Source: Planctomycetota bacterium (GTDB lineage: Bacteria > Planctomycetota > Planctomycetia > Pirellulales > Pirellulaceae). From it: DNA of 64,000 nucleotides. The stretch is from contig JAPLNL010000121.1 in NCBI GenBank assembly GCA_026692905.1, forward strand, positions 14,515 to 78,514, given 5' to 3'. Made by a program: the position numbers and the translations under genes. The notes beneath the pieces are model-generated. The model was not told the DNA's origin, ran no database searches, and worked only from the letters and a program-made list of their open reading frames with translations. This document shows, piece after piece, positions 1-64,000 of the stretch; position 1 is the first letter of the stretch, and each line of letters starts with the position of its first letter.

Positions 1-40
1 TCCCCCAGCCCCTTCTCCTCCCGAGGAGGAGAAGGGGAGT
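1..40. repeat. GC-rich palindromic repeat, partial copy at window edge
   Basis: The core is two copies of CCCCTTCTCCTCC facing each other around a short centre, so it can fold into a long hairpin. The same core recurs at 252-307, 674-744 and 10,210-10,270. The copy is cut by the window edge. No gene was seen in 1-305 apart from this repeat and the next copy. Confidence 0.7.
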
Positions 41-251
41 TAGTGTGGAGTTTGGGGTTGCGTCAATGGTGTCCGCCGAATCAGTAGTGCGGAACGCCGC
101 CGAATACTGTGGGGGCGATGGAAGTGGCAATCAATAGTGTTGCTACAATGAAAAAGCTGGGAGCAGTTAGCTGCGTGACTATGTTATCCACGCACCGTTG
201 CATTCTTCGAAGCGACAATATAGGAAATGATTTCATGATTTGTGGTTTTTG

Positions 252-307
252 CTCCCCTTCTCCTCCTCGGGAGGAGAAGGGGCTGGGGGATGAGGAGGTT
301 CGAGTAT
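252..307 (+). repeat. Palindromic repeat, upstream flank of the DUF559 gene
   Basis: A perfect inverted pair (CCCCTTCTCCTCCTC / GAGGAGGAGAAGGGG, slightly shortened at the centre) is followed by GGGGGATGAGGAGGTTCGAGTAT. The last bases run into the start codon of the DUF559 gene at 306. The same right-hand sequence, through GTTCGAGTAT, is present in the copy downstream of the gene at 674-744. Confidence 0.8.
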
Positions 308-839
308 GGCGTTGGAATGGCAAGACCCTCAAGATTTTGCAAAACACCTCAAAAGGGCTGCGACCTCAGCAGGATACCTGATGTGGCAGTTGGTCCGCAA
401 TCGACAACGATGCGGTGCAAAGTTCCGACGGGAATACGTCAAGGAACCTTACATCCTCGACTTCTATTGCCCCGAAGCAAAACTATGCATCGAATGCGAT
501 GGCCAACCTCATTTCACTCCTGAGGGAATCGCGAAGGACGGTGCAAGAACAGAATGGCTCAACGCACAAGGGATCGAAGTCATTCGATTTACCAGCCGAG
601 AAATTGAGCAGGATACGCAACGAGTGATCGATGAGATTGATGCCGCGCTGAAGCGACGTCTCCTGGGCGAACCACCTCCTCATCCCCCGGCCCCTTCTCC
701 TCCTCGGGAGGAGAAGGGGTTGGGGGATGAGGAGGTTCGAGTATTGTGGCATTGCCCCACCGAGAAGTCGCCCACCTTAGCACACCAAGCATGTTGTGAA
801 CGTTGGGCTCTTGGCCCAAGTTCGCTATGTTTTCAATAA
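306..839 (+). CDS. DUF559 family endonuclease-like protein with repeat-derived C-terminal tail
   Basis: 177 residues. Residues 8-117 match the DUF559 fold, a small PD-(D/E)xK-like domain related to very-short-patch-repair endonucleases: a helical start, then CGAKFRREY, YILDFYCPEAKLCIECDGQPH (candidate acidic residues in ILDF and CIECDG) and a C-terminal EVIRFTSREIEQD stretch. No substrate is established for the family; nuclease activity is inferred. The domain proper ends near residue 120. The remaining 55 or so residues are translated from the palindromic repeat at 674-744 and beyond (PPHPPAPSPPREEKG), so they are probably a read-through tail rather than a domain. The start codon sits at the inner edge of the upstream repeat. 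It is the only gene before leuD and reads towards it. Confidence 0.8.
   Translation: MALEWQDPQDFAKHLKRAATSAGYLMWQLVRNRQRCGAKFRREYVKEPYILDFYCPEAKLCIECDGQPHFTPEGIAKDGARTEWLNAQGIEVIRFTSREIEQDTQRVIDEIDAALKRRLLGEPPPHPPAPSPPREEKGLGDEEVRVLWHCPTEKSPTLAHQACCERWALGPSSLCFQ
674..744 (+). repeat. Palindromic repeat, downstream flank of the DUF559 gene, inside its reading frame
   Basis: This is the fullest copy: CCTCCTCATCCCCC at the left is matched by GGGGGATGAGGAGG at the right, enclosing the CCCCTTCTCCTCC / GGAGGAGAAGGGG hairpin. The arms together give a stem of about 30 bp. It is translated as the C-terminal extension of the DUF559 protein. Confidence 0.8.
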
Positions 840-869
840 AGATTCCGGCTGGAGCCGGTACACCAGCTT

Positions 870-1466
870 CTAACTCAAGGCGGGATGGGTTGCTTCGTAT
901 TCGGAGATCTTGCTTTCGTTTTCCAGCGTCAAGCTGATGTCGTCTAAGCCGTTGATCAAACAGTGGCGTCGAAACGGCTCGACTTCAAACGAGGCCACGA
1001 AACCGTTCCCATCGGTAACTAGGCACTGCTCGAGATCGACCGTCAATTTGAATTGAGCTTGGGTTGCATGTCGTTGAAAGAGCTCTTCGATTTGTTGTTC
1101 CGAGAGCTGAATCGGCAACGTTCCGTTTTTGAAACAGTTGTTGTAAAAGATATCGGCAAACGAAGGAGCGATGATGGAGCGAAGACCAAAATCGGCAATC
1201 GCCCAAACCGCATGCTCGCGTGACGAGCCGCTTCCGAAATTGCGTCGCGCGATCAGAATCGATGCATCACGATTGCGGGCAAGGTTGAGTTCAAAGGTTG
1301 GGTTAGGGGTTCCGTCCTCGTTGAAACGCCAATCGAAAAACAGATACTGTCCGAATCCGCTTCGTTCGATTCGCTTCAGAAATTGCTTTGGAATGATTTG
1401 ATCGGTATCAACATTAGCGCGGTCCATCGCTGCGACTACGCCGGTTACTTTTGTGAATGGTTGCAT
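870..1466 (-). CDS. leuD: 3-isopropylmalate dehydratase small subunit
   Basis: 198 residues, the usual LeuD length. With LeuC it isomerises 2-isopropylmalate to 3-isopropylmalate in leucine synthesis, in the cytoplasm. Recognisable features are the N-terminal [19 protein letters not shown] segment and the [13 protein letters not shown] swivel-domain motif that contacts the substrate. The start at 1466 (MQPFTKVTG) matches the family N-terminus; the frame stays open to 1589, but that extension is unlike LeuD and reads through a repeat. It follows leuC on the same strand, but about 210 bp of repeat-bearing sequence separates the two, which is longer than usual for this obligate pair. Confidence 0.95.
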
Positions 1467-1530
1467 GGTTTGGGAGGTGTTTAGGTAATGATTTGGATGG
1501 TGTGTAGGTATTGAATAGTTGTTGTAATTT

Positions 1531-1576
1531 GTCACCCTCCCACTGGGAGGGTCGAGCGAAGCGAGGGGAGGGTGAA
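1531..1576. repeat. TCACCCTCCC palindromic repeat, copy 1
   Basis: TCACCCTCCCACTGGGAGGGTCGAG is followed by GCGAGGGGAGGGTGA, giving nested inverted repeats. Nearly the same sequence is found at 4944-4989. It lies between leuC and leuD. Confidence 0.75.
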
Positions 1577-1602
1577 GTGCGAGTAGCAATTGTTCAAATC
1601 AG

Positions 1603-1647
1603 TTCACCCTCCCCGGCCTTTGGCCGCCCCTCCCAGAGGGAGGGTGG
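1603..1647. repeat. TCACCCTCCC palindromic repeat, variant copy between leuC and leuD
   Basis: TTCACCCTCCCC, then a GGCCTTTGGCC centre, then GCCCCTCCCAGAGGGAGGGT. It is related to the copy at 1531-1576 but carries a different centre. Together the two elements fill most of the leuC-leuD gap. Confidence 0.7.
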
Positions 1648-1678
1648 CTTGAGTGCAATTGACATTTGTCGGCGATGA

Positions 1679-3100
1679 CTAGGCTCTGTAGTCCCATTGG
1701 CGGATGTCAACGAAGTGCCCGGAGACAGCGGCCGCCGCGGCCATGGCTGGAGAGACCAGGTGGGTTCGGCCTCCCTTACCTTGTCGACCTTCGAAGTTTC
1801 GATTGGAGGTTGAGGCACAGCGCTCGCCGGGTTCTAAGCGGTCTGGGTTCATTGCCAAGCACATGCTGCAGCCAGCTTCTCGCCAGTCGAAGCCCGCTTC
1901 CTTGAAGACTCGATCGAGCCCTTCGGATTCCGCTTGGCGTTTGACTTGTCCGCTTCCAGGAACCACCATCGCGTAGACTTTGTCGCTGACTTTGTAGCCT
2001 TTGACGACGTTGGCGGCGGCTCTCAAATCTTCGATGCGTGCGTTGGTACAGGAGCCGATGAAGACTCGATCGATTGAGACGCTGGTGAGCGGTGCGCCAG
2101 CTTTGAGTCCCATGTATTCCAAGGATCCAGCCGCGGACTTGCGTTCCGTTTCGTCACCGAAATCAGAAGGGTTGGGCACTGGCGATGTGATCGAAGCGAC
2201 TTGGCCTGGGTTGGTTCCCCATGTTACTTGTGGTTCGATGTCTTGGCCTCGATAGACGCTGACTCGATCGTAGGTAGCATCGGGATCGGAAGGCAATTGT
2301 CGCCAGAGTGCTTCTGCGGTTGCAAAGTCCTTGGGTGCAAAAGGTCGACCCTTGAGATAGTCAAAGGTGGTTTGATCGGGAGCAATCATACCAGCTCGTG
2401 CGCCTGCCTCGATCGACATGTTGCAGACCGTCATGCGTTCCTCCATGCTCAAGCGACGGATGACTTCGCCGGTGTATTCGAGCACATAGCCAGTTCCACC
2501 TGAAGTTGTTAGTTTGCCGATCAGGTACAATATCAAGTCCTTAGCGGTGACTCCGGGGGCCAATTGGCCATCGACGCGAAGTTCATAGGTCTTGGGCAAG
2601 TATTGCAGGAGAGTTTGTGTTGCCAGAACGTGTTCCACTTCGCTGGTACCGATGCCGAAGGCGAGCGCACCAAATGCTCCGTGGGTTGCTGTGTGCGAAT
2701 CGCCGCAAACGATAGTCATGCCTGGTTGGGTGTAGCCGAGTTCCGGGCCGATGATGTGGACGATACCTTGGTGGATGTCGTTCAGGTCGTAGAGTCGGAC
2801 ACCGAATTCCTTGCAATTCTCGCGAAGCTTGTCGACTTGCTGACGCGCGATGGGATCAGCGATGGGCAGGTTGCGATTGTTTGTTGGAACGTTATGGTCG
2901 GGCGTAGCGATCGTTCTTTCGGGTCGACGGACTGTGCGTCCCGCCAAACGGAGCCCCTCAAAGGCCTGGGCGCTGGTTACCTCATGGACCAAATGGAGAT
3001 CGACATAAAGCATCGTCTGCTTGCCGGATTCGCTGAGAACATTGTGATTGTCCCAAATTTTTTGGAACATGGTGCGGGGCGTTTTGGTGGCCGAAGACAT
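1679..3100 (-). CDS. leuC: 3-isopropylmalate dehydratase large subunit
   Basis: 473 residues, full length for LeuC. It carries the [4Fe-4S] cluster that activates substrate in the aconitase-type reaction of leucine synthesis. The cluster cysteines are visible as C351 ([12 protein letters not shown]) and C411/C414 ([12 protein letters not shown]). Other family blocks include the N-terminal KIWDNHNV stretch, the VPTNNR region near residue 70, [27 protein letters not shown]-type sequence and [13 protein letters not shown]. The ATG at 3100 gives a normal N-terminus. leuD lies downstream on the same strand; the rest of the leucine pathway is not in this window. Confidence 0.96.
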
Positions 3101-3254
3101 AAAAATGGTCTAATTATGTGGTGAGGAATTGGGAAGTTTTTGTGTGGATGACTGGGAACCCAAGCGCCGGGGGTGTTAAGGTTAACTTTCCCCGGCTATC
3201 CTTTGGTCTTAAACCTTATTTTCCTCAATTACCCATTTCAGGATAGGCGAAACG

Positions 3255-3821
3255 ATGTCCAATTCCGATTCTTTGCACGAACGCGGGTCGGCGCTCGAAA
3301 ACCAGTTTTTTGCAGAGCTCGACGCTAAACTATTAGAGGAACTGAAGTCCCGGCAAGATCAGGAAAATGCAGTTTCGGAGTTCTCCCGAATCACTGGCAT
3401 CAAGGACACGAAGATTCTAGAAGCGGTTCACAAGCTGGGAGTGACCCCACAAGCTTTCTCGGCCTTGCGAGTTTTTCCATTGGTGGCGGTTGCCTGGGGC
3501 GACGGAGTGCTTGAGGAAGCTGAACGTTCGACGATCAACACGTTGGCTGCTGCTCATTTCGATTTGAAAGGGCCTGCCGGCAAACTGCTCACCAACTGGC
3601 TTGAAGCGAAGCCTTCGTCGGAAATGTTTACCGCGTGGGAGTCCTACGCCAAAGCGCTTGTCACAGCGTTGGCAGCACACGACGCAGAAGAGCTAAAGAA
3701 GGCTCTTGTCAATGAGATCAATGCGGTCGCATCTGCCAGTGGCGGATTGCTCGGTTGGGCTGCAATCTCGCAAGGTGAAAGCAAAGTCATGAAACGCATC
3801 GAGACTGCACTGACTCGATAA
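3255..3821 (+). CDS. Small helical protein, possibly TerB-like
   Basis: 188 residues, no signal peptide or membrane segment, strongly helical. The stretch LVAVAWGDGVLEEAERSTINTLA near residues 75-97 resembles the repeated helix-loop-helix of TerB/tellurite-resistance-like domains (usually AxADGxxxxEE), where acidic residues follow a small-residue turn; that resemblance is the only family hint and is weak. The last residues, SGGLLGWAAISQGE, form a glycine-rich tail. It stands alone between leuC (divergent) and the epimerase gene. The function is not known. Confidence 0.7.
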   Translation: MSNSDSLHERGSALENQFFAELDAKLLEELKSRQDQENAVSEFSRITGIKDTKILEAVHKLGVTPQAFSALRVFPLVAVAWGDGVLEEAERSTINTLAAAHFDLKGPAGKLLTNWLEAKPSSEMFTAWESYAKALVTALAAHDAEELKKALVNEINAVASASGGLLGWAAISQGESKVMKRIETALTR

Positions 3822-3880
3822 GAACTCAGAGTAGTAACCTGGATGGTTGACTGCGTTATTGTTCACTTGGTTAGGCTTTT

Positions 3881-3960
3881 GCCTAGCGAACGACGTCAAG
3901 ACTTTCGGCTGCTTCGCCTAAACGACTGAAACTTTTGACGAGTTTCGCTACAAAATGCTT
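3881..3960. repeat. 75-bp imperfect hairpin repeat, copy 1
   Basis: TAGCGAA at 3884 pairs with TTCGCTA near 3950, with further pairing through the AAGACTTTCGGC / GCCTAAACGAC interior. The reverse complement is very close to 10,086-10,163, including flanking AGCATTTTGTAGCGAAA, so the two are inverted copies of one element. Confidence 0.75.
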
Positions 3961-4065
3961 TATCGCGTTGCCAAAAAACTTGCATACAAACTCTCCTTCA
4001 CGATCGTCGTGTCAGGGAGTTGCTTAAACCTCTCAAACTCAAATCTAAGGTAAACGGAGCCCACA

Positions 4066-4911
4066 ATGAAATACGGCATGAATCTTTTGCTTTGGTCCGG
4101 CGAATTGAATGACGGACTGCTACCGACGCTAGAAAAAATCAAGGCGATGGGCTACGACGGGGTAGAGATTCCGATTTTCAATCTCGGATTGGATTACTCA
4201 GGTTGGGGAAAACGTCTTGATTCGATGGGGCTACAGCGAACAGGCGTGACCGTTCGAACCGAAGCGGACAATCCGATCAGCCCTGACGCGGCAGTTCGAA
4301 AGAAAGGGGTTGAGTTGAACAAGCAGACGCTCGACTGTTGCGCGGCCGCCGGGGTGCAAACTCTGGTGGGGCCTTATCATTCCGCTCTGGGATATTTCAC
4401 TGGATCAGGACGAACGGCGGATGAGTGGAAGTGGGGCGTGGAGAGCATGCGAGCGACAGCGGAGTATGCAGGTAAAGTTGGGGTGATGCTCGGGGTCGAG
4501 CCGCTCAATCGCTTTGAAGTCTACTTCCTAAACGCACAAGCGGACGCTGCTCAGTTGTGTCGTGAAGTGGACCATCCAAACTGCCGCATGATGTACGACA
4601 CATTCCATAGCAACATCGAAGAAAAAAACGTAGGCAAAGCGATTCATGACATCAAGGACATGCTTTGCCATGTTCACATCAGCGAAAACGATCGCAGTAC
4701 GCCTGGCCAGGGAAACATTCGCTGGAAAGAAAACTTCGACGCGCTTCGATCCATTGGTTACGATGGGTGGATGGTGATCGAGGCGTTTGGATTGGCACTT
4801 CCAGAGCTTGCAGCTGCCACAAAAATTTGGCGTAGAATGTTCGACACCGAACTGAAGTTGGCCGAAGAAGGTTTGAAGTTCATGAAAGAGCAAGTTGCTC
4901 TGCGAGCTTAG
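4066..4911 (+). CDS. Ketose 3-epimerase / hydroxypyruvate isomerase-like sugar epimerase
   Basis: 281 residues, a TIM-barrel of the AP-endonuclease-2 superfamily. The residues that define D-tagatose/D-psicose 3-epimerases are all present: metal ligands E145 (GVEPLNRFE), D178 (MYDTFH), H204 (HVHISEND) and E239 (VIEAF), plus substrate-contacting E151, H181 and R210. It therefore probably epimerises a ketose or a related sugar at C3 in the cytoplasm; the natural substrate cannot be told. Planctomycetes carry many paralogues of this fold with varied sugar substrates. The N-terminus MKYGMNLLLW is typical. Repeats occupy both flanks (3881-3960 and 4944-5190), and no sugar gene adjoins it except the exported hydrolase at 5211. 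Confidence 0.85.
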   Translation: MKYGMNLLLWSGELNDGLLPTLEKIKAMGYDGVEIPIFNLGLDYSGWGKRLDSMGLQRTGVTVRTEADNPISPDAAVRKKGVELNKQTLDCCAAAGVQTLVGPYHSALGYFTGSGRTADEWKWGVESMRATAEYAGKVGVMLGVEPLNRFEVYFLNAQADAAQLCREVDHPNCRMMYDTFHSNIEEKNVGKAIHDIKDMLCHVHISENDRSTPGQGNIRWKENFDALRSIGYDGWMVIEAFGLALPELAAATKIWRRMFDTELKLAEEGLKFMKEQVALRA

Positions 4912-4943
4912 TTTTCCAAGTTTTTGCGTTCTCACTTCGTTTA

Positions 4944-4989
4944 GTCACCCTCCCGCTGGGAGGGTCGAGCGAAGCGAGGGTAGGGTGAA
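4944..4989. repeat. TCACCCTCCC palindromic repeat, copy 2
   Basis: TCACCCTCCCGCTGGGAGGGTCGAG then GCGAGGGTAGGGTGA, matching 1531-1576 with only a few differences. Confidence 0.75.
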
Positions 4990-4995
4990 GTCACC

Positions 4996-5113
4996 GCTTT
5001 AAACATCTTTGCAAAGTAATTATTGAAAACCTTAGGGAGGGCGAGGCTCCTGCCGAGCCAACGGTCCAAAGGTTCGGCAGGAGCCTCACCCTCCCGAGCA
5101 ATGAATTGCAATC
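4996..5113 (+). repeat. About 115-bp hairpin element, copy 1
   Basis: The core GGCTCCTGCCGAGCC ... GGTTCGGCAGGAGCC forms a hairpin inside GGGAGGGCGA / TCACCCTCCC arms. Left and right flanks (ACATCTTTGCAAAGTAA and GAGCAATGAATTGC) are also shared with the reverse-oriented copy at 16,737-16,851, so the mobile or copied unit is larger than the hairpin. Confidence 0.8.
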
Positions 5114-5140
5114 AAAGAACCAAGGCTGAAAGCTTAGTGC

Positions 5141-5190
5141 GAACCCCCTCACCCCCAGCCCCTCTCCCCTTGAAGGGGCGAGGGGGGCAA
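5141..5190 (+). repeat. CCCCTCTCCCC-type palindromic repeat
   Basis: CCCCCTCACCCCCAGCCCCTCTCCCC is followed after TTGAA by GGGGCGAGGGGGG. It resembles the repeat around the DUF559 gene in its outer arms but has a different core. It ends about 20 bases before the start of the fused hydrolase gene. Confidence 0.65.
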
Positions 5191-5210
5191 GTTCAAATTG
5201 GCAAATCATC

Positions 5211-7190
5211 ATGCTAACGATTCTGCGACGTTCCTTTTGGTCTGGGTGTTACGCCCTTCTATCGTTCGTGCTTTCATCGAATGCGACTTTTGCTCAGAGT
5301 TGGCAAGGCTTCAATAAAATCGATTTACTGATCGACCAGCATAAAGCGTTTCTCATTGAGCCAGCCGTGGCGGCTCCTGGTCGGCCTTGGATATGGCGTA
5401 CCGAGTTTTTCGGTCATCAACCGCAGGCCGATCTTGCTTTGTTAAAAAAAGGTTTCCATGTTGCTTACGTGGACCTTCAAAACCTTTACGGTAGTCCGAC
5501 TGCCATGGCGATTATGGATTCAACTTTTGCGAAGTTCACGTCAGACCATCGCTTATCTCAGAAAACAGTTTTGGAGGGATTCAGTCGGGGTGGCCTATTT
5601 GCGTTGAACTGGGCTGCTCGCAATCCAAACAAAGTAGCTTGCATCTACAACGACGCACCGGTTTGTGACTTCACAAGTTGGCCAGGTGGCAAAGGAAAGG
5701 GAAAAGGCTCACCAGGAGATTGGGAGCGACTGCTGAAGCGATATCAGCTGACAGAACTTGAAGCAACCATGAGCAAACTAAACCCAATCAACAATCTTGA
5801 GGTTTTGGCGTCAGCCAAGATTCCATTACTGCATGTTTGTGGTGCGACAGATGATGTGGTTCCAATCGACGAGAACTCGCTGTTAGTTCAAAAGCGTTAC
5901 CAGGAATTCGGGGGCTCGATGACATTGATTTCCAAACCCAACTGCAATCATCATCCCCATAGTTTGGAAGACCCGACGCGCATCGTGAATTTCGTTTTGG
6001 CTCATACGGGATTTCCGGATCAAATCGTGGAGCCTCAAACACCGTTTGGATACGACTACTTTCAATTGCGTGACGGTTTGCGGCAGAGCCACGAAAAGTT
6101 TTTGAGTGAGAAACGAGGGCGTGTCGCATTTCTCGGCGGCTCGATCACAGCCTCCCAAGGCTGGCGAGATCTCGTATGCGAAGAGCTCAAACGAAGATTC
6201 CCGGATACCGAGTTCGATTTTGTCAGCGCAGGCATCCCGTCACTCGGATCTACCCCAGGTGCCTTTCGATTCCATCGGGATATTCTTGCGAACGGGACTG
6301 TCGATCTGCTCTTCGAAGAGGCGGCTGTGAATGATGACACCAATGGCTTTGCGGATATCGAGCAAGTCCGCGGAATGGAGGGGATCGTTCGCCAAGCCTT
6401 TCTTTCGAACCCAAAGATGGATGTAATATTGCTTCACTTCGTCGACCCGGGCAAGATCAGCGAAATCCGACAAGGGAAAACACCGGTTGTCATCGCCAAC
6501 CATGAACGCGTAGCAGAACACTACCGCGTACCGTCGATCAATCTCGCCAGAGAGGTTACAGAACGAATCGAAGCTGGCGAATTTACTTGGGAGAAGGACT
6601 TCCGAGATTTGCATCCAGCTCCGTTTGGACACGAATTGTATGCCAAGTCGATCGGCAGGCTCCTTTCGGCGGCTTGGGGCGATGTCCAAGTCAGCTCTCA
6701 TGCATCGGCTCGGATGCTGCCGCCGCCGATGGACAAATCGAGCTATTTCTTCGGCCGACTTGTAGGGCCATCGGATGCGAACGCCAACAAAATGCTTACC
6801 CTGGACCAAGGTTGGACGATTGATCAACGCTGGAAACCGGACGATAAGGCCGGGACGCGTCCAGGTTTTGTCGATGTCCCTGCACTGGTTGCCAAAACGC
6901 CAGGCTCAACGATGAAGTTCGCGTTCAAGGGAATAGGAATTGGAATTTTCGTGGCCGCAGGACCAGATACGGGCGCGATCGAATATCGTGTCGACCAGGG
7001 AGCTTGGCAGAAGCAATCGTTGTATACTCAGTGGAGCTCTGGTTTGCATTTGCCTTGGGCGAAAATGCTTGCGTCCGAATTGTCCGATGGAAATCATGAG
7101 CTGGAGATCAAGATCAGCGAAGAAGCCGACGCAAAGAGCCAAGGTCATGCGATGCGAATCATTCATTTCCTAGTTAACGGGCCGAAATAG
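5211..7190 (+). CDS. Exported alpha/beta-hydrolase - SGNH-hydrolase fusion protein
   Basis: 659 residues. An N-terminal signal peptide (about residues 1-29, cut after TFAQ) sends it out of the cytoplasm. Residues 30-265 are an alpha/beta-hydrolase with nucleophile S125 in GFSRGG and a late histidine in NCNHHPH. Residues 300-490 form an SGNH/GDSL hydrolase: GGSIT with S311 (block I), a VNDD asparagine (block III) and D466-x-H468 in DLHPAPFGH (block V). The last 120 or so residues are a beta-rich domain resembling the jelly-roll parts of carbohydrate esterases. Two esterase domains in one exported chain suggest de-acylation of a polysaccharide, but the substrate is inferred. The ATG at 5211 starts a good signal peptide; no better start is seen. 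Confidence 0.82.
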   Translation: MLTILRRSFWSGCYALLSFVLSSNATFAQSWQGFNKIDLLIDQHKAFLIEPAVAAPGRPWIWRTEFFGHQPQADLALLKKGFHVAYVDLQNLYGSPTAMAIMDSTFAKFTSDHRLSQKTVLEGFSRGGLFALNWAARNPNKVACIYNDAPVCDFTSWPGGKGKGKGSPGDWERLLKRYQLTELEATMSKLNPINNLEVLASAKIPLLHVCGATDDVVPIDENSLLVQKRYQEFGGSMTLISKPNCNHHPHSLEDPTRIVNFVLAHTGFPDQIVEPQTPFGYDYFQLRDGLRQSHEKFLSEKRGRVAFLGGSITASQGWRDLVCEELKRRFPDTEFDFVSAGIPSLGSTPGAFRFHRDILANGTVDLLFEEAAVNDDTNGFADIEQVRGMEGIVRQAFLSNPKMDVILLHFVDPGKISEIRQGKTPVVIANHERVAEHYRVPSINLAREVTERIEAGEFTWEKDFRDLHPAPFGHELYAKSIGRLLSAAWGDVQVSSHASARMLPPPMDKSSYFFGRLVGPSDANANKMLTLDQGWTIDQRWKPDDKAGTRPGFVDVPALVAKTPGSTMKFAFKGIGIGIFVAAGPDTGAIEYRVDQGAWQKQSLYTQWSSGLHLPWAKMLASELSDGNHELEIKISEEADAKSQGHAMRIIHFLVNGPK

Positions 7191-7216
7191 TTCTGGCCAA
7201 GATTGTTGGGAGTGCG

Positions 7217-8440
7217 ATGCTCTTTTCCAAAAAATATTGGCAGAAGCTGCGTGAGGAAGTGCTCGCGCCTCAGGTAAATCCAGAGAGGGTAAATGAGAAG
7301 CTTCGCGAGTCGCAAATCCATTCGCCTGTGCCTGTTATATGGCTGCTTGGCAAAGCCCAATCCGGAAAGACGTCCATTGTGCGGGCGATCACGGGCAGCA
7401 CCAATGGAGAGATTGGCAACGGCTTTCAACCGTGTACGCGAACCGCTAGTCTGTTTGCTTTCCCGGATGAAGAGTCTTGTTGGCTTCGTTTTCTTGACAC
7501 GCGAGGGCTTGGCGAAGCGGGTTACGATCCGACGGAAGACTTGAGCTACTGTCAAGAAAATGCACATTTGGTCATGGTCGTGGTCAAAGCAATGGACCAC
7601 GCTCAGAAATCGGTTCTGGATGTTCTGAAAACGATTCGCAAAACACGGCCCAATTGGCCAGTCCTAGTCGTGCAGACTTCGCTCCATGAAGGCTACGCCC
7701 AATTTGGCGATCCGCATATTCAACCTTATCCGTATGACCAAGCCGATTGGGCCACGTCGGTTCCTGCTGATTTGGCCCGTTCGCTACAGCACCAGCGCAC
7801 CGAGTTTGCATCGTATTCGAATCGATTTGTGGCCGTGGATCTGACATTGCCGGAAGACGGTTTTGAGCCGGCCGATTATGGTCTTGAGACGCTTTGGAAA
7901 TCAATCGAACAGGAATTTCCACACGGCCTGCGTTCGATGATGGAAGCCCAGCCTGAGTTGCGAGCGGAGCTTGGGGATATGTACTACGCCAAGGCATGGC
8001 GGCATATCATTTCGTATAGCATTGCTGCTGGCGGCGCTGGCGCGGTCCCTTGGCCATTGGTGGATATCCCAGTCGTGATCGGTATTCAAGCCAAGATGTT
8101 TCATGCTTTGTCTTCGATCTATGGTCAACCGTTGACGGCCCAATTGATGACCGAGTTTGGTACGGCGGTTGGCGGGAGCATGGTGGTCCGTATCGTTCGA
8201 AGCTTGTTGGCGAAGTTCATACCTATCTTTGGAAGCGTCTTCGGGGCAGCCTACAACGCCGCCACCACCTACGCTCTGGGCTGTTCGCTCAGCTGGTATT
8301 TTGCACAGCTCCGACGGGGTACAACACCCGATGCGGGCCAGCTTCGAAAGTTTTATGCCAAAGAGTTGGAAGAAGGGCGCAAGCGTTTTACCGGCTTCTT
8401 GAATCGCGATGATCGCACAATACCTGTCAGTGGCGGATAA
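7217..8440 (+). CDS. P-loop GTPase with C-terminal DUF697-like membrane domain
   Basis: 407 residues. The G1 loop is GKAQSGKTS (residues 45-53), G3 is DTRGLGE (from about residue 94), placing it with the Era/YcjX-like GTPases. The usual G4 motif (N/TKxD) is not found; the corresponding strand reads VLVVQTSLHEG, so guanine specificity is uncertain. The C-terminal half has hydrophobic glycine/alanine-rich helices (SIAAGGAGAVPWPLVDIPVVI and a later GSVFGAAYNAATTYALG) typical of DUF697/YcjF-type domains that associate with membranes. A ribosome-binding sequence (TTGGGAG) lies just before the ATG at 7217. The next gene starts 6 bases after its stop and also encodes a GTPase, so the two probably form one operon. 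Confidence 0.8.
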   Translation: MLFSKKYWQKLREEVLAPQVNPERVNEKLRESQIHSPVPVIWLLGKAQSGKTSIVRAITGSTNGEIGNGFQPCTRTASLFAFPDEESCWLRFLDTRGLGEAGYDPTEDLSYCQENAHLVMVVVKAMDHAQKSVLDVLKTIRKTRPNWPVLVVQTSLHEGYAQFGDPHIQPYPYDQADWATSVPADLARSLQHQRTEFASYSNRFVAVDLTLPEDGFEPADYGLETLWKSIEQEFPHGLRSMMEAQPELRAELGDMYYAKAWRHIISYSIAAGGAGAVPWPLVDIPVVIGIQAKMFHALSSIYGQPLTAQLMTEFGTAVGGSMVVRIVRSLLAKFIPIFGSVFGAAYNAATTYALGCSLSWYFAQLRRGTTPDAGQLRKFYAKELEEGRKRFTGFLNRDDRTIPVSGG

Positions 8441-8446
8441 CTCATT

Positions 8447-10027
8447 ATGCTCCGATGGAAGTTGCGATTTGCTCTGGTAGCGTTCTTGTGTTTGATTCCC
8501 TACGTGATCTTGATGGGAATGGGTTGTTGGGCCCTTTACGAACGGGGGCTATTCACTTGGTTCGCGATCGCGGCGACCGCCATTTCACTTTTCGGTTGGA
8601 ACTTGGATCGGATCTTTCGAGTCAAGAAGCTTAAGCCCATTGACGCGACCATCGATTCGCTTGGTGCAAACGGAGAAGCTGGAGCGAGAGAGGCGATCGA
8701 AAAGATTGCACTCAGGGTTGAAAGCAAACCGCCAGCGTTCGACGATTCAGAAGCGTGGAAGCGGCTCGCGATCGAAGTTTTCGATACTGTGGCCTTAAAA
8801 TTTGGTCGTACCTCTGCGAAACCTGCGCTTGAGATTACGGTGCCCGATGCGATGTTGATCGGAGAACGGGTCTTACATGATTTGCGTTTGGCGACAAAAG
8901 CTCAGGTTCCAGGTTCGCACGTTTTGACCATTCGGCAGCTCGAGCAATTGACATTACTGTGGAACAATACTTCGGAGTTCACATCGGCGTCGAGCCCGTG
9001 GCGAATCGGCTATCGCGTTATTCGATTTATCATGAATCCTGTTTCCGGAGTATTCAAAGAGGCGAACGATAACCTTTTGGGCGATCTGAGCGTGACTGCG
9101 TTCGAAGAAGCCAAGCGATGGGCAATTGGTTACAGTGTTCGGAGGGCTGGTGAATATGCGATCCAACTATACAGTGGCCAGCTTGCGATTCACGAAGGGA
9201 AATTTCGGGACTTCCAATCGCTGGTATCGGGTGCGGACCATAAGAAAGCATCGAGCTTGGTAACGTTGCAAGAGAACGAGCCGCTTCGCATCATGATTCT
9301 TGGACAAGCCAAAGCGGGGAAGTCGAGCTTGGTCAATGCGATGTTTGGTGAAGTGCGTGCGGCAACGGATACTTTGCCATGCACGACATCGATCACGCCC
9401 TATGTACTGGAACGGGATGGACTTCCCAAGGCGATTTTGTTTGATACTGAGGGCTTTGGCGGAAAAGAGGATCACCGTGCGCGTTCGCAACTGGACCGAG
9501 AGCTTGTTCAATGCGATCTGATCATCATGGTTTGCTCGGCGGTCACCGCGGCTCGAGCACCTGATTTGCAATTGCTGAACGACTTGCGAGAGCGGTTTGC
9601 ATCGAACCAACTTCGATCCCTCCCTCCAGTCGTTATTGCACTGACGCACATTGACCAACTTCGACCGTTTTCAGAATGGAACCCGCCGTACGATTTGCGA
9701 GATGAAAATTCGACCAAAGCTCGAAATATTGTGGCGGTTATTGCAACGCTTGAAGCAGAGCTAGCGGTGCCGTCAGAGAGAATCGTCCCGATTTGTCTTC
9801 GGCAAGAGTCCAATCAAAACGTGATGGAGTCACTTATTCCCGTACTGCTTTTTTTGCTTCCGGAAGCCGATCGAGCGAAACTGCTTCGATTGCTGCGGGA
9901 GTATCATGTGAGTGAAGATTGGAGCCAGCTTCGCAGTCAAGCCTATCAAACTGGACTGCTTTTGCGGGATGCCGCGGTGAAGGTCGCTGGGCCGTTGATT
10001 CAAGAAGCGATGAAGCGATTGAAGTAG
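8447..10027 (+). CDS. Membrane-anchored dynamin/Era-like GTPase
   Basis: 526 residues. Two adjoining hydrophobic helices at about residues 7-50 anchor it in the membrane. A helical middle region (50-270) precedes the G domain: G1 GQAKAGKSS from about residue 286, G3 DTEGFG near 331, and G4 THID near 398, giving a complete guanine-nucleotide site. The order (membrane helices, then helical region, then G domain) resembles YcjX/YcjF-like and bacterial dynamin-related proteins, but no specific family is certain. Its gene begins 6 bases after the stop of the first GTPase. The pair may act together, one supplying the canonical G4 that the other lacks; this is inference. Confidence 0.8.
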   Translation: MLRWKLRFALVAFLCLIPYVILMGMGCWALYERGLFTWFAIAATAISLFGWNLDRIFRVKKLKPIDATIDSLGANGEAGAREAIEKIALRVESKPPAFDDSEAWKRLAIEVFDTVALKFGRTSAKPALEITVPDAMLIGERVLHDLRLATKAQVPGSHVLTIRQLEQLTLLWNNTSEFTSASSPWRIGYRVIRFIMNPVSGVFKEANDNLLGDLSVTAFEEAKRWAIGYSVRRAGEYAIQLYSGQLAIHEGKFRDFQSLVSGADHKKASSLVTLQENEPLRIMILGQAKAGKSSLVNAMFGEVRAATDTLPCTTSITPYVLERDGLPKAILFDTEGFGGKEDHRARSQLDRELVQCDLIIMVCSAVTAARAPDLQLLNDLRERFASNQLRSLPPVVIALTHIDQLRPFSEWNPPYDLRDENSTKARNIVAVIATLEAELAVPSERIVPICLRQESNQNVMESLIPVLLFLLPEADRAKLLRLLREYHVSEDWSQLRSQAYQTGLLLRDAAVKVAGPLIQEAMKRLK

Positions 10028-10085
10028 ATGTTAAAGTAGTAGATGTTGTTTAGTGGTTTCTTCCCCCCGTCTCCTCAACGCTGTG

Positions 10086-10163
10086 AAGCATTTTGTAGCG
10101 AAACTCGTCAAGAGTTTCGGTCGTTTAGGCGATTCAGCCGAAAGTCTTGACAACTTTCGCTAC
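10086..10163. repeat. 75-bp imperfect hairpin repeat, copy 2
   Basis: TGTAGCGAAA at the left pairs with TTTCGCTACA at the right. It is an inverted near-copy of 3881-3960, sharing GTCGTTTAGGCGA and GCCGAAAGTCTTGAC in the interior. Confidence 0.75.
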
Positions 10164-10209
10164 ACAAAAGCCTGTTTTTAGCAGCGGAGAATGCTACACA
10201 GGTTGCCTA

Positions 10210-10270
10210 CTCCTCCTGAGGAGGAGAAGGGGAGTTAGAATAGAGCGGCCGAGCCCCCCCTCCTCATCCA
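10210..10270 (+). repeat. CTCCTCCTGAGGAGGAG palindromic repeat with remnant arms
   Basis: The core ACTCCTCCTGAGGAGGAGAAGGGG is related to the repeats at 1, 252 and 674, and CCCCCCTCCTCATCC at the right equals one of their outer arms in the opposite sense. It appears to be a rearranged copy with no associated endonuclease gene. Confidence 0.6.
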
Positions 10271-10297
10271 GAAATATCCCACCAACTGGAGTTTGAA

Positions 10298-13200
10298 ATG
10301 TACATCTTTATCCGCGATTTGACAGCCAACTTCGTCATTACGCTCCTCCTAACTGGCATCGCTGTTGGTCGACAACTTCCTCAGGATCAAGGACAGGGGC
10401 CGGCGTTATCTCCAATCGACGCGCTTTCCAAATTTCGATTGACTGATGGATATGCGATGGAGACGTTGCTTGCAGATCCTGCAATTAGCCAACCGCTCAG
10501 CACTGCGCATGACTCTTATGGCCGACTTTGGGTCGTGCAGTACCTCCAATATCCTGAACCTGCGGGTTTGAGAAGACTAAGCCGCGATAATTTTTGGCGA
10601 ACGGTTTACGATTCGGTACCGTTGCCTCCGGGGCATGGCGGTGTTCCAGGAGCCGATAAGATCACGGTCCATGAAGATCGCGATGGAGACGGCACGCTTG
10701 AGACCGAAACCACGTTTGTCGACGGCCTCAATATAGCAACCTCTGTTGTGCCAACCGCTCAAGGAGCTTGGGTATTGAATCCACCTTACCTTCTTTTCTA
10801 TGCCGACCGTGACCATGATCTCAAGGCAGATGGGCCACCGGAAGTGCACCTCGAGGGTTTTGGGCTCGAGGACACACACTCGGTCGTCAACAGTTTATGC
10901 ATGGGGCCAGATGGATGGCTGTATGCAGCACAGGGCAGTACCGTTAGCGGTAGTGTCCGACGCTATGGTTCAAAGGAAACGCCCAAACGCTCGATGGGAC
11001 AAGCCATCTGGCGTTATCATCCGATTACCCACAAGTACGAGATCTTTGCAGAAGGTGGCGGAAACGCTTTTTCTGTGGCATTCAATGACCAGGGTGAAGT
11101 CTTTTCAGGCCACAACGGCGGGGACACTCGCGGCTTTCACTATCTCCAAGATGCTTATTACCGAAAGGGCTTTTCGAAGCATGGTGGGTTATCCAATCCC
11201 AACACCTTTGGTTACTTAGACCCGATGCAGCATCCGCCGATCCAGCGTTTCACTCACGCCATGTTGATGACGGACGGGACTGCCTTTGGAAAATCGATGC
11301 CGCATTCGATGTTGGCAGTCGATCCCCTTCATGGCAAATTGATACAGACCGAATTGTCTCCGATTGGTTCCACGTTTACGACCAAAGATGTTTCCGATAC
11401 GGTCGCAAGTGATGACAAATGGTTTCGGCCTGTTGCCATTCAGGATGGGCCGGACGGTGCAGCCTACGTTTGCGACTGGTACGATTTCCAAGTGGCTCAC
11501 CTTTATGCTCACGTCGGCAAAATGGATCGGGAACATGGCCGCGTTTATCGATTAAAACCTACGCAACCTTCTGAGGCTTCGCCTTGGAATGCAACTTTGG
11601 CAAACGGTACGGATTTGAAATCTTTGCGTTATCTGGCTGCCCGATTGATTCACCCGTATCGTTGGCAACGTTGGAAGGCTCGCGAATTGTTGGCGCAGCA
11701 TCCAATGCGGGGAGAGCTGCGAGGGCAGGTTGAGGCGGGGCTTGCAAGCGGCGAGCAGATCGCTTTGGAGTCTCTATGGACGGCGCATGCTTGTGGGTGG
11801 GTCGCTGACACGATTTTGGCGAACGGCGAAGATGCGATCCCTCTCAATACGCTTTTAGCTAGTATCCGTCCTGCTGTTCGCGCGTGGGCGATTCGCCTTG
11901 TTTGCGACGATCGCGAGGTAAGTCAGGACAGCGCCGCCGCCATTAAGAGGCTTGCTCAAAGCGAACTGGACATGAAAGTCCTTTGTCAAATTGCGAGTTC
12001 GGCAAAACGCTTGCCCGCGGAAGAGGCACTAACTCTCGTTTCGGCACTCCTTTCTCGCAATTTGCCGGAAAGCGACCTTTCGCTACCCTTGATGGTTTGG
12101 TGGGCGGTCGAACCACATTCCAACGACATCGATCGCGTGCTGAACAAGTTGCAATGGGACGAGCAATTCTGGACGTCATCGATTGCAAATCAACGCATTG
12201 CACCGAACTTGATCGAAATGTGGGCGAAGACCAATTCGCCACGGAGTATGGCCGCCATCAGTCAACTATTGAAGAAGATAGGAGAGCAACCCGCAGCCAT
12301 TCGGGACGTTGCTGCCAGGCATGCAAACGAAGCATTCGAACGAGCTTTTGTTGGCCGTTCGCTGCTCGGAGTCCCTGATGGGGTCATCGATGCTTTAATT
12401 AGCCTAGGGCAACCTTCTTTGACTTTGCGGTTGCGACGAGGAGACGTCGAGGCCAAAAGCCAAGCGATGGAGATGCTAATGGATACGAAGCAGGCACCTG
12501 CCAAGCGTATTCAGATAGTGCAACTTTTCGGAGAACTCCATCACTTGGATGCATTGCCGAACCTGATCAAACTCGCCAGCAACGCCGGTGAAGTTGAACT
12601 CGTGCGTGCGGCTTCTCTATCGGCAATGACAGGGTTTGATACTCCGGACGTGCCGACAGCCATCCTCAAAGCATGGCCTGATTTGTCTCCTACATTGCGG
12701 GCTGTAAGTGGATCGGTATTGGGGGCTCGCAAATCTTGGACGTTGGAGTGGGTTGAGCACGCGAGTGCAGGAAAGGTGGACGCCAAGACGATGCCGATGG
12801 AGTGCGTTCGCGCGATGCGTTTGCACACTGATGAAACGCTGCAAAGTCAAATTGGCAAACTCTATCCGGGATTGGTTGGACCTGATTTGGCCCAAGCGCA
12901 AAAGGATGTTACGAATCTTCTCGAACGGATCGGGGCGACCGAGGGAGACCCATATCGAGGCAAAGCGCAATTCAAAACCAACTGCGCGAGATGTCACAAG
13001 CTTTACGCGGAGGGTGGTGAAATCGGTCCAGACTTAACAGGCTATCAGCGCGACCAACTTCAAGGCTTGGTTCGAAACATTATTGCGCCGAGCCTCGAGA
13101 TTCGTGAGGGATATCAAACGGTTGGCGTTCGAATGGAAGACGGTTCGGTGTTGACCGGTTTCATTGAAAACCAGAATGACGAGCAGATTACTTTGAAGGC

Positions 13201-13363
13201 AGTTGATGGTAAGTCGCATGTTCTCGTTAAATCGGAGCTGGACCAAGTGCTATCTCAGTCGGCTTCGCTCATGCCAGAGGGGATGCTCAATTCCTTGACG
13301 GACCAGCAGATTGCGGATTTGCTTGCGTATCTACGCAGCTCTCAGCCGTTGAGTGATGGATAG
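10298..13363 (+). CDS. PVC-type membrane-bound dehydrogenase with HEAT-like repeats and haem-binding domain
   Basis: 1,021 residues. After a signal/anchor segment (about 1-26) comes a beta-propeller of the PVC membrane-bound dehydrogenase type (residues 40-420; GADKITVHEDRDGDGTLE and PDGAAYVCDWYDFQ are characteristic). Residues 440-860 are helical HEAT-like repeats (LKSLRYLAARLIHPYRWQRWKARELL and similar). The C-terminus is a cytochrome-c-like domain with the haem motif C896-x-x-C899-H900 (CARCHKLYAEGGEIGPDLTGY, split here) and a later PEGMLNSLTDQQIADLLAYL helix carrying the probable axial methionine. The family is greatly expanded in planctomycetes and is thought to oxidise sugars or alcohols in the periplasm; substrate unknown. 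It stands alone, with repeats upstream. Confidence 0.9.
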   Translation: MYIFIRDLTANFVITLLLTGIAVGRQLPQDQGQGPALSPIDALSKFRLTDGYAMETLLADPAISQPLSTAHDSYGRLWVVQYLQYPEPAGLRRLSRDNFWRTVYDSVPLPPGHGGVPGADKITVHEDRDGDGTLETETTFVDGLNIATSVVPTAQGAWVLNPPYLLFYADRDHDLKADGPPEVHLEGFGLEDTHSVVNSLCMGPDGWLYAAQGSTVSGSVRRYGSKETPKRSMGQAIWRYHPITHKYEIFAEGGGNAFSVAFNDQGEVFSGHNGGDTRGFHYLQDAYYRKGFSKHGGLSNPNTFGYLDPMQHPPIQRFTHAMLMTDGTAFGKSMPHSMLAVDPLHGKLIQTELSPIGSTFTTKDVSDTVASDDKWFRPVAIQDGPDGAAYVCDWYDFQVAHLYAHVGKMDREHGRVYRLKPTQPSEASPWNATLANGTDLKSLRYLAARLIHPYRWQRWKARELLAQHPMRGELRGQVEAGLASGEQIALESLWTAHACGWVADTILANGEDAIPLNTLLASIRPAVRAWAIRLVCDDREVSQDSAAAIKRLAQSELDMKVLCQIASSAKRLPAEEALTLVSALLSRNLPESDLSLPLMVWWAVEPHSNDIDRVLNKLQWDEQFWTSSIANQRIAPNLIEMWAKTNSPRSMAAISQLLKKIGEQPAAIRDVAARHANEAFERAFVGRSLLGVPDGVIDALISLGQPSLTLRLRRGDVEAKSQAMEMLMDTKQAPAKRIQIVQLFGELHHLDALPNLIKLASNAGEVELVRAASLSAMTGFDTPDVPTAILKAWPDLSPTLRAVSGSVLGARKSWTLEWVEHASAGKVDAKTMPMECVRAMRLHTDETLQSQIGKLYPGLVGPDLAQAQKDVTNLLERIGATEGDPYRGKAQFKTNCARCHKLYAEGGEIGPDLTGYQRDQLQGLVRNIIAPSLEIREGYQTVGVRMEDGSVLTGFIENQNDEQITLKAVDGKSHVLVKSELDQVLSQSASLMPEGMLNSLTDQQIADLLAYLRSSQPLSDG

Positions 13364-13429
13364 TGTGATTGCGGCTCGTCAAACCCGTTCACCCGTTAAA
13401 ACACGGAGAAAAGAGTCATGGACATCGGT

Positions 13430-14191
13430 TTAGACGAGGACTGGCTCGTTTGCGGGCTGATCGACGGTATGCCGAATTCCTTTTTCTGCTTTATTTCGGA
13501 AGTAGCAGCAGTTGCGACCTGCGTTTTTGGCTTCATACAAAGCTTGGTCCGCTCTTTCCAAAAACGTCTCCGGCGTATCGTTTGCCAAAGCTTCGGTAAC
13601 GCCCACGCTGATGGTCACCCCAAGTTCCGTTTCCTTAAAAGTAACCCGAGAGAACTCAATCGCAGATCGAATGCGCTCACCCGCAAGGCGGGCATGGTAA
13701 AGATCGGTGCCGGGCAATACGGCTACAAATTCTTCGCCGCCGTATCGTGTGATGAGGTCTGTATCGCGAAGCGTTTTATCCAGCAACTTGGCCAGATTGC
13801 GTAACATTGCGTCACCTGCCAAATGTCCAAATTTGTCGTTGAGTTGCTTGAAGTGATCTACATCAATCATAAGCAGGGAGACCGTTGTGCCTTGTCGTCG
13901 CAACTGGGCGATACGGCGTTCGATTTCGGAATCGAGACAACGTCGATTACCAACTCCTGTTAACGGGTCGGTAGTCGAGGATGCCATGAGTTTCGCAAAC
14001 CGAAGACTCGTTTCGGAACGGAGCGATTCCGTCAAACCCACCGCTGCGATCAGGCCAAAAAGCCCCGCAAAAGATAGAATTCGAACGTGATTCGCCTCCA
14101 ATTGCCCCCAACCAGCGATTAGCAAACAAATGCTTACCCAGGCAATAAGTCCCAAAAACGCAACTCGATGCGACCGCTCGTCTCTGATCAT
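13430..14191 (-). CDS. Membrane diguanylate cyclase (GGDEF)
   Basis: 253 residues from the ATG at 14191; the frame is open to a TTG at 14272, which I do not favour. Two N-terminal membrane helices (AFLGLIAWVSICLLIAGWG and ILSFAGLFGLIAAVGL) precede a GGDEF domain that makes cyclic di-GMP. The active-site loop is intact as RYGGEEF, the metal-binding MIDVDHFKQLND block is present, and RDTD lies five residues before GGEEF, which is the RxxD inhibitory site for product feedback. There is no recognised sensor domain other than the short membrane part. It converges on the dehydrogenase gene, with about 66 bp between the stops. Confidence 0.93.
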   Translation of the reverse strand: MIRDERSHRVAFLGLIAWVSICLLIAGWGQLEANHVRILSFAGLFGLIAAVGLTESLRSETSLRFAKLMASSTTDPLTGVGNRRCLDSEIERRIAQLRRQGTTVSLLMIDVDHFKQLNDKFGHLAGDAMLRNLAKLLDKTLRDTDLITRYGGEEFVAVLPGTDLYHARLAGERIRSAIEFSRVTFKETELGVTISVGVTEALANDTPETFLERADQALYEAKNAGRNCCYFRNKAEKGIRHTVDQPANEPVLV

Positions 14192-14446
14192 TTGGGTACT
14201 GCCGCTTTCGATGCCTGCCTGGAGGAAAGACCGTGATGGGATGTTAAATACATTCCAAAACTTAGGTTGCAAGGCTCCGGAGTCAAATCGAAATCGTGTC
14301 GTGAATACGAGATTCGAACATTTCTCTTATGGTCTATTTGGGGATTGTAGGGGTTGAATCAGGTATCCGAATGAACGGCTTATAGCTACAACCATGGCCT
14401 AACCCAAATGGAATGTTGATCATCTGGAGGTGCTTAGTTGCGGACC

Positions 14447-15469
14447 TCAAAGAGCACAGCCAGTTATTTCAAACCCCAGATCCGCAATCATTTCGTAGTC
14501 TTCTTTTGGCGGTTGTCCTTGTGTGGTCAAGTAATCGCCTACGAAAATGCTGTTTGCAACATAAAGCCCAAGTGGCTGCAAGCTTCTAAGATGTCTTTCC
14601 CGGCCGCCTGCGATCCGCAACTCGCTCTTAGGGTTCACGTATCGGAACATGCAAAGTGCTCGCAAGCAATCGCGTGGATTGAGATACTCCTTTCGCTCAA
14701 GCGGTGTTCCGTCGATTGAGTGTAAAAAGTTTAGCGGAATCGATTCGACAGACAACTCACTCAGCTCAAAAGCCATCTGGACGATGTCTTCGTGCTTTTC
14801 ACCCATTCCGATAATACCGCCGCTGCATAGCTCCATCCCTGCCTTGCGGACATTCTTAAGCGTCTCAACACGATCGTCGAAAGTGTGCGTGGTGCAGATT
14901 TCCGGATAATACTCGCGACTTGTGTTCAAGTTGTGATTCACCTTGTTAACGCCCGCCGCTTTGAGACGTTTGGCTTGGTCTTCGTCCAATAGGCCCAGGC
15001 ATGCACAAATTTCGAGGCCATACTGCTCCTTGATCTGCGGAACAATCGTTTCAACTGCTTTCATCTCGCGTTCATTCGGAGCACGACCGCTGATAACAAT
15101 GCAGTAGGTTTTGCTTTTACGTTCCGAAGCAACCCGAGCTCCATCGAGCAACTTGTCACGGCTAAGGATGTTGTACTTTGGAATCGGAGCATCGGAGATT
15201 TTCGATTGGCTACAGTAGTTGCAGTCTTCCGGGCACAAGCCGCTTTTGGCGTTCATTAAAAAGTATAGCTGCACCGTCTTGGCGAAATACTGATGCCGAA
15301 TTCTGTATGCCCCTGAAATCAAATCCAGCAGCTCGTCGTCGCTGGAGCTTAGGATTGTCAAGGCTTGCTCGCGAGTTGTCGCTTGACCTGCCAAGACGGA
15401 TGTTGCAAGGCTTTGCCAAACGGAATCGGTGCTAGGGTGGGATGACGGATCGAGGACAGTTGAAAGCAT
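14447..15469 (-). CDS. bioB: Biotin synthase
   Basis: 340 residues, close to the usual BioB length. It inserts sulphur into dethiobiotin in the last step of biotin synthesis, using a radical-SAM [4Fe-4S] cluster and an auxiliary [2Fe-2S] cluster. The radical-SAM motif is C79-x3-C83-x2-C86 in GLCPEDCNYCSQS. Other BioB blocks include YCIVISGRAPNEREMK, KVNHNLNTSREYYPEICTTHTFDDR and the C-terminal RIAGGRERHLRSLQP. The start at 15469 (MLSTVLDPSS) fits the family; the extension up to 15706 is not BioB-like. It is divergent from the sigma-factor gene; no other bio gene is in the window. Confidence 0.96.
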   Translation of the reverse strand: MLSTVLDPSSHPSTDSVWQSLATSVLAGQATTREQALTILSSSDDELLDLISGAYRIRHQYFAKTVQLYFLMNAKSGLCPEDCNYCSQSKISDAPIPKYNILSRDKLLDGARVASERKSKTYCIVISGRAPNEREMKAVETIVPQIKEQYGLEICACLGLLDEDQAKRLKAAGVNKVNHNLNTSREYYPEICTTHTFDDRVETLKNVRKAGMELCSGGIIGMGEKHEDIVQMAFELSELSVESIPLNFLHSIDGTPLERKEYLNPRDCLRALCMFRYVNPKSELRIAGGRERHLRSLQPLGLYVANSIFVGDYLTTQGQPPKEDYEMIADLGFEITGCAL

Positions 15470-15807
15470 GTTGGAATTGAGTGTTCGTAAGTTAGTAAGG
15501 GGAATATTTCGAAGCGATTGGATTTCAAGCGGGCGTATTACGATTGGATGAGTTGAATCGATCTTGCAACTCGTGCTCATCCAACCTGCAATGCCACTCG
15601 GACGACGCGTGCCGATTATACATCGAAAACCTATTCTGCCAAAGGGTTTAGGTCTAGCCCGATAATCGCTAGGCGCTGCACAATATCGCATTCTCTCAAT
15701 TTGCATGCATTTGCTGGACGATAGGTTTGGAACGCACTAACTTTCGGTGGGATAACTGCTGTAGCTTCCCCCAAAATTCTATTGTCCACCCCGTCCAAAG
15801 AGACTTC
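15470..15807. other. Intergenic region between bioB and the sigma-factor gene
   Basis: About 340 bp between divergent starts, expected to hold both promoters. I see no clear -35/-10 pair, no repeat of the window's families and no obvious biotin-repressor operator. Open frames running into it from both genes lack family similarity. Confidence 0.5.
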
Positions 15808-16731
15808 ATGGCTCAATTCAACCCATACCTAGAAGATGTGGAGGATTCACAGGACGAAGACCTCAAACTGATTTCTCGTCGCAAAAGTCCCAAGGATGGA
15901 GCCCAAGCACAATCTCCGCTGGAGACATACCTCCGCGAGATCAATGAGATGAAATTGTTAACCGCCGATGACGAGCAAATGCTCGCACGGCAGATTGCGC
16001 AGGGTGATGCGCAAGCTCGCGACCGGATGGTTCGAGCCAACCTACGATTGGTTGTCAATATCGCCCGCAGTTACGTAGGCAAAGGACTCGCTCTGCAAGA
16101 TTTGATCGAAGAAGGCAATTTAGGATTACTGCGCGCCGTTGAGGGATTCGATCCTGATATGGGAACGCGATTCAGTACTTATGCCAGTTATTGGATCAAG
16201 CAGTCGATCAAGCGAGCGCTGATCAATTCTTCCAAGACGATCCGCATTCCGGCTTACATGGTCGAATTGCTGAGCAAGTGGCGTCGTGCGACTGCCCGTC
16301 TCAATGAGGAGTTGGGGAGAATGCCAACTCAGGAAGAAATCGGAAGAATTCTAGGCTTGCCCAAGAAGAAGCTACCGATCATCAAGAAAGCCATTCAGGT
16401 TTACAACGCGACTCCACAAAGCGATCAATCCGAATCCGGTTGGTCACTCGGTGAGATGGTTATGGACGAACGCGTTAAGAGTCCTGATGAAGCCATGATC
16501 GATCACGACGTCCTCAAGACCGCGATCGAATTGGTTGGCAAACTCGATGCGCGTGAAGCGACCGTACTCAAGATGCGATTCGGTCTGGATGATACGCCGC
16601 CTCACACACTCAAAGAGATCGGTGCCGAGCTCGGCTTGACGCGCGAACGAGTGCGCCAGATCGAAACCGAAGCACTAGCACGTTTGCAGCATGCTCTCAA
16701 GGATCCGAAAGAGCGAATGGGATTGGCTTAG
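15808..16731 (+). CDS. RNA polymerase sigma-70 factor, RpoD/SigA-like, short form
   Basis: 307 residues from the ATG at 15808. Region 1.2 (SPLETYLREINEMKLLTADDE), region 2 (ANLRLVVNIARSYVGKGLALQDLIEEGNLGL-type sequence; STYASYWIKQSIKRA for -10 recognition), region 3 (MPTQEEIGRILGLPKKKLP) and region 4.2 (TLKEIGAELGLTRERVRQIE) are all present in order. It lacks the long N-terminal region 1.1 and the non-conserved insert of a full RpoD, and region 2.4 reads INSSKTIRIPAYMVEL rather than the usual DQARTIRIPVHM, so it may be a secondary housekeeping-type sigma factor. It is divergent from bioB; a 115-bp hairpin repeat starts right after its stop. Confidence 0.9.
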   Translation: MAQFNPYLEDVEDSQDEDLKLISRRKSPKDGAQAQSPLETYLREINEMKLLTADDEQMLARQIAQGDAQARDRMVRANLRLVVNIARSYVGKGLALQDLIEEGNLGLLRAVEGFDPDMGTRFSTYASYWIKQSIKRALINSSKTIRIPAYMVELLSKWRRATARLNEELGRMPTQEEIGRILGLPKKKLPIIKKAIQVYNATPQSDQSESGWSLGEMVMDERVKSPDEAMIDHDVLKTAIELVGKLDAREATVLKMRFGLDDTPPHTLKEIGAELGLTRERVRQIETEALARLQHALKDPKERMGLA

Positions 16732-16736
16732 GCCCA

Positions 16737-16851
16737 AGCAATTCATTGCTCGGGAGGGTGAGGCTCCTGCCGAACCTTTGGACCGTTGGCTCGGCAGGAG
16801 CCTCGCCCTCCCGAAGGTTCTCAATGAAATTTACTTTGCAAAGATGTTTAC
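16737..16851 (-). repeat. About 115-bp hairpin element, copy 2 (inverted)
   Basis: This is the reverse complement of 4996-5113 with a handful of changes, including the flanks GCAATTCATTGCTC and ACTTTGCAAAGATGTTTA. It starts six bases after the sigma-factor stop codon and may serve as its terminator. Confidence 0.8.
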
Positions 16852-16925
16852 AACGGTGGCCTCGCCCTCCCAATTTGTAGGCGTGGCTCCGAGAATCCAA
16901 GCTCAATTTGAACGTTCTATATCGA

Positions 16926-18401
16926 TCAGCTATCCAAGCTGATCGTAACCGTCTTCGATTCGGTGTAAGCCTTTAGGCCTTCTTCGCCGAGTTCTCGTCC
17001 TTGACCGCTCATCTTGAAGCCGCCAAACGGTGCGGCCGCATCGAAAACGTCATAGCAATTTACCCAAACCGTTCCTGCTCGTACTCGTCGAGCGAAATCG
17101 TGGGCCCTCGTGACATCCTTTGTCCAAACCGCGGCGGCCAAACCGTAAAACGTGTTGTTCGCTCGTTTGACTAAGTCCTCCCAGTCTTCGAAGGTCAAGA
17201 CAGACATGACAGGGCCAAAAATTTCATCTTGGGCGATGGCCATCGAGTCGGTTACACCATCGAAAACAGTGGGCTGAACGAAATAGCCTTTGTCTCCGAA
17301 TCGTTCACCACCCGAAACGCATTTAGCTCCATCGTTGTTTCCTTTGTCGATGTAGCTCATGATCTTGTCAAATTGAGCTTTGTCAATTTGTGGTCCTTGC
17401 TCGGTGTCCATCGAAAACGGATTGCCGAGCTTTCGGTTCTTTGTCAGCTTCGTCAGTTTGTCCATGAACTCATCGTGGGCTTTCTTTTCGACAAACACGC
17501 GGCTGCCTGCACAACAGCATTGTCCTTGGTTTAGGAACAGGCCGACATAAGCTCCCTGTGCTGCTTTGTCCAAGTTTGCATCCGCCAGGACGACATTTGG
17601 GCTCTTACCACCTAGTTCAAACGTCAGTCGCTTGAGCGATTCGGCTGCATCGCGCATGATGATTTGAGCCGTCCGATGCTCGCCGGTAAACGCGATCTTG
17701 TCCACTCCAGGATGCTTAACAACCGAAGCGCCTGCGGTTGGACCATAACCAGGCACGACGTTGATAACGCCATCGGGTATGCCAGCTTCCTTTGCTAACT
17801 GAGCCATGCGAAGACATGTCAGTGGTGTCTGCTCAGCTGGCTTCATCACGATGGTGCAGCCGGAAGCCAACGCCGGTCCCCATTTCCACGCTGTCATCAA
17901 CATTGGGAAATTCCAAGGGATGATTTGCCCAGCAACGCCGACCGCTTCACGTCGTGTATAGGTAAAGTAGTTCCCGCGAATCGGAATCGTCGAGCCGTGG
18001 ATCTTGTCCGCATAGCCCGCATAATATCGCAGGCAATCGATTACCAAAGGCAAGTCTGCATAGCGAGACTCACGAATCGGCTTGCCATTGTCGAGTGTTT
18101 CCAAAGCGGCTAGCTCGTCGATCTCCTCCTCGATCAGATCGGCCAAACGGTACATGATCCGACCGCGGTCGCGAGCGTCCATCTTGCTCCATGGGCCACT
18201 GTCGAACGCGTGACGAGCGGCCTTGACAGCCGCATCGACGTCTGCCTTGTCCCCTTCGGCAACTTCGCAAATGACCTCTTCGGTGGCTGGATTGATGGTT
18301 TCAAATGTCTTTCCGGACATCGCGGGCCGCCACTGGCCATCGATAAAGCACTCCGTATGTTTGACTTTAGGCTGAGCAACAGGCGAAGCAACGGTAGCCA
18401 T
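16926..18401 (-). CDS. NAD(P)-dependent aldehyde dehydrogenase
   Basis: 491 residues from the ATG at 18401 ([10 protein letters not shown]); length is normal for the family. It oxidises an aldehyde to the acid. Visible motifs are the substrate/cofactor block [20 protein letters not shown], the general-base glutamate in [11 protein letters not shown], the nucleophile region [11 protein letters not shown] near residue 296, and the C-terminal [14 protein letters not shown]. The tail ending KTVTISLDS resembles the retinal/acetaldehyde dehydrogenase (ALDH1/2) group rather than betaine-aldehyde types. One oddity: [11 protein letters not shown] replaces the usual FTGSTEVG in the nucleotide-binding loop. 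No pathway partner is adjacent. Confidence 0.93.
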
Positions 18402-18574
18402 GAGAGGACTCCAGTAAAAGGCCAAGATTGAATTGTTATCGCGGTCACGCGAACTTAATGATGAGCTTATCCGTCCCGGCGATCAAATTCCAGTAGGGGT
18501 GGGGCTGTTGGCGTCAGCCTAGCTGAGTCCAATGCGTTTGGGTGGGGCACTCTTGCCGAGAGTGGCCTTTCGGA

Positions 18575-18870
18575 TGCGTCCGAGACGACGAGCCATGAAA
18601 CGGCGAGCCATGAAACGGCGACACAGATTCCCAATCAAACGCCAGTGCCGCCGTTTCACGGCTCTCGCACCCTGGTTGGGCACAGATCCGTGGGGCAAGC
18701 CCCACGGCTACTAAATACCGCCGTTATCACGGCTGAAACGCAATGCCGTTGACACGGCTGAAGTGCAATGAAGCTGAGCCGTGTAACGGCGTCAGTCCGT
18801 AGCTGCGGGGCTCGCCCCGCAGTCCTAGGGGCAGAAAAAGAATCGACGAGCCGTGAAACGGCGACACCGG
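18575..18870 (+). repeat. Hairpin array A (REP-like) next to the transposase
   Basis: The region is packed with short hairpins: GCCGTGAAACGGC (5-bp stem), GCCGTTATCACGGC, CCGTGGGGCAAGCCCCACGG (9-bp stem) and CTGCGGGGCTCGCCCCGCAG (9-bp stem), separated by shared spacers such as AGATTCCCAATCAAACG. The block beginning ACGAGCC(A/G)TGAAACGGCGACAC occurs near 18,588 and again near 18,845, so the period is about 255 bp. The same modules in rotated order lie at 27,808-28,045. Confidence 0.8.
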
Positions 18871-19000
18871 AGCATTTCCGCAATGTATGTCGTTTCTAAA
18901 CCAAATCGATCCATGTCAAGGAGTCAATTTGTTAATATGACAAAGTGTCGTAAAGGAGATTTCATTTCATTTGAGTTCGTTGTTTGTCGAGGATCGCCTC

Positions 19001-19447
19001 ATGGGTTCGTTCACTCAACTCAATTACCACGTAGTTTTTGCGACCAAATTCCGGAATCGAGTCCTAGCAAAGTCAAATCAGACACTTTTGTATAACTACA
19101 TCGGCGGAGTCGTTCGTGGATTTTCAGGAGTGCTTGATTGTTGTGGCGGCATTGAAGATCATATCCACCTGCTTGTTAATATCCCGGCAAAAATTGCGGT
19201 GTCCGACGCCATTCGGTCAATCAAGTCCAACTCTTCTCGTTGGCTCAATGAACAAACCTGGAACGCCAAGGATTTCGAATGGCAGAAAGGTTATGGAGCG
19301 TTTAAGGTTAGTTTTTCGCAAATGGACCGTGTTCGGTCGTACATTGCAAACCAAGAAGTACACCATCAAAGGCTGTCGTTCCAACAGGAGTACATTAACT
19401 CACGGCGCCGTCGATTTGCTCTTCAACCTTGGCTTCGCCGACAATAA
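19001..19447 (+). CDS. IS200-like HUH (Y1) transposase
   Basis: 148 residues from the ATG at 19001 (MGSFTQLNYHVVFATKFR, the usual start of the family); an in-frame start at 18971 adds ten residues. It is a single-strand-acting transposase with an HUH pair H54-I-H56 (EDHIHLLVN) and a catalytic tyrosine Y114 (VRSYIANQEVHH). The GYGAFKVSFSQ stretch and HHQRLSFQQEY tail are characteristic of IS200/IS605-type TnpA and related domesticated transposases. No tnpB or paired ends were recognised. It sits just after an array of hairpins, and such enzymes recognise hairpins, so a REP/transposase relationship is likely but inferred. Its 3' end overlaps the convergent gene ending at 19400 by 48 bases. Confidence 0.88.
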   Translation: MGSFTQLNYHVVFATKFRNRVLAKSNQTLLYNYIGGVVRGFSGVLDCCGGIEDHIHLLVNIPAKIAVSDAIRSIKSNSSRWLNEQTWNAKDFEWQKGYGAFKVSFSQMDRVRSYIANQEVHHQRLSFQQEYINSRRRRFALQPWLRRQ

Positions 19448-21331
19448 TTGACGCCAACCATTTTCCGTCACTTTCGTCTTGGACAAGTGCACCGATTCTA
19501 ATTGCGGAATTGTTGCCAAAATTGCCATCGATTCGTCCGTCACCTTGCACTCGTTCAGCCAAAGCGTCTTGAGCGACTTGTGACCGCTCAAAGCTTTGAT
19601 ACCTTCATCCGAAACGTCGCAATTCGACAAATCCAAATCCACTAAATTCTTCATTTCAGCGATCGCTGGCAACGATGCGTCGGTGACCTTGGTTAACTCT
19701 AGATTCAATCGCTGAACATTCCAATGCGGAGGCAGTTTCTCCACATCCGTGAAAAGAAGATCGTCGATTTGGCTAAACGACAGATCCAACCAAGGAGTCG
19801 TTCGGAACTCTACGGGCCAATCCAAAAGCTCCTTGGCTGAAAGCTTCGTTCGACACAGGACGGCCTCGCGTCGATTCGCAAAAAAAGGTCGGGAAACCAT
19901 CGCCGACGGTCCGCTAATCAAATAACGATCGTAAGCATCACGCAACGCTTTGTCGTCGTCCCAATTACCCAACAACGCGGTCGACTCCTGATTTGCATAC
20001 ACGCTTGCGACATACTCGGCAAAGGCTACACGCTTCTCTACCGAACCGTCCAACCATAGATGAGCTAGCCCCGTCGCTTGACTGTACCAAGCACGGATAT
20101 CCTCCTCGGCACGAAATCGCTTTCCATCCGCCCAGTGGAATTCCTCCCAAGGGACCCAGTATTTGTCGTGAAGTCGACGGTATCGGCCAGCTTGCAATCG
20201 AGGTGCGTCCCATCCGCCAAGATCCACGACCAAACTACCACCGCATCCTCGCGTCGATAATGATTCCATGTACAACGCGACCCCCTCGACGACCCAAAAA
20301 CCCTTCCCACGATTAGCGTCCAAAGCAACGGGATGGGCACTGGCCTCATAAAAGAACTGATGGGTCAATTCATGAACAAGCGTACTCGGTGTTTTTTCTT
20401 CGTCCCAATAAAAGAACACGACCTTTTCATTCGGATCATAGTAGCCTGTCGAGTTAGAAATGTTCGCAACCGACCGAAGAGCCTTGGTGTAGGATTCGCG
20501 ATCGCGAAACAACACCACTGAGAATTTATGATCGACCGACTCAGCATACCCCGGCGCAACTGTTTGTTTGTTGGCCCAGGCGGAATAGAAGAACTGCTTC
20601 CAGACCGCAAACGCTTGTTCGCTCAAACTCGCAACCTGGACTGTCGACTTCGTATCCGATTGCGAAGCGATTTCAAAATGAGGCGTTGTCATAACCGTGT
20701 ATGAATTCGCAGGCCAACGCGTCTTGGGATGATTCACAAACGCCTTTCTTCCGTCCGGCACCGTGTCCAAGGCTTTCGCATGCGACCAAGGTTCCTTGCG
20801 CGGGCGTTTTGCATCGTTTGCGCTGGGCAAGATCGCATTTAGGCCAGCCAACCGCCATCGCAATCGATAACCTAACTCCCAATTTTGCTCAGAGTCAGCC
20901 GTTTCAATCTCTTTTTCAACCGACTTTCCAAGTGCCTCGATCGCTAACTTGAGTCCAGGCGATTCCACGTCTAGCACCTTTTTGAAGCGGTCCGCGTTGA
21001 GCTTCGCTGCACTCGATGATCTTGGTAAAACAAATCGATGGCGTCCCTTGAGCTCAAGGTCCGTCAATAAACGAAGCGAGCCTAGCGTCTCCGCAAAAGG
21101 AGCGTCCGAAGTCGCCTCGGAAATTTTGGATGCCCGTGTCACAATTTCGTCAAGCGACTTCAATGCAACTTGGCGTGCCTCTGAGGAAGGTTCCGTCGAA
21201 GCTGCATTTGCGGAGTTTCGTCCAACGGTTTCTTGAAGCGGATTACATCCGACGACCAAACTCGCATTTCCTAAAACTTGTAGGAAACTTAAAAACACCC
21301 ATAAAAGAGATCGATCCATCCGATTACGCAC
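19400..21331 (-). CDS. Lipoprotein with HExxH (DUF1570-like) domain and C-terminal leucine-rich repeats
   Basis: 643 residues. The N-terminus is a lipoprotein signal (LVVGC lipobox, Cys at about residue 29). Residues 200-480 resemble DUF1570, with a zinc-peptidase-like HELTH motif (LVHELTHQFFYEA) and a YDPNEKVVFFYWDE strand before it; peptidase activity is plausible but unproven. The last 130 residues are leucine-rich repeats of the cysteine-containing type (LVDLDLSNCDVSDEGIKAL, LKTLWLNECKVTDESM), a common planctomycete surface module. The start overlaps the stop of the upstream lipoprotein gene by 8 bases, so the two are translationally linked; an ATG at 21319 is an alternative. Confidence 0.82.
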   Translation of the reverse strand: MRNRMDRSLLWVFLSFLQVLGNASLVVGCNPLQETVGRNSANAASTEPSSEARQVALKSLDEIVTRASKISEATSDAPFAETLGSLRLLTDLELKGRHRFVLPRSSSAAKLNADRFKKVLDVESPGLKLAIEALGKSVEKEIETADSEQNWELGYRLRWRLAGLNAILPSANDAKRPRKEPWSHAKALDTVPDGRKAFVNHPKTRWPANSYTVMTTPHFEIASQSDTKSTVQVASLSEQAFAVWKQFFYSAWANKQTVAPGYAESVDHKFSVVLFRDRESYTKALRSVANISNSTGYYDPNEKVVFFYWDEEKTPSTLVHELTHQFFYEASAHPVALDANRGKGFWVVEGVALYMESLSTRGCGGSLVVDLGGWDAPRLQAGRYRRLHDKYWVPWEEFHWADGKRFRAEEDIRAWYSQATGLAHLWLDGSVEKRVAFAEYVASVYANQESTALLGNWDDDKALRDAYDRYLISGPSAMVSRPFFANRREAVLCRTKLSAKELLDWPVEFRTTPWLDLSFSQIDDLLFTDVEKLPPHWNVQRLNLELTKVTDASLPAIAEMKNLVDLDLSNCDVSDEGIKALSGHKSLKTLWLNECKVTDESMAILATIPQLESVHLSKTKVTENGWRQLLSAKPRLKSKSTAP

Positions 21332-23915
21332 TAGGTCGCTCCGAAGCGCTTACAGCCTCTTTGGCGGGGACCTCAGGTTTTGCCTCGGAGGCTGGAACGA
21401 TCGCCGGAAGCCTTGGAATCGAAACGGACCAGCAGTTGACTTCTCTTTCGACCGCAAGAACCGTCTGCAAGTTTTCTCCATCCGGGAACAGCCCAGCCGC
21501 AAAGATGCGTGTGCCCAACGACATTTGGTCGCCAGACAATCCATCGGCAGCTTGCAAGTGCAATATCCGATTTGGCCCCGTGGATAACCAATAAAACGAT
21601 CCATCCTTGAGCGTTGCCGAAGATAGAATGCGGCATTGTTCCGGTCGAACCGACAGAGGATGCCGCAACCTCGATTCAAAAAAGCGAGTTAGAAGAACGG
21701 AACCGGTCTCACCGCTTGGCAACTGAGACATCCCCAACATAACCCCTTGGTTCCCATTTCTTCCCCATTCCCAAGCGCCGGGCTGTGGAGCAATGCTCAG
21801 CCGCTTGCGCGGCGAGCCAATCGGTTCGATGTCCGCTCTCGCCTTCGATCTGAGAAACTCGAGTTCTTCAATGTCTCCATTCGTCTTGATCAAGTTCCAT
21901 GCGTACACTTCACCGCGATCATTGATGGTCGGGGCGATGGAAACAACCGACTCGGCTGCATAGCTAGATCGCTTGTTTTCTGGTGGAGTCAGCACATCTA
22001 CTTTGGCCGCATTGGTCGCGATCACCAAAATGGGCTCGCCATCTCGTACAGCCCATGTGAATGCAACTGGCGATTCGCCCTGATTCTCAAAATCAAACTG
22101 TGTCGCATCGACCGGACCGCTTTCGTCACTTGCTGCTGAATCGATCAACCAGTAACGAGGCAAGCCTTCTGGCACAATCGCAATCCAACGATGAAGCCAA
22201 GGATCCGGTAAAACGTGGATTCGCTTTGGGTTGACCGCTTGTTCCGTTGGGATATTTGCAATCCAACTCTTAACACCCTTGTTGTCGACCGAGTAGACTC
22301 GGCCTGAGTCATCGAGAACGATCATCACCCGATGCTTCCCCGCAGAGTCCGCGAAAAGCTGCGAGCCGTCCTCGGTCAACCCGGGTTGCGGGTAATAATG
22401 CTCAGCGCTTGCCGCGATAATTGAGTTCTCGAATGAGACTCTCCAGTTGCCTTTGATTTGATGATTGCTGAACGGGAAACTGGAAATTGGCTCTAGTTTC
22501 TCCGATTGCGATCGATCCACGATTGCTCTGTGCAATCTCGAATTAAATCTGGCCTCATTGTCCAGCTCAAGCTGCTTTTTTCGCAACGCGATATCCACGC
22601 CTCTTTGCAGTTCTTCCACGATTTCGGGAACAAACCGCAAGTCGACGTCGCTAAAATGCTGAACGCGAACATCCTTGTCGATGATGACAACGGCTGGTTG
22701 GCGTTGGATACCAAACCAATCTCGGGTCAAGTTTTTGGTGTCAATCGCCAGTGGCAATGTGCAATTCCATTTCGCTAGCGATGCTTGCATCTCTTTCGCA
22801 TTCGCTTGTGAGACAAGTAAGATTTCCGCTTTGGTAAGCCCTCTCTCGCGAAGCTTGCTTTGGACCTCAAATGCATACTTCACCAACTGCTCACCAATAT
22901 CATCGTTCGTGATCCAAAACATTACCGTAATTGGCTTGTTGCGTTGCGCCGAATCGAGAATGCGAACACCATCTGCTCCAATCAAGTCGAACGGATTGAG
23001 TCTTTCTCCGATAATTGGGGGCGATTTGGGTGGCGGTGCATCAATCCAACGTCTTACGAGAAGTGCATCTGGTTCCTTAGGCAGTTGCCATACGGACCAA
23101 TCGATACTCCCGTTGGTTTTCACCTTCGTAAAATCGATCGATACTTCAGCAGACTTCGGATCGAAGTCAGAGGGCAAGCCAGGGATCAGTCCAACGATCG
23201 CTTGGCTTGGCCATTCGCATTTGCGAAGCAATTTGTCCGCATCGATCCAAAACACCCATTTTTGGTCCGCGATGACAACTTGAACTCGCTCGCACTTTAC
23301 CGAGTCGAATTCTTTTGACTCAAGCATCGACAGCTTGGCTTCCGGGGCGAGCAAATACTCAAGCGACTTTTCGTGGAGCAGCAATTGCAATTGAAGTGGT
23401 GAACCCAGCGCGGGATCATTCAAAATGGTCCCCAAGTTGTCAACGACGAGCCAAGTTAGATCGATCGCTAGAGGCAGTGGTCTGACCATTCGTTGTTTCC
23501 CGAATGGTTTGAAGTCCTCTGCTTCTACCATGGCTTGCCAAGTTCCCCCGTCGCTATCGGACCACATGGCTTGTAGACCTCTTGCCTGAATAGCAAGTCT
23601 ATTCGGTGCTTGATATGCGATCCGCATCGGTTCGGTAATGACTTTCGGACCTTCCAGAGTCGGGAACCTAACCGTCAAGACTCCCAGGTCCTCATAGCTT
23701 TTGAGCTTTTTGTATCGAGCCATGAACGCCTCCAGCAGCGTTTTGGCTGCAATACTGGAATTCTCGACGGCAGCAGGCTCAGGCTTTTTTTCCGATTGAG
23801 GTTCTTTGCTTCCGGTTTCCAATTTGGTTTTGGACGCCGCTCGATCGCAACCTTGCAAGCACAACCCGGCGATGAAAACGAATGTGATGGAGAAGACAGT
23901 TAAAAATCGAGTCAT
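21324..23915 (-). CDS. Large lipoprotein: LolA-like, redoxin-like and propeller domains
   Basis: 863 residues with a lipoprotein signal (LCLQGC lipobox, Cys near residue 23). Residues 60-270 resemble an outer-membrane lipoprotein-sorting/LolA-like beta fold (LLEAFMARYKKLKSYEDLGVL, then MRIAYQAPNRLAIQARG). Residues 300-440 look like a thioredoxin-fold redoxin (PITVMFWITNDD, ILLVSQANAKEM, QRQPAVVIIDKDVRVQH) but with no CxxC, so no disulphide chemistry is expected. The remainder is beta-rich and propeller-like (RVYSVDNKGVKSWIANI). The architecture is seen in planctomycetes as a signalling or binding lipoprotein without an assigned function. Its gene lies between the kinase-like gene and the HExxH lipoprotein gene, all on one strand. 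Confidence 0.78.
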   Translation of the reverse strand: MTRFLTVFSITFVFIAGLCLQGCDRAASKTKLETGSKEPQSEKKPEPAAVENSSIAAKTLLEAFMARYKKLKSYEDLGVLTVRFPTLEGPKVITEPMRIAYQAPNRLAIQARGLQAMWSDSDGGTWQAMVEAEDFKPFGKQRMVRPLPLAIDLTWLVVDNLGTILNDPALGSPLQLQLLLHEKSLEYLLAPEAKLSMLESKEFDSVKCERVQVVIADQKWVFWIDADKLLRKCEWPSQAIVGLIPGLPSDFDPKSAEVSIDFTKVKTNGSIDWSVWQLPKEPDALLVRRWIDAPPPKSPPIIGERLNPFDLIGADGVRILDSAQRNKPITVMFWITNDDIGEQLVKYAFEVQSKLRERGLTKAEILLVSQANAKEMQASLAKWNCTLPLAIDTKNLTRDWFGIQRQPAVVIIDKDVRVQHFSDVDLRFVPEIVEELQRGVDIALRKKQLELDNEARFNSRLHRAIVDRSQSEKLEPISSFPFSNHQIKGNWRVSFENSIIAASAEHYYPQPGLTEDGSQLFADSAGKHRVMIVLDDSGRVYSVDNKGVKSWIANIPTEQAVNPKRIHVLPDPWLHRWIAIVPEGLPRYWLIDSAASDESGPVDATQFDFENQGESPVAFTWAVRDGEPILVIATNAAKVDVLTPPENKRSSYAAESVVSIAPTINDRGEVYAWNLIKTNGDIEELEFLRSKARADIEPIGSPRKRLSIAPQPGAWEWGRNGNQGVMLGMSQLPSGETGSVLLTRFFESRLRHPLSVRPEQCRILSSATLKDGSFYWLSTGPNRILHLQAADGLSGDQMSLGTRIFAAGLFPDGENLQTVLAVEREVNCWSVSIPRLPAIVPASEAKPEVPAKEAVSASERPSA

Positions 23916-23977
23916 CGCAGTTTCTGTTTTTCTTCCTGGAGCATGGAGTGAATCACGGCATTGTTGGCTGCGTCACA

Positions 23978-25618
23978 CTATCCTTTGATTTTGTCGAGCC
24001 TTGCTTGCGCTCTTCCGACAACGGGCTGCATTTCCTTGTTCCCATTGTATAGATTGACGATACCATCCCAAATTTGTTTGGCGCCAATCGAGTCCCCTTT
24101 TTCGTACATTTTCTCAGCTAGTTCCAATTTGTCGAACAAGAATCTTCGCAATTCTTCTATGCTATCCAAAGGCTGAGTCTCGATTTTTGCAACCTGTCTT
24201 CGAGCTAAATTGACGTAGGGTCGCTCTTTTTCCTCACTCTTGAGAAGGTTGACAATCCCCTTGTATTTTTCTAGAGCAGTGACGCGGTCTCCGAACTGCT
24301 CAAATCGATTGGCTTCCGTGTACTTGCGTTCTCCCTCAGTGGAGGGTTCCCTACCAAAGCGACGATTGCTTTGGATTCTGGCTTCTGCATTTTCCATTTC
24401 GATGGATTGCAGTTGCTCCTCAGCCCATGCTGCGCTATCGCTTTTCGGAAATCGCTCGATGATTTGGAACAAGTATTTATCCCGGGCTTCATTGTGCGAG
24501 CTCACATCTTCGCTCGCCATCAGCCTTTCGGCGCGGGTTCGCAGCGTTTTTTCGCCTGCGGGCCAAACGAGAAACGTAATCAAACAAATTGCAGCCGCGA
24601 GCAAACTCAGCAATACGACAGGCCGTTCGAAAAAGCCAGGTTTGTCGTATTCATCTTCGGCTTCCAATCGCTTCTTTTTTTTCTTCTTGCGCCCTAACGC
24701 TACTTCCGCTTCGGCGCGGTTTGTATTGAGTTGCAGAGCGCTGAAACCAGAGACCGCATGCTCGGCAACACCCATTCCCTCCGTGGCTCGTCGCTGAGCT
24801 TCGCGAAGCGCCATTGCCGTCGCGGCCGCGGTGAACGGCCGGCGTAGTGGATCCTTATGCAACAATTGCTCGACGATGGCGCTCAGCCAAACGGGGCAAT
24901 CGAACACGATCGATGCGACAGGCGGAACCGATGATCCCACAATGGCTTGTTTCATCAAAATCGGCGTTTCACCAGCAAACGGAGGCGTACCCGTGATGGT
25001 ATGATAGAGCACCGCTCCAACGCTATATAGGTCCGTGGCAGCATTGAAACCGGCTTGACTGCCGAGCACTTCCGGTGCCGAATACGGCAGTTGTTCCAGA
25101 GTCAAAGGTGGAGGAGCGCCTGGCCCACGTCGAAAGTCGCTGATCTTGACGGTGTTTGCATCTTCGGACACCAGAATCTTATCCAAACGAATGCGTCCAT
25201 GAATCCAGCCCGCTTCATGAGCGTACTGCAAGGCTTCGCACAGTTGCAGGCCATAATCGAGCACCGATTCCCAAGGCAATCGCTCGCGACGCGTCAATGC
25301 TGAAGCCAAAGACTCACCTTGCATTAACTCATAAACCAAATAAGCATCCTTGGCATCAAACCCACCACCGTAACACCGAATGATACCTCGATGACGAAGC
25401 GCTTTGAGGCTTTCAAGTTGATCCGCAAACTCTTGCTTGGATTCAGGCGTCATCCCCAAGGGAATTGAAAAGACTCGCACGACGACTTGTGCCCGCTGTT
25501 GCATGTGCACTGCTCGAAATACGTTCGAGCCGCGTTCGCCCAGCGGTGATTCTAAAGCCAGTGGTCCGATGCGAGAACGCGTCACAGAGCTAGACTCCTC
25601 CAGTGCATTGGCCAGCAA
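23978..25618 (-). CDS. Membrane Ser/Thr-kinase-like protein, catalytically degenerate
   Basis: 546 residues. Residues 16-270 have the protein-kinase fold (glycine loop GERGSNVFRA, YELMQGESLASAL hinge, APEVLGSQAGFNAATDLYSVGAVLY for the activation-segment end). All three catalytic signatures are altered: the VAIK lysine position is R48 (VVVRVF), HRD is H140-G141-R142 (HGRIRLDKIL), and DFG is D161-F162-R163. It is therefore probably a pseudokinase. A lysine-rich stretch (GRKKKKKKRLEAE) precedes a single membrane helix (VVLLSLLAAAICLITFLVW), followed by a helical, TPR-like outer domain. The ATG at 25618 overlaps the upstream hydrolase gene by 29 bases; a GTG at 25585 would avoid this. Confidence 0.82.
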   Translation of the reverse strand: MLANALEESSSVTRSRIGPLALESPLGERGSNVFRAVHMQQRAQVVVRVFSIPLGMTPESKQEFADQLESLKALRHRGIIRCYGGGFDAKDAYLVYELMQGESLASALTRRERLPWESVLDYGLQLCEALQYAHEAGWIHGRIRLDKILVSEDANTVKISDFRRGPGAPPPLTLEQLPYSAPEVLGSQAGFNAATDLYSVGAVLYHTITGTPPFAGETPILMKQAIVGSSVPPVASIVFDCPVWLSAIVEQLLHKDPLRRPFTAAATAMALREAQRRATEGMGVAEHAVSGFSALQLNTNRAEAEVALGRKKKKKKRLEAEDEYDKPGFFERPVVLLSLLAAAICLITFLVWPAGEKTLRTRAERLMASEDVSSHNEARDKYLFQIIERFPKSDSAAWAEEQLQSIEMENAEARIQSNRRFGREPSTEGERKYTEANRFEQFGDRVTALEKYKGIVNLLKSEEKERPYVNLARRQVAKIETQPLDSIEELRRFLFDKLELAEKMYEKGDSIGAKQIWDGIVNLYNGNKEMQPVVGRAQARLDKIKG

Positions 25619-26540
25619 ATTTCAATCCGTTGATGACGCAATCCCTAACTGCATCGACGTCCACGGAAGTGACAATTTCTAAGTCGCGCCGACTGTTCGC
25701 AAAGGGGCGTCGATCCACAATGGTTGCGCCTCGCGTTAGTTCGCCAAGTTCCTCGACGTCCACTGAAAACTGTTCGGACTTGAACAGAATCGGCTCCACC
25801 ATATAAACAATGCCCAGAACCGCTTGCAAAGCGATCGCTTCTTGAGCACGATTCTGTCGATACGAGCGAAACAAATGCGGCAACATGGAATGCAGCAAAC
25901 TACCGGCTCGCGTATGCTTTGGCGGCAACATGCCCAACATGTTGATATCAAATACAACTTGATTGGTCACTTCCAGCGGAATAAGTGCCTTGGTCGTCGG
26001 CGATCGAAACACCGTCGACGCGCTCGAGGGATCAAAGTGCATGTTGAACTCGGCAGCAGCGGTTACGTCCCCAATGCATTGAGTTGATCCACCCAGCATA
26101 ATAATCTTGTCGACCGCTTCGATGATGCTCGGGTCTCGCTGAAAAGCTCTCGCAATCCCAGTCAACGGACCTAAACACAAAATGGTGATGTCGCCCGGTT
26201 CAGCCCTCAGTCGATCCGCTATCAGCTTTTCGCTAGCCATAATGTGCTGACGATTGACTGGGGTCAGACCCAAATTTCCCAGACCATCCTCGCCATGCAT
26301 AAGGCGATTGTCGGATACCGGAGCATCCTCGGGATCCGTTCCAGAACCGACGCGAGGAAATCGGGGCGGGTCCAGTTTTTCCAAAAGACCAAGGATATTT
26401 TGGATACTTCGCTCGGATTCGACCGTTCCAGAGCAAGCGGTCACGGCAACCACCTCCAGACGGGGATCGAACAAAGCCATGATCAACGCAACCGCATCGT
26501 CAATCCCCGGATCGCAATCAATAATGACTTTACGCGCCAT
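25590..26540 (-). CDS. Inosine-uridine-type nucleoside hydrolase
   Basis: 316 residues from the ATG at 26540 (MARKVIIDCDPGIDDA); the frame can start three codons earlier at a TTG. It cleaves the N-glycosidic bond of ribonucleosides in purine/pyrimidine salvage. The calcium-binding DCDPGIDDA motif at the N-terminus, the LGPLTGIARAF block, MLGGSTQ and the AEFNMHFDPSSASTVF block are diagnostic. The last third is less conserved (YMVEPILFKSEQFSVDVEE) but contains the usual strand where catalytic histidines lie in some members. It overlaps the kinase-like gene and may head that operon, although the functions are not obviously related. Confidence 0.92.
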   Translation of the reverse strand: MARKVIIDCDPGIDDAVALIMALFDPRLEVVAVTACSGTVESERSIQNILGLLEKLDPPRFPRVGSGTDPEDAPVSDNRLMHGEDGLGNLGLTPVNRQHIMASEKLIADRLRAEPGDITILCLGPLTGIARAFQRDPSIIEAVDKIIMLGGSTQCIGDVTAAAEFNMHFDPSSASTVFRSPTTKALIPLEVTNQVVFDINMLGMLPPKHTRAGSLLHSMLPHLFRSYRQNRAQEAIALQAVLGIVYMVEPILFKSEQFSVDVEELGELTRGATIVDRRPFANSRRDLEIVTSVDVDAVRDCVINGLKFAGQCTGGV

Positions 26541-26618
26541 GCTGGACAAATATCTCTGAAATGAGTCAACTCGTGTTAAAAATCTACTCTACTGCGAGCC
26601 GCTGCCTAGGAACCTCTG

Positions 26619-26678
26619 TAGCACGACGCGCAAGCTAGTGAATTGGCCCCAATATTCACTAGCTTGCGCGTCGTGCTA
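26619..26678. repeat. Perfect 25-bp inverted repeat (GCACGACGCGCAAGCTAGTGAA family), copy 1
   Basis: The left arm TAGCACGACGCGCAAGCTAG continuing into TGAAT is matched exactly by ATTCACTAGCTTGCGCGTCG TGCTA on the right, around a 10-base centre. Related copies are at 28,903-28,970 and 40,727-40,788. Confidence 0.85.
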
Positions 26679-26762
26679 GGCAAACCGAATTCAGCCGCTC
26701 GCTTAAGTTTTAAGTCACTTACTCTCCAATAGCTAGTCATCGATTCAGCTTACCTAACCAAC

Positions 26763-27779
26763 ATGCTCGAAGAATTCCTCAGTCTTTCCCAATCCAATAC
26801 GGATCTTTCGGCCGATCAGATGCAACAAGCCATCACTTGGATGCTAGCAGGAACCGTGCCAGACGAGGAAATTCGCGAACTTCTCCTGGCTCTGCGCGAA
26901 AAAGGGGAGTCGGTTTCGGAACTCGTCGGGGCTGTCCGAGCCATGCGAATGATGATGACGCCGATTCGAACGACGCGGACCGGATTGCTGGATACCTGTG
27001 GAACCGGCGGCGATGGAGCCAAAACATTCAACATTTCAACTGCAACGGCAATCGTTGCTGCTGCGGCTGGAGCCACTGTCGCAAAACACGGCAACCGCAA
27101 AATCACAAGCGCGACGGGGTCCGCTGACGTCCTAAGCGAGCTTGGAGTGAAAATCGAAGCACCGCGGAACGTCGTGGAAACATGTCTGAATGAATTGGGC
27201 ATCTGTTTCTGCTTCGCACCTCTTCTGCATCCAGCCATGAAACACGTCGGGGCCGTTCGCCGTTCCTTGACCGTTCCAACCCTGTTCAATTACCTTGGCC
27301 CGCTCTGCAATCCAGCCGGGGCCGCCTTCCAAATGATCGGTGTTGGCAAAGAAGAACTGCAAACCAAAATGGCTGCCGCTCTGTTGCAGTTGCCCATCGA
27401 AGCGGCCATCGTGGTCCGAGGAGAAGACGGAATGGACGAAGTCACCTTGTCAGCGGATACACATGTTTTGCATATCCAGCGCGGTATGCTGACACAAACC
27501 GTTTGGACTCCTCAATCGTTCGGTCTCTCCAAGATCAACGTCGACGAATTAAAAGTCGATGATCCGAAAGAAAGCGCCGCAACCATCCATTCCATCCTGA
27601 GCGGCGAAATCGGACCTCGACGCGACATCGTACTTGCCAACACGGCCGCATCCCTTTGGGTTAGCGGCATAACCCATTCACTCATCGATGGCGTAGCGAG
27701 AGCCGCTAGGGCCATCGACTCCGGCAAAGCAACCGAAGTATTAAAGTTGCTTGGAGAACGATCTCATTCGATCGTTTGA
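26763..27779 (+). CDS. trpD: Anthranilate phosphoribosyltransferase
   Basis: 338 residues, full length. It transfers phosphoribose from PRPP to anthranilate, the second step of tryptophan synthesis. The PRPP-binding loop CGTGGDGAKTFNIST, the KHGNRKITSATGSADVL block and NYLGPLCNPAGA are all present. No other trp gene adjoins it. A factor-independent terminator overlaps its stop codon (27,757-27,786). Confidence 0.96.
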   Translation: MLEEFLSLSQSNTDLSADQMQQAITWMLAGTVPDEEIRELLLALREKGESVSELVGAVRAMRMMMTPIRTTRTGLLDTCGTGGDGAKTFNISTATAIVAAAAGATVAKHGNRKITSATGSADVLSELGVKIEAPRNVVETCLNELGICFCFAPLLHPAMKHVGAVRRSLTVPTLFNYLGPLCNPAGAAFQMIGVGKEELQTKMAAALLQLPIEAAIVVRGEDGMDEVTLSADTHVLHIQRGMLTQTVWTPQSFGLSKINVDELKVDDPKESAATIHSILSGEIGPRRDIVLANTAASLWVSGITHSLIDGVARAARAIDSGKATEVLKLLGERSHSIV

Positions 27780-27786
27780 TTTTTTT
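27757..27786 (+). terminator. Intrinsic terminator of trpD
   Basis: A 7-bp stem AACGATC / GATCGTT with a 6-base loop TCATTC overlaps the last codons; the stop codon TGA follows and then seven T residues. The stem encodes the end of the protein, so it does two jobs. Confidence 0.8.
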
Positions 27787-27807
27787 GTTCTTTCGATCTT
27801 TAAGATT

Positions 27808-28045
27808 GAGCCGTGATAACGGCGACATTTAATAGCCGTGGGGCTTGCCCCACGGATCCCAGTCCGACCTGAATACGAGAGCCGTGAAACGTCGGTACTG
27901 ACGTTTGATTGGGAATCTGTAGCGGCGTTTCACGGCTCGTCGATCCTTTCTCTGCCCCTAAGACTGCGGGGCGAGCCCCGCAGCTACGTACTGGCGCCGT
28001 TACACGGCTCAAACGCATTCCACTTCAGCCGTGTGCCCCACGAAT
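27808..28045 (-). repeat. Hairpin array B (REP-like), rotated copy of array A
   Basis: Contains the same modules as 18,575-18,870 on the opposite strand: GCCGTGATAACGGC, CCGTGGGGCTTGCCCCACGG, CTGCGGGGCGAGCCCCGCAG, and the GATTGGGAATCT spacer. Read on the minus strand, the module order is C-A-B, whereas array A is A-B-C-A, so the two are circular permutations. No transposase gene is next to this copy. Confidence 0.8.
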
Positions 28046-28048
28046 CCC

Positions 28049-28780
28049 TTATTCGATGATCTGATATTCCCACTCTTTCACATCGACAATCGACTGAAAG
28101 ACACAGTAGCCAAGCGGCTTGGACTTGAAGACTTCGCCTCGCAATGAAAACTTTTTGCCTTCGCGTTCGACCTTCAGAATTTCTTTGTCGTCGATCCAAG
28201 CGGTTATGGTTTTCTTGTCCACGCGAACTCGAAACGCGTACCATTGCTTGTTTTTGAAAGAATGAAAACCAGTCGTTTCGTTTTCCGAAGCGTCGCTGTT
28301 GTTGATGCTGCTCAGTCCGACCAGTCCACCACCCCAGCCTCCGCAGATCAGCGAGCAAAACTCGTCACCGACTGGGAAAGTAACTCCGGCAAAGAAGTCG
28401 GAACCGTCCACGCGAGAAGCCTTCCAACGCATCTCGAAGTTTTCCTTTGGGAAATCTTTGCGAATGGTCGTAATGCCAGTCATCGGTTCGCCACGATCAA
28501 GACGCAGGACACCTTCGTTGACTTCCGCGGTTCCTTCGCCGCCAAAATTGGTAATCTCCCAACCCTTGAGAGAATCCTTTTCCAACAGTGGCTTCCACTT
28601 GGATTCTGTCGCCTTGGTCGCATCAACCTTAAGCTCAACTGCTTTGGTCTCAAGATTGATACTTGCAGGTGGCTGAGGAATTACTTTCTTTGTTGGTGTT
28701 TGAGCCATAGCGAACTGAGTCGTTAAAGCGGTGGCGGATACCGCTAAGCAGAAATTCCGAACGAGAGGAGCGAACAACAT
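28049..28780 (-). CDS. Exported DUF1080 (3-keto-disaccharide hydrolase-like) protein
   Basis: 243 residues with a signal peptide (cut near AMAQ, residue 27). Residues 60-243 form a single DUF1080 jelly-roll domain, ending in the usual KEWEYQIIE. The family includes 3-keto-glucoside hydrolases/lyases and is expanded in planctomycetes. Signature segments are KGWEITNFGG, the FAGVTFPVGDEFCSLICGGWGGGLVGLS core and TAWIDDKEIL. Substrate and catalytic residues are not known from sequence. The start at 28780 follows an AAAGG-like ribosome-binding sequence. The C-terminus abuts hairpin array B, which begins within the 3' flank. Confidence 0.88.
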   Translation of the reverse strand: MLFAPLVRNFCLAVSATALTTQFAMAQTPTKKVIPQPPASINLETKAVELKVDATKATESKWKPLLEKDSLKGWEITNFGGEGTAEVNEGVLRLDRGEPMTGITTIRKDFPKENFEMRWKASRVDGSDFFAGVTFPVGDEFCSLICGGWGGGLVGLSSINNSDASENETTGFHSFKNKQWYAFRVRVDKKTITAWIDDKEILKVEREGKKFSLRGEVFKSKPLGYCVFQSIVDVKEWEYQIIE

Positions 28781-28902
28781 AATATGCCTTTCAAGTCAAT
28801 TTTGTGAGGACGAATACCAAATTGTAGCATCCTGCGACGCTCGACACATCCGACAAAAGGAGCGAGCAATGTTTCGTAGGAGCGGCAGCATAAAAACGAA
28901 CT

Positions 28903-28970
28903 TAGCACGACGCGCAAGCGCGCAAGCTAGTGAATTGGATAGCAAATTCACTAGCTTGCACGTCGTGCTA
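28903..28970. repeat. TAGCACGACGCGCAAG inverted repeat, copy 2
   Basis: TAGCACGACGCGCAAGCGCG CAAGCTAGTGAAT pairs with ATTCACTAGCTTGCACGTCG TGCTA. Relative to copy 1 it has an 8-base duplication of GCGCAAGC in the left arm and one mismatch in the right arm. Confidence 0.8.
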
Positions 28971-28998
28971 GGTTTACCAGCTCCCGTCGCTCGGGTTC

Positions 28999-29748
28999 CT
29001 ATTCTTCAGGCACTTCTGCGATGAGTCGTTGCATGGCAATAATCTTGTGGCCGACGAACAGGACATTGTGGATGTCGATTTGCTCGCGTGTCGCACCGGA
29101 TGTCATCACTTGCAAGTCACCGGACCCGAGTCCCAAGAGCCAATGTCGGAAGAGGTCGTCTTGGTGCTTTTCCAATGTCATCCCTTGAGTGTTGTAGCTT
29201 TTCGAGCCAGAGCCCATGAGCGAATCACGGGTCAATTGTCCTGGATCGATTTCCCAATAATTGAATCGGTCCAAGCCGAAGACCACAATCAACCACATCA
29301 CGCACATGACCGTCGAAATCCAAAGGTAGGCACCGGAGTTCAAGTAGATTTTGTGGCTGGTGATCCATCCAAAGACTTGTTCCCATACTTGGAAATAGAG
29401 CAACAGGACAAACGTCAGGACCAACCCTAAGATGACGATTCCAGAGGCGAGTCCGCGGACGGAGTAGTTGGTTACGAGAATCACCAAAAACAAAACGACA
29501 AAGAAGATCAATCCCAAGTCGCTGCTGTCGTGAATGTGGGTTTCGCCTTGTCCGATCGTTACAAGTTTTCCTTGATAGTAAGTGATTGCGGCCATGATGT
29601 ACCCTACGACCCAAACTGGCCACCAATAGAGTAGAGCAGAGTGACTGTAGATCCGAATTTTTCCCGGTCCTCGAACTTTTCCAGGGCTCGAGTCCTTTCT
29701 CGTCTCAGTGGAACCCGAATTCGTTTGGGAATCGGAAGAACTACTCAT
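28999..29748 (-). CDS. Conserved planctomycete-type membrane protein of unknown function
   Basis: 249 residues. Four hydrophobic segments: WWPVWVVGYIMAAITYY, LGLIFFVVLFLVILVTNY, GIVILGLVLTFVLLLYF and AYLWISTVMCVMWLIVVFGL, followed by a cytoplasmic-looking C-terminal 90 residues (FNYWEIDPGQLTRDSL, LGLGSGDLQVMTSGA, IIAMQRLIAEVPEE). The tail resembles a short PH-like fold (a membrane protein with a bPH2-type end is one reading), but I cannot place it in a named family with confidence. An AGAAAGAGA ribosome-binding-like sequence lies before the ATG at 29748. It is divergent from the uvrA-like gene. Confidence 0.75.
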   Translation of the reverse strand: MSSSSDSQTNSGSTETRKDSSPGKVRGPGKIRIYSHSALLYWWPVWVVGYIMAAITYYQGKLVTIGQGETHIHDSSDLGLIFFVVLFLVILVTNYSVRGLASGIVILGLVLTFVLLLYFQVWEQVFGWITSHKIYLNSGAYLWISTVMCVMWLIVVFGLDRFNYWEIDPGQLTRDSLMGSGSKSYNTQGMTLEKHQDDLFRHWLLGLGSGDLQVMTSGATREQIDIHNVLFVGHKIIAMQRLIAEVPEE

Positions 29749-30001
29749 AAGTCTCTTTCTAGGGAAATGGATCTAGGGAAATGGTTACGACCAAATTGGC
29801 TTTGAAATAGAACCGAATTCGCGAATCGGTCTGGTCCACATTGTACCAGCGATTCGATGTCCTGTAGGATGGGGAGCCCGACACGATACGATTTCGTGGT
29901 CAAAAGGCATTTCGATTAGAGGCTGCCAATCTTGGGAATCCGCCGGGTTCTGGAATTGCGGGCACCGAGAACATTGAAGCCACTGAGAACACAGTTGAAC
30001 G

Positions 30002-32998
30002 ATGATGAAAAAAAAGCTCCCTGCCGAACTACCTTCGATTCCCAGTGATTCCATGGCGAACATTTCGTTGCGAGGCGGGCGTCAGCACAACCTCAAAAAC
30101 ATCGACCTAGATTTCCCGATAGGCAAACTGACCGTCGTTTGCGGGGTTAGTGGTAGCGGCAAGACTTCTCTCGCTTTGAACACTTTGTATGCTGAGGGGC
30201 AGCGGAGATACATCGAAAGTTTTTCGGCGTACACACGGCAGTTTTTGCAACGGATTGACAAGCCATCCTTTGACTCGTTGGTTCACTTGCCCCCGTCGAT
30301 TGCCATTACCCGTGAGCTGAGAACCCGCAATAATCGCAGCACGGTCGGCACAGCCAGCGAAATGCTGGAATACCTGCGTGTGGTTTTCGCGAATCGAGCG
30401 GACCTAAACTGCTATCAATGCCATCGAAAAGTCGAGTCGCATAGTCCGAAAACCGTAGCCGACAGTCTATCCAAGTACTCAGGCCAACGAGTCATTGTTT
30501 GTTTCGAGATAGGATGGCAAACCAAGAATGGATTGTCCGAATTGCTGTTCGATTTGCAATCGACTGGATTCATTCGATTGATTGCTGCTGGGAAAACGAT
30601 CCACTTGGCAGAGGACGACCGCAAGCAGTTAGCAACTTTACTGGAGGACAGCGGACAAGCTCTCGTCGTCGTCGATCGATTGAAGCTTGACAGCGTTCAA
30701 GAGTTGGGTCGACAAGAATCGGATCGAATGGTGCAGTCGCTTGCCACTGCGTTTGACCACCGGGACGATGCAGGGAGCAGTAGAGCGATTGTTTTGGTGC
30801 AGGCTGCGGTTGATGTGGTTCCAGAGGCAAACGATTCATCGCTTGAGAGAATCGCGGTCGATGATGTGGAATACTTGGTGCATCGTTTTGCAACTTCCCT
30901 TCGCTGCGAGCACTGCAAGATCGACTATCCTGAAAGTGAGCCAAGGCTATTTCATTTCAATAGTCCGATCGGGGCATGTGGGACCTGCGAAGGGTTCGGT
31001 GAAACCGTATCGATCGATATGAAGAAAGTGATTCCCGACGATTCCTTGAGTTTGAACGAAGGTGCGATCACCGCTTGGCGAACACCTGCTTATTCACATG
31101 AATTGGAAGAGTTGCGAAGTTTGTCCGAGGAGTATGGCATTCCATTTGATGTGCCGGTATCGAAGCTAAAGCCCAAGCAGTGGCGTTGGATCCAGGAAGG
31201 AGTTCCAGAGCGAGCGTTCGGAGGACTCAATGGTTTTTTTGCGTGGTTGGAACGCAAGAAATATAAGATGCATGTGCGGGCTTTTTTGGCGAGATGGCGA
31301 ACTTATTCAACCTGTCAGGCCTGCAATGGACAACGGCTAAACCGGGAGTCGTTGGCTTATCGACTCTGCGGCAAGAGTTTTGCTCAGTTATGCGAACTCA
31401 CGATCGATGACCTCTGGCAATTGCTGGCGGTCGAACTAGACGATTCACTGCGAGCCAATGGAGCGCGAGTTGGCGATAAGGAACTTTTGCAGGAAAACGA
31501 ATCATCGAACTTCATTCTCGCTGCAGAGAATCGGAGTCGGTATGTCGCATCGGAGCCACAGCGTCAGGTATTGTCTCGGATCGAGTATTTGCAAAGCGTG
31601 GGGCTGGGATATATCACATTGGCGAGACCGCTACATACGTTGAGTGGTGGCGAGGCCCAGCGTGTGATGATGACAACCTTGCTAGGTTCAAGCTTGGTCG
31701 ACATGCTTTATGTTTTTGACGAGCCGACAGTTGGATTGCATCCAAAGGACACGGAACGCATGGCTGGAGCGATTCTCGGGCTGCGTGATCGAGGCAACAC
31801 GGTTGTGCTAGTGGAGCATGAACCGCACTTGATGCGAATTGCCGATCTTATTATCGAGATAGGACCGCAAGCGGGTGAACAGGGAGGACGCGTCACGTTT
31901 CAGGGGACACCGTCGGAATTGCTTCGAAGCGATTGCGTGACTGGGGAGTATCTAAGCGGCGCACGTCAGACTCAGCGCACTTCGAAACCGTTAGGTTCGA
32001 ATTGGTTTGGAATTCGAGGTGCCAGTGGCCGCAATTTGAAGGTGGATGAATTGTCTATTCCAGCTAATCGCTTGACGGTCGTGATTGGTCCGAGTGGTTC
32101 CGGCAAGAGTTCCTTGATCTTGGATACCCTTTGCCCTGCGGTCGAGCATTTTTTTGATAGCGAGGCTGAAGCTGGGTTGCCATTTGAAAGTCTTTTTGGA
32201 ATGGAAAACCTATCTTCTTGTTTGGCAATTGATCAGAGTCCGATCCAGCGCTCGATGCGCAGCAGTCCAGTGACGTATTCGAAGGCGATGGACGATATTA
32301 GGCAGGTTTTTGCCGACACGACAGATGCCAAGTTTCGAGGGTTTGGGGCTGGGCACTTTAGTTTCAACAGCGATTTGGGGCGGTGTCTGACGTGTGAGGG
32401 ACTTGGGTACACCACGGTCGACATGCAGTTTATGGCGGATGTTCAGTTGCCTTGCCAAGACTGCGACGGCAAGCGATTTCGGGCGGAAGTGCTTGAGGTG
32501 CGTTATCGCGACCTGAATATCTCAGAAGTGTTGGAGATGAGCGTCGATCGTGCTTCGAGTTTTTTCCGTGGCAGCCCCAAGGTTCAAGAGCGACTGAAGC
32601 CGCTGATGGAGATAGGCCTTGGGTATTTGCCATTGGGGCAAAGCCTGGCTACCTTGTCGGCTGGCGAGTCCATGCGACTCAAGCTTGCTAGTCATCTTGA
32701 CTTGAGTTCTCGAAAGTCGGAATCGGAAGCCAAGATTGGCAAGTTGATTGTGCTCGATGAGCCCACGACGGGCTTGCATTTTAGCGACGTACAAAGATTG
32801 CTTTCATGTATCGATGCTATTATCGATAGCGGCAATAGCGTTGTCGTCATTGAGCACAATCATCAGATGATTTGTGCTGCGGACCATTTGATCGAACTTG
32901 GTCCAGGGGCTGGGCCGCAGGGAGGTAAGATTACCGCAACAGGTTCCGTGAAATCGATTCGGACCAATCCGCTGTCGATGACAGCGCCGTTTCTGTAA
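30002..32998 (+). CDS. UvrA-family excinuclease ABC subunit, divergent paralogue
   Basis: 998 residues. Two ABC ATPase halves: the first has GVSGSGKTS, a CYQCHR ... CEHCKIDYPE zinc module, LSGGEAQRVMM and the DEPTVGLHPKD Walker B; the second has GPSGSGKSS, the zinc finger C-LTCEG ... PCQDCDGKRF and DEPTTGLH. UvrA finds bulky lesions in DNA for excision repair. Departures from the canonical protein: the second ABC signature reads LSAGESMRL rather than LSGGEAQR, and the interdomain segments are shortened or altered. It is therefore likely a paralogue (UvrA2-like) and not the only UvrA. The domain begins near residue 18 (ANISLRGGRQHNLKNID), so an ATG at 30053 is possible. Confidence 0.88.
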   Translation: MMKKKLPAELPSIPSDSMANISLRGGRQHNLKNIDLDFPIGKLTVVCGVSGSGKTSLALNTLYAEGQRRYIESFSAYTRQFLQRIDKPSFDSLVHLPPSIAITRELRTRNNRSTVGTASEMLEYLRVVFANRADLNCYQCHRKVESHSPKTVADSLSKYSGQRVIVCFEIGWQTKNGLSELLFDLQSTGFIRLIAAGKTIHLAEDDRKQLATLLEDSGQALVVVDRLKLDSVQELGRQESDRMVQSLATAFDHRDDAGSSRAIVLVQAAVDVVPEANDSSLERIAVDDVEYLVHRFATSLRCEHCKIDYPESEPRLFHFNSPIGACGTCEGFGETVSIDMKKVIPDDSLSLNEGAITAWRTPAYSHELEELRSLSEEYGIPFDVPVSKLKPKQWRWIQEGVPERAFGGLNGFFAWLERKKYKMHVRAFLARWRTYSTCQACNGQRLNRESLAYRLCGKSFAQLCELTIDDLWQLLAVELDDSLRANGARVGDKELLQENESSNFILAAENRSRYVASEPQRQVLSRIEYLQSVGLGYITLARPLHTLSGGEAQRVMMTTLLGSSLVDMLYVFDEPTVGLHPKDTERMAGAILGLRDRGNTVVLVEHEPHLMRIADLIIEIGPQAGEQGGRVTFQGTPSELLRSDCVTGEYLSGARQTQRTSKPLGSNWFGIRGASGRNLKVDELSIPANRLTVVIGPSGSGKSSLILDTLCPAVEHFFDSEAEAGLPFESLFGMENLSSCLAIDQSPIQRSMRSSPVTYSKAMDDIRQVFADTTDAKFRGFGAGHFSFNSDLGRCLTCEGLGYTTVDMQFMADVQLPCQDCDGKRFRAEVLEVRYRDLNISEVLEMSVDRASSFFRGSPKVQERLKPLMEIGLGYLPLGQSLATLSAGESMRLKLASHLDLSSRKSESEAKIGKLIVLDEPTTGLHFSDVQRLLSCIDAIIDSGNSVVVIEHNHQMICAADHLIELGPGAGPQGGKITATGSVKSIRTNPLSMTAPFL

Positions 32999-33043
32999 GC
33001 TCATTCCCTGGCTCTGCCCGGCGAGCGGCGGAATAAAAAATAC

Positions 33044-33099
33044 CGTAGCTGGATTCTCCAGAATTCAGAACACAATGAATTCTGGTGAATCCAGCTACG
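33044..33099. terminator. 24-bp hairpin between convergent genes
   Basis: CGTAGCTGGATTCTCCAGAA TTCA pairs with TGAATTCTGG TGAATCCAGCTACG with one mismatch around an 8-base loop. Outer arms GGCGAGCG (about 33,021) and CGCTCGCC (about 33,123) pair as well. It lies between the convergent uvrA-like and PQQ-propeller genes and could terminate both, or be a repeat element. Confidence 0.65.
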
Positions 33100-33141
33100 A
33101 TTCGTGTTCCATTTTGTCTTGTCGCTCGCCTAGACCGCGAA

Positions 33142-34656
33142 TCAATCGATTTTGAAAGGGTCGTCCCCAGATGTCGTCGTTGATCCTGCTCCTTCGAAGA
33201 CATTGGTATCGTCGTCCATCTTGGTAGTGGATGGTTCTTCCGTTTTCTTAGGAGTGACCGAAGCAGCTGTGCCCTCCGCGTTCATTTCGGTCATGAACGA
33301 AGGAACCGTTGCGTCGATCTCTCGGAGGCAGGTCACTTGCCCTTGCTTGGTGACGAATACGAGTCTGTCGGTGATTTTGTTTGGGACCACTGTTGGAAGA
33401 ATCAGGTTGGAACGTCCTGATTCAAGTCCACTTGCCAAATCGATTACGACTAAAGAGTTACTCGAGTCTTTGACGTAGATGTGTTTTTTTCCGACTGCGA
33501 TAATGTCTTTGATATTTCGCGGTTGGTGGCCCCATGCGTTTGAGCCATCTTGCATTCGGAGAGCAAACAAGTTTCCTTCGTCGCTCACGATAAAAGCGAG
33601 TTCTTTGTTTGCTAAAGGGGGGTGGGAAACTTGAACAGCCAATCGTGTCTTCCAGAACAAGCTATCTTCGCGACCCGTCGAGCAATGAAATACGGTACCC
33701 AGTTCGGTTGAAGCGAGAAAGCCACTTTGAGTTGCAATCGGCAAGGAAAGGATTGGCTCGTGGAGGCCAACGGCGTTCCACAGCATTGGAAGCTTGTCCA
33801 TTTTCGCTTGAATCAGTCGGCTGCCCGTGGGCCAGGCGAAGAATTCGCGATCTGCAGAAATGACGACACCGAGTCTATTTTCTGTTCCTGTGCGGATGAT
33901 TCCTGGGGCAATTTCGGCTTTTTTGATATCGTAAGCAACGAGTCGTCCATCGACTGAGGGGACAATAACTTTGTCGCCTAAAACGGTCGGACAGGCAGTC
34001 GGCGTGAATGCCAAATTGCGAGAGGTGACGATGTTTCCGGTTGCGAGTTCGTAGACATAAAAAACATTGCCATTGGTCACAACGACGTAGTCGTCAGACA
34101 CACCAGGACCAAACATTGGAAGAGTCGATTTGCCTGCTTCCGTTCGCCAAAGGACCGTACCCGATTCTGCATCCATCGATTCAAGGATACCGTTCGATGT
34201 GAGGGTGACAGCGTAGACAATTCGCTGGCTGTATGGTTCGATGTCGACGTTTCGGCCGAGGGTTTTGTAGGTTGCAACGAGCTTCTGAGCCTTTTCCGTT
34301 GCGCCCTCAAGACCGAGCCTGGGCGTTTTTAGAATTTTTTCTCCGCTGATGATGGCTTGGTCGAGCTTCTTTTGGTCGACTTCCTCACCGCGGATACGTT
34401 CGATAATCCGGCTGCCACTGCGAACGGTGACGTATTCGCGTTTTTCCGTTGTGTGCGACCATAGGACGAAACTTTGACTTCCATTCGCGAGAGGTGCGCC
34501 TCCAACATTCGCTTCCCAATGAAGAGTCAACCCAACAGAGGCCAAATCATCTGAGTTGTTTTCCGCCCGAGCTGGTTCCAATGAACTCAAGGTCGTCATA
34601 GAAAGGCCAGCCAAAAGGGTGCCCAGGAATCGGCTGCGAATCGATTGGAATGTCAT
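33142..34656 (-). CDS. Exported PQQ-like beta-propeller protein
   Basis: 504 residues from the ATG at 34656, which has GGAG about ten bases upstream; the frame is open to 34680. A signal peptide (about residues 1-32, cut near ARA-EN) precedes a seven- or eight-bladed propeller of the PQQ_2/YncE type: GTVLWRTEAGKST, VYELATGNIVTSRNLAFTP, DGRLVAYDIKKAE, DSSNSLVVIDLASGLESG. No catalytic metal or quinone ligands are clear, so a binding or scaffolding role is as likely as a dehydrogenase. The C-terminal 60 residues (SVTPKKTEEPSTTKMDDDTN) are low-complexity. It is divergent from the coiled-coil membrane protein gene. Confidence 0.82.
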   Translation of the reverse strand: MTFQSIRSRFLGTLLAGLSMTTLSSLEPARAENNSDDLASVGLTLHWEANVGGAPLANGSQSFVLWSHTTEKREYVTVRSGSRIIERIRGEEVDQKKLDQAIISGEKILKTPRLGLEGATEKAQKLVATYKTLGRNVDIEPYSQRIVYAVTLTSNGILESMDAESGTVLWRTEAGKSTLPMFGPGVSDDYVVVTNGNVFYVYELATGNIVTSRNLAFTPTACPTVLGDKVIVPSVDGRLVAYDIKKAEIAPGIIRTGTENRLGVVISADREFFAWPTGSRLIQAKMDKLPMLWNAVGLHEPILSLPIATQSGFLASTELGTVFHCSTGREDSLFWKTRLAVQVSHPPLANKELAFIVSDEGNLFALRMQDGSNAWGHQPRNIKDIIAVGKKHIYVKDSSNSLVVIDLASGLESGRSNLILPTVVPNKITDRLVFVTKQGQVTCLREIDATVPSFMTEMNAEGTAASVTPKKTEEPSTTKMDDDTNVFEGAGSTTTSGDDPFKID

Positions 34657-35004
34657 TGGGTAAAGCTCCGTAAAAAACAAGATGAGTCCTCTTTAAAATA
34701 CTAGTTGATGCGAGAGCAACTTGCGAACAAGAAATCCAATTTCGCGCATATCTTGGTGTTGCCAGATTAATCCGATTATTCGGTCCAACTGGTTCGCGTT
34801 CGGGGGGGCAAAGGATTTCAAGCAAAAAAGCGTCGTGAGCTGAGCGAGAATGTTTGACGTCGGTAGCGCAGCGATTTAGGATGCTGTAGGTGGATACAGG
34901 CAAAATATGGGATTTAGTCGGGCTGTGAGGTCACTTTCTCTCCATTTTGTTCCCTTTTCCATTCATCCAACCGTTCCGTCTTTTCAGAGTTTTCGAGGTA
35001 TTTT
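34657..35004. other. Intergenic region between divergent genes
   Basis: About 350 bp that should hold the promoters of the PQQ propeller (minus) and the coiled-coil protein (plus). No member of the repeat families seen elsewhere, no terminator-like hairpin and no convincing promoter pair were noticed. Confidence 0.5.
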
Positions 35005-36468
35005 ATGGCTCGCGATCGCAACGTCTATGTTTGGCAAGCCTACGTCATCGTCATGTCGATCGTGAGTGTTGTGTGTCTCGGAGCGATGGCATTTGTGATA
35101 TTCTCAAGTGGAACGAGTGCAAAAACGGTCGAGGGGGCATTGGAGAGGGAGCAGAAAGCTCAAACGACACTGCGTGAGGAGAGCACCCGTCGTCAGCTTT
35201 TGGAGAGCATGATTGGAGTAGGAAAGCCGATTCCTGAATCCGAATTTCAGCAAATGAAGACACAGATTACGGCGGACGACAACCTGAATGCTGCAATCAA
35301 GACTTTCCAAAACAACATGGAATTATTGGGGCCAAGTGCTTCGGAGCGAAGCTATTCCAAGCTGGCGACCACCCTCATGGCTGAGCTGCGAGCTCGCAAT
35401 CAGCAGCTCTTGACATCCAGAGAGAAAGAACAAACGCAGAAGGATGAGTTTGAGTTAAAACTGGCTCAAGAAACCAAAGCCCGCGAGGCTGAAAAGCAGA
35501 ACGCGATGGATCTTTCCGTCAAGCTCGACAAGGAGTTGGTAAAGTATGCAGAGGACATCAAAACCCAGCAGGAAAAGTGGGACAAGGAAGTAGCCGAGAA
35601 AAACAAGACCTTTCAAACGGTGCAGAAAAAAGCTAGGGATTTGGAAGGTAGGGTAGAGGAGCAAACGAAAAAGAACGCAGAGCTTCAGAAGACTTTGGAC
35701 GGAGTGGTTCGCAAGCTAGAAGAAATCAAGGGGGAAGACTTCCAGTACGCTCAAGGAGAGATCACTCAGGTAACCAACGGTGGTGATCTGGTCTGGATCA
35801 ATCTAGGAAAGTTAAATGGATTGCGACCAGGTGTTCGGTTTGGCGTAATTGACAGTAACACGAGCCGTGTAGCCGATGCCAAGCCGAAAGCAAGAATCGA
35901 AGTGATACAGTCCGACGATCGGCTTTCGAGATGTCGCGTTCTTTCAGATCGTGCCCCAACAACGATTTTGACAGGCGACAAGATTTATTCGCCGACTTGG
36001 AATCCAAACCAAAAGACGGAAATTGCTTTGGTAGGCAAGATGGACATGAATGGGGACGGAACGGATGACAGAGAGACGATCAAAGCGTTGATTGAGCAAA
36101 ACGGCGGCGTTGTAACACTCGATTTGCCACCTGGAGCAGTCTATAAGGGAAAACTGAGCTTCGACACACGCTGGATGGTTATGGGAGAGGATTTCAAGAG
36201 AGCTCCAGGTGCAGTGGATGACCCGGCAAGCGATAATGCGGCAGCGAAAGCTAGAAGAGAACTTGAGGCCGACGCCAAATCGAAGGGTATTAGCTTTATC
36301 AACGTGGACAAACTTCAGGGCTGGCTACGCGCGTCAGGGGAAACCGACGTTTCTCCAATGGGTAGCGCGATGAGACCCAATTTGGACCAATTCAAGGACA
36401 GTCGTCGATCCGAGGGAACCGGTCGCGTTTCTGAGATTTTCGAAAAACGAAACGCCATTAAGCCGTAA
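35005..36468 (+). CDS. Membrane-anchored coiled-coil protein with possible BRCT-like C-terminal domain
   Basis: 487 residues. One N-terminal membrane helix (AYVIVMSIVSVVCLGAMAFVIF, about residues 13-34) is followed by a long, charged coiled coil (about 130-255; KEQTQKDEFELKLAQETKAREAEKQ). Residues 255-330 form a small beta domain (GEITQVTNGGDLVWINLGKLNGLRPGVRFGVID). Residues 345-400 (EIALVGKMDMNGDGTDDRET and IKALIEQNGGVV) have the spacing of a BRCT domain, with the GG turn after a helix and a later DTRWMVMG strand, but this is a tentative reading. A long external or periplasmic reach is implied. It is divergent from the PQQ propeller gene, and its partner is unknown. Confidence 0.75.
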   Translation: MARDRNVYVWQAYVIVMSIVSVVCLGAMAFVIFSSGTSAKTVEGALEREQKAQTTLREESTRRQLLESMIGVGKPIPESEFQQMKTQITADDNLNAAIKTFQNNMELLGPSASERSYSKLATTLMAELRARNQQLLTSREKEQTQKDEFELKLAQETKAREAEKQNAMDLSVKLDKELVKYAEDIKTQQEKWDKEVAEKNKTFQTVQKKARDLEGRVEEQTKKNAELQKTLDGVVRKLEEIKGEDFQYAQGEITQVTNGGDLVWINLGKLNGLRPGVRFGVIDSNTSRVADAKPKARIEVIQSDDRLSRCRVLSDRAPTTILTGDKIYSPTWNPNQKTEIALVGKMDMNGDGTDDRETIKALIEQNGGVVTLDLPPGAVYKGKLSFDTRWMVMGEDFKRAPGAVDDPASDNAAAKARRELEADAKSKGISFINVDKLQGWLRASGETDVSPMGSAMRPNLDQFKDSRRSEGTGRVSEIFEKRNAIKP

Positions 36469-36537
36469 CAGGTATCCCCAAAGTGTTTTGAGTCGTTACC
36501 GCATTGTGGTGACTACAGAGGATTGGCGATCGCGAAA

Positions 36538-37395
36538 ATGCTCGGAACACTAGTGCAGACCACGACAAGCGACGGGGTTAAGCTGCATGGTTTTCTTTCT
36601 GAGCCACGTCGGATGGTCCATGCTTGGCTCTGCGTTCATGGGGTGAACAGCAATTTCTATAGTTCAACTTTGCTCAGCGAGCTTAGCCGAAAACTCGCAC
36701 ACGAAGACACCGCGGTGCTGCTCGTCAATACTCGTGGGCACGACATCCTCAGCTTCAATACGGGTCCGACACCAATGCGTGTAGGGTCGCAGATCGAAAG
36801 CCTTTCGGCCAGCCAACTTGATCTGGACGCTTGGGTCCAGTTTTTGGTCAAGAGAGGGGTGGATCGCATCTCCTTGTTGGGGCATAGTCTAGGAGCACTT
36901 AAGTGCCTACTTTGGAGCCTGAAAAAGCACGATTACCTTAGCTCGCTCGTAGCGATATCTCCTCCACGCTTGAATACGGATTTATTGCTTAAAGACCCCG
37001 TTCGCGGACCGGTCTTTCTTCGTCATCTCGCGGAGGCTTCCGAGCAATGTGAGAATGGTGCTCCTGAGTTTGTGATGAAGGTCCGTTTTCCATTGCCGAT
37101 GTGGATATGTGCCTCTACCTACAAGGACAAATACGGGAGCGGTGACAAGTACGATTATCTGGCATTCGCGGACCAATTGAGAATCCCCACGCTTTGGACC
37201 TTTGGCCAATTTGAGGTTGAGGAGGGCTCGGCAAACTTTCGTGGCGCGGATATCGAACTAAAACGACATTTAGGCCTGGGCGACTTTCACGCCGGGCAAA
37301 CAGTTCGCGTCATCGCTGGCGCGGATCATTCCTATCGCGGGGTTTTAGAGCAGCTTGGCGATTGTATCGGCAATTGGGTAAAGGATTTGGGCTAA
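36538..37395 (+). CDS. Alpha/beta-hydrolase
   Basis: 285 residues from the ATG at 36538; a TTG at 36523 is in frame with an AGAGGA sequence immediately before it. The oxyanion-hole strand is CVHGVNSNFYSS, the nucleophile elbow is GHSLG (SLLGHSLGALKCL), the acid is likely in WTFGQFEVEEG and the base histidine in AGADHSYRGV. There is no signal peptide, so it is cytoplasmic. Resemblance is to serine aminopeptidase/lysophospholipase-like (Hydrolase_4 or DUF1749) members; the substrate is unknown. It may be co-transcribed with the coiled-coil protein upstream (about 70 bp away). Confidence 0.82.
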   Translation: MLGTLVQTTTSDGVKLHGFLSEPRRMVHAWLCVHGVNSNFYSSTLLSELSRKLAHEDTAVLLVNTRGHDILSFNTGPTPMRVGSQIESLSASQLDLDAWVQFLVKRGVDRISLLGHSLGALKCLLWSLKKHDYLSSLVAISPPRLNTDLLLKDPVRGPVFLRHLAEASEQCENGAPEFVMKVRFPLPMWICASTYKDKYGSGDKYDYLAFADQLRIPTLWTFGQFEVEEGSANFRGADIELKRHLGLGDFHAGQTVRVIAGADHSYRGVLEQLGDCIGNWVKDLG

Positions 37396-37528
37396 ACGGA
37401 GGCGTGGACGCCGAAAGCAAGCGTTTTGCATGCCTTGAAATTCGGTTACAATGCTGTCGGAAAGTCAGTTCTGCAGAGGTCGGACATTTGTTCGATTCCA
37501 CCACGTCTCTATCCATACCCTACCATTT

Positions 37529-38659
37529 ATGACCGTTTCATCTCCAGCTTGGTTGGCCACAACCGAGCAAATCGCGACCGCAAAACAATCCCTCGATCAA
37601 CATGCTTATGAATCCGTGCAGTGGCACTTTCATGACTCGACGGGGTCCCCGTTTTGGCTTGAGAAGAAAAAAGAGCTTAAGTTCGATCCGTTGACCGAAG
37701 TGAAGGTATTCGATGATTTGAAGAAGTTCCCGGAATTTGAAGATGAATGGCTTCGGGGAGGCCCAATCAATCGATGGATACCGAAGGGACTGTTAGGAAA
37801 ACCTGCCTACGTTTTTGAGACGGGGGGAACAACTGGTATCCCAAAAAGCCGAATGGTGATCGATGATTTTCGGATCGATTATGAATTGTTTAGCCACACT
37901 CTGCCGGATGAGTATTTTCCAAAAGGTAGTAACTGGTTGATGCTCGGTCCGTCCGGTCCGCGACGTCTTCGACTGGCGATTGAACATCTTTGTCAGTATC
38001 GCGGCGGGATTTGCTTTTGTATCGACCTAGATCCACGCTGGGTAGTCAAGCTCATTAAGAAGGGTTGGATGGAGCACTTGGAGGAGTACAAGCGTCATTG
38101 TATTGACCAAGCCATTACGATTTTGACGGCAAATCACGACATTAAATGCATGTTCACGACCCCGAAGTTGCTTGAGTCGTTGGCTGCTGGACTTGCGGAA
38201 AAGGATACCAGTATCCAAGAAATCGGGATTACTGGGATTTTTTCGGGAGGGACGGAGTTCACTCCTCAGTGGACACGTTTTTGCGTCGAGGAACTCCTTG
38301 GTGGCCCAGCGGAAGAGAGTGGGGTTTACATGACGCCAACTTATGGCAATACGCTCATGGGGCTTGCTTGTTCAAGGCCGGTAATTCTGGAGGAAGATTA
38401 TACGATTGCTTACTATGCGCCCCAGCCTAGAGCGGTCGTTGAGGTCGTCGATTTCGATGACCATACCAAGGTCGTTGGTTATGGCGAAACCGGGCGTGTG
38501 AAACTTTATACGATGACGAAGGAGTTCTTTGTCCCTGGATTTTTGGAACGAGACGAAGGGGAACGAGAGATGCCTTACAAGAAGTATCCTTGGGATGGGG
38601 TGAGTGGTGTTCGTCCTTACAGGGCGTTTGCCTCATCCACCACCGTTGGCGTTTACTAG
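37529..38659 (+). CDS. ANL-superfamily adenylating enzyme (PaaK/LuxE-like)
   Basis: 376 residues from the ATG at 37529; the longer frame to 37451 is not homologous. The P-loop ETGGTTGIPKSRM (about residues 97-109) and the later FSGGTEFTPQW and VYMTPTYGNTLMG stretches (adenine and A8-type motifs) place it among acyl/aryl-adenylate-forming enzymes. Size and divergence are nearer to phenylacetate-CoA ligase or LuxE acyl-protein synthetase than to full acyl-CoA synthetases. It presumably activates a carboxylic acid as an adenylate. The neighbouring gene encodes an aldehyde-dehydrogenase-fold enzyme, so the activated acid may be reduced there. Substrate unknown. Confidence 0.78.
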   Translation: MTVSSPAWLATTEQIATAKQSLDQHAYESVQWHFHDSTGSPFWLEKKKELKFDPLTEVKVFDDLKKFPEFEDEWLRGGPINRWIPKGLLGKPAYVFETGGTTGIPKSRMVIDDFRIDYELFSHTLPDEYFPKGSNWLMLGPSGPRRLRLAIEHLCQYRGGICFCIDLDPRWVVKLIKKGWMEHLEEYKRHCIDQAITILTANHDIKCMFTTPKLLESLAAGLAEKDTSIQEIGITGIFSGGTEFTPQWTRFCVEELLGGPAEESGVYMTPTYGNTLMGLACSRPVILEEDYTIAYYAPQPRAVVEVVDFDDHTKVVGYGETGRVKLYTMTKEFFVPGFLERDEGEREMPYKKYPWDGVSGVRPYRAFASSTTVGVY

Positions 38660-38781
38660 TTCATTTCAAGCCAAATTCATCCATTTGGTGATTGGTGAAA
38701 TTGATTTCCGATCACCGATAGCCCCCGCGCAAACTGCTGGGGCGAGTTCATTGTCTTTTACTTTATCGGGAGTTTATAAAC

Positions 38782-40224
38782 GTGCTGACGATCAACCCAA
38801 TACGCTGGGGCAAGCAATACAAGTCACTTGATTTCCAAGAAGTATTTCATTTTGATACTGGCGAGCCAATTGCAAAGATCGGGCAGGTTAATGGTGGCAT
38901 GGTCGAAATGGACATGCGTAAGGCAGCGAATGCGAGAAAGGCATTGCGGTCCATTCCGACTCCCGAATTGATTGCTCGCTGCAAAAAAGCCGCCCACCTA
39001 TTCGAACACGAGACACTGCCGCTGGGCGATGGGCATCAAACCGTCGACGAGTTCATACACCAGCAATCGGCGAGCACTGGTCTTCCAGAGCACATGTGCC
39101 GAAACAACATGCAAAAGAATTGTTTTGTGTTGAGCAACATCGACACGATTCTCGACGCATTGACTCGAGGTCTCGATCTCGATATTTTCAGTAAGGGTTA
39201 TGGCGAGGAGGGTCGCAATGTCACGGTAAGTTACCAGTGTCAGACACCTGTTCTTGGAGCTGTCTTACCGAATAACTCACCCGGCGTACATACGTTGTGG
39301 CTTCCTGCTGTTCCGCTCCAGGTGGGCTTGGTACTGAAGCCGGGCTCGCAAGAGCCTTGGACCCCTTATCGAATGATTAGTGCCTACATTGAGGCGGGGA
39401 TTCCTGCCGAAGCGTTTTGTTTGTACCCAGGTGGACATGATGTTGGTTCAACCATCATGAACAAGTGTTCCCGAAGCATGATCTTCGGCAGTGCACATAC
39501 GGTTGACCAATACTCAGGCAATCCACGCGTCCAAGCGCACGGTCCGGGATTTTCGAAAATTTTGATCGGGGACGACGTCGTCGACCAATGGGAAGACTAT
39601 TTGGATTTGATGGTAGAGAGTGTCCTCAGCAATTCAGGCCGGAGCTGCATCAACTGCTCTGGCATTTGGGCATCTCGTCACACGAAAGCCATCGGTGAAG
39701 CGCTCGCTGCTCGCATGGGAGCTATTGAGATTTTGCCACCTACCGATCCGAAGGCAGCCTTGGCGGCCTTCACCAATCCGCAGATGGCCAAAGGAACTTA
39801 CGCCATGGTTCAACAGGACCTAGCCGAAGCTGGCGTGACGGATATGACAGCCTCCTTTGGAGAACGGCTCGTTGAGCGTGAACGATCTGCTTACTTGCGT
39901 CCCATGGTAGTAACCGCCGACTCCCCGCAACGCGGTGTCGCGATGAAGGAGTACATGTTTCCTTTCGTTTCGGTAGTGCAGTGCAGTCAAAAGGACATGA
40001 TCAAATCGATTGGATCAACGCTTGTCGGCACAGCGCTCACTGCCGATGAAGCTTGGATTGATGACTTAACGAATGCGACACATATTGATCGCTTGAACAT
40101 TGGTCCGATGCCGACCAGTCGTCTCAATTGGTTGCAACCACACGAAGGGAACTTGATCGACTTCCTCTTCCGGTCTCGGGCGTATCAAGTTGTTCCGATG
40201 CGAGTACCGCAATCGGTCGGCTAA
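38782..40224 (+). CDS. Aldehyde-dehydrogenase-fold enzyme, LuxC-like acyl reductase candidate
   Basis: 480 residues from the GTG at 38782, which has GGGAG eight bases upstream. The fold is that of aldehyde dehydrogenases: a Rossmann block [20 protein letters not shown], the [13 protein letters not shown] segment, and the nucleophile C289 in [13 protein letters not shown], with a second cysteine C292. The usual FTG(S/G)xxVG nucleotide loop is replaced by [10 protein letters not shown] and no ELGGK glutamate is evident. Missing that base is expected in acyl-CoA/acyl-enzyme reductases (LuxC type), which need no water activation. Together with the adenylating enzyme it could reduce an acid to an aldehyde. 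About 120 bp separates the two genes. Confidence 0.76.
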
Positions 40225-40271
40225 AGTGTCTCACAATTGTCCTCAATTGTTCAAGCATTGAATCACTCTTC

Positions 40272-40679
40272 ATGACCGACATCATCTACCAACTTGAACC
40301 AGAGCTTGGGGCGGAGGAATTCATCGATTGCTTGGTGCGTTCGACCCTCGCAGAGCGACGTCCTGTTGGCGATCGTGAAACGATTTGTGGGATGCTTAAA
40401 AAAGCCGGAGTGATCGTTACGGCACGGGCCACGGGCGGATTGTTGGTTGGGGTTTCTCGCGCGATAACCGATTTTTGCTATTGTACGTATTTGTCGGATT
40501 TGGCGGTTGACACAGCGTTTCAAGGTCAAGGGATCGGCCGAATCTTGATCGAGCGCACGCACGAAGCGGCGGGGCGCAAAACGATGCTTTTGCTGCTTTC
40601 GGCTCCTGCGGCCGAGTCGTTTTATCCGCATATTGGGATGACTCCGCACCGAAGTGCATGGTGCTTGCCCAGGCAATAG
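40272..40679 (+). CDS. GNAT-family N-acetyltransferase
   Basis: 135 residues from the ATG at 40272. The acetyl-CoA-binding motif A is [20 protein letters not shown], with the Q-x-x-G-I-G turn, followed by ESFYPHIGM, the typical terminal block. The substrate cannot be inferred. It starts 47 bases after the ALDH-fold gene and may belong to its operon. Confidence 0.88.
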
Positions 40680-41026
40680 TCTTGGGCTGATGTACCGTTT
40701 CGGCAAACGGCAGCGTGAGGAATATTTAAGCACGTCGCGCCAGCTAGTGATTGAATTCTAAATTCACGAGGTTTGGGCGTCGTGCTTAGTTATCTCATCT
40801 TGGATCGCGTAGGCATATTGCGTGCTTCCATTGCATCAATTAGAAATAGGCCCTCTCAACGAAAAAGCTAGGATTGCCTAAATTTGGCTGCGATTCCCGT
40901 CTCGTACCCAAATTTGACTAGCTGTTCCTCTGCAAGTAGTCCTGTTGTTATGGTGGCAAGCCGGCCTTTGATTATGCTGGTAGTGAAACTTGATTTGTCG
41001 TTTTTCCCAGATGGATGGAGTGAATA
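40680..41026. other. Intergenic region before the peptide transporter
   Basis: About 350 bp holding the degenerate inverted repeat at 40,727-40,788 and otherwise no gene. A GGAG sequence precedes the GTG start at 41027. No promoter was identified by eye. Confidence 0.5.
40727..40788. repeat. GCACGACG inverted repeat, copy 3 (degenerate)
   Basis: TAAGCACGTCGCGCCAGCTA GTGA and GGGCGTCGTGCTTA, with TTGAATTCTAAATTCA between. It keeps the outer arms and the CTAGTGA / ACTAG-like interior of copies 1 and 2 but has several mismatches, as expected of an old insertion. Confidence 0.7.
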
Positions 41027-43180
41027 GTGCACGTAGGTAACACGCAAGTTTCGAAGATCGATCCGGAAACCCTTCCAACCCTTTTTGGGCATCCGACGGG
41101 GCTTTATACATTGTTTTTTGCCGAAATGTGGGAGCGATTCTCTTTCTACGGCATGCGTGCGTTGTTGGTCCTGTACATGACCAAGGGCTTTTTGGGATTT
41201 GGAGACAAGGACGCCACCGCCGTTTATGGTGGGTATATGGCGCTCATCTATATGACACCGCTTTTTGGCGGAATGATTGCAGACCGAATGCTTGGGAAGC
41301 GGACGGCAGTCGTTATCGGCGGATTGCTCATGGCAATGGGACACTTGCTCATGATGATCCAGACGGAACTTTGGTTCTTTAGTGCGTTAGGGTTCTTGAT
41401 CGCTGGCAACGGCTTCTTCAAGCCAAACATTTCTTCGATGGTAGGCGAGATGTATGGTGAAAGTAGCACCAGGCGGGACAGCGGCTTCACGATCTTTTAC
41501 ATCGGCGTGAACTTGGGGGGGGCTATTGCGCCACTTTTGTGCGGGTACATAGGCGAGACATATGGATGGGAGAGAGGCTTCGGTCTAGCGACAATCGGAA
41601 TGTTGGTTGGATTAGCGGTTTTCGTTGCCCCGAATCTTGTTACGCAAGTTCTCATCGCCATGACGGCGACGGCCAGTGTGGTGGCAATGCTCCGCTTCAA
41701 CGCAGGCGATGTGTTCTCTCTGATCTCAACTTACTTTGTCGTCTTTTCGCTCATTATTTCTGCAATCGTGGCGATTACTGCCTTAATGCGTGGCGGGCTC
41801 CCCAAGGGAATCGGTGCAGCACCGTATCCTGAGTTGTGGAGCAAGAACTTAGCCAAGGTCTTGTTCGGAATTGTAATTGCGATTCCAGTTTTCGTCCTCT
41901 TGGTCTCGGGCTTCAAAGTTGTTCCCGGCGTCCAAGATCAAGTCACATTGATTCCTGAGGCAGTGATTAAGCCGATGCAGGAAAGTCAGAACAAACTAGT
42001 CAAGGGATTAGCAAAATTTGTGGAGGAGGCCAGTCGGCCTGCAGGACTCGTTTTGGCATTATCTGGGCTCATCGCCACGATCTACTTGATTCGCGAAGCC
42101 TTGCGGATGAGCAAGATCGCGCGTGAGCGGATGTTCGTCGTCTTTATTTTGACCTTCTTTTCAATTTGGTTCTGGGCATTCTTTGAGCAACAGGGCAGTT
42201 CCATAAACAACTTTGCGGATCGAAACGTAGACCGCGTCAGTGAGAGACGCCTTGCTGCGACTAGCGATGTCGGCAGCACGATCGAGATGCGGCTGACTGC
42301 TGAGAGTCAATTGATGAAGTTGGATTATTTCAGCCAAGAGTTCCTTGGCCACGTGAATGGCTCGACGAAGATTCTTCCTCAAATCGAGAGAGCGATTCGC
42401 CAAGTTGAGGCAGCGAAGGAAGAGTCGAAACGGATGAAAGAAGAAAAGCTCAAGGCGACGATCGAAGAGCTTCAGAAAGAACCCAAGCTCACCATGACTG
42501 CCATTACGTATTTGCGTGAGTTTGCAAAACAAAAGACGGCATCACTCGACGACAAAAAAGTCGAATGGACGTTTGTGGAGGAGAATGTTGGCAAAATTGG
42601 GCTAGGCGGTTCGGAACTTCCTGCTTCGGTTTTCCAAGCGGTCAACAGCATGTTTATTATCCTGCTAGGGCTTGTTCTGACAGCGCTGTGGAGTTTTCTT
42701 GGTTCGTTCGGAATGGAGCCGACGGCACCCGTGAAATTCGCTCTAAGCTTGATCCAGGTTGGGCTTGGATTTGGCATGATCTATTTTGGAACTCTTGCGT
42801 CCGATTCAGATGGAATGGTCGGGTCGTATTGGCTTATCCTGTTTTTCCTCTTGTTAACAACTGCGGAGCTCTGTCTTTCTCCGATTGGGTTGTCCATGGT
42901 GACGAAGTTGTCGCCTGCTCGGTTGGTTAGCACGGTCATGGGATCATGGTTCTTGGCAACCGCCTTTGCCCACTACTTGGCTGGCATCATTGCACAATTT
43001 GCATCCGTGAATGAAGGTGGCGGGACTATTGTTCCGATCCCTGCTGCGACGGTGCATATTTATGGGGACGTCTATAAACTACTAGCAATTTGTTCCTGTG
43101 TTGCGGGTGTCATTTGCTTGGCCTTTTCGCCACTGTTGATTAAGTGGATGCATATCGGCGAAATCGATCCGGACGCCTAA
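41027..43180 (+). CDS. POT/PTR-family proton-dependent peptide transporter with a large central insertion
   Basis: 717 residues starting at a GTG. The proton-coupling motif E33-x-x-E36-R37 (EMWERFSFYG) is present, and there are 12 or more membrane helices (AVYGGYMALIYMTPLFGGMIA, FIAGNGFFKPNI and so on), so it imports di- or tripeptides with protons. The family is usually about 450-500 residues; here about 110 residues between the two helix bundles (roughly residues 400-515) form a charged helical/coiled-coil insertion (VEAAKEESKRMKEEKLKATI), and the loop before it has a KVVPGVQDQVTLIPEAVIKP stretch. The insertion probably sits outside the transport core. Its stop is one base before the next gene. 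Confidence 0.88.
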   Translation: MHVGNTQVSKIDPETLPTLFGHPTGLYTLFFAEMWERFSFYGMRALLVLYMTKGFLGFGDKDATAVYGGYMALIYMTPLFGGMIADRMLGKRTAVVIGGLLMAMGHLLMMIQTELWFFSALGFLIAGNGFFKPNISSMVGEMYGESSTRRDSGFTIFYIGVNLGGAIAPLLCGYIGETYGWERGFGLATIGMLVGLAVFVAPNLVTQVLIAMTATASVVAMLRFNAGDVFSLISTYFVVFSLIISAIVAITALMRGGLPKGIGAAPYPELWSKNLAKVLFGIVIAIPVFVLLVSGFKVVPGVQDQVTLIPEAVIKPMQESQNKLVKGLAKFVEEASRPAGLVLALSGLIATIYLIREALRMSKIARERMFVVFILTFFSIWFWAFFEQQGSSINNFADRNVDRVSERRLAATSDVGSTIEMRLTAESQLMKLDYFSQEFLGHVNGSTKILPQIERAIRQVEAAKEESKRMKEEKLKATIEELQKEPKLTMTAITYLREFAKQKTASLDDKKVEWTFVEENVGKIGLGGSELPASVFQAVNSMFIILLGLVLTALWSFLGSFGMEPTAPVKFALSLIQVGLGFGMIYFGTLASDSDGMVGSYWLILFFLLLTTAELCLSPIGLSMVTKLSPARLVSTVMGSWFLATAFAHYLAGIIAQFASVNEGGGTIVPIPAATVHIYGDVYKLLAICSCVAGVICLAFSPLLIKWMHIGEIDPDA

Positions 43181-43181
43181 A

Positions 43182-43808
43182 ATGCTATTTGATTCCCACG
43201 AAATTCTCGCGAAAGCCAAGCAGGGAGATGAAATCGCCAAGGGCGAGTTGTTGAATCGTTTTCGGCCTTATCTGAATGTTATTGCCCAGCGACATCTCGA
43301 CGAACGATTACAGAGCCGACTTGATTACGCGGACGTGGTTCAGATTACATTTTTGGAGGCCGCCCGGGACTTCGATCATTTTCGTGGCGATTCAGTTGAG
43401 TCCCTGCTGGCTTGGCTGCGTAACATTCTTCGTAACAATGTATCGACCGCGCATCAACATCATTTAGCCGCACAGAAACGCTCTGCTCGCAAGGAAGTAA
43501 CGTTGCGAGTCAGTTCTGAATCCGGTGGGAGTTCGCTGGGGATGCAGGACATGGTTCCGTCGGAGTCTTCGTCTCCTAGCCAACGAATGATGCGAGACGA
43601 AGCGTCCGTCGTACTTGCGACTTGTCTGGAGCAACTACCTGAGACACAGCGTGAAGCGATTCGAATGCGGTATTTGGAGGGGATGTCGCTAAAAGAAATC
43701 GCGGAACGGATTGCAAAATCCGAAATGGCAGTTGCCGGGCTATTGAAGCGAGGTCTTCGGACGCTGCGAGAAGAAATGGCGAATCGCCAAAACGGCATAA
43801 GTGCCTAA
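43182..43808 (+). CDS. ECF-like RNA polymerase sigma factor
   Basis: 208 residues. Region 2 (IAQRHLDERLQSRLDYADVVQITFLEAARDF-type sequence, shown by LDYADVVQITFLEAARDFDH, and the SLLAWLRNILRNN block) and region 4 (LPETQREAIRMRYLEGMSLKEIAERI, MAVAGLLKRGLRTLREEM) are present, separated by a serine-rich linker of about 40 residues. This is the planctomycete-style extracytoplasmic-function-like type with no obvious anti-sigma gene nearby. The ATG follows the transporter stop by one base, so it is translationally coupled to it. Confidence 0.87.
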   Translation: MLFDSHEILAKAKQGDEIAKGELLNRFRPYLNVIAQRHLDERLQSRLDYADVVQITFLEAARDFDHFRGDSVESLLAWLRNILRNNVSTAHQHHLAAQKRSARKEVTLRVSSESGGSSLGMQDMVPSESSSPSQRMMRDEASVVLATCLEQLPETQREAIRMRYLEGMSLKEIAERIAKSEMAVAGLLKRGLRTLREEMANRQNGISA

Positions 43809-43832
43809 GTATCCTGACAAGAAAGAAACAAC

Positions 43833-44753
43833 ATGCCGCGAGGCTTTCATTTGGGACAAGGAACCGTCATTCGCTTTCAGGGGGCGGACCGATGCCGTGT
43901 CTTCAATAATCTGTGCACACAGGACCTTCGAAAACTATCGGATGGCCAAGCGATGGAAACATTTGTAACCGACGTCAAAGGGCGTACGTTTGGTCATGGA
44001 GTTGCAATATCGGTGGACGGCGAATGCTTTTTGATCACGGTTCCAGATCAGGGCGCAAAATTGGTGCCGCACTACGATCGGTATATCATTCGCGAAGATG
44101 CGATTGTTGCTGACGTGAGCGAACGTTTCCAATTTTGGCTTTTTGAAGACCGGGCGGTTGCCGCGAAAGCGTTTGCGATCGAGATCGATGCTACGCCCGC
44201 CAAATCGTGCGTTACTTCGACAAGTTTGGGGGCCAACCGAATTGCCCTCGTGCATGCATCTTGGATTGGTCCGGAGTCGATCTTGGCACTTGTGCCTGCC
44301 GGGCAAGGAAGCGAAGTGATTGCGGAGCGATTAGGAAGTGAATGGAGCTTGAGCGACATGTCTCAGCGCAACGCTTGGGAGTTGGCTCGCATTGGAGCTT
44401 TATGGCCATGGTACGGAGTCGACATGGATGATCGGCATTTACCCCAAGAACTGGATCGCGACACCGCGGCTATTTCATTCAACAAAGGTTGTTATCTAGG
44501 GCAAGAGACGATTGCTCGCCTCGATATGCTCGGCAAGGTGCAAAAGAAACTAGTGAAGTTATCGATTGATGCACTTCTTTCGCCGGCAGTGCAAGCGATC
44601 GTCCATGCCGACGGTAAAGAGGTTGGCACGATCTGTTCAGTGGCCGCGAACGAGGCTTTAGGAAAATGCCTGGCTCTTGCGTACATCAAACGAAGCCATT
44701 TCGCGGCTGGACAAGTTCTCGAAGTGAACGGCAGCAAGGCAACCGTCTGCTAG
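43833..44753 (+). CDS. YgfZ/GcvT-like folate-binding protein
   Basis: 306 residues. The signature K-G-C-Y-x-G-Q-E (FNKGCYLGQETIARLD) marks YgfZ/IBA57-type proteins, which use tetrahydrofolate and help assemble or repair iron-sulphur clusters. The N-terminal half (GADRCRVFNNLCTQDLRKL, FVTDVKGRTFGHGVAIS) follows the GcvT-like fold. It starts 24 bases after the sigma-factor gene and is probably in the same transcript. It is cytoplasmic; the cluster substrate is not known. Confidence 0.9.
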   Translation: MPRGFHLGQGTVIRFQGADRCRVFNNLCTQDLRKLSDGQAMETFVTDVKGRTFGHGVAISVDGECFLITVPDQGAKLVPHYDRYIIREDAIVADVSERFQFWLFEDRAVAAKAFAIEIDATPAKSCVTSTSLGANRIALVHASWIGPESILALVPAGQGSEVIAERLGSEWSLSDMSQRNAWELARIGALWPWYGVDMDDRHLPQELDRDTAAISFNKGCYLGQETIARLDMLGKVQKKLVKLSIDALLSPAVQAIVHADGKEVGTICSVAANEALGKCLALAYIKRSHFAAGQVLEVNGSKATVC

Positions 44754-44799
44754 AGAGTTTTTCCGTCAGGCACTGCAATGGTGGAAGCGTGTTCTGAAA

Positions 44800-47463
44800 T
44801 TACTCTATGTGTGACTTCCGCATCCACCTTTGGCAAGTAGAAATTAAGTCTGCTTTGACAATAGGTTTTGTCGCATAGTCATTGCAGCCTGCAGCAAGGC
44901 ATTCCGCCTTATCCGAGCTCATCGCATTCGCCGTCAACGCGATAATTGGAAACTGCCAACCCTTTTCTCGAAGCAGTCTTGCAGTCGAGTAACCGTCCAA
45001 TTCTGGCATTTGCATATCCGATAGAAGTAGATCGAATAGCGGTGGAAAAGCAAGCTTGCCAGAAAGAGAGTGATCCTCCGTCAGGGCCTCAACGGCTAGC
45101 TTGCCGTTTTCAACCACGGTGACTTTCGCCCCAGCTTTTCGAAGAATGAGTGCAATGAGTAGCTGATTGTCAGGACCATCTTCCGCAAACAGAATCCGGA
45201 GTCCATCGAGAGGTCGTGGTGAATGAGACTGTGTCAAGGAACTTGAAGCCTGCGGCGCTAGTACATGGGGCGCTAGAACTTGGGGCATGACTTCCATTCC
45301 GTCGAATTGAACTGACTGCAAGATCAATACGAACGCACTTCCTTTACCTAGAGCGCTTTCGACCTGGATTGAACCATTGAGGAGTTCTGCGAAGCGTTTG
45401 CTTATGTTCAACCCAAGACCAGTCCCACCGAACCGACGAGTCACGCTCGAATCTGCTTGCGAGAAGGGTTCAAAGAGTCGCCTTGATTGTTCCAGGTTCA
45501 TGCCGATGCCGGTATCGACAATACGAAATTGTAGCTCGGCGACAGAGGTGTCAAAACGTACGAAGAGGGTTACTCCTCCAACCTCGGTGAATTTGATTGC
45601 GTTTCCAACAAGATTGACCAGAATCTGACGCAACCTTAGGGGGTCGGTCATGATCGTGGTGGGAAGATCGGTTTCGAAAACCGCATTCAATGAGAGCTTC
45701 TTTGAATCTGAGTTGACTCTCATCAATTGGAGCAACTCTACTATAAGAATTCGTGGGCTTGTCGGAATCAACTCGACGGTCATCTTGCCTGCCTCGATCT
45801 TAGAGATATCCAAGATGTCGTTGATGATTTTCAGAAGTTGCTTGCCATTACGCTGAATTGTATTCACGTATTCATTGTGTTCGTTTGGTCGGATTGGGTC
45901 GCCCTCCGATTCTGACGCGAGCAAGTCTGCGAAGCCAAGAATGGCCGTCATGGGCATACGGATTTCGTGACTCATGTTGGCAAGGAATTCCGATTTTGCA
46001 TCGCTCGCAGCTTGGGCGCGTATTTGAGCATCTTGCAATTTTCTCTCGGAGGTTTTGATTTGCGAAATATCCTGCAGGGTGCCTGCCACACGTACGGCCG
46101 TCCCTTTTTCATTTCTTTGGGCGGCGCCCCGAGCTCGAAACCATCCGTAATCACCAGAAACCAATTTCAATTGGTATTCGACATCGTATAGAACCCCTTT
46201 TTCCAAATGCTCTTGCAATGCGGTTTGAACCAACTCTTTGTGGTCAGGATGTAGTCGGTTCAAAAAGGAACTTAGTTGATTAGCCGGAAAGGGCCCGACG
46301 GAAGGAAAGCCCAAGAGTGTCCAGAATCTTGTGGAGTACCAAACCTCATCCGTTTCAAGTTGCCAATCCCAAGTTCCATCGCTGGTGCCTGCAATAGCGA
46401 ACGCATACCTTTGGGAAAGGTCGAGGAGTTCGGCCTGAAGCGACTTCATCGCATGTATATCGACGTGGACCCCAACCATGCGAATTGGTTTTCCATCGAA
46501 ATCGCGTTGAGTCACCTTGCCGGATGCAAGGATCCATTTCCATGTGCCGTCCTTGTGACGCATGTTGAGTTCGCAGCGATAACCTTCTGTTTTGCCTTGG
46601 AAGTGTTCCTGGATGGAATACAGGACGCGATAAAGGTCTTTCGGGTTGAGCAGTTTTTCCCAACTGCTCACATCGCCGTCGATTTCGGCAACGTCATACC
46701 CGAGCATTTTTGCCCAATTTTCACTGTAGATAACCTTTCCAGAAACAATATCCCACTCCCATGTTCCCAATCCAGCACTCTCGATGATCAACGCCAACCT
46801 CATCGCTTGATCGCGTTGGAGGGTTATGTCCGAGAAACTAACGACTACGGAGTCGAGACGGCCACTGGCGTTTCGAATCGGCTCAGTGCTTACGGACAGC
46901 CAGCGACGTTCGCTGTCGGGGGTTTCAATTCCCATTACGAAGTTACGAACCGCTTTGCCCGTTCGCAATGTTACGCTAGCGGGATGTTGGTCGCCATGGA
47001 ATGAATTTCCGTCCTCGAGAGTTGCCCGCCATCGTGGATCGATCGGTTGACGTCCCTTTAATTGATCGTAGGAGAGTCCTAGGATGCGTTCTGCTGCCGG
47101 GTTGCATTCTGTTATTTCACCTGAGGTGTTATGAACAACCATTCCCTCAGCGACCGCACTGAAGGTTGAGCGAAGCCTTTCTCGTTCCCGCTGCAAATCC
47201 AGAATCAAATCCGCCATCGCTCTCTGACTCAGCTGGAGACAGAAGAGAGCGGGCAAAAAAATCAGCAAAACTAAGAGGAGGTGAATTGTTGCAAAAAACG
47301 CTTGCGAGGGCGCAAATGCAACGGTGATGGCAAGGGTGACAAGCTCGATTGCAATGGCGGCGAAAATTCCGAACGAAATCAGTTTGAGCAAAGAGATTTT
47401 TCGCGATGGTCTGGATTGCAAATTACTCGTGATTGAAGTCCCCATCTGCATACCCTCGTCCAT
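44800..47463 (-). CDS. Hybrid sensor histidine kinase with multiple PAS domains and C-terminal receiver
   Basis: 887 residues from the ATG at 47463, 19 bases after the stop of the response-regulator gene; the frame is open farther upstream but lies inside that gene. Two membrane helices (SLLKLISFGIFAAIAIELV and HLLLVLLIFLPALFCLQL) are followed by three or more PAS domains (AEGMVVHNTSGEITECNPAA; SAGLGTWEWDIVSGKVIYSE; GTSDGTWDWQLETDEVWYST, with PAC segments). The HisKA phospho-site is H499 (ANMSHEIRMP), then an HATPase domain with FGGTGLGL, and a receiver with D816 (LLLSDMQMPELDGY). It should autophosphorylate and relay to its own receiver; the Hpt protein at 48637 can take it on. Confidence 0.93.
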   Translation of the reverse strand: MDEGMQMGTSITSNLQSRPSRKISLLKLISFGIFAAIAIELVTLAITVAFAPSQAFFATIHLLLVLLIFLPALFCLQLSQRAMADLILDLQRERERLRSTFSAVAEGMVVHNTSGEITECNPAAERILGLSYDQLKGRQPIDPRWRATLEDGNSFHGDQHPASVTLRTGKAVRNFVMGIETPDSERRWLSVSTEPIRNASGRLDSVVVSFSDITLQRDQAMRLALIIESAGLGTWEWDIVSGKVIYSENWAKMLGYDVAEIDGDVSSWEKLLNPKDLYRVLYSIQEHFQGKTEGYRCELNMRHKDGTWKWILASGKVTQRDFDGKPIRMVGVHVDIHAMKSLQAELLDLSQRYAFAIAGTSDGTWDWQLETDEVWYSTRFWTLLGFPSVGPFPANQLSSFLNRLHPDHKELVQTALQEHLEKGVLYDVEYQLKLVSGDYGWFRARGAAQRNEKGTAVRVAGTLQDISQIKTSERKLQDAQIRAQAASDAKSEFLANMSHEIRMPMTAILGFADLLASESEGDPIRPNEHNEYVNTIQRNGKQLLKIINDILDISKIEAGKMTVELIPTSPRILIVELLQLMRVNSDSKKLSLNAVFETDLPTTIMTDPLRLRQILVNLVGNAIKFTEVGGVTLFVRFDTSVAELQFRIVDTGIGMNLEQSRRLFEPFSQADSSVTRRFGGTGLGLNISKRFAELLNGSIQVESALGKGSAFVLILQSVQFDGMEVMPQVLAPHVLAPQASSSLTQSHSPRPLDGLRILFAEDGPDNQLLIALILRKAGAKVTVVENGKLAVEALTEDHSLSGKLAFPPLFDLLLSDMQMPELDGYSTARLLREKGWQFPIIALTANAMSSDKAECLAAGCNDYATKPIVKADLISTCQRWMRKSHIE

Positions 47464-47482
47464 GAAGCAGCCATAACTTGGC

Positions 47483-48109
47483 TCACATTTGACCGTTGGT
47501 TTGCATTCGAGCTCCCAATACAAGATTAACCAGCTGTGCCACGGACTCGACGCCAAGTTTCTTCGTGATATGACTTCGGTGGACTTCGACTGTCTTGGTA
47601 CTGATGCCAAGCTGCTTTGCAATCTGCTTGGTCAAACTACCTGCCACGACAAGTTCTGCGATCTCATGCTCTCGAGCCGTCAACGAACTCATCCGATCCA
47701 GAATCGCTTGCTTTTGCTGCATCGCATGGCGTCGCTGGGATTCAAGCACCAACATCTCGCGAACAGAATTTAGGAACTCGTCAGGAAGAAATGGTTTTTC
47801 GAGCACAGTGACCGCGCCGAGCTTCATGGCTTCCACTGTTAAAGGGACAGTTCCGTGCCCAGTAACCAAAACGAACGGAACTTGCCCGAACCGGCTTCGA
47901 ACCTGTTCCATCAATTTGAGTCCCGACTCGTCAGGCATTTGGAAATCAACAACCATGCAACGCGGACTGTGTGCTTCCAGATCGGCCAGCAGCTCTTTTC
48001 CTGAAGCGTATTCCTTGGAATTGATTTCCGCCTTTGAAAGCACGTACGAGATCGATTCTCTCATTCCAATATCGTCATCCACAACAAAAACGGTGGCTTG
48101 ATCGTTCAT
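47483..48109 (-). CDS. FixJ-type response regulator
   Basis: 208 residues from the ATG at 48109 (MNDQATVFVVDDD); a second ATG lies two codons upstream. The receiver has the acidic pair VVDDD, the phospho-acceptor D55 (CMVVDFQMPDESG), the VTGHG threonine region and K in VLEKPF. The C-terminal LuxR-type helix-turn-helix (SSLTAREHEIAELVVAGSLT and TKTVEVHRSHITKKLGV) resembles FixJ/NodW. It precedes the hybrid kinase gene by 19 bases on the same strand and is its likely partner. Confidence 0.93.
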   Translation of the reverse strand: MNDQATVFVVDDDIGMRESISYVLSKAEINSKEYASGKELLADLEAHSPRCMVVDFQMPDESGLKLMEQVRSRFGQVPFVLVTGHGTVPLTVEAMKLGAVTVLEKPFLPDEFLNSVREMLVLESQRRHAMQQKQAILDRMSSLTAREHEIAELVVAGSLTKQIAKQLGISTKTVEVHRSHITKKLGVESVAQLVNLVLGARMQTNGQM

Positions 48110-48636
48110 TCGCATTCCCAACTGCAATAAAAGTGAGGACTCGTCCAACCTAAACTCGAAATGTGCTTGCAGGCTATTGGACAAAGCAATCGCAAGCCAG
48201 GTACAGCGGTTCCGTTTATCGCCTTTAGGGGCTTGCATTGACTACTAAATCACATCGTTGTATCGGTATTCAACCAACCTGACCATCGTAACCGTTTTCG
48301 AGTTCTGGATGTCACAGAGAGCCGATAAGGAAAACCCCTAATTGAAATCGCTCGCATCTTCAAACCGTGATGAGTCAAGAGATTGGTTTTTGAGGTACGG
48401 AAAACCCGTGGCTTTGGCCTTTTTCCGAATGAAGAGCTAAAAACGTTGATTTGAGGATCGCTTTTCCGACGAGAATTTCGGCCAGACAAGACAATTTTTT
48501 GCTATTACTTTGGCGATCTTCCGATAAACTTCAAGCACAGAGACTTTAGGCAAAGAGACTTCAGGCAGATAGCAAGCGTTCGCTCTCGCAGAAATCCTCC
48601 ATGTCTGACTCCCCTCATCTAACGTAGGATAAGAAC
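48110..48636. other. Intergenic region between divergent signalling genes
   Basis: About 530 bp with no supported gene. A minus-strand frame at 48,250-48,489 exists but has no family resemblance and a composition typical of chance. It contains the tandem direct repeat at 48,539-48,567, and should hold promoters for both gene sets. Confidence 0.5.
48539..48567 (+). promoter_or_regulatory. Tandem direct repeat upstream of the Hpt gene
   Basis: AGAGACTTTAGGCA (48,539-48,552) is followed one base later by AGAGACTTCAGGCA (48,554-48,567), a 13-of-14 match with 15-base spacing. This is a typical layout for an activator binding on one DNA face with a turn and a half between sites. About 70 bp before the start codon. 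Binding is inferred. Confidence 0.35.
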
Positions 48637-48951
48637 ATGATTTCTAACCCGATTCACTCGACGCTTGTGGAAGACCCTGATTTCACAGAACTGGTGTCAG
48701 AGTTCGTGTCCAACGTACCCGAGCGCATCCGTTCCATCCGACAGTGCATTGACAGCAATGATACCAAACAGCTTTGCACGCTCGTCCATCAGCTTAAAGG
48801 GGCTTGCGGGAGCTATGGTTTTCACGAAATCACCCCGCTTGCCGCTTCGTTGGAGGCAAAGATCCGTTCGGAGGCCGAGATTTCATCGCTGTTGGAATCG
48901 ATCGAAGCGTTCATCGCGACCTGTCTTCGCATGACAGCCGATCCCGCATAG
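48637..48951 (+). CDS. Stand-alone histidine phosphotransfer (Hpt) protein
   Basis: 104 residues, essentially one Hpt domain. The phospho-histidine is H51 in LVHQLKGACGSYGFHE, the classic HQLKG(A/S)xxxxG motif. It moves phosphate between receiver domains. The next gene, a receiver-bearing kinase, begins 5 bases after its stop, so the two are one operon. It may serve the hybrid kinases at 44800 and 52262 as well. Confidence 0.93.
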   Translation: MISNPIHSTLVEDPDFTELVSEFVSNVPERIRSIRQCIDSNDTKQLCTLVHQLKGACGSYGFHEITPLAASLEAKIRSEAEISSLLESIEAFIATCLRMTADPA

Positions 48952-48956
48952 ACTCT

Positions 48957-51218
48957 ATGGCCATGGAGAATGCGTCGGGGAAACTTCATGTTCTTGTTAT
49001 CGAGGATGACCCTTTTCAGTCCGCTTTGATTGAGAAAAAGCTGGAGCTAGCTGATTTCGAGGTCTCTTGCTGCAACTCGATCGCCGAAGGTCTGCAACTG
49101 GCGAGCCAGCGAGAATTTCCAGTTGCGGTTGTGGATTTGGATCTCGGTGGGGAATCAGGCTTGGACTTTGTTCAGTCACTTTCGCGTGCTTCACCAAAGA
49201 CGCGAGCCATCATTCACTCCATTGATACCTCGTTTGAAACGGTTAAAAAAGGAGTTAATGTTGGGATTTTCGCGTACGTCGAAAAAGGCAGAAATGACAA
49301 CCAGTTAGTCGATGAATGCCATCGCGCTGCCGCAGCCTACTTCCGAGACCGCTTGGACTCCGCCAATAGGAAGATTGCGTTCCAACTAAGGCTTCTTGGG
49401 GCGGTGGATCACGGAATCATAGCGACTGATACCTCGGGCGGGATTATCTATTGGAATCGGTTTTCGGAAAAGTTGACAGGAATCGCGTCGTCTGATGCAC
49501 TTGGTCGATCCATATTGGATTTCATTTCGGTTTCGGTAGTTGACCGGAAACTCCTCGGGAAACAGATGGAGTCCGGAGGAAGCTGGCAGGGTGAGGTGAC
49601 TTTCCAACCGAACCGCAATTTGAAATGTTCGGTTCTTGTACGGTTAGTACTTTCCGTTTTAAAGGATAGCGATGGAAAACAGTTTGGCTCTGCCATCGCT
49701 ATTCATGATTTGACATCAATCAAAGCGAATGAAGAACGCTTGGAGCGTCGGGCGAAGTTATTGGAGATCAACGCGGGCTTAGGGCGGATCGCGACCGAAA
49801 TTGAGGACCGGGAGCAATTTTTAAAGCATTGCCTTACCAAGCTGAATGATGGCCTCAGCTTAAAATATGGGCGGTTGCTCATGCTCGATCCTACGGACCA
49901 AAACGTTTCGTGCATTGCTTCGGTGGGGGCCTTTGAAGCGGCAAATACGGGGGAGCCGAAATTAACGAATGTCGATGAATTACACCTTCAAGCTCAAATC
50001 GAGGGCTTTCGAATCCCGTTACTTGATAACGGAAAACAAATAGGATGCATCGAGGGATTTTTCGAAAAATCAAGGCTCGTTAGCCAGGAGAAACGAAATT
50101 TTCTTCAAAGCATTTCATCTCTAATTGCAGGTGTCCTCCTCCGAAATTCTGCCATCCAACTTTGGCGCTCCCTTTTCGAAAATTCTCTCGATGCTGTATT
50201 GCTCGTGGGCAACGACTTGCAAATCGTAAATGTGAATCAGGCAGCCACGGAAATATTCGGCTATGCCCGAACCGAGCTTCTGGGAATGAATGCACAGCAT
50301 TTGGTTCAAAAAACGCAGGAATCCAGAATGCGATTGCTCGGCCAGACTTTTTTGAAGATGGGGCGGCTTCGCGGCGAACTCGAGTTCGTGGGGAAAGATC
50401 AACAAATCAAAGTCTGCGAATTCTTTGCTGTCGCGAACATGCTTCCGGAGATACATATCGCCCATGTCCGCGATATTACTCAAAGAAGGGCCTCAGAGAA
50501 ACTAATTTCCGAACAAAACGATCAATTGGCCCACGTACAACGCACTGCCACGCTAGGCCAAATGGCGGCGACCTTAGCTCATGAGATCAATCAGCCACTC
50601 GGGGCAATAAGCAACTTTGCTGGTGGAGTGTTATTTGGACTCGAAAAAAATAACGTTAGTCCGACTGAGTTGGAGTCAAGTTTGCGACGCATTCTCAGCG
50701 AAGCCCTTCGCGCGGGCGCGATCCTAAGTCGACTTAGAAAGTTCATTTCGGTCGATCTGTCAAAGTTTGAAAAAACCGATTTGAACGAGTGCGTTCGCGA
50801 CACGATGCTAATATTGAACAACATGTTCTTCCATGCAGACATTGTTGTTCATTTGGAACTCGACACGAATATCCCCCCTATTCAGGTGGACGCGATTAGT
50901 TTCCAGCAGGTACTGGTAAATATCTTCAAGAACTCGTCAGAGGCAATGCAAACTATCAAAGTCGGTGAAAGACGCCTCGTTGTTCGGACGCTCTGCGAAG
51001 ATGGATGGGTCGAAGTTACGATTGCGGACAACGGTCCAGCCGTTTCTAAAGCAACATTCGAATCACTTTTTACGCCGTACCAAACATCCAAGCCAAACGG
51101 CCTAGGCATGGGGCTCTGTATTAGCCGATCCATTGTCGAACAGCACAACGGAACCATGACAATGAGCCAGATTCAACCGAACGGAATGCGAACGATCTTG
51201 CGATTGCCGATAGGCTGA
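48957..51218 (+). CDS. Receiver-PAS-GAF-PAS sensor histidine kinase
   Basis: 753 residues from the ATG at 48957. The receiver comes first (LVIEDDPFQSALIEKKLELADF; D in VVDLDLGGESGLDFV), then PAS (DHGIIATDTSGGIIYWNRF), a GAF-like region (residues 265-390), a second PAS (SLDAVLLVGNDLQIVNVNQAA), a HisKA-like helix pair with H542 (LAHEINQPLGA) and an HATPase with NIFKNSSEAMQ and GLGMGLCISRSI. LAHEINQPL is typical of FixL/HPK4-type kinases, whose partners are often FixJ-like, and a FixJ-type regulator lies at 47483. No membrane segment, so it is cytoplasmic. The N-terminal receiver makes it an acceptor from the Hpt protein as well as a kinase. Confidence 0.92.
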   Translation: MAMENASGKLHVLVIEDDPFQSALIEKKLELADFEVSCCNSIAEGLQLASQREFPVAVVDLDLGGESGLDFVQSLSRASPKTRAIIHSIDTSFETVKKGVNVGIFAYVEKGRNDNQLVDECHRAAAAYFRDRLDSANRKIAFQLRLLGAVDHGIIATDTSGGIIYWNRFSEKLTGIASSDALGRSILDFISVSVVDRKLLGKQMESGGSWQGEVTFQPNRNLKCSVLVRLVLSVLKDSDGKQFGSAIAIHDLTSIKANEERLERRAKLLEINAGLGRIATEIEDREQFLKHCLTKLNDGLSLKYGRLLMLDPTDQNVSCIASVGAFEAANTGEPKLTNVDELHLQAQIEGFRIPLLDNGKQIGCIEGFFEKSRLVSQEKRNFLQSISSLIAGVLLRNSAIQLWRSLFENSLDAVLLVGNDLQIVNVNQAATEIFGYARTELLGMNAQHLVQKTQESRMRLLGQTFLKMGRLRGELEFVGKDQQIKVCEFFAVANMLPEIHIAHVRDITQRRASEKLISEQNDQLAHVQRTATLGQMAATLAHEINQPLGAISNFAGGVLFGLEKNNVSPTELESSLRRILSEALRAGAILSRLRKFISVDLSKFEKTDLNECVRDTMLILNNMFFHADIVVHLELDTNIPPIQVDAISFQQVLVNIFKNSSEAMQTIKVGERRLVVRTLCEDGWVEVTIADNGPAVSKATFESLFTPYQTSKPNGLGMGLCISRSIVEQHNGTMTMSQIQPNGMRTILRLPIG

Positions 51219-51357
51219 TTTGCCATTGCGACGAGTTCTCTAGGGATTCCCTTACTGTATCCTTGAGGTTAAAGAAGGCAATTCTCTACAAAAACGGAGC
51301 TAGATCGTTCGATAGCTTATCCAGCGATTCAGGTTTTCATCCAAATCAATAAGTGCA

Positions 51358-51984
51358 ATGGCTATGTCTAAGTTTCAAGTTCAACCCAAAGTCTACGTGA
51401 TGTCCCATCATCTTGAAACGCAGGAGATGATTTATCGGGAGTTGAGCGCTGAACCGATCGAACTGGTGCCCGTTCGCAATGAAAACGATTACTTTGCAAC
51501 GCTTGATCGGATTGAAGCGGGATGCGTGTTGGTCGAGGTATCGGGGGAACCTGAGCTGGAACTCCAAAGCATTGCTTCGATTCGTTCGCAGCAAAAGCAC
51601 ATGCAAGTGATCGCGTTTGGAAACCAATGGGACGTAGCCAAAGCTGTTCAGGCCGTTAAGTTTGGCGCAAAAGAAGTTTGTGTTTTTCCAGCCAATGGAA
51701 ACGAGCTCAAAAATGCGATCAATCAAATATTGACCGAGAGCCGTCAGGAATCCATTCCGCTGGATGAAAAGATACCCAGGTCTATTTCCGACGCATTGTC
51801 CTCCGAGGAAGCGGTCATCCTGCGTTTGATTGTTCAAGGGCGAACGGCAAAAGAAGTGGGTTCCACTTTGGATATCAGTGTTCGCACGTTTCACTACCGA
51901 AAAAGATCGATTTTCGCCAAGCTTGGAGTGAAAAATCGTTCCGAAGCCATCGAATTGATACGCCGTTCGGTAGACGGGGTTTGA
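51358..51984 (+). CDS. LuxR-type regulator with degenerate receiver domain
   Basis: 208 residues. The N-terminal 120 residues follow the receiver fold in length and pattern, but the acidic pocket at the first strand is YVMSHH, the phospho-acceptor strand reads CVLVEVSGEPE (Glu where Asp is expected), and the conserved Lys strand reads VCVFPANG. It is therefore a pseudo-receiver unlikely to be phosphorylated. The C-terminus is a NarL/FixJ helix-turn-helix (SSEEAVILRLIVQGRTAKEV, SVRTFHYRKRSIFAKLGV). It lies between two histidine-kinase genes on the same strand. It may respond to a bound partner or ligand; this is inference. Confidence 0.86.
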   Translation: MAMSKFQVQPKVYVMSHHLETQEMIYRELSAEPIELVPVRNENDYFATLDRIEAGCVLVEVSGEPELELQSIASIRSQQKHMQVIAFGNQWDVAKAVQAVKFGAKEVCVFPANGNELKNAINQILTESRQESIPLDEKIPRSISDALSSEEAVILRLIVQGRTAKEVGSTLDISVRTFHYRKRSIFAKLGVKNRSEAIELIRRSVDGV

Positions 51985-52228
51985 TAGAGGAACGGCGTAA
52001 GCCGTCTGGTGAATGCCACGTACCTCAGCTCCCCGTAGTCTCAGCTCCCCGTGGTCGCTCCTTGACGACTCTGTGGATTATTCGGGTTAGCGCAGTGGAT
52101 ATTTGTTGCAATGCCTGCAACTTCGCTAGTCCTGAAGCCTGTTTGTAGGGGAAATGCCTTATAGGGCATCTCTTGGGTCCTATTCCCCTCGAATTCCCGC
52201 GATAGAAATTGCCGGAGTTGAAAACTGA

Positions 52229-52250
52229 CTTAACTTTTTCTGTAGTTAAG
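52229..52250 (+). promoter_or_regulatory. Small inverted repeat just upstream of the hybrid kinase gene
   Basis: CTTAACT (52,229-52,235) and AGTTAAG (52,244-52,250) form a 7-bp inverted repeat, 11 bases before the start codon at 52262. It could be an operator or a hairpin that blocks ribosome binding. Weak evidence. Confidence 0.25.
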
Positions 52251-52261
52251 TTAGTCAATAG

Positions 52262-54145
52262 ATGATTGGAGCAAGAATGCGGCAAAAACGATTTGAATTA
52301 GGGGGCGCCAAAAGATTTTTTGGTTCGGTTTTGGCCATTGTTTTCGCCGGCGAAGCCTTTGGTATGTACTTGCTTCGCATCCTATTGCCGTCCGGCGTCG
52401 ATCCGAATACGGTGGTTTTTCGAGATGCTGTATTGTTGACGATGATTATCGCTCCTGCGTTGTGGGCGTTGCTGATCCGACCGTTGAGAGAAATCGCGAG
52501 CGATGAGTATCGGAAATATCTCGCCATCTTTGAGGAGTCAGGCTACGGAATTTTTACGGTAAATGATCGAGGCATTATTGAAACGGTTAACTCATGTGTC
52601 GAGTTCTATTTTGAAACGGACAGGATGTCGATTCTGGGAAAACCTCTCTCGGAACTGTTCCCGGATTACGAAAACGGTCTTGCGATCACCGACTCGATTG
52701 AAGCCAGGATACATCTTTCGAAAAAACCAAGCCTAGATGAGGAAATAGTGGTCACTCGAGGCGATTGGACACGCACATTTGAAGTTCGGGTGAGTCGTTT
52801 ACAAATCAAAGGTCGTATTCAATACACGTTTGTCATTCGGGACATCACCCAACGAAAAAAGACCGAGTCCGATCTGATTCGAGCGAAAGAGGTTGCGGAT
52901 GCCGCCAATAGTTCCAAGAGCAACTTCCTGGCAAACATGAGCCATGAGATTCGGACACCTATGACGGCTATTTTGGGCTATACCGAACTCCTATTCGATG
53001 CTCGAAATATTGAAAACGAACCGGAACAACGGGTTCGAGCTGTTCAAACGATTCAGAGAAACGGCGAACATCTTTTGTCGATCATCGATGATATTCTTGA
53101 CCTGTCCAAGATTGAATCCGACCGGCTATCCATCGAGTCCATTGCGTATTCGCCTGTGTCAATTGTTGAGGAAGTGCTATCTCTGATGCGGGTTAAATCG
53201 AAAATCAGAGGGATCAAGCTAGAGGTCGAATATGAATCGCCAATACCAGCGCTAGTTCAGACCGATCCCACTCGAACGCGTCAAATCGTCTTGAATCTGG
53301 TAAGCAACGCCATCAAATTCACAGAGGCTGGTTCTGTAAAAGTAATCGTCCGGTTTGTGCCAGGAGATGAACCCAAGCTCCAGTTCGATGTGGTCGATAC
53401 CGGACTGGGTATGACTCGTGAGCAGCAGGAAAGGCTATTCAAGCCATTTGTTCAAGCTGATTCATCGACAACGCGACAATTTGGTGGAACGGGACTTGGG
53501 CTTACCATCAGCAAATATTTAGCTGAAATGTTGGGAGGCTCCGTGGTTATCGTAGATTCAATACCAGGAATAGGTACGCGATTTCGCGCCTCTGTTTGCA
53601 CCGGTGACCTGACAGGTGTGCCAATGATTGAACCATCTCAAGGTACTTTGACCACAGAGGTCGCCTCAACAGATGTGAAAGTACAGCCACAAGAAAATCC
53701 TTTGAATGGGTGTCGGATTCTGTTGGCAGAGGATGGACTAGACAACCAGCGATTGATTTCCTTTATCCTTAAGAAGGCAGGCGCAGAGATTACTGTGGTC
53801 GAGAATGGGCAACTAGCAGTGGACGCGGCATATGAGGCTAGCGAAAGCAATAGTCCATTCCACGTCCTCCTGATGGATATGCAAATGCCAGTAATGGATG
53901 GCTATGGAGCAACGTCTTTATTGCGAGCCAAAGGCTACCGTGGCCATATCATCGCTCTCACAGCACATGCGATGAGTGGTGATCAAACCAAATGCTTGAA
54001 CGCCGGCTGCAGCGACTACGCAACGAAACCCATTGATCGGGTTAAGTTGGTATCGATGATCGCGAGCTACTTCGATCGAAAAACTATTGCAGCTCCCGTT
54101 TGCCCGTCATCAAATCCTGTCAGTGCACTCTCCTCACACGTTTAG
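52262..54145 (+). CDS. Hybrid sensor histidine kinase, one PAS domain
   Basis: 627 residues. Two hydrophobic segments (KRFFGSVLAIVFAGEAFGMYL and AVLLTMIIAPALWALLI) anchor it; a PAS domain (EESGYGIFTVNDRGIIETVN) follows. HisKA phospho-site is H228 (ANMSHEIRTPMTAI), then HATPase (FGGTGLGLTISKYLAEMLGG), then a receiver with D539 (LLMDMQMPVMDGYG) and the C-terminal AGCSDYATKPI lysine. The kinase-HATPase-receiver part is close to that of the protein at 44800 (shared MSHEIR(M/T)PMTAILG and QADSS(V/T)TR(R/Q)FGGTGLGL), so the two are paralogues with different sensors. Confidence 0.93.
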   Translation: MIGARMRQKRFELGGAKRFFGSVLAIVFAGEAFGMYLLRILLPSGVDPNTVVFRDAVLLTMIIAPALWALLIRPLREIASDEYRKYLAIFEESGYGIFTVNDRGIIETVNSCVEFYFETDRMSILGKPLSELFPDYENGLAITDSIEARIHLSKKPSLDEEIVVTRGDWTRTFEVRVSRLQIKGRIQYTFVIRDITQRKKTESDLIRAKEVADAANSSKSNFLANMSHEIRTPMTAILGYTELLFDARNIENEPEQRVRAVQTIQRNGEHLLSIIDDILDLSKIESDRLSIESIAYSPVSIVEEVLSLMRVKSKIRGIKLEVEYESPIPALVQTDPTRTRQIVLNLVSNAIKFTEAGSVKVIVRFVPGDEPKLQFDVVDTGLGMTREQQERLFKPFVQADSSTTRQFGGTGLGLTISKYLAEMLGGSVVIVDSIPGIGTRFRASVCTGDLTGVPMIEPSQGTLTTEVASTDVKVQPQENPLNGCRILLAEDGLDNQRLISFILKKAGAEITVVENGQLAVDAAYEASESNSPFHVLLMDMQMPVMDGYGATSLLRAKGYRGHIIALTAHAMSGDQTKCLNAGCSDYATKPIDRVKLVSMIASYFDRKTIAAPVCPSSNPVSALSSHV

Positions 54146-54182
54146 TTACGGATTACAAGACTAAACCGAACAGCAGGAAATA

Positions 54183-54244
54183 GGCAGAAAGATCGAACGC
54201 AGAAAAATCGAGCAACTCATGTTTCTGCGTTCGAGTTTTCTGCC
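54183..54244. terminator. Long hairpin between convergent genes
   Basis: GGCAGAAAGATCGAACGCAG AAA pairs imperfectly with TTTCTGCGTTCGAGTTTTCT GCC around a loop of about 16 bases. It lies between the stop codons of the hybrid kinase (54145) and the giant repeat protein (54282), so it probably terminates both. Confidence 0.7.
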
Positions 54245-54281
54245 ATTAACCACTCGACAAAAAACCATTGGATTGGATGTC

Positions 54282-57200
54282 TTACTTGGATCGCAGCAGG
54301 TTCATTGCCTTTTCGAGGTTCTTGGAATTGGTCGATTCCAATCGGAGTAACTGAATACGACGCGAGGATGCGGAACCGGATTGCTGATCAAGTTTGTCGA
54401 TGAAGAGCTTCACTTCGTCGATCAGCATGACTGGACCTCGCAGCACGATGGCGTTGGTCGTTTCGTCGATGGCCGCAGTCAGCAGTGGCCCAGCCGATTG
54501 AGCATTGATTTGTTGCAGTACCGTTGCGACTTCGGCCGAGACGCCTTCGGGGATGGTGATGGGATCTCGGCCAGCTCCGGTTTTTAACTGCGACTTGTAC
54601 ACTTCTTTGAGGACATCCACTACGTTTTTGGCGCTGGCGTTACGAAGCGTAACAATGGACGGCGAAATCTCTTGAATGGTATCAAGCAAATCTTTGGAGT
54701 CGAAAACGGCTAGTAACTCTTCGACGATTTTTCGGTCGGAACGATTGCCGCCGATGACCAATCCATTGATGCGAGGGTCGGCCACAATCTTGACTCGCTG
54801 CATCGCATCTCCGATAGGCGAACGACGATTGCTGCCAGAGCCGAACAAGTCGACGAGAAGTTCTTGGAGGTGTTTCGCATCGGCATGATGAAGAATATAA
54901 ATGGAATAGTTCCCTGCCGTTGCAATCGGAGTTACTTTGGGGCTCATTAAAGTATCGACTAGTCTCGAAAACAACTCGAGGGCTTCGGGATCGTCTGAGG
55001 CAATCGTCCATTGATCTTCCCCGGTTACCACGATGATCGGGGATGACTGTTGTCCCGCCCCTTGCTCCGGAGCTTGGTCAAGAGGTGCACCAGTTAGCCT
55101 TTGGAATGGAGTGCTGGTTACCAATCCGATCGCTTGTGGTTTTTTGATCGCTGCAGGTACGGGAGCCCCATTTGGATCAGGCTTACCCTCGCTCGATTTA
55201 GGTTCTACCGGTTGATTCGACCGTTCATTCGACTTTTCATTCGACTGTGGGTTGACGATATTGATGGGGTTGTTTCGTATGGTTGGCCAAAGCTCTTGCA
55301 GATCTTCGAGCAAACGCTTGGAATTGCGAGTCACTGGAACAAATCGTAATCTGCCAGAGCCAGCTCCCGCCGATGCTTTGGGAACCTGCGATTCCCCCAT
55401 TTGCTTCAAGAGCTTTCTTAGACTTTCGAGCTGATCTTTGGTAGCTCGTACTAAAATCTGCTGTTGGCTGGTATCGACTGATATCGATGGGGCGGTGGTC
55501 AAGGGCTCGTCCTGAAAGAGAGCGTCCGCCGCCAGCTTGAACGACATGGGATCGATGGCGTTCAATTGAATGATCTCCAACTCGCGTTTCGGAGGCGCGA
55601 ATTGTTGGATCGTTTCCTCGACCAAACGTAGTTGAGTTTCGTTCCCGGTCACGAACAATTGCTCTTGAAAGGGGTCATACCGAATATCGATCGAACTGGC
55701 GTCGTCCTTGAATAAGCTTTCGATGGAGGTCGTGATCGCCTTGCCATCCGCTCCGCTCACAGGGAATAGCTGCAGTCTTTTGGCTTCACGCGTCGACTTG
55801 GGCGCATCGAACTGTTCGATGATTTGTTCTGCGACAAGCTGCTCTTGATGGCTACCGACGACGAAGACACTCTTGGCGTCGCGACTGAAACTGATTCCCG
55901 CCGTAGAGCGTCTTCCGAAGGCAGTTTGGAGCGTTTCGGCAACCGAAGCGGGATTCGCGTGCTTGAGCACGAAAGCTTTCAATGTTGGGAGTTTGGTTGG
56001 CTGCTCATTGATTTCGTTGATGACTTGAGCGATCGCGGCATGGTCCTCGTCGGTCGCGGTTGCAAAGACGCCACCGCTGGTCGCATCGGCGGAAAATCCA
56101 GACTTGGGAAAGCTCTCCAGCAAAGCCTTTGCGACCGGTGTTGGCTCAGCGGCGACGAGAGAATAATACCGAGTCAATTTCGGCTTCGAGTTGCCTGTTT
56201 CGACTTCGGACACGATTTGGGCGATACGTTCCATTTCAACGGTTGGCGCTGTCACGATCAAGCTGTTCGTGGCGGTGTCGGCCGTGGTGGATGCCTTGGG
56301 CGAGAAGCCTTGCAAGGCGATTTTCAAGGTAGCTGCATTTCCTTTGCCGATCGAGAATACGCGGGTTTCGCTGTCTCGCATCTCGATGTCAAAATCCTTG
56401 ACAATCGCATCGATGCGTTTGTGCTGCTCTGACGTTGCCGTTGCAATCAGAACCCCTTCCTCGCGCGAACCAAAGACGGTTGCATCGGGCATCAAGCTCG
56501 TTAGAACCGTAGCCAGTCCCAACGCGTTGGCTTGCTTGAGACGATAGACACGTGTATCCAGATTCGAGGATTTTGGGACGTCAAAAGCTTTGATGAACTC
56601 CAAGATTTTTTGGTGTTCACGAGCCTTTGCGGACGCAGAGATTGTCTTGGATGTCGGATCTTGCACCACGGTAGCTCGAGGAACCAAGGACTGTAAAATC
56701 GTGAGCGCGCTGAGGGTATTGCCGTATTTCAATGGGTAGACTGCAGTGGTATTGCCTTCAGGCTGGGAAAGCTCTTGTTCTAGCTTGACAATTTTATCAG
56801 CGACCATGGCCAACTCCTCCGGAGTACCGATCGCCAAAAGGGTGCCATTGCGAACATTGGTTTCGAAGCGAATTTGGGCAGGCAAGGTGGCTTGAAGTGC
56901 GCTTAGCAAGCTAACTTGATCGACCCGTTCTTGATCGACCATGAAGACTTTGATGGTTTTTTCAGCCGCATTGGGGCCATTGAGCATGAGTTCAATGACC
57001 TCCTCGATGCGTCTGTGTTGTTCGGCAGTGGCCACTACGATAAGCTGGCCAGACGTTGCATCTGAGGTGAGTTCGATCAGCGGAAACAGAGTTCGCAACG
57101 AAGTTTGAACGACCGTCAACTGAGTCGGCTTAACGTTGTAGGTCGCAGGCGTTTTTGGCAAATCGTAAAGCTCAAGCAGCTCTCGAATCTTTTGGTGTTC

Positions 57201-60200
57201 AAATGGTTTTGCGGTGACAGCGATGGTGCGTGACGCAGGATCTTGAACCAGCGTCGCTTTCGGTACCAAGGGTAACAAGAGTGCGATCGCACCTGCAGTC
57301 GAAGTGTGTTTCAACTGATAGATTGAGGAGGTTGATGCCTCTGGGGCAGGTAGTTGTTTTTGCAATTCGTCGAACTTGGCGGTAACTAGCTCGAGTTCTT
57401 CCCGCGTTCCGATGGCGAGGATCGCATTGTTCGTTGGACTGGACTCGAGCCGAATTTGCGGCGGTAAAGTGGATTGCATCGCGGTCAACATCGTTGCAAG
57501 CTCGACACGTTCTGGCTCGATTCGAAACACCTTGATCGTCCTCTCTGCCGCGTTGGGGCCGCCAGACATCAATTCAATGACTTCAGCGATTCGCTTTTGC
57601 TGCTCGGGGGTAGCTACCACGATCAGTTGACCAGAGGTCGGGACCGATGCGACGCCTGCGGTTGGGAAGAGGGTTAGCAAAGAAGCTTGTAGCGCAACAA
57701 CTTGTGTTGGCTTTACGTTATAGGTCGCGGCTTCTTTTGCCGCTTGGGCTGTCTTAGCGATTTGCTCGAGAGCCTGTTGAACACGTTCTTGCTGTTCTTC
57801 ATTGCCCCAAACGGTAACCGTTCGCGATGGGATGTCGCTGCTGACGAGTGCTTGAGGTGCAATTTGGCCAAGGATCGTGGCTAGTGTTAACATGTCGCCA
57901 GCAGGTACAGGATAAGTTTTGACAAACTGGGGCTTGCCATCGGGGGATGAGATCAATCGCTGCATAGCCACGTCCAATTGGTCGAGCTCTTTCACGGTGC
58001 CGGACCCGATGATGCGATTGGCTGTAGCGTCAGCTGATAACTGCATCTCGGGCCAAAGCTTTTGCAAAACAGGCAGCAGTGTGGCCGCTTGAAGTCGCTT
58101 GGCTTCGTAAGACCGAATCTCCTTTGCGGTTCCAGCTTGCATGGGGCGGTCGATCTGGGTAATGGTCGCCTTCGCGATGGCTTGTGCTTCCAATGGTCCT
58201 GTGACCACGAGTTGCTTCAGTTTGTCATCGGCGATGGACAGCGTGCCGAGCGCGAGTTGATCGAACAGAATCTTGATTTGGGATGGGAGCGCATTTTCGA
58301 TCGGATAGGCAACCACGATCGGTTGTTGATCGACGGTCATGTTTTCACTGAGGGCGGTAATCAACGCTGCGATCTCTTGATGTGTTTTAATGTCTGCGCC
58401 GACTAGCAAACGATTGTGGACGGAATCCACGTTGACTCGCGCTTTGGCCAACAGTGGAGTTAGTGCCACTTGCAGCGTTGCTGCAGTCATACCTCGCACG
58501 GAGTAAGACTCTAAGGTAATGGGGCTTTTCTTAGGTAGCTGCTCGTTGAAGGTTTGGATTCTCGCATCGAGCTTGAGGTGCGATTTTTCGTCGGCCAGCA
58601 CGGTCAACGAATTGCCGTCCGCATCGGCGGTGATTTTTGCTTCAGGAAATTCCGTGGCCAGGATTTGTAGGACAACGGCGGTTTCTGTGAAAGTGATTGG
58701 ATACGATTTGGGCAGCGTCGGCATCGCTGCCGGAGCAGGTTGATCGAGATTTTCTAGCAGCTTGGCAAACTCGACATGCTGACCTTCCGTGGCCCAGACC
58801 AAAAGCTCTTGTTTGTTGACACCGTCGACGATTTTAATATTGAGCAAGTGCGGAGGTAGGTCGGTCAGACTCGTTCGACGCGCGAGTTGGCTTTTGGATA
58901 ACGCGTATATTTGCAGCTTGCGTTCTTCGATTTTTGGAATCAAACGGAGTAGCTGTGGCAACATCCGCTCCACGGTTTCGATGTCCGGGTTCATTGCAAG
59001 CAACGTGAGCTGTCGACCGTCATCGCTCAGCCAAGTATTGGCAGCCGGTGCAATGCGAGTAATGTTGGCTAGCCACTTTGCGTCCGCCAATTGTTCGAGC
59101 GGGAAGGTACGCAGTTGTAGCTGGTTCGCAGATTGCGATCGCTTCCAGATCTCAATCATTTCCCCGGCGATACGAAGTTCTTCTTCGGTGGCGCGAACGA
59201 CGATGCTGCCTGATTTGGTGTTCGAAGCGATTTGCCCCTTTGGCAAAAAAGACTTGAGGGCCGTTTCGACGAGCGTTGTCAGGGCTGGTTCTATTTCGAA
59301 AACTTTCATACTCTTGCCGCCATCGACTGGTATGACGTCGATGGCAATCAGACTTTTGCGGATGAGAGTCTGTTCCTCAGCGCGAGCGATGACCAAAACG
59401 CGATCGGTTGTTGCAGTGACAGTTGCATTTGGTGCGAGATTGAGAACTTGTTTTTTGATCTCGTCTGCCGTCGAGCCCGCCAATTGATAGGCAACCGCTT
59501 CTAATTGGGGGAGCTGCGTTGCGCTAGCGAGCATTTGATCGATGGCTAGTTTGACGGCAGTTTGTTGACCTGGAACGAGAAAAGCGCTCAGGACTCCACC
59601 TTTGGCATCGACTGTAATTTGCTCGCTGGCGATGAGCTTGCGAATCGTCTCGAGCGCGCGGGCGGCATCGAGGTTCCCGAGTGGGTACGATGCGAAGACT
59701 GGTTGTGGCGGAGGAGGCGGTGGCGTTTTCGGATCAACTTTAGGCAATGGAACAGATGCGATCAACTCATTGATCGTTTGCATCTTGCCTGCTGTTTCGA
59801 TAACGAGTAGCTGAGTCCCTTGGGCCAACGGAACAGCGCGACCGTAACTGGTCAGGAAAGGTTTGACCTCGGACAACACGGCATCGATGGCCCGTCCGCC
59901 AAGAGGGAAGATGACGCTGACCAATTCGAACCGCCCGCGTTGTGAGAGTTCGTCTAACTTGACGCGTGGCAGCAGCTCAATGGGGATCGAATCGTTCAAG
60001 GCCATAACGACCAGCATTTTCTCTCGGCGAACCAATGAGAAATTGCGAGTCATCAAAACGCTGTTGAGAAGATCGATACCTTCGCTGGGCGAGTAGGAGC
60101 GCGTATCGCTATAAGTAAAAGTGCCGGGCGGGATCTGGTCCATGACGAGCGTTAAATCTTGTTGGCCCGCGAACCAATCGAGCACAGCGTCCCATTTCAT

Positions 60201-60572
60201 TTCCCGGAATTGAAACATGAGTTTCTTGGGAATAGGAGATTCGAGGAATTTCGCGCGCTGTTCGGTGGTCAGTAGGGCCAATATCTTGGCGTTGAAGTCG
60301 GATTTGATTGTGTCTTTGGTTGCTGCGTTAGCGGGAGCGACGACGGCCTCTGCTCGAGATTGGAGCAGTTTTTGAATTTCCGCGCGTTGGGTATCGACCA
60401 GACTAAGGCGTTCGGCGACGTCGGGGTGGATCAGTCGAGCGACATCAGGCTCCTGAGCATGAATGGGGCCAATGGCAGCCAGGACTGCCATCGACGCGAA
60501 TAGGATCATGAAATGCAAAGAACGGTTCGCGACCATGGATCGAGCTCGAAATCGAGGTATTGGAAGTGTCAT
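54282..60572 (-). CDS. Giant exported protein of about 25 tandem secretin-N/NolW-like repeats
   Basis: 2,096 residues. A signal peptide or anchor (about residues 18-40, ending IHAQ) is followed by a helical segment with LTTEQRAKFL, then an N0-like domain (about 112-190; LMFQFREMKWDAVLDWFAGQ) as found at the start of secretins. From about 200 to the end there are roughly 25 units of 60-70 residues, each with the pattern Y-x-(L/V) ... helix ... P-x-A ... D-x-x-x-x-x-L-x-V-x-A-T-x-x-(E/Q), typical of the N1/N3 (NolW) domains of type II/III secretins and PilQ. No secretin barrel or TonB-type domain follows: the chain ends after a last unit with NLLRSK. A proline-rich linker lies near residues 1,755-1,840. 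Two blocks of about 192 residues near 950-1,333 are a recent internal duplication. Function is not known. A start at 60536 is possible. Confidence 0.85.
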   Translation of the reverse strand: MTLPIPRFRARSMVANRSLHFMILFASMAVLAAIGPIHAQEPDVARLIHPDVAERLSLVDTQRAEIQKLLQSRAEAVVAPANAATKDTIKSDFNAKILALLTTEQRAKFLESPIPKKLMFQFREMKWDAVLDWFAGQQDLTLVMDQIPPGTFTYSDTRSYSPSEGIDLLNSVLMTRNFSLVRREKMLVVMALNDSIPIELLPRVKLDELSQRGRFELVSVIFPLGGRAIDAVLSEVKPFLTSYGRAVPLAQGTQLLVIETAGKMQTINELIASVPLPKVDPKTPPPPPPQPVFASYPLGNLDAARALETIRKLIASEQITVDAKGGVLSAFLVPGQQTAVKLAIDQMLASATQLPQLEAVAYQLAGSTADEIKKQVLNLAPNATVTATTDRVLVIARAEEQTLIRKSLIAIDVIPVDGGKSMKVFEIEPALTTLVETALKSFLPKGQIASNTKSGSIVVRATEEELRIAGEMIEIWKRSQSANQLQLRTFPLEQLADAKWLANITRIAPAANTWLSDDGRQLTLLAMNPDIETVERMLPQLLRLIPKIEERKLQIYALSKSQLARRTSLTDLPPHLLNIKIVDGVNKQELLVWATEGQHVEFAKLLENLDQPAPAAMPTLPKSYPITFTETAVVLQILATEFPEAKITADADGNSLTVLADEKSHLKLDARIQTFNEQLPKKSPITLESYSVRGMTAATLQVALTPLLAKARVNVDSVHNRLLVGADIKTHQEIAALITALSENMTVDQQPIVVAYPIENALPSQIKILFDQLALGTLSIADDKLKQLVVTGPLEAQAIAKATITQIDRPMQAGTAKEIRSYEAKRLQAATLLPVLQKLWPEMQLSADATANRIIGSGTVKELDQLDVAMQRLISSPDGKPQFVKTYPVPAGDMLTLATILGQIAPQALVSSDIPSRTVTVWGNEEQQERVQQALEQIAKTAQAAKEAATYNVKPTQVVALQASLLTLFPTAGVASVPTSGQLIVVATPEQQKRIAEVIELMSGGPNAAERTIKVFRIEPERVELATMLTAMQSTLPPQIRLESSPTNNAILAIGTREELELVTAKFDELQKQLPAPEASTSSIYQLKHTSTAGAIALLLPLVPKATLVQDPASRTIAVTAKPFEHQKIRELLELYDLPKTPATYNVKPTQLTVVQTSLRTLFPLIELTSDATSGQLIVVATAEQHRRIEEVIELMLNGPNAAEKTIKVFMVDQERVDQVSLLSALQATLPAQIRFETNVRNGTLLAIGTPEELAMVADKIVKLEQELSQPEGNTTAVYPLKYGNTLSALTILQSLVPRATVVQDPTSKTISASAKAREHQKILEFIKAFDVPKSSNLDTRVYRLKQANALGLATVLTSLMPDATVFGSREEGVLIATATSEQHKRIDAIVKDFDIEMRDSETRVFSIGKGNAATLKIALQGFSPKASTTADTATNSLIVTAPTVEMERIAQIVSEVETGNSKPKLTRYYSLVAAEPTPVAKALLESFPKSGFSADATSGGVFATATDEDHAAIAQVINEINEQPTKLPTLKAFVLKHANPASVAETLQTAFGRRSTAGISFSRDAKSVFVVGSHQEQLVAEQIIEQFDAPKSTREAKRLQLFPVSGADGKAITTSIESLFKDDASSIDIRYDPFQEQLFVTGNETQLRLVEETIQQFAPPKRELEIIQLNAIDPMSFKLAADALFQDEPLTTAPSISVDTSQQQILVRATKDQLESLRKLLKQMGESQVPKASAGAGSGRLRFVPVTRNSKRLLEDLQELWPTIRNNPINIVNPQSNEKSNERSNQPVEPKSSEGKPDPNGAPVPAAIKKPQAIGLVTSTPFQRLTGAPLDQAPEQGAGQQSSPIIVVTGEDQWTIASDDPEALELFSRLVDTLMSPKVTPIATAGNYSIYILHHADAKHLQELLVDLFGSGSNRRSPIGDAMQRVKIVADPRINGLVIGGNRSDRKIVEELLAVFDSKDLLDTIQEISPSIVTLRNASAKNVVDVLKEVYKSQLKTGAGRDPITIPEGVSAEVATVLQQINAQSAGPLLTAAIDETTNAIVLRGPVMLIDEVKLFIDKLDQQSGSASSRRIQLLRLESTNSKNLEKAMNLLRSK
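56575..57730 (-). repeat. Tandem duplication of a three-unit block within the giant repeat protein
   Basis: Each copy, about 576 bases, encodes three units beginning ATYNVKPTQ, TIKVF and a Y-x-LK-x unit (YQLKHTSTAG / YPLKYGNTLS). Copy 1 occupies about 57,150-57,730 and copy 2 about 56,575-57,149. Matching stretches include TSGQLIVVAT and VIELM-x-x-GPNAAE. Similarity between copies is far higher than between neighbouring units. Confidence 0.75.
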
Positions 60573-61014
60573 GGGTGGGGATATTTAGGCGGGAGCAGCC
60601 ACGTTTTTGAGGTGGGAACGGACCGCTTGTAGTTACTACTATAATTACTGACGCCGAAGATCGCTCAGATTGAGAGAGCAGATAGTAGCTGGTTTCGTGA
60701 GAAACCAGCTGCAATACATGGGCCTTGAACACAGGTTTCTCATGAAACCCTCTACACATGCTTGCCCAAAAGTGCCTTTCGTGCGATTGGAACCGCGGAA
60801 CCTATCTATAAGCCCGTCTTATTCTGGAATTGAGAGAGTGTCAGGCGAAGGGCTAACGCGAATCCAGCCCCAGCCTTTCATGCCGAATGTCATGGTGCCC
60901 AAGCAAAGTCGCGACATCAACGCGCATCTCTTTTGCATGGAGTCACCAAGACTCGAAACCAACGCTGGGGCCACCATTCACGTAAAAAAGTATCTGATAT
61001 CTTTTCATTTCCCA
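60573..61014. other. Intergenic region upstream of the giant gene, with twin hairpins
   Basis: About 440 bp with no supported gene. Two hairpins share one stem: AGCTGGTTTC-GTGA-GAAACCAGCT (60,687-60,710; 10-bp perfect stem) and GGTTTC-TCAT-GAAACC (60,734-60,749). A plus-strand frame across them (60,670-61,029) has no family resemblance. It should contain the promoter of the giant gene and the 3' flank of the membrane-protein gene. Confidence 0.55.
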
Positions 61015-61995
61015 TTACGCCAATGGTAGTTGTGTTATTGCACCTGACAATCTGTCGTGAAGTTCTACTGCGCGTTGAACAAGATAATGGTTTGGCCCGC
61101 GGCCAGCGGAGTCGAGGTAATGGCAAGCGGCAAAAAGTCCTGCCCGTTGCTCGTATTTTTCTATCCAACCGTTTCTTAACTTCAACTTCTCACCCAAAAC
61201 AGGCCATACACCTGGTTGGGGCCGAAGGTGATCTTGGATTCCTATGCGCCACGGTTTCGCGGTCAAGCGGGCGCGAAAGCACTTTTGTTTGTCGCACATT
61301 CGGCGGTACATGGGATCCGTTCCACATGCATCGAAGAATTGCTTTACTTCGGGATCGTCCGGTTCGAACAAACGATGCGTGGCGAACACACGCAGTCCGT
61401 TCGGGGTTTCGTAAATTCGCACGCTCCACCCCGCGTTCTCGTTCGCATAGTTCGCGACGTTTTGTTGAGCAATTGCTTTGCGTTCCACCATCGATTTTCG
61501 AGTCAGCTTTCGGATCACGAATGAAAGAATGGCCACACTGATGATTCCGAGAATCAAGCAACCAACAAAGAACAAAATCGATCGCGTCCATAGCCCCGCC
61601 GCGATACTCAGCCCGATGACGGCGATTCCGAACAGGCAATCTCGGACAGACAACGTGGTGTGGTCTTCCAAATCGATATCAGCGATCAGAACGTTCGAAA
61701 CATTAAGGCATCGGGCGCCATAGGAATTGCGAGTCACGACGACATCGTCGTACCGAGCTAGCACTTCTTCGCGGATAGGTATTCCATCTGCACCGTTATA
61801 GGGAACCTTTCGCTCGCGCGATGCGAGTTTCTCTCCCCGAATTGCGCGTTCGAGTGCATCTGCCGCTCGCTGTTCTGCATGTTCGGCTGCTGCTACTAAA
61901 CTAGCTTCCGACCAACCCCAGCGACGAATGATGATCTGTTTTTTGGAACCGCGATGCTCTGCACGGGCTTCCGACCAGTAATTTGGAATCAACAT
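61015..61995 (-). CDS. Membrane protein of unknown function
   Basis: 326 residues from the ATG at 61995 (MLIPNYWSEARAEHR); the frame is open to 62184 but that part is cysteine-rich and unlike coding sequence. A cytoplasmic N-terminal part (KKQIIIRRWGWSEASLVAAAEHAEQRA, shown here by RRWGWSEASLVAAAEHAEQR) precedes two adjoining membrane helices (LFGIAVIGLSIAAGLW and ILFFVGCLILGIISVAILSFV) and a C-terminal domain with GWSVRIYETPNGLRVFATH. The RRWGWSE segment with a nearby DVVVTRNSYGARCLN resembles proteins of unknown function in several phyla, but I cannot name a family. It is on the same strand as the amidohydrolase and starts about 190 bases after it. Confidence 0.7.
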   Translation of the reverse strand: MLIPNYWSEARAEHRGSKKQIIIRRWGWSEASLVAAAEHAEQRAADALERAIRGEKLASRERKVPYNGADGIPIREEVLARYDDVVVTRNSYGARCLNVSNVLIADIDLEDHTTLSVRDCLFGIAVIGLSIAAGLWTRSILFFVGCLILGIISVAILSFVIRKLTRKSMVERKAIAQQNVANYANENAGWSVRIYETPNGLRVFATHRLFEPDDPEVKQFFDACGTDPMYRRMCDKQKCFRARLTAKPWRIGIQDHLRPQPGVWPVLGEKLKLRNGWIEKYEQRAGLFAACHYLDSAGRGPNHYLVQRAVELHDRLSGAITQLPLA

Positions 61996-62184
61996 AATCC
62001 GATGATACCAGACGACGTGACTTAGGTGGTTTGCTGCCCGGACATTTATGCGAGGTCCGAAAGCAGCCGTGTTCAAACTTTGCGGTCGCAACCTTCTACA
62101 AGCTGAACAACAGGCAAAATCTGAAAGATAAAATGAATTGCATGAGGAAATGCGATGCCATGGGCCGCTAGGCGAAATCCACAA

Positions 62185-64000
62185 TTACTCACTGCCTTGG
62201 CATGATGCAGCTGCGGCGGCAAGTCGCGAAAGGGACTCCCGATCTGTCTGACTCATAGGCCGAATTTTGGTTGCGAAGGACGGGCGGAGATGGCAATCGC
62301 AACCTACGGTGGCCACTGACGTGCCAAGGTCATCTGCCGTCGATGCTGTGGATGTTGCGGATGTTGTCTTTAGGAAAATGGTTTGGCCTTCTTTGATTGT
62401 TTCCACCACAGAGATGCTCTTGATGGCCATGGAGCCGACTTTGAGGGGGTTTTTGTCAAGAATCACGAGGTCAGCGAGCTTTCCAGCTTCAAGGGTCCCC
62501 TTTGTTTTTTCCTCTTTGATTTGGTACGCGGCCATGGCTGTGACGGCTTGCAAGGCCACATAAGGTGAAACACGCTCGTCAGGTCCAAGGACTGCACCGC
62601 TGGGCGCGATGCGATTTACTCCAGCGTCCACGAGTTCCAGGATTGAGGGCTCAGGTGAGACCGGCGCATCGTGCGAGAATGTGAAGGTCATTCCCCTTTT
62701 GGAGAAAGTGTTAGCTGCGTTCGCCCTTGCGGTGCGCTCCGGACCCCAAAGACGAGCCACCGAGTCCCCCTGCCTGCTCAATGAGGTCGTCAGGAAACTC
62801 GGAATGGCGCCTACTGCTTTGATTCTTGCCAACTGGTCCTCACGAATATTCGCGCCGTGGATGAAGACGGGGCGATGGTCGCTCATCCCGTATTTCTTGA
62901 CCGCCTTTTCGATCGCTCGGATGGCTTGGTCTGCGGCAGCATCCCCGAGCATGTGCATGTTTATTTGCAGATTGGTGGTCCAGTATTTGTCGAACGCAGC
63001 ATCCAGCACGGCGTCAGGAATTTGTTGATAACCCATAAAATCACCCCTTTTCCCTGGTGGATTTACCGCAAAGGGCTTCGTCATCCAGCAGGAGTCAGGG
63101 CTGCCATCGAGCCAAAATTTGATGCCACCCAGACGCACACGGTTGATGTAGCGTTTGTCAAGATCCGGCCGCTCTGCAAGCAGCTTGAGAGACGTTCCTT
63201 CCGGATGCTTGTTGTATTCGGAGGCTATTGAATAGGCGGCATTAATGGTATCATCGGTGGCCGTGTCTTTGGCTGCTATATAGAGATCGATGGGCAGCAG
63301 CTTCTTGTCGATGGCATTTCGGACCAGAGCGATGTCGTCGGCTCCCAGGCCCAGCCCACCCTCCTGTGCAGTGGTCTGACCATGCTTGGCCCAGAGAGCA
63401 ACAGCGCCGAGGACGACTTTATCAGCCAGTTCACCGGTAAATGCCGGACGCTGAATGCGCACCGCATTCAGCGCTGTTTCTTCCATAGGCCCCAAGAGCG
63501 ACTTTCCATCCGCCTTGCGGGAGAAATTCCCGCCGTTTGGATCGGGGGTTTCCGACGTAATTCCGGTCACTTTGAATAGAGCCGAGTTGCCGGAGGCCAA
63601 ATGTCCCGAACCGTCCACGATCATGACGGGCCGGTCAGCTGAAACCGTATCCAACTCCTCGATAGTTGGCGTCCTTCCCTCCTTGAGCACCCGTGCGCTA
63701 TAGCCCATACCGACGATCCATTGCCCTGGGGGAACATTTGGGGCGTGCGCCTTCATCTTGGCCAGTAGATCACCGATCTCAGCTGTGCCAAAAAGATTCG
63801 CGTCCATCAGGTTCTTGCCAAACAGTATCATGTGGCCATGGGTGTCGATAAAACCAGGTAACAGTGTCTTACCGTCTAAATTGACAACTCTGGTCGTATC
63901 GCCTTTTGTCTGCAGCACCCCAGCCTTAGAACCCATTACAAGGATCTTTCCGTCTTTTACCGCGAGAGCCTCGACATAAGCCGGCTCGTTTCCAGCCATT
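62185..64000 (-). CDS. YtcJ-type amidohydrolase, N-terminus beyond the window
   Basis: At least 604 residues are visible; the MAGNEPAYVEALAVKDGKIL stretch at the window edge is usually preceded by about 30 residues, so the 5' end is cut. The metal-dependent hydrolase barrel shows GFIDTHGHM (HxH pair), IHGANIREDQL and FSHDAPVSPEP (late aspartate region). YtcJ-like members hydrolyse N-acyl or amide bonds in unknown substrates. The C-terminal 60 residues (TSATSTASTADDLGTSVATV and CDCHLRPSF) extend past the family's normal end. The neighbour downstream is the membrane protein gene at 61015. Confidence 0.85.
   Translation of the reverse strand, partial: MAGNEPAYVEALAVKDGKILVMGSKAGVLQTKGDTTRVVNLDGKTLLPGFIDTHGHMILFGKNLMDANLFGTAEIGDLLAKMKAHAPNVPPGQWIVGMGYSARVLKEGRTPTIEELDTVSADRPVMIVDGSGHLASGNSALFKVTGITSETPDPNGGNFSRKADGKSLLGPMEETALNAVRIQRPAFTGELADKVVLGAVALWAKHGQTTAQEGGLGLGADDIALVRNAIDKKLLPIDLYIAAKDTATDDTINAAYSIASEYNKHPEGTSLKLLAERPDLDKRYINRVRLGGIKFWLDGSPDSCWMTKPFAVNPPGKRGDFMGYQQIPDAVLDAAFDKYWTTNLQINMHMLGDAAADQAIRAIEKAVKKYGMSDHRPVFIHGANIREDQLARIKAVGAIPSFLTTSLSRQGDSVARLWGPERTARANAANTFSKRGMTFTFSHDAPVSPEPSILELVDAGVNRIAPSGAVLGPDERVSPYVALQAVTAMAAYQIKEEKTKGTLEAGKLADLVILDKNPLKVGSMAIKSISVVETIKEGQTIFLKTTSATSTASTADDLGTSVATVGCDCHLRPSFATKIRPMSQTDRESLSRLAAAAASCQGSE

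Follow-up and report, generated by a model that had tools for sequence, protein, structure and literature searches.

A planctomycete chain of 26 secretin N1-type units as a candidate module of a split, giant type II secretin

Introduction

Known secretins carry a handful of N domains, and these N-type domains pack laterally within the secretin rings. The type II secretion system (T2SS) secretins GspD, XcpQ and PulD follow the order N0-N1-N2-N3-barrel. Thermus thermophilus PilQ is reported to stack six rings, N0-N5 (about 35 nm), a number termed unusual, and its authors tie the extra N rings to a wide periplasm (PMC5745081, PMC4463427). In the mitochondrial T2SS-like apparatus of some protists, GspD is described as split into a barrel protein and the Secretin_N proteins GspDN1-3, two of which are half domains (PMC8134430).

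Here we analyse a secretin-like gene in a planctomycete stretch of 64,000 nucleotides (the window). We use poly-N for a barrel-less multi-unit secretin-N chain and P0001 for the window's copy. Like GspD, XcpQ and PulD, P0001 has an N0 domain and units of the N1 type, by sequence and fold, and its relatives keep the company of a gspE-K operon; it differs in having no barrel, which lies on another gene, and in its 26 N1-type units against three. It shares extra N-type units with T. thermophilus PilQ, which is however a single chain with a barrel and has five N1-type units. As in protist mitochondrial GspD, the N-domain and barrel polypeptides are separate and half N domains occur, but P0001 is one giant chain with N0, whereas GspDN1-3 are single N domains without it. 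The fused giant secretins of the same phylum likewise combine N0 with many N units, although they keep the barrel in the same chain. We met neither poly-N nor giant secretins described in the open-access literature searched, which takes in few subscription journals and no bioRxiv preprints.

Results

Architecture of P0001

The first-pass annotation of the window had proposed an exported chain with a signal segment, an N0-like domain, about 25 secretin-N units and no barrel. This outline stands: inspection of the sequence, Pfam, our own unit HMM and AlphaFold2 together give a signal segment, a helical segment, N0, 26 N1-type units and a C-terminal half-unit, arranged as follows.

54282..60572, minus strand: P0001, barrel-less poly-N ORF of 2096 aa; translation probably starts at Met13 (base 60536), matching the start of the orthologue in genome G021
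60456..60536, minus strand: signal segment, residues 13-39, judged by eye from the sequence; orthologues have similar hydrophobic N-termini
60234..60455, minus strand: helical segment, residues 40-113, helices from AlphaFold2; conserved in the family
59973..60233, minus strand: N0 domain, residues 114-200, AlphaFold2 order b-a-b-b-a-b-b and profile A4; the most conserved segment
55383..59939, minus strand: N1-type units 1-23, residues 212-1730, median period 65 aa, from Pfam, HMM and AlphaFold2
56571..57731, minus strand: a block of three units present twice (units 12-14, units 15-17) through internal duplication, from unit-to-unit identity
54933..55352, minus strand: unit 24, residues 1741-1880, carrying a long insert of low confidence, from AlphaFold2
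54375..54908, minus strand: units 25-26, residues 1889-2066, a conserved C-terminal pair
54285..54365, minus strand: terminal half-unit, residues 2070-2096, the strand-helix opening of a further unit; conserved to its end within the genus, with low pLDDT

Pfam Secretin_N (PF03958) matches P0001 at E=1.6e-99 over 18 stretches, and the unit HMM finds 24 units, against none in 200 shuffled versions of P0001 at equal threshold. The AlphaFold2 secondary structure, which repeats as beta-alpha-beta-beta-alpha along successive units, adds one unit at about residues 220-273 and another, with a low-confidence insert, at 1742-1876, which brings the count to 26 complete units plus the conserved half-unit. 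Within the duplicated block, the units at 950 and 1144 are 68% identical and those at 1084 and 1278 are 46% identical. The secretin barrel (PF00263) has no Pfam match in P0001 at E<=10.

Our profile of the helical segment (NTHEL) matches most members of the poly-N family. Searched against the PDB, the N0 family profile A4 matches GspD/XcpQ of the T2SS and nothing else (E 0.0026-0.0028). The unit fold, which the first-pass annotation had singled out for checking, points in the same direction, in that T2SS secretins are the best Foldseek matches in the PDB for both halves of P0001, with low TM-scores and high rmsd.

Conservation across the poly-N family

Compared with its closest orthologue (94% identical, 2,080 codons), P0001 has a dN/dS of 0.055, which indicates purifying selection on the chain. 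A complete poly-N ORF of 1931-2157 aa is found in 13 other genomes of the same genus. Purifying selection and these complete orthologues argue that P0001 is not a decayed piece. Conservation is highest at N0 and unit 1 (0.63 and 0.62) and at units 25-26 (0.47 and 0.51), with the units between both ends at 0.23-0.44. By our own HMM, unit number ranges from 9 to 47 in long barrel-less forms and is about 5 in short forms. N0 is present in 79 of 81 complete barrel-less ORFs longer than 900 aa, duplicate loci counted; the two without it are the second pieces in loci L130 and L137.

Poly-N genes often head T2SS operons

The gene had been taken to form its own transcription unit. This agrees with the window, where its neighbours are histidine-kinase-like and amidohydrolase-like or unnamed ORFs, but in many relatives T2SS genes follow. 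Downstream sequence extends for 3.5 kb or more in 42 loci; of these, 27 have gspE, with gspF, within 3.5 kb on the same strand (22 of them also with a gspK label), and 15 lack a downstream gspE, as does the window; gspE also follows in four of nine loci with less than 3.5 kb downstream. In the relatives' operons poly-N often comes first, followed by gspE-F-G-H-I-J-K.

Six long-form operons were examined beyond gspK; a seventh, in G044, stops at the contig end. A search of the neighbourhood for a separate secretin gene, also suggested at first pass, was answered in three of them (G036, G030 and G037), in which L- and M-like genes follow and a barrel secretin closes the operon. No terminal barrel secretin lies past gspK in G009, G024 or the window's genome; in G024, of the same genus, a secretin adjoins poly-N upstream. 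Overall, a barrel ORF is present on 6 of 51 scanned loci. In the window's genome the parts (poly-N, T2SS operon, barrel secretin) are spread over separate contigs, and a cluster of gspE, gspF, GspG and minor pseudopilins lies on contig C97, apart from the poly-N gene.

Long poly-N and operon-type gspE (defined by at least 79% identity) also co-occur across 25 genomes of the genus: both are present in 18, neither in four, poly-N only in three and gspE only in none (Fisher p 0.003, with genomes treated as independent of relatedness). GspG alone clears its T2SS cut-off (120.8 vs 88.85 bits); GspE misses its curated threshold by 4 bits, and the minor pseudopilins fall well short of theirs.

Barrel secretins, separate and fused

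The window's genome has seven Secretin matches at E<=1e-15. That poly-N replaces the secretin is ruled out, since the genome encodes barrel secretins and some operons do too. Eight distinct, complete secretins that stand alone in poly-N genomes or loci all lack an N0 match at E<=1 (one gives a meaningless E=8). Five smaller secretins from the window's genome were also profiled, and the sole N0 match, a weak one (E=5e-5), is in C14 (607 aa); in our reading these five serve other systems.

The statement that every associated secretin is without N0 is true for those eight secretins but fails in family f21, and we narrowed it. At least 18 of 118 sampled f21 genomes carry an N0-bearing stand-alone secretin frame (1318-1491 aa) besides another N0 frame; three further genomes have such an N0 frame with a barrel match outside the matches listed. 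In the four of these genomes where the other frame was read (G111, G222, G272 and G234), it is without a barrel. These sequences speak against a pure split and indicate that poly-N in f21 is an additional part rather than a split-off half.

Other planctomycete lineages hold N0, N units and barrel in a single chain, in 13 complete ORFs of 2,137-5,073 aa (L175-L179, L191-L194, L198 and L204-L206), known here from their sequences. N0 and barrel both occur in 13 of 13 complete fused ORFs above 2000 aa, the N0 profile being partly built from some of the ORFs on which it was scored. Four fused chains scanned with Pfam contain 32-45 Secretin_N stretches: 32 in L175 (3855 aa) and 34 in L176 (3564 aa), each plus Secretin, 44 in L191 and 45 in L193. 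Twelve split secretins group as a single clade of the barrel tree (100/99), with fused forms of 2.1-2.3 kaa as the sister group (87/87), and the eight N0-less stand-alone secretins belong to that clade; the backbone is unresolved and gives no direction between fused first and split first. A stand-alone secretin profile finds its best alignment in the C-terminal portion of all 14 fused chains compared, as expected because repeats and barrel are common to both, and we take no split point from it. The first-pass annotation had considered that the gene might be a broken piece of a secretin whose barrel is fused or adjacent in close relatives. A barrel is indeed fused in distant relatives and adjacent in G024, but the gene is not broken.

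Discussion

We propose, at a probability of about 0.6, that P0001 serves as the periplasmic module, on the inner-membrane side, of a giant T2SS secretin (GspD) that is split between genes. The split origin of poly-N and its T2SS company are well supported; we infer ring formation and docking. Multiple poly-N copies would stack side by side, with one ring per unit as in known secretins, and the stacked rings would form a long tube whose N0 end contacts the inner-membrane platform. The conserved C-terminal end (units 25-26 plus the half-unit) would contact the stacked rings of the stand-alone secretin. Such a tube, its length set by the 9 to 47 units of the long barrel-less forms, would let the pseudopilus operate across a wide planctomycete periplasm. 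The earlier suggestion of a tube, or a scaffold around a pore, thus remains the best class of guess, but not as a free-standing structure, given how often poly-N heads a T2SS operon.

The chain could instead act in one or a few copies as a beaded string, flexible or coiled, that links the inner-membrane platform to the outer-membrane secretin in a GspC-like role, with no closed rings. The AlphaFold2 single-chain models (pTM 0.26-0.27) show no firm packing between units, no GspC appears among the gene names of the operons examined, and both chain ends are conserved around a variable middle, all of which suits a connector. Against this, N0 and N1-type units are reported to form rings in solved secretin structures (PMC5745081, PMC6882859), and the fused giants end in a barrel that is oligomeric by family, which implies equal multiplicity for their N units; we consider such a connector unlikely.

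We are similarly doubtful that the operon builds a type IV pilus-like fibre guided by poly-N. PilB and PilM-type profiles do match, and 12-nm pili-like fibres have been reported at planctomycete crateriform structures (PMC5394234), but GspG exceeds its T2SS cut-off and the operon ATPase scores 626 bits as GspE vs 568 bits as PilB. Lateral packing of N-type domains would also allow the units of one chain to lie side by side and close round a pseudopilus or pore; the wide spread of unit numbers ill suits one closed ring, however, and the fused relatives suggest an axial order as in a secretin chain, making this highly improbable. A decayed secretin, stripped of its barrel and now drifting in sequence, is very improbable, although the window's gene stands away from the operon, and truncation of an ordinary secretin is rejected, both in view of the dN/dS, the orthologues and the conserved C-terminus.

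Returning to the split-secretin reading, a more tentative and less probable extension is that the envelope-spanning core of the planctomycete T2SS would be an exceptionally long secretin-type tube of ~30 to 45 N rings, on the order of 100 nm, made either of a single giant polypeptide or of poly-N together with a barrel secretin. Such a tube could belong to the crateriform structures, which connect the inner membrane with the outer one.

Planctomycete lineages carry 26 to 45 N units, fused to a barrel or split from it. If the units stack, they would act as a molecular ruler in wide periplasms, and bacteria would offer an example of a secretin shared between two genes. The genes described here also offer concrete entry points for probing the composition of crateriform structures and the transport of large molecules across the planctomycete envelope.

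A barrel-less chain of secretin N units

The window contains the following features:
54282-60572, minus strand: ORF encoding the 2096-aa poly-N chain P0001
18971-19447, plus strand: short ORF with a start that looks like that of an IS200-type transposase

Pfam assigns Secretin_N to 18 stretches of P0001 (E=1.6e-99) and lists no barrel. An iterated unit HMM detects 24 units, spaced at a median of 65 aa, and none in 200 shuffled copies. AlphaFold2 models (mean pLDDT 73.3 for residues 38-1140 and 65.7 for residues 1000-2096) place beta-alpha-beta-beta-alpha units along the whole chain and add two further units, giving 26 complete units. The final 27 residues are the beginning of another unit, which is kept to the C-terminal end in the genus. 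The top Foldseek matches of both halves in the PDB are T2SS secretins and crystal structures of their N domains, with TM-scores that are low because few units superpose at once. In the PDB, a profile made from the N0 regions of 39 family sequences finds only GspD/XcpQ (four distinct sequences, E 0.0026-0.0028).

Conservation and unit number

Poly-N is a maintained gene. Compared with a 94%-identical orthologue in another genus genome (G021), the window copy has a dN/dS of 0.055 at a dS of 0.52. Among the matches listed, poly-N is present in 22 of 27 same-genus genomes (G000-G026), some copies being partial at contig ends, and only weaker matches are found in G002, G003 (77% complete), G006, G016 and G025 (80% complete). 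The complete ORFs in the genus, 14 including that of the window, encode 1931-2157 aa.

Chain length seems, from the repeat patterns, to change by block duplication. A block of three units is duplicated in the window poly-N and in genus genome G018, and duplication offsets are two, four and six units in G036 and three, four, six and eight in G033. The largest barrel-less form seen, at L069:4037-15286(+), has 3,749 aa and 47 units by the unit HMM; its middle units are up to 89% identical, indicating recent amplification.

T2SS genes beside poly-N

Many relatives have genes for gspE, gspF, gspG and the minor pseudopilins downstream of poly-N, as identified by neighbour-ORF clustering, Pfam and NCBIfam. 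Scanning GTDB contigs with the C-terminal alignment gave 51 loci (L122 and L124 from one MAG), 50 with planctomycetes named in their titles and one titled only 'bacterium'. Downstream sequence extends for 3.5 kb or more at 42 loci; in 27 of them gspE lies on the poly-N strand no more than 3.5 kb away, accompanied by gspF, and 22 of these 27 also carry a gspK label; gspE is found in 4/9 loci with shorter downstream sequence. In the other 15 of the 42, gspE is absent downstream: nine (L092, L094, L097-L103) belong to the window's genus by match to genus loci, and the rest are L113, L129, where gspF directly follows poly-N, L131, L134, L138 and L139.

Six long-form operons were read beyond gspK; a seventh, in G044, runs into the contig end before that. 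In G036, G030 and G037, gspK is followed by a PilM/GspL-like gene (labelled by profile in G037 and by position in G036 and G030), a GspM-like gene (a sub-threshold NCBIfam match in G036 and G037), and then by a barrel secretin and a single further gene. No secretin was seen after gspK in the operons of G009, G024 and the window's genome. In G024 a secretin adjoins poly-N divergently; the secretin on contig C107 of the window's genome is homologous to it, and a partial one is found in G023. The gspE to gspM-like genes of the window's genome lie inside contig C97, also the site of its only T2SSG match.

Among the matches listed, 18 of 25 genus genomes (G000-G024) have both long poly-N and operon-type gspE (79% identity or more; incomplete in two genomes), and four have neither; poly-N alone occurs in three (G001, G008 and G018, 80-93% complete) and gspE alone in none (Fisher p 0.003, uncorrected for relatedness).

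Related genes were also seen at these and other loci:
L070:2028-5444(-), L088:6859-10320(-) and L142: shorter barrel-less N0 chain (~1,140 aa) ahead of a second gspE type
L073:5984-9037(+): third barrel-less N0 protein of the window's genome (1,017 aa), preceded by a 730-aa gene without a name and by genes for a pseudouridine synthase and a DUF1598 protein; no T2SS genes in the stretch read around it
L140:4973-6064(-), L141:6627-7622(-), L146:5363-6679(-) and L071:11653-12681(+): 330-440-aa gene without family match directly 3' of a barrel secretin
L065, L068, L069, L182, L184-L186 and L190, outside the window's genus: gene near poly-N matching the profile of EF-hand cluster cl16 (Pfam check of the EF-hand in L068 only)

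The 330-440-aa gene is a pilotin candidate; in L140 and L141 its start resembles, by eye, a lipoprotein signal. Genome G006, a single contig without the long form, has gspE to gspK after a shorter barrel-less N0 chain, with no secretin in the next stretch past gspK.

Fused giants and a probable split

A phylum sample searched with the C-terminal profile (E<=1e-8) gave matches in 105 of 393 genomes, and following long frames yielded 13 single chains with N0, N units and barrel.

Fused chains, each with N0, N units and barrel
Longer: L175, 3855 aa; L176, 3564 aa; L191, 4848 aa; L192, 4830 aa
Longer (continued): L193, 4794 aa; L194, 5073 aa; L198, 3881 aa; L206, 3103 aa
Shorter (n=5): L177-L179, L204 and L205, 2137-2291 aa

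The five shorter chains come from the window's class and the eight longer ones from other classes. The unit HMM finds 5-34 units per chain; by Pfam, the Secretin_N stretches number 32 in L175, 34 in L176, 44 in L191 and 45 in L193, with one C-terminal Secretin domain apiece. A wide profile, built in part from some of these chains, finds N0 in 13/13. At L189 an N0-bearing frame is followed 39 bases on by an N-unit-plus-barrel frame, a cut that may be a sequencing error.

The same profile finds N0 in none of eight complete and distinct stand-alone secretins of genomes or loci that have poly-N; several of these secretins begin their first N unit soon after the signal segment. A tree built from 31 barrel sequences groups the 12 split secretins in a single clade (100/99), whose sister is the 2.1-2.3-kaa fused forms (87/87). 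A fused ancestor is in our view no more than likely, as the backbone among the giants lacks resolution.

Planctomycete family f21 counts against a simple split. At least 18 of 118 sampled genomes there have a stand-alone secretin (1318-1491 aa) with its own N0, and three more have the corresponding N0 frame, with no barrel among the matches listed. All 18 have a further N0 frame, which lacks a barrel in the four where it was read (G111, G222, G272 and G234). G234 has a long poly-N; its nearby secretin frame (1326 aa) has no N0 match at E<=1e-5, and a different secretin (1343 aa) does match N0. Given G234 and the f21 results, poly-N, which bears the sole N0 found in the poly-N/secretin pair at the long-form loci examined, would be better called a GspD-derived module than a plain split half.

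A possible periplasmic tube

The planctomycete periplasm is variable and at times greatly enlarged, and crateriform outer-membrane structures, some bearing 12-nm fibres, are described as fastening the outer membrane to the cytoplasmic one in the manner of press studs (PMC5394234). One could speculate that the poly-N system is tied to crateriform structures; these have been observed at sites of close membrane apposition, where a long tube would not be needed.

In T. thermophilus, whose periplasm is wide, PilQ has six rings with a length of about 35 nm (PMC5745081, PMC4463427). By analogy, poly-N chains may stack into a tube, with N0 on the inner-membrane side and the C-terminal end, which is conserved, facing the secretin. 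Mean pairwise identity is 0.63 for N0, 0.62 for unit 1, 0.23-0.44 for units 2-24, 0.47 and 0.51 for units 25-26, and 0.48 for the half-unit. This profile is that of a spacer with a docking end on either side and agrees with the orientation suggested for the tube.
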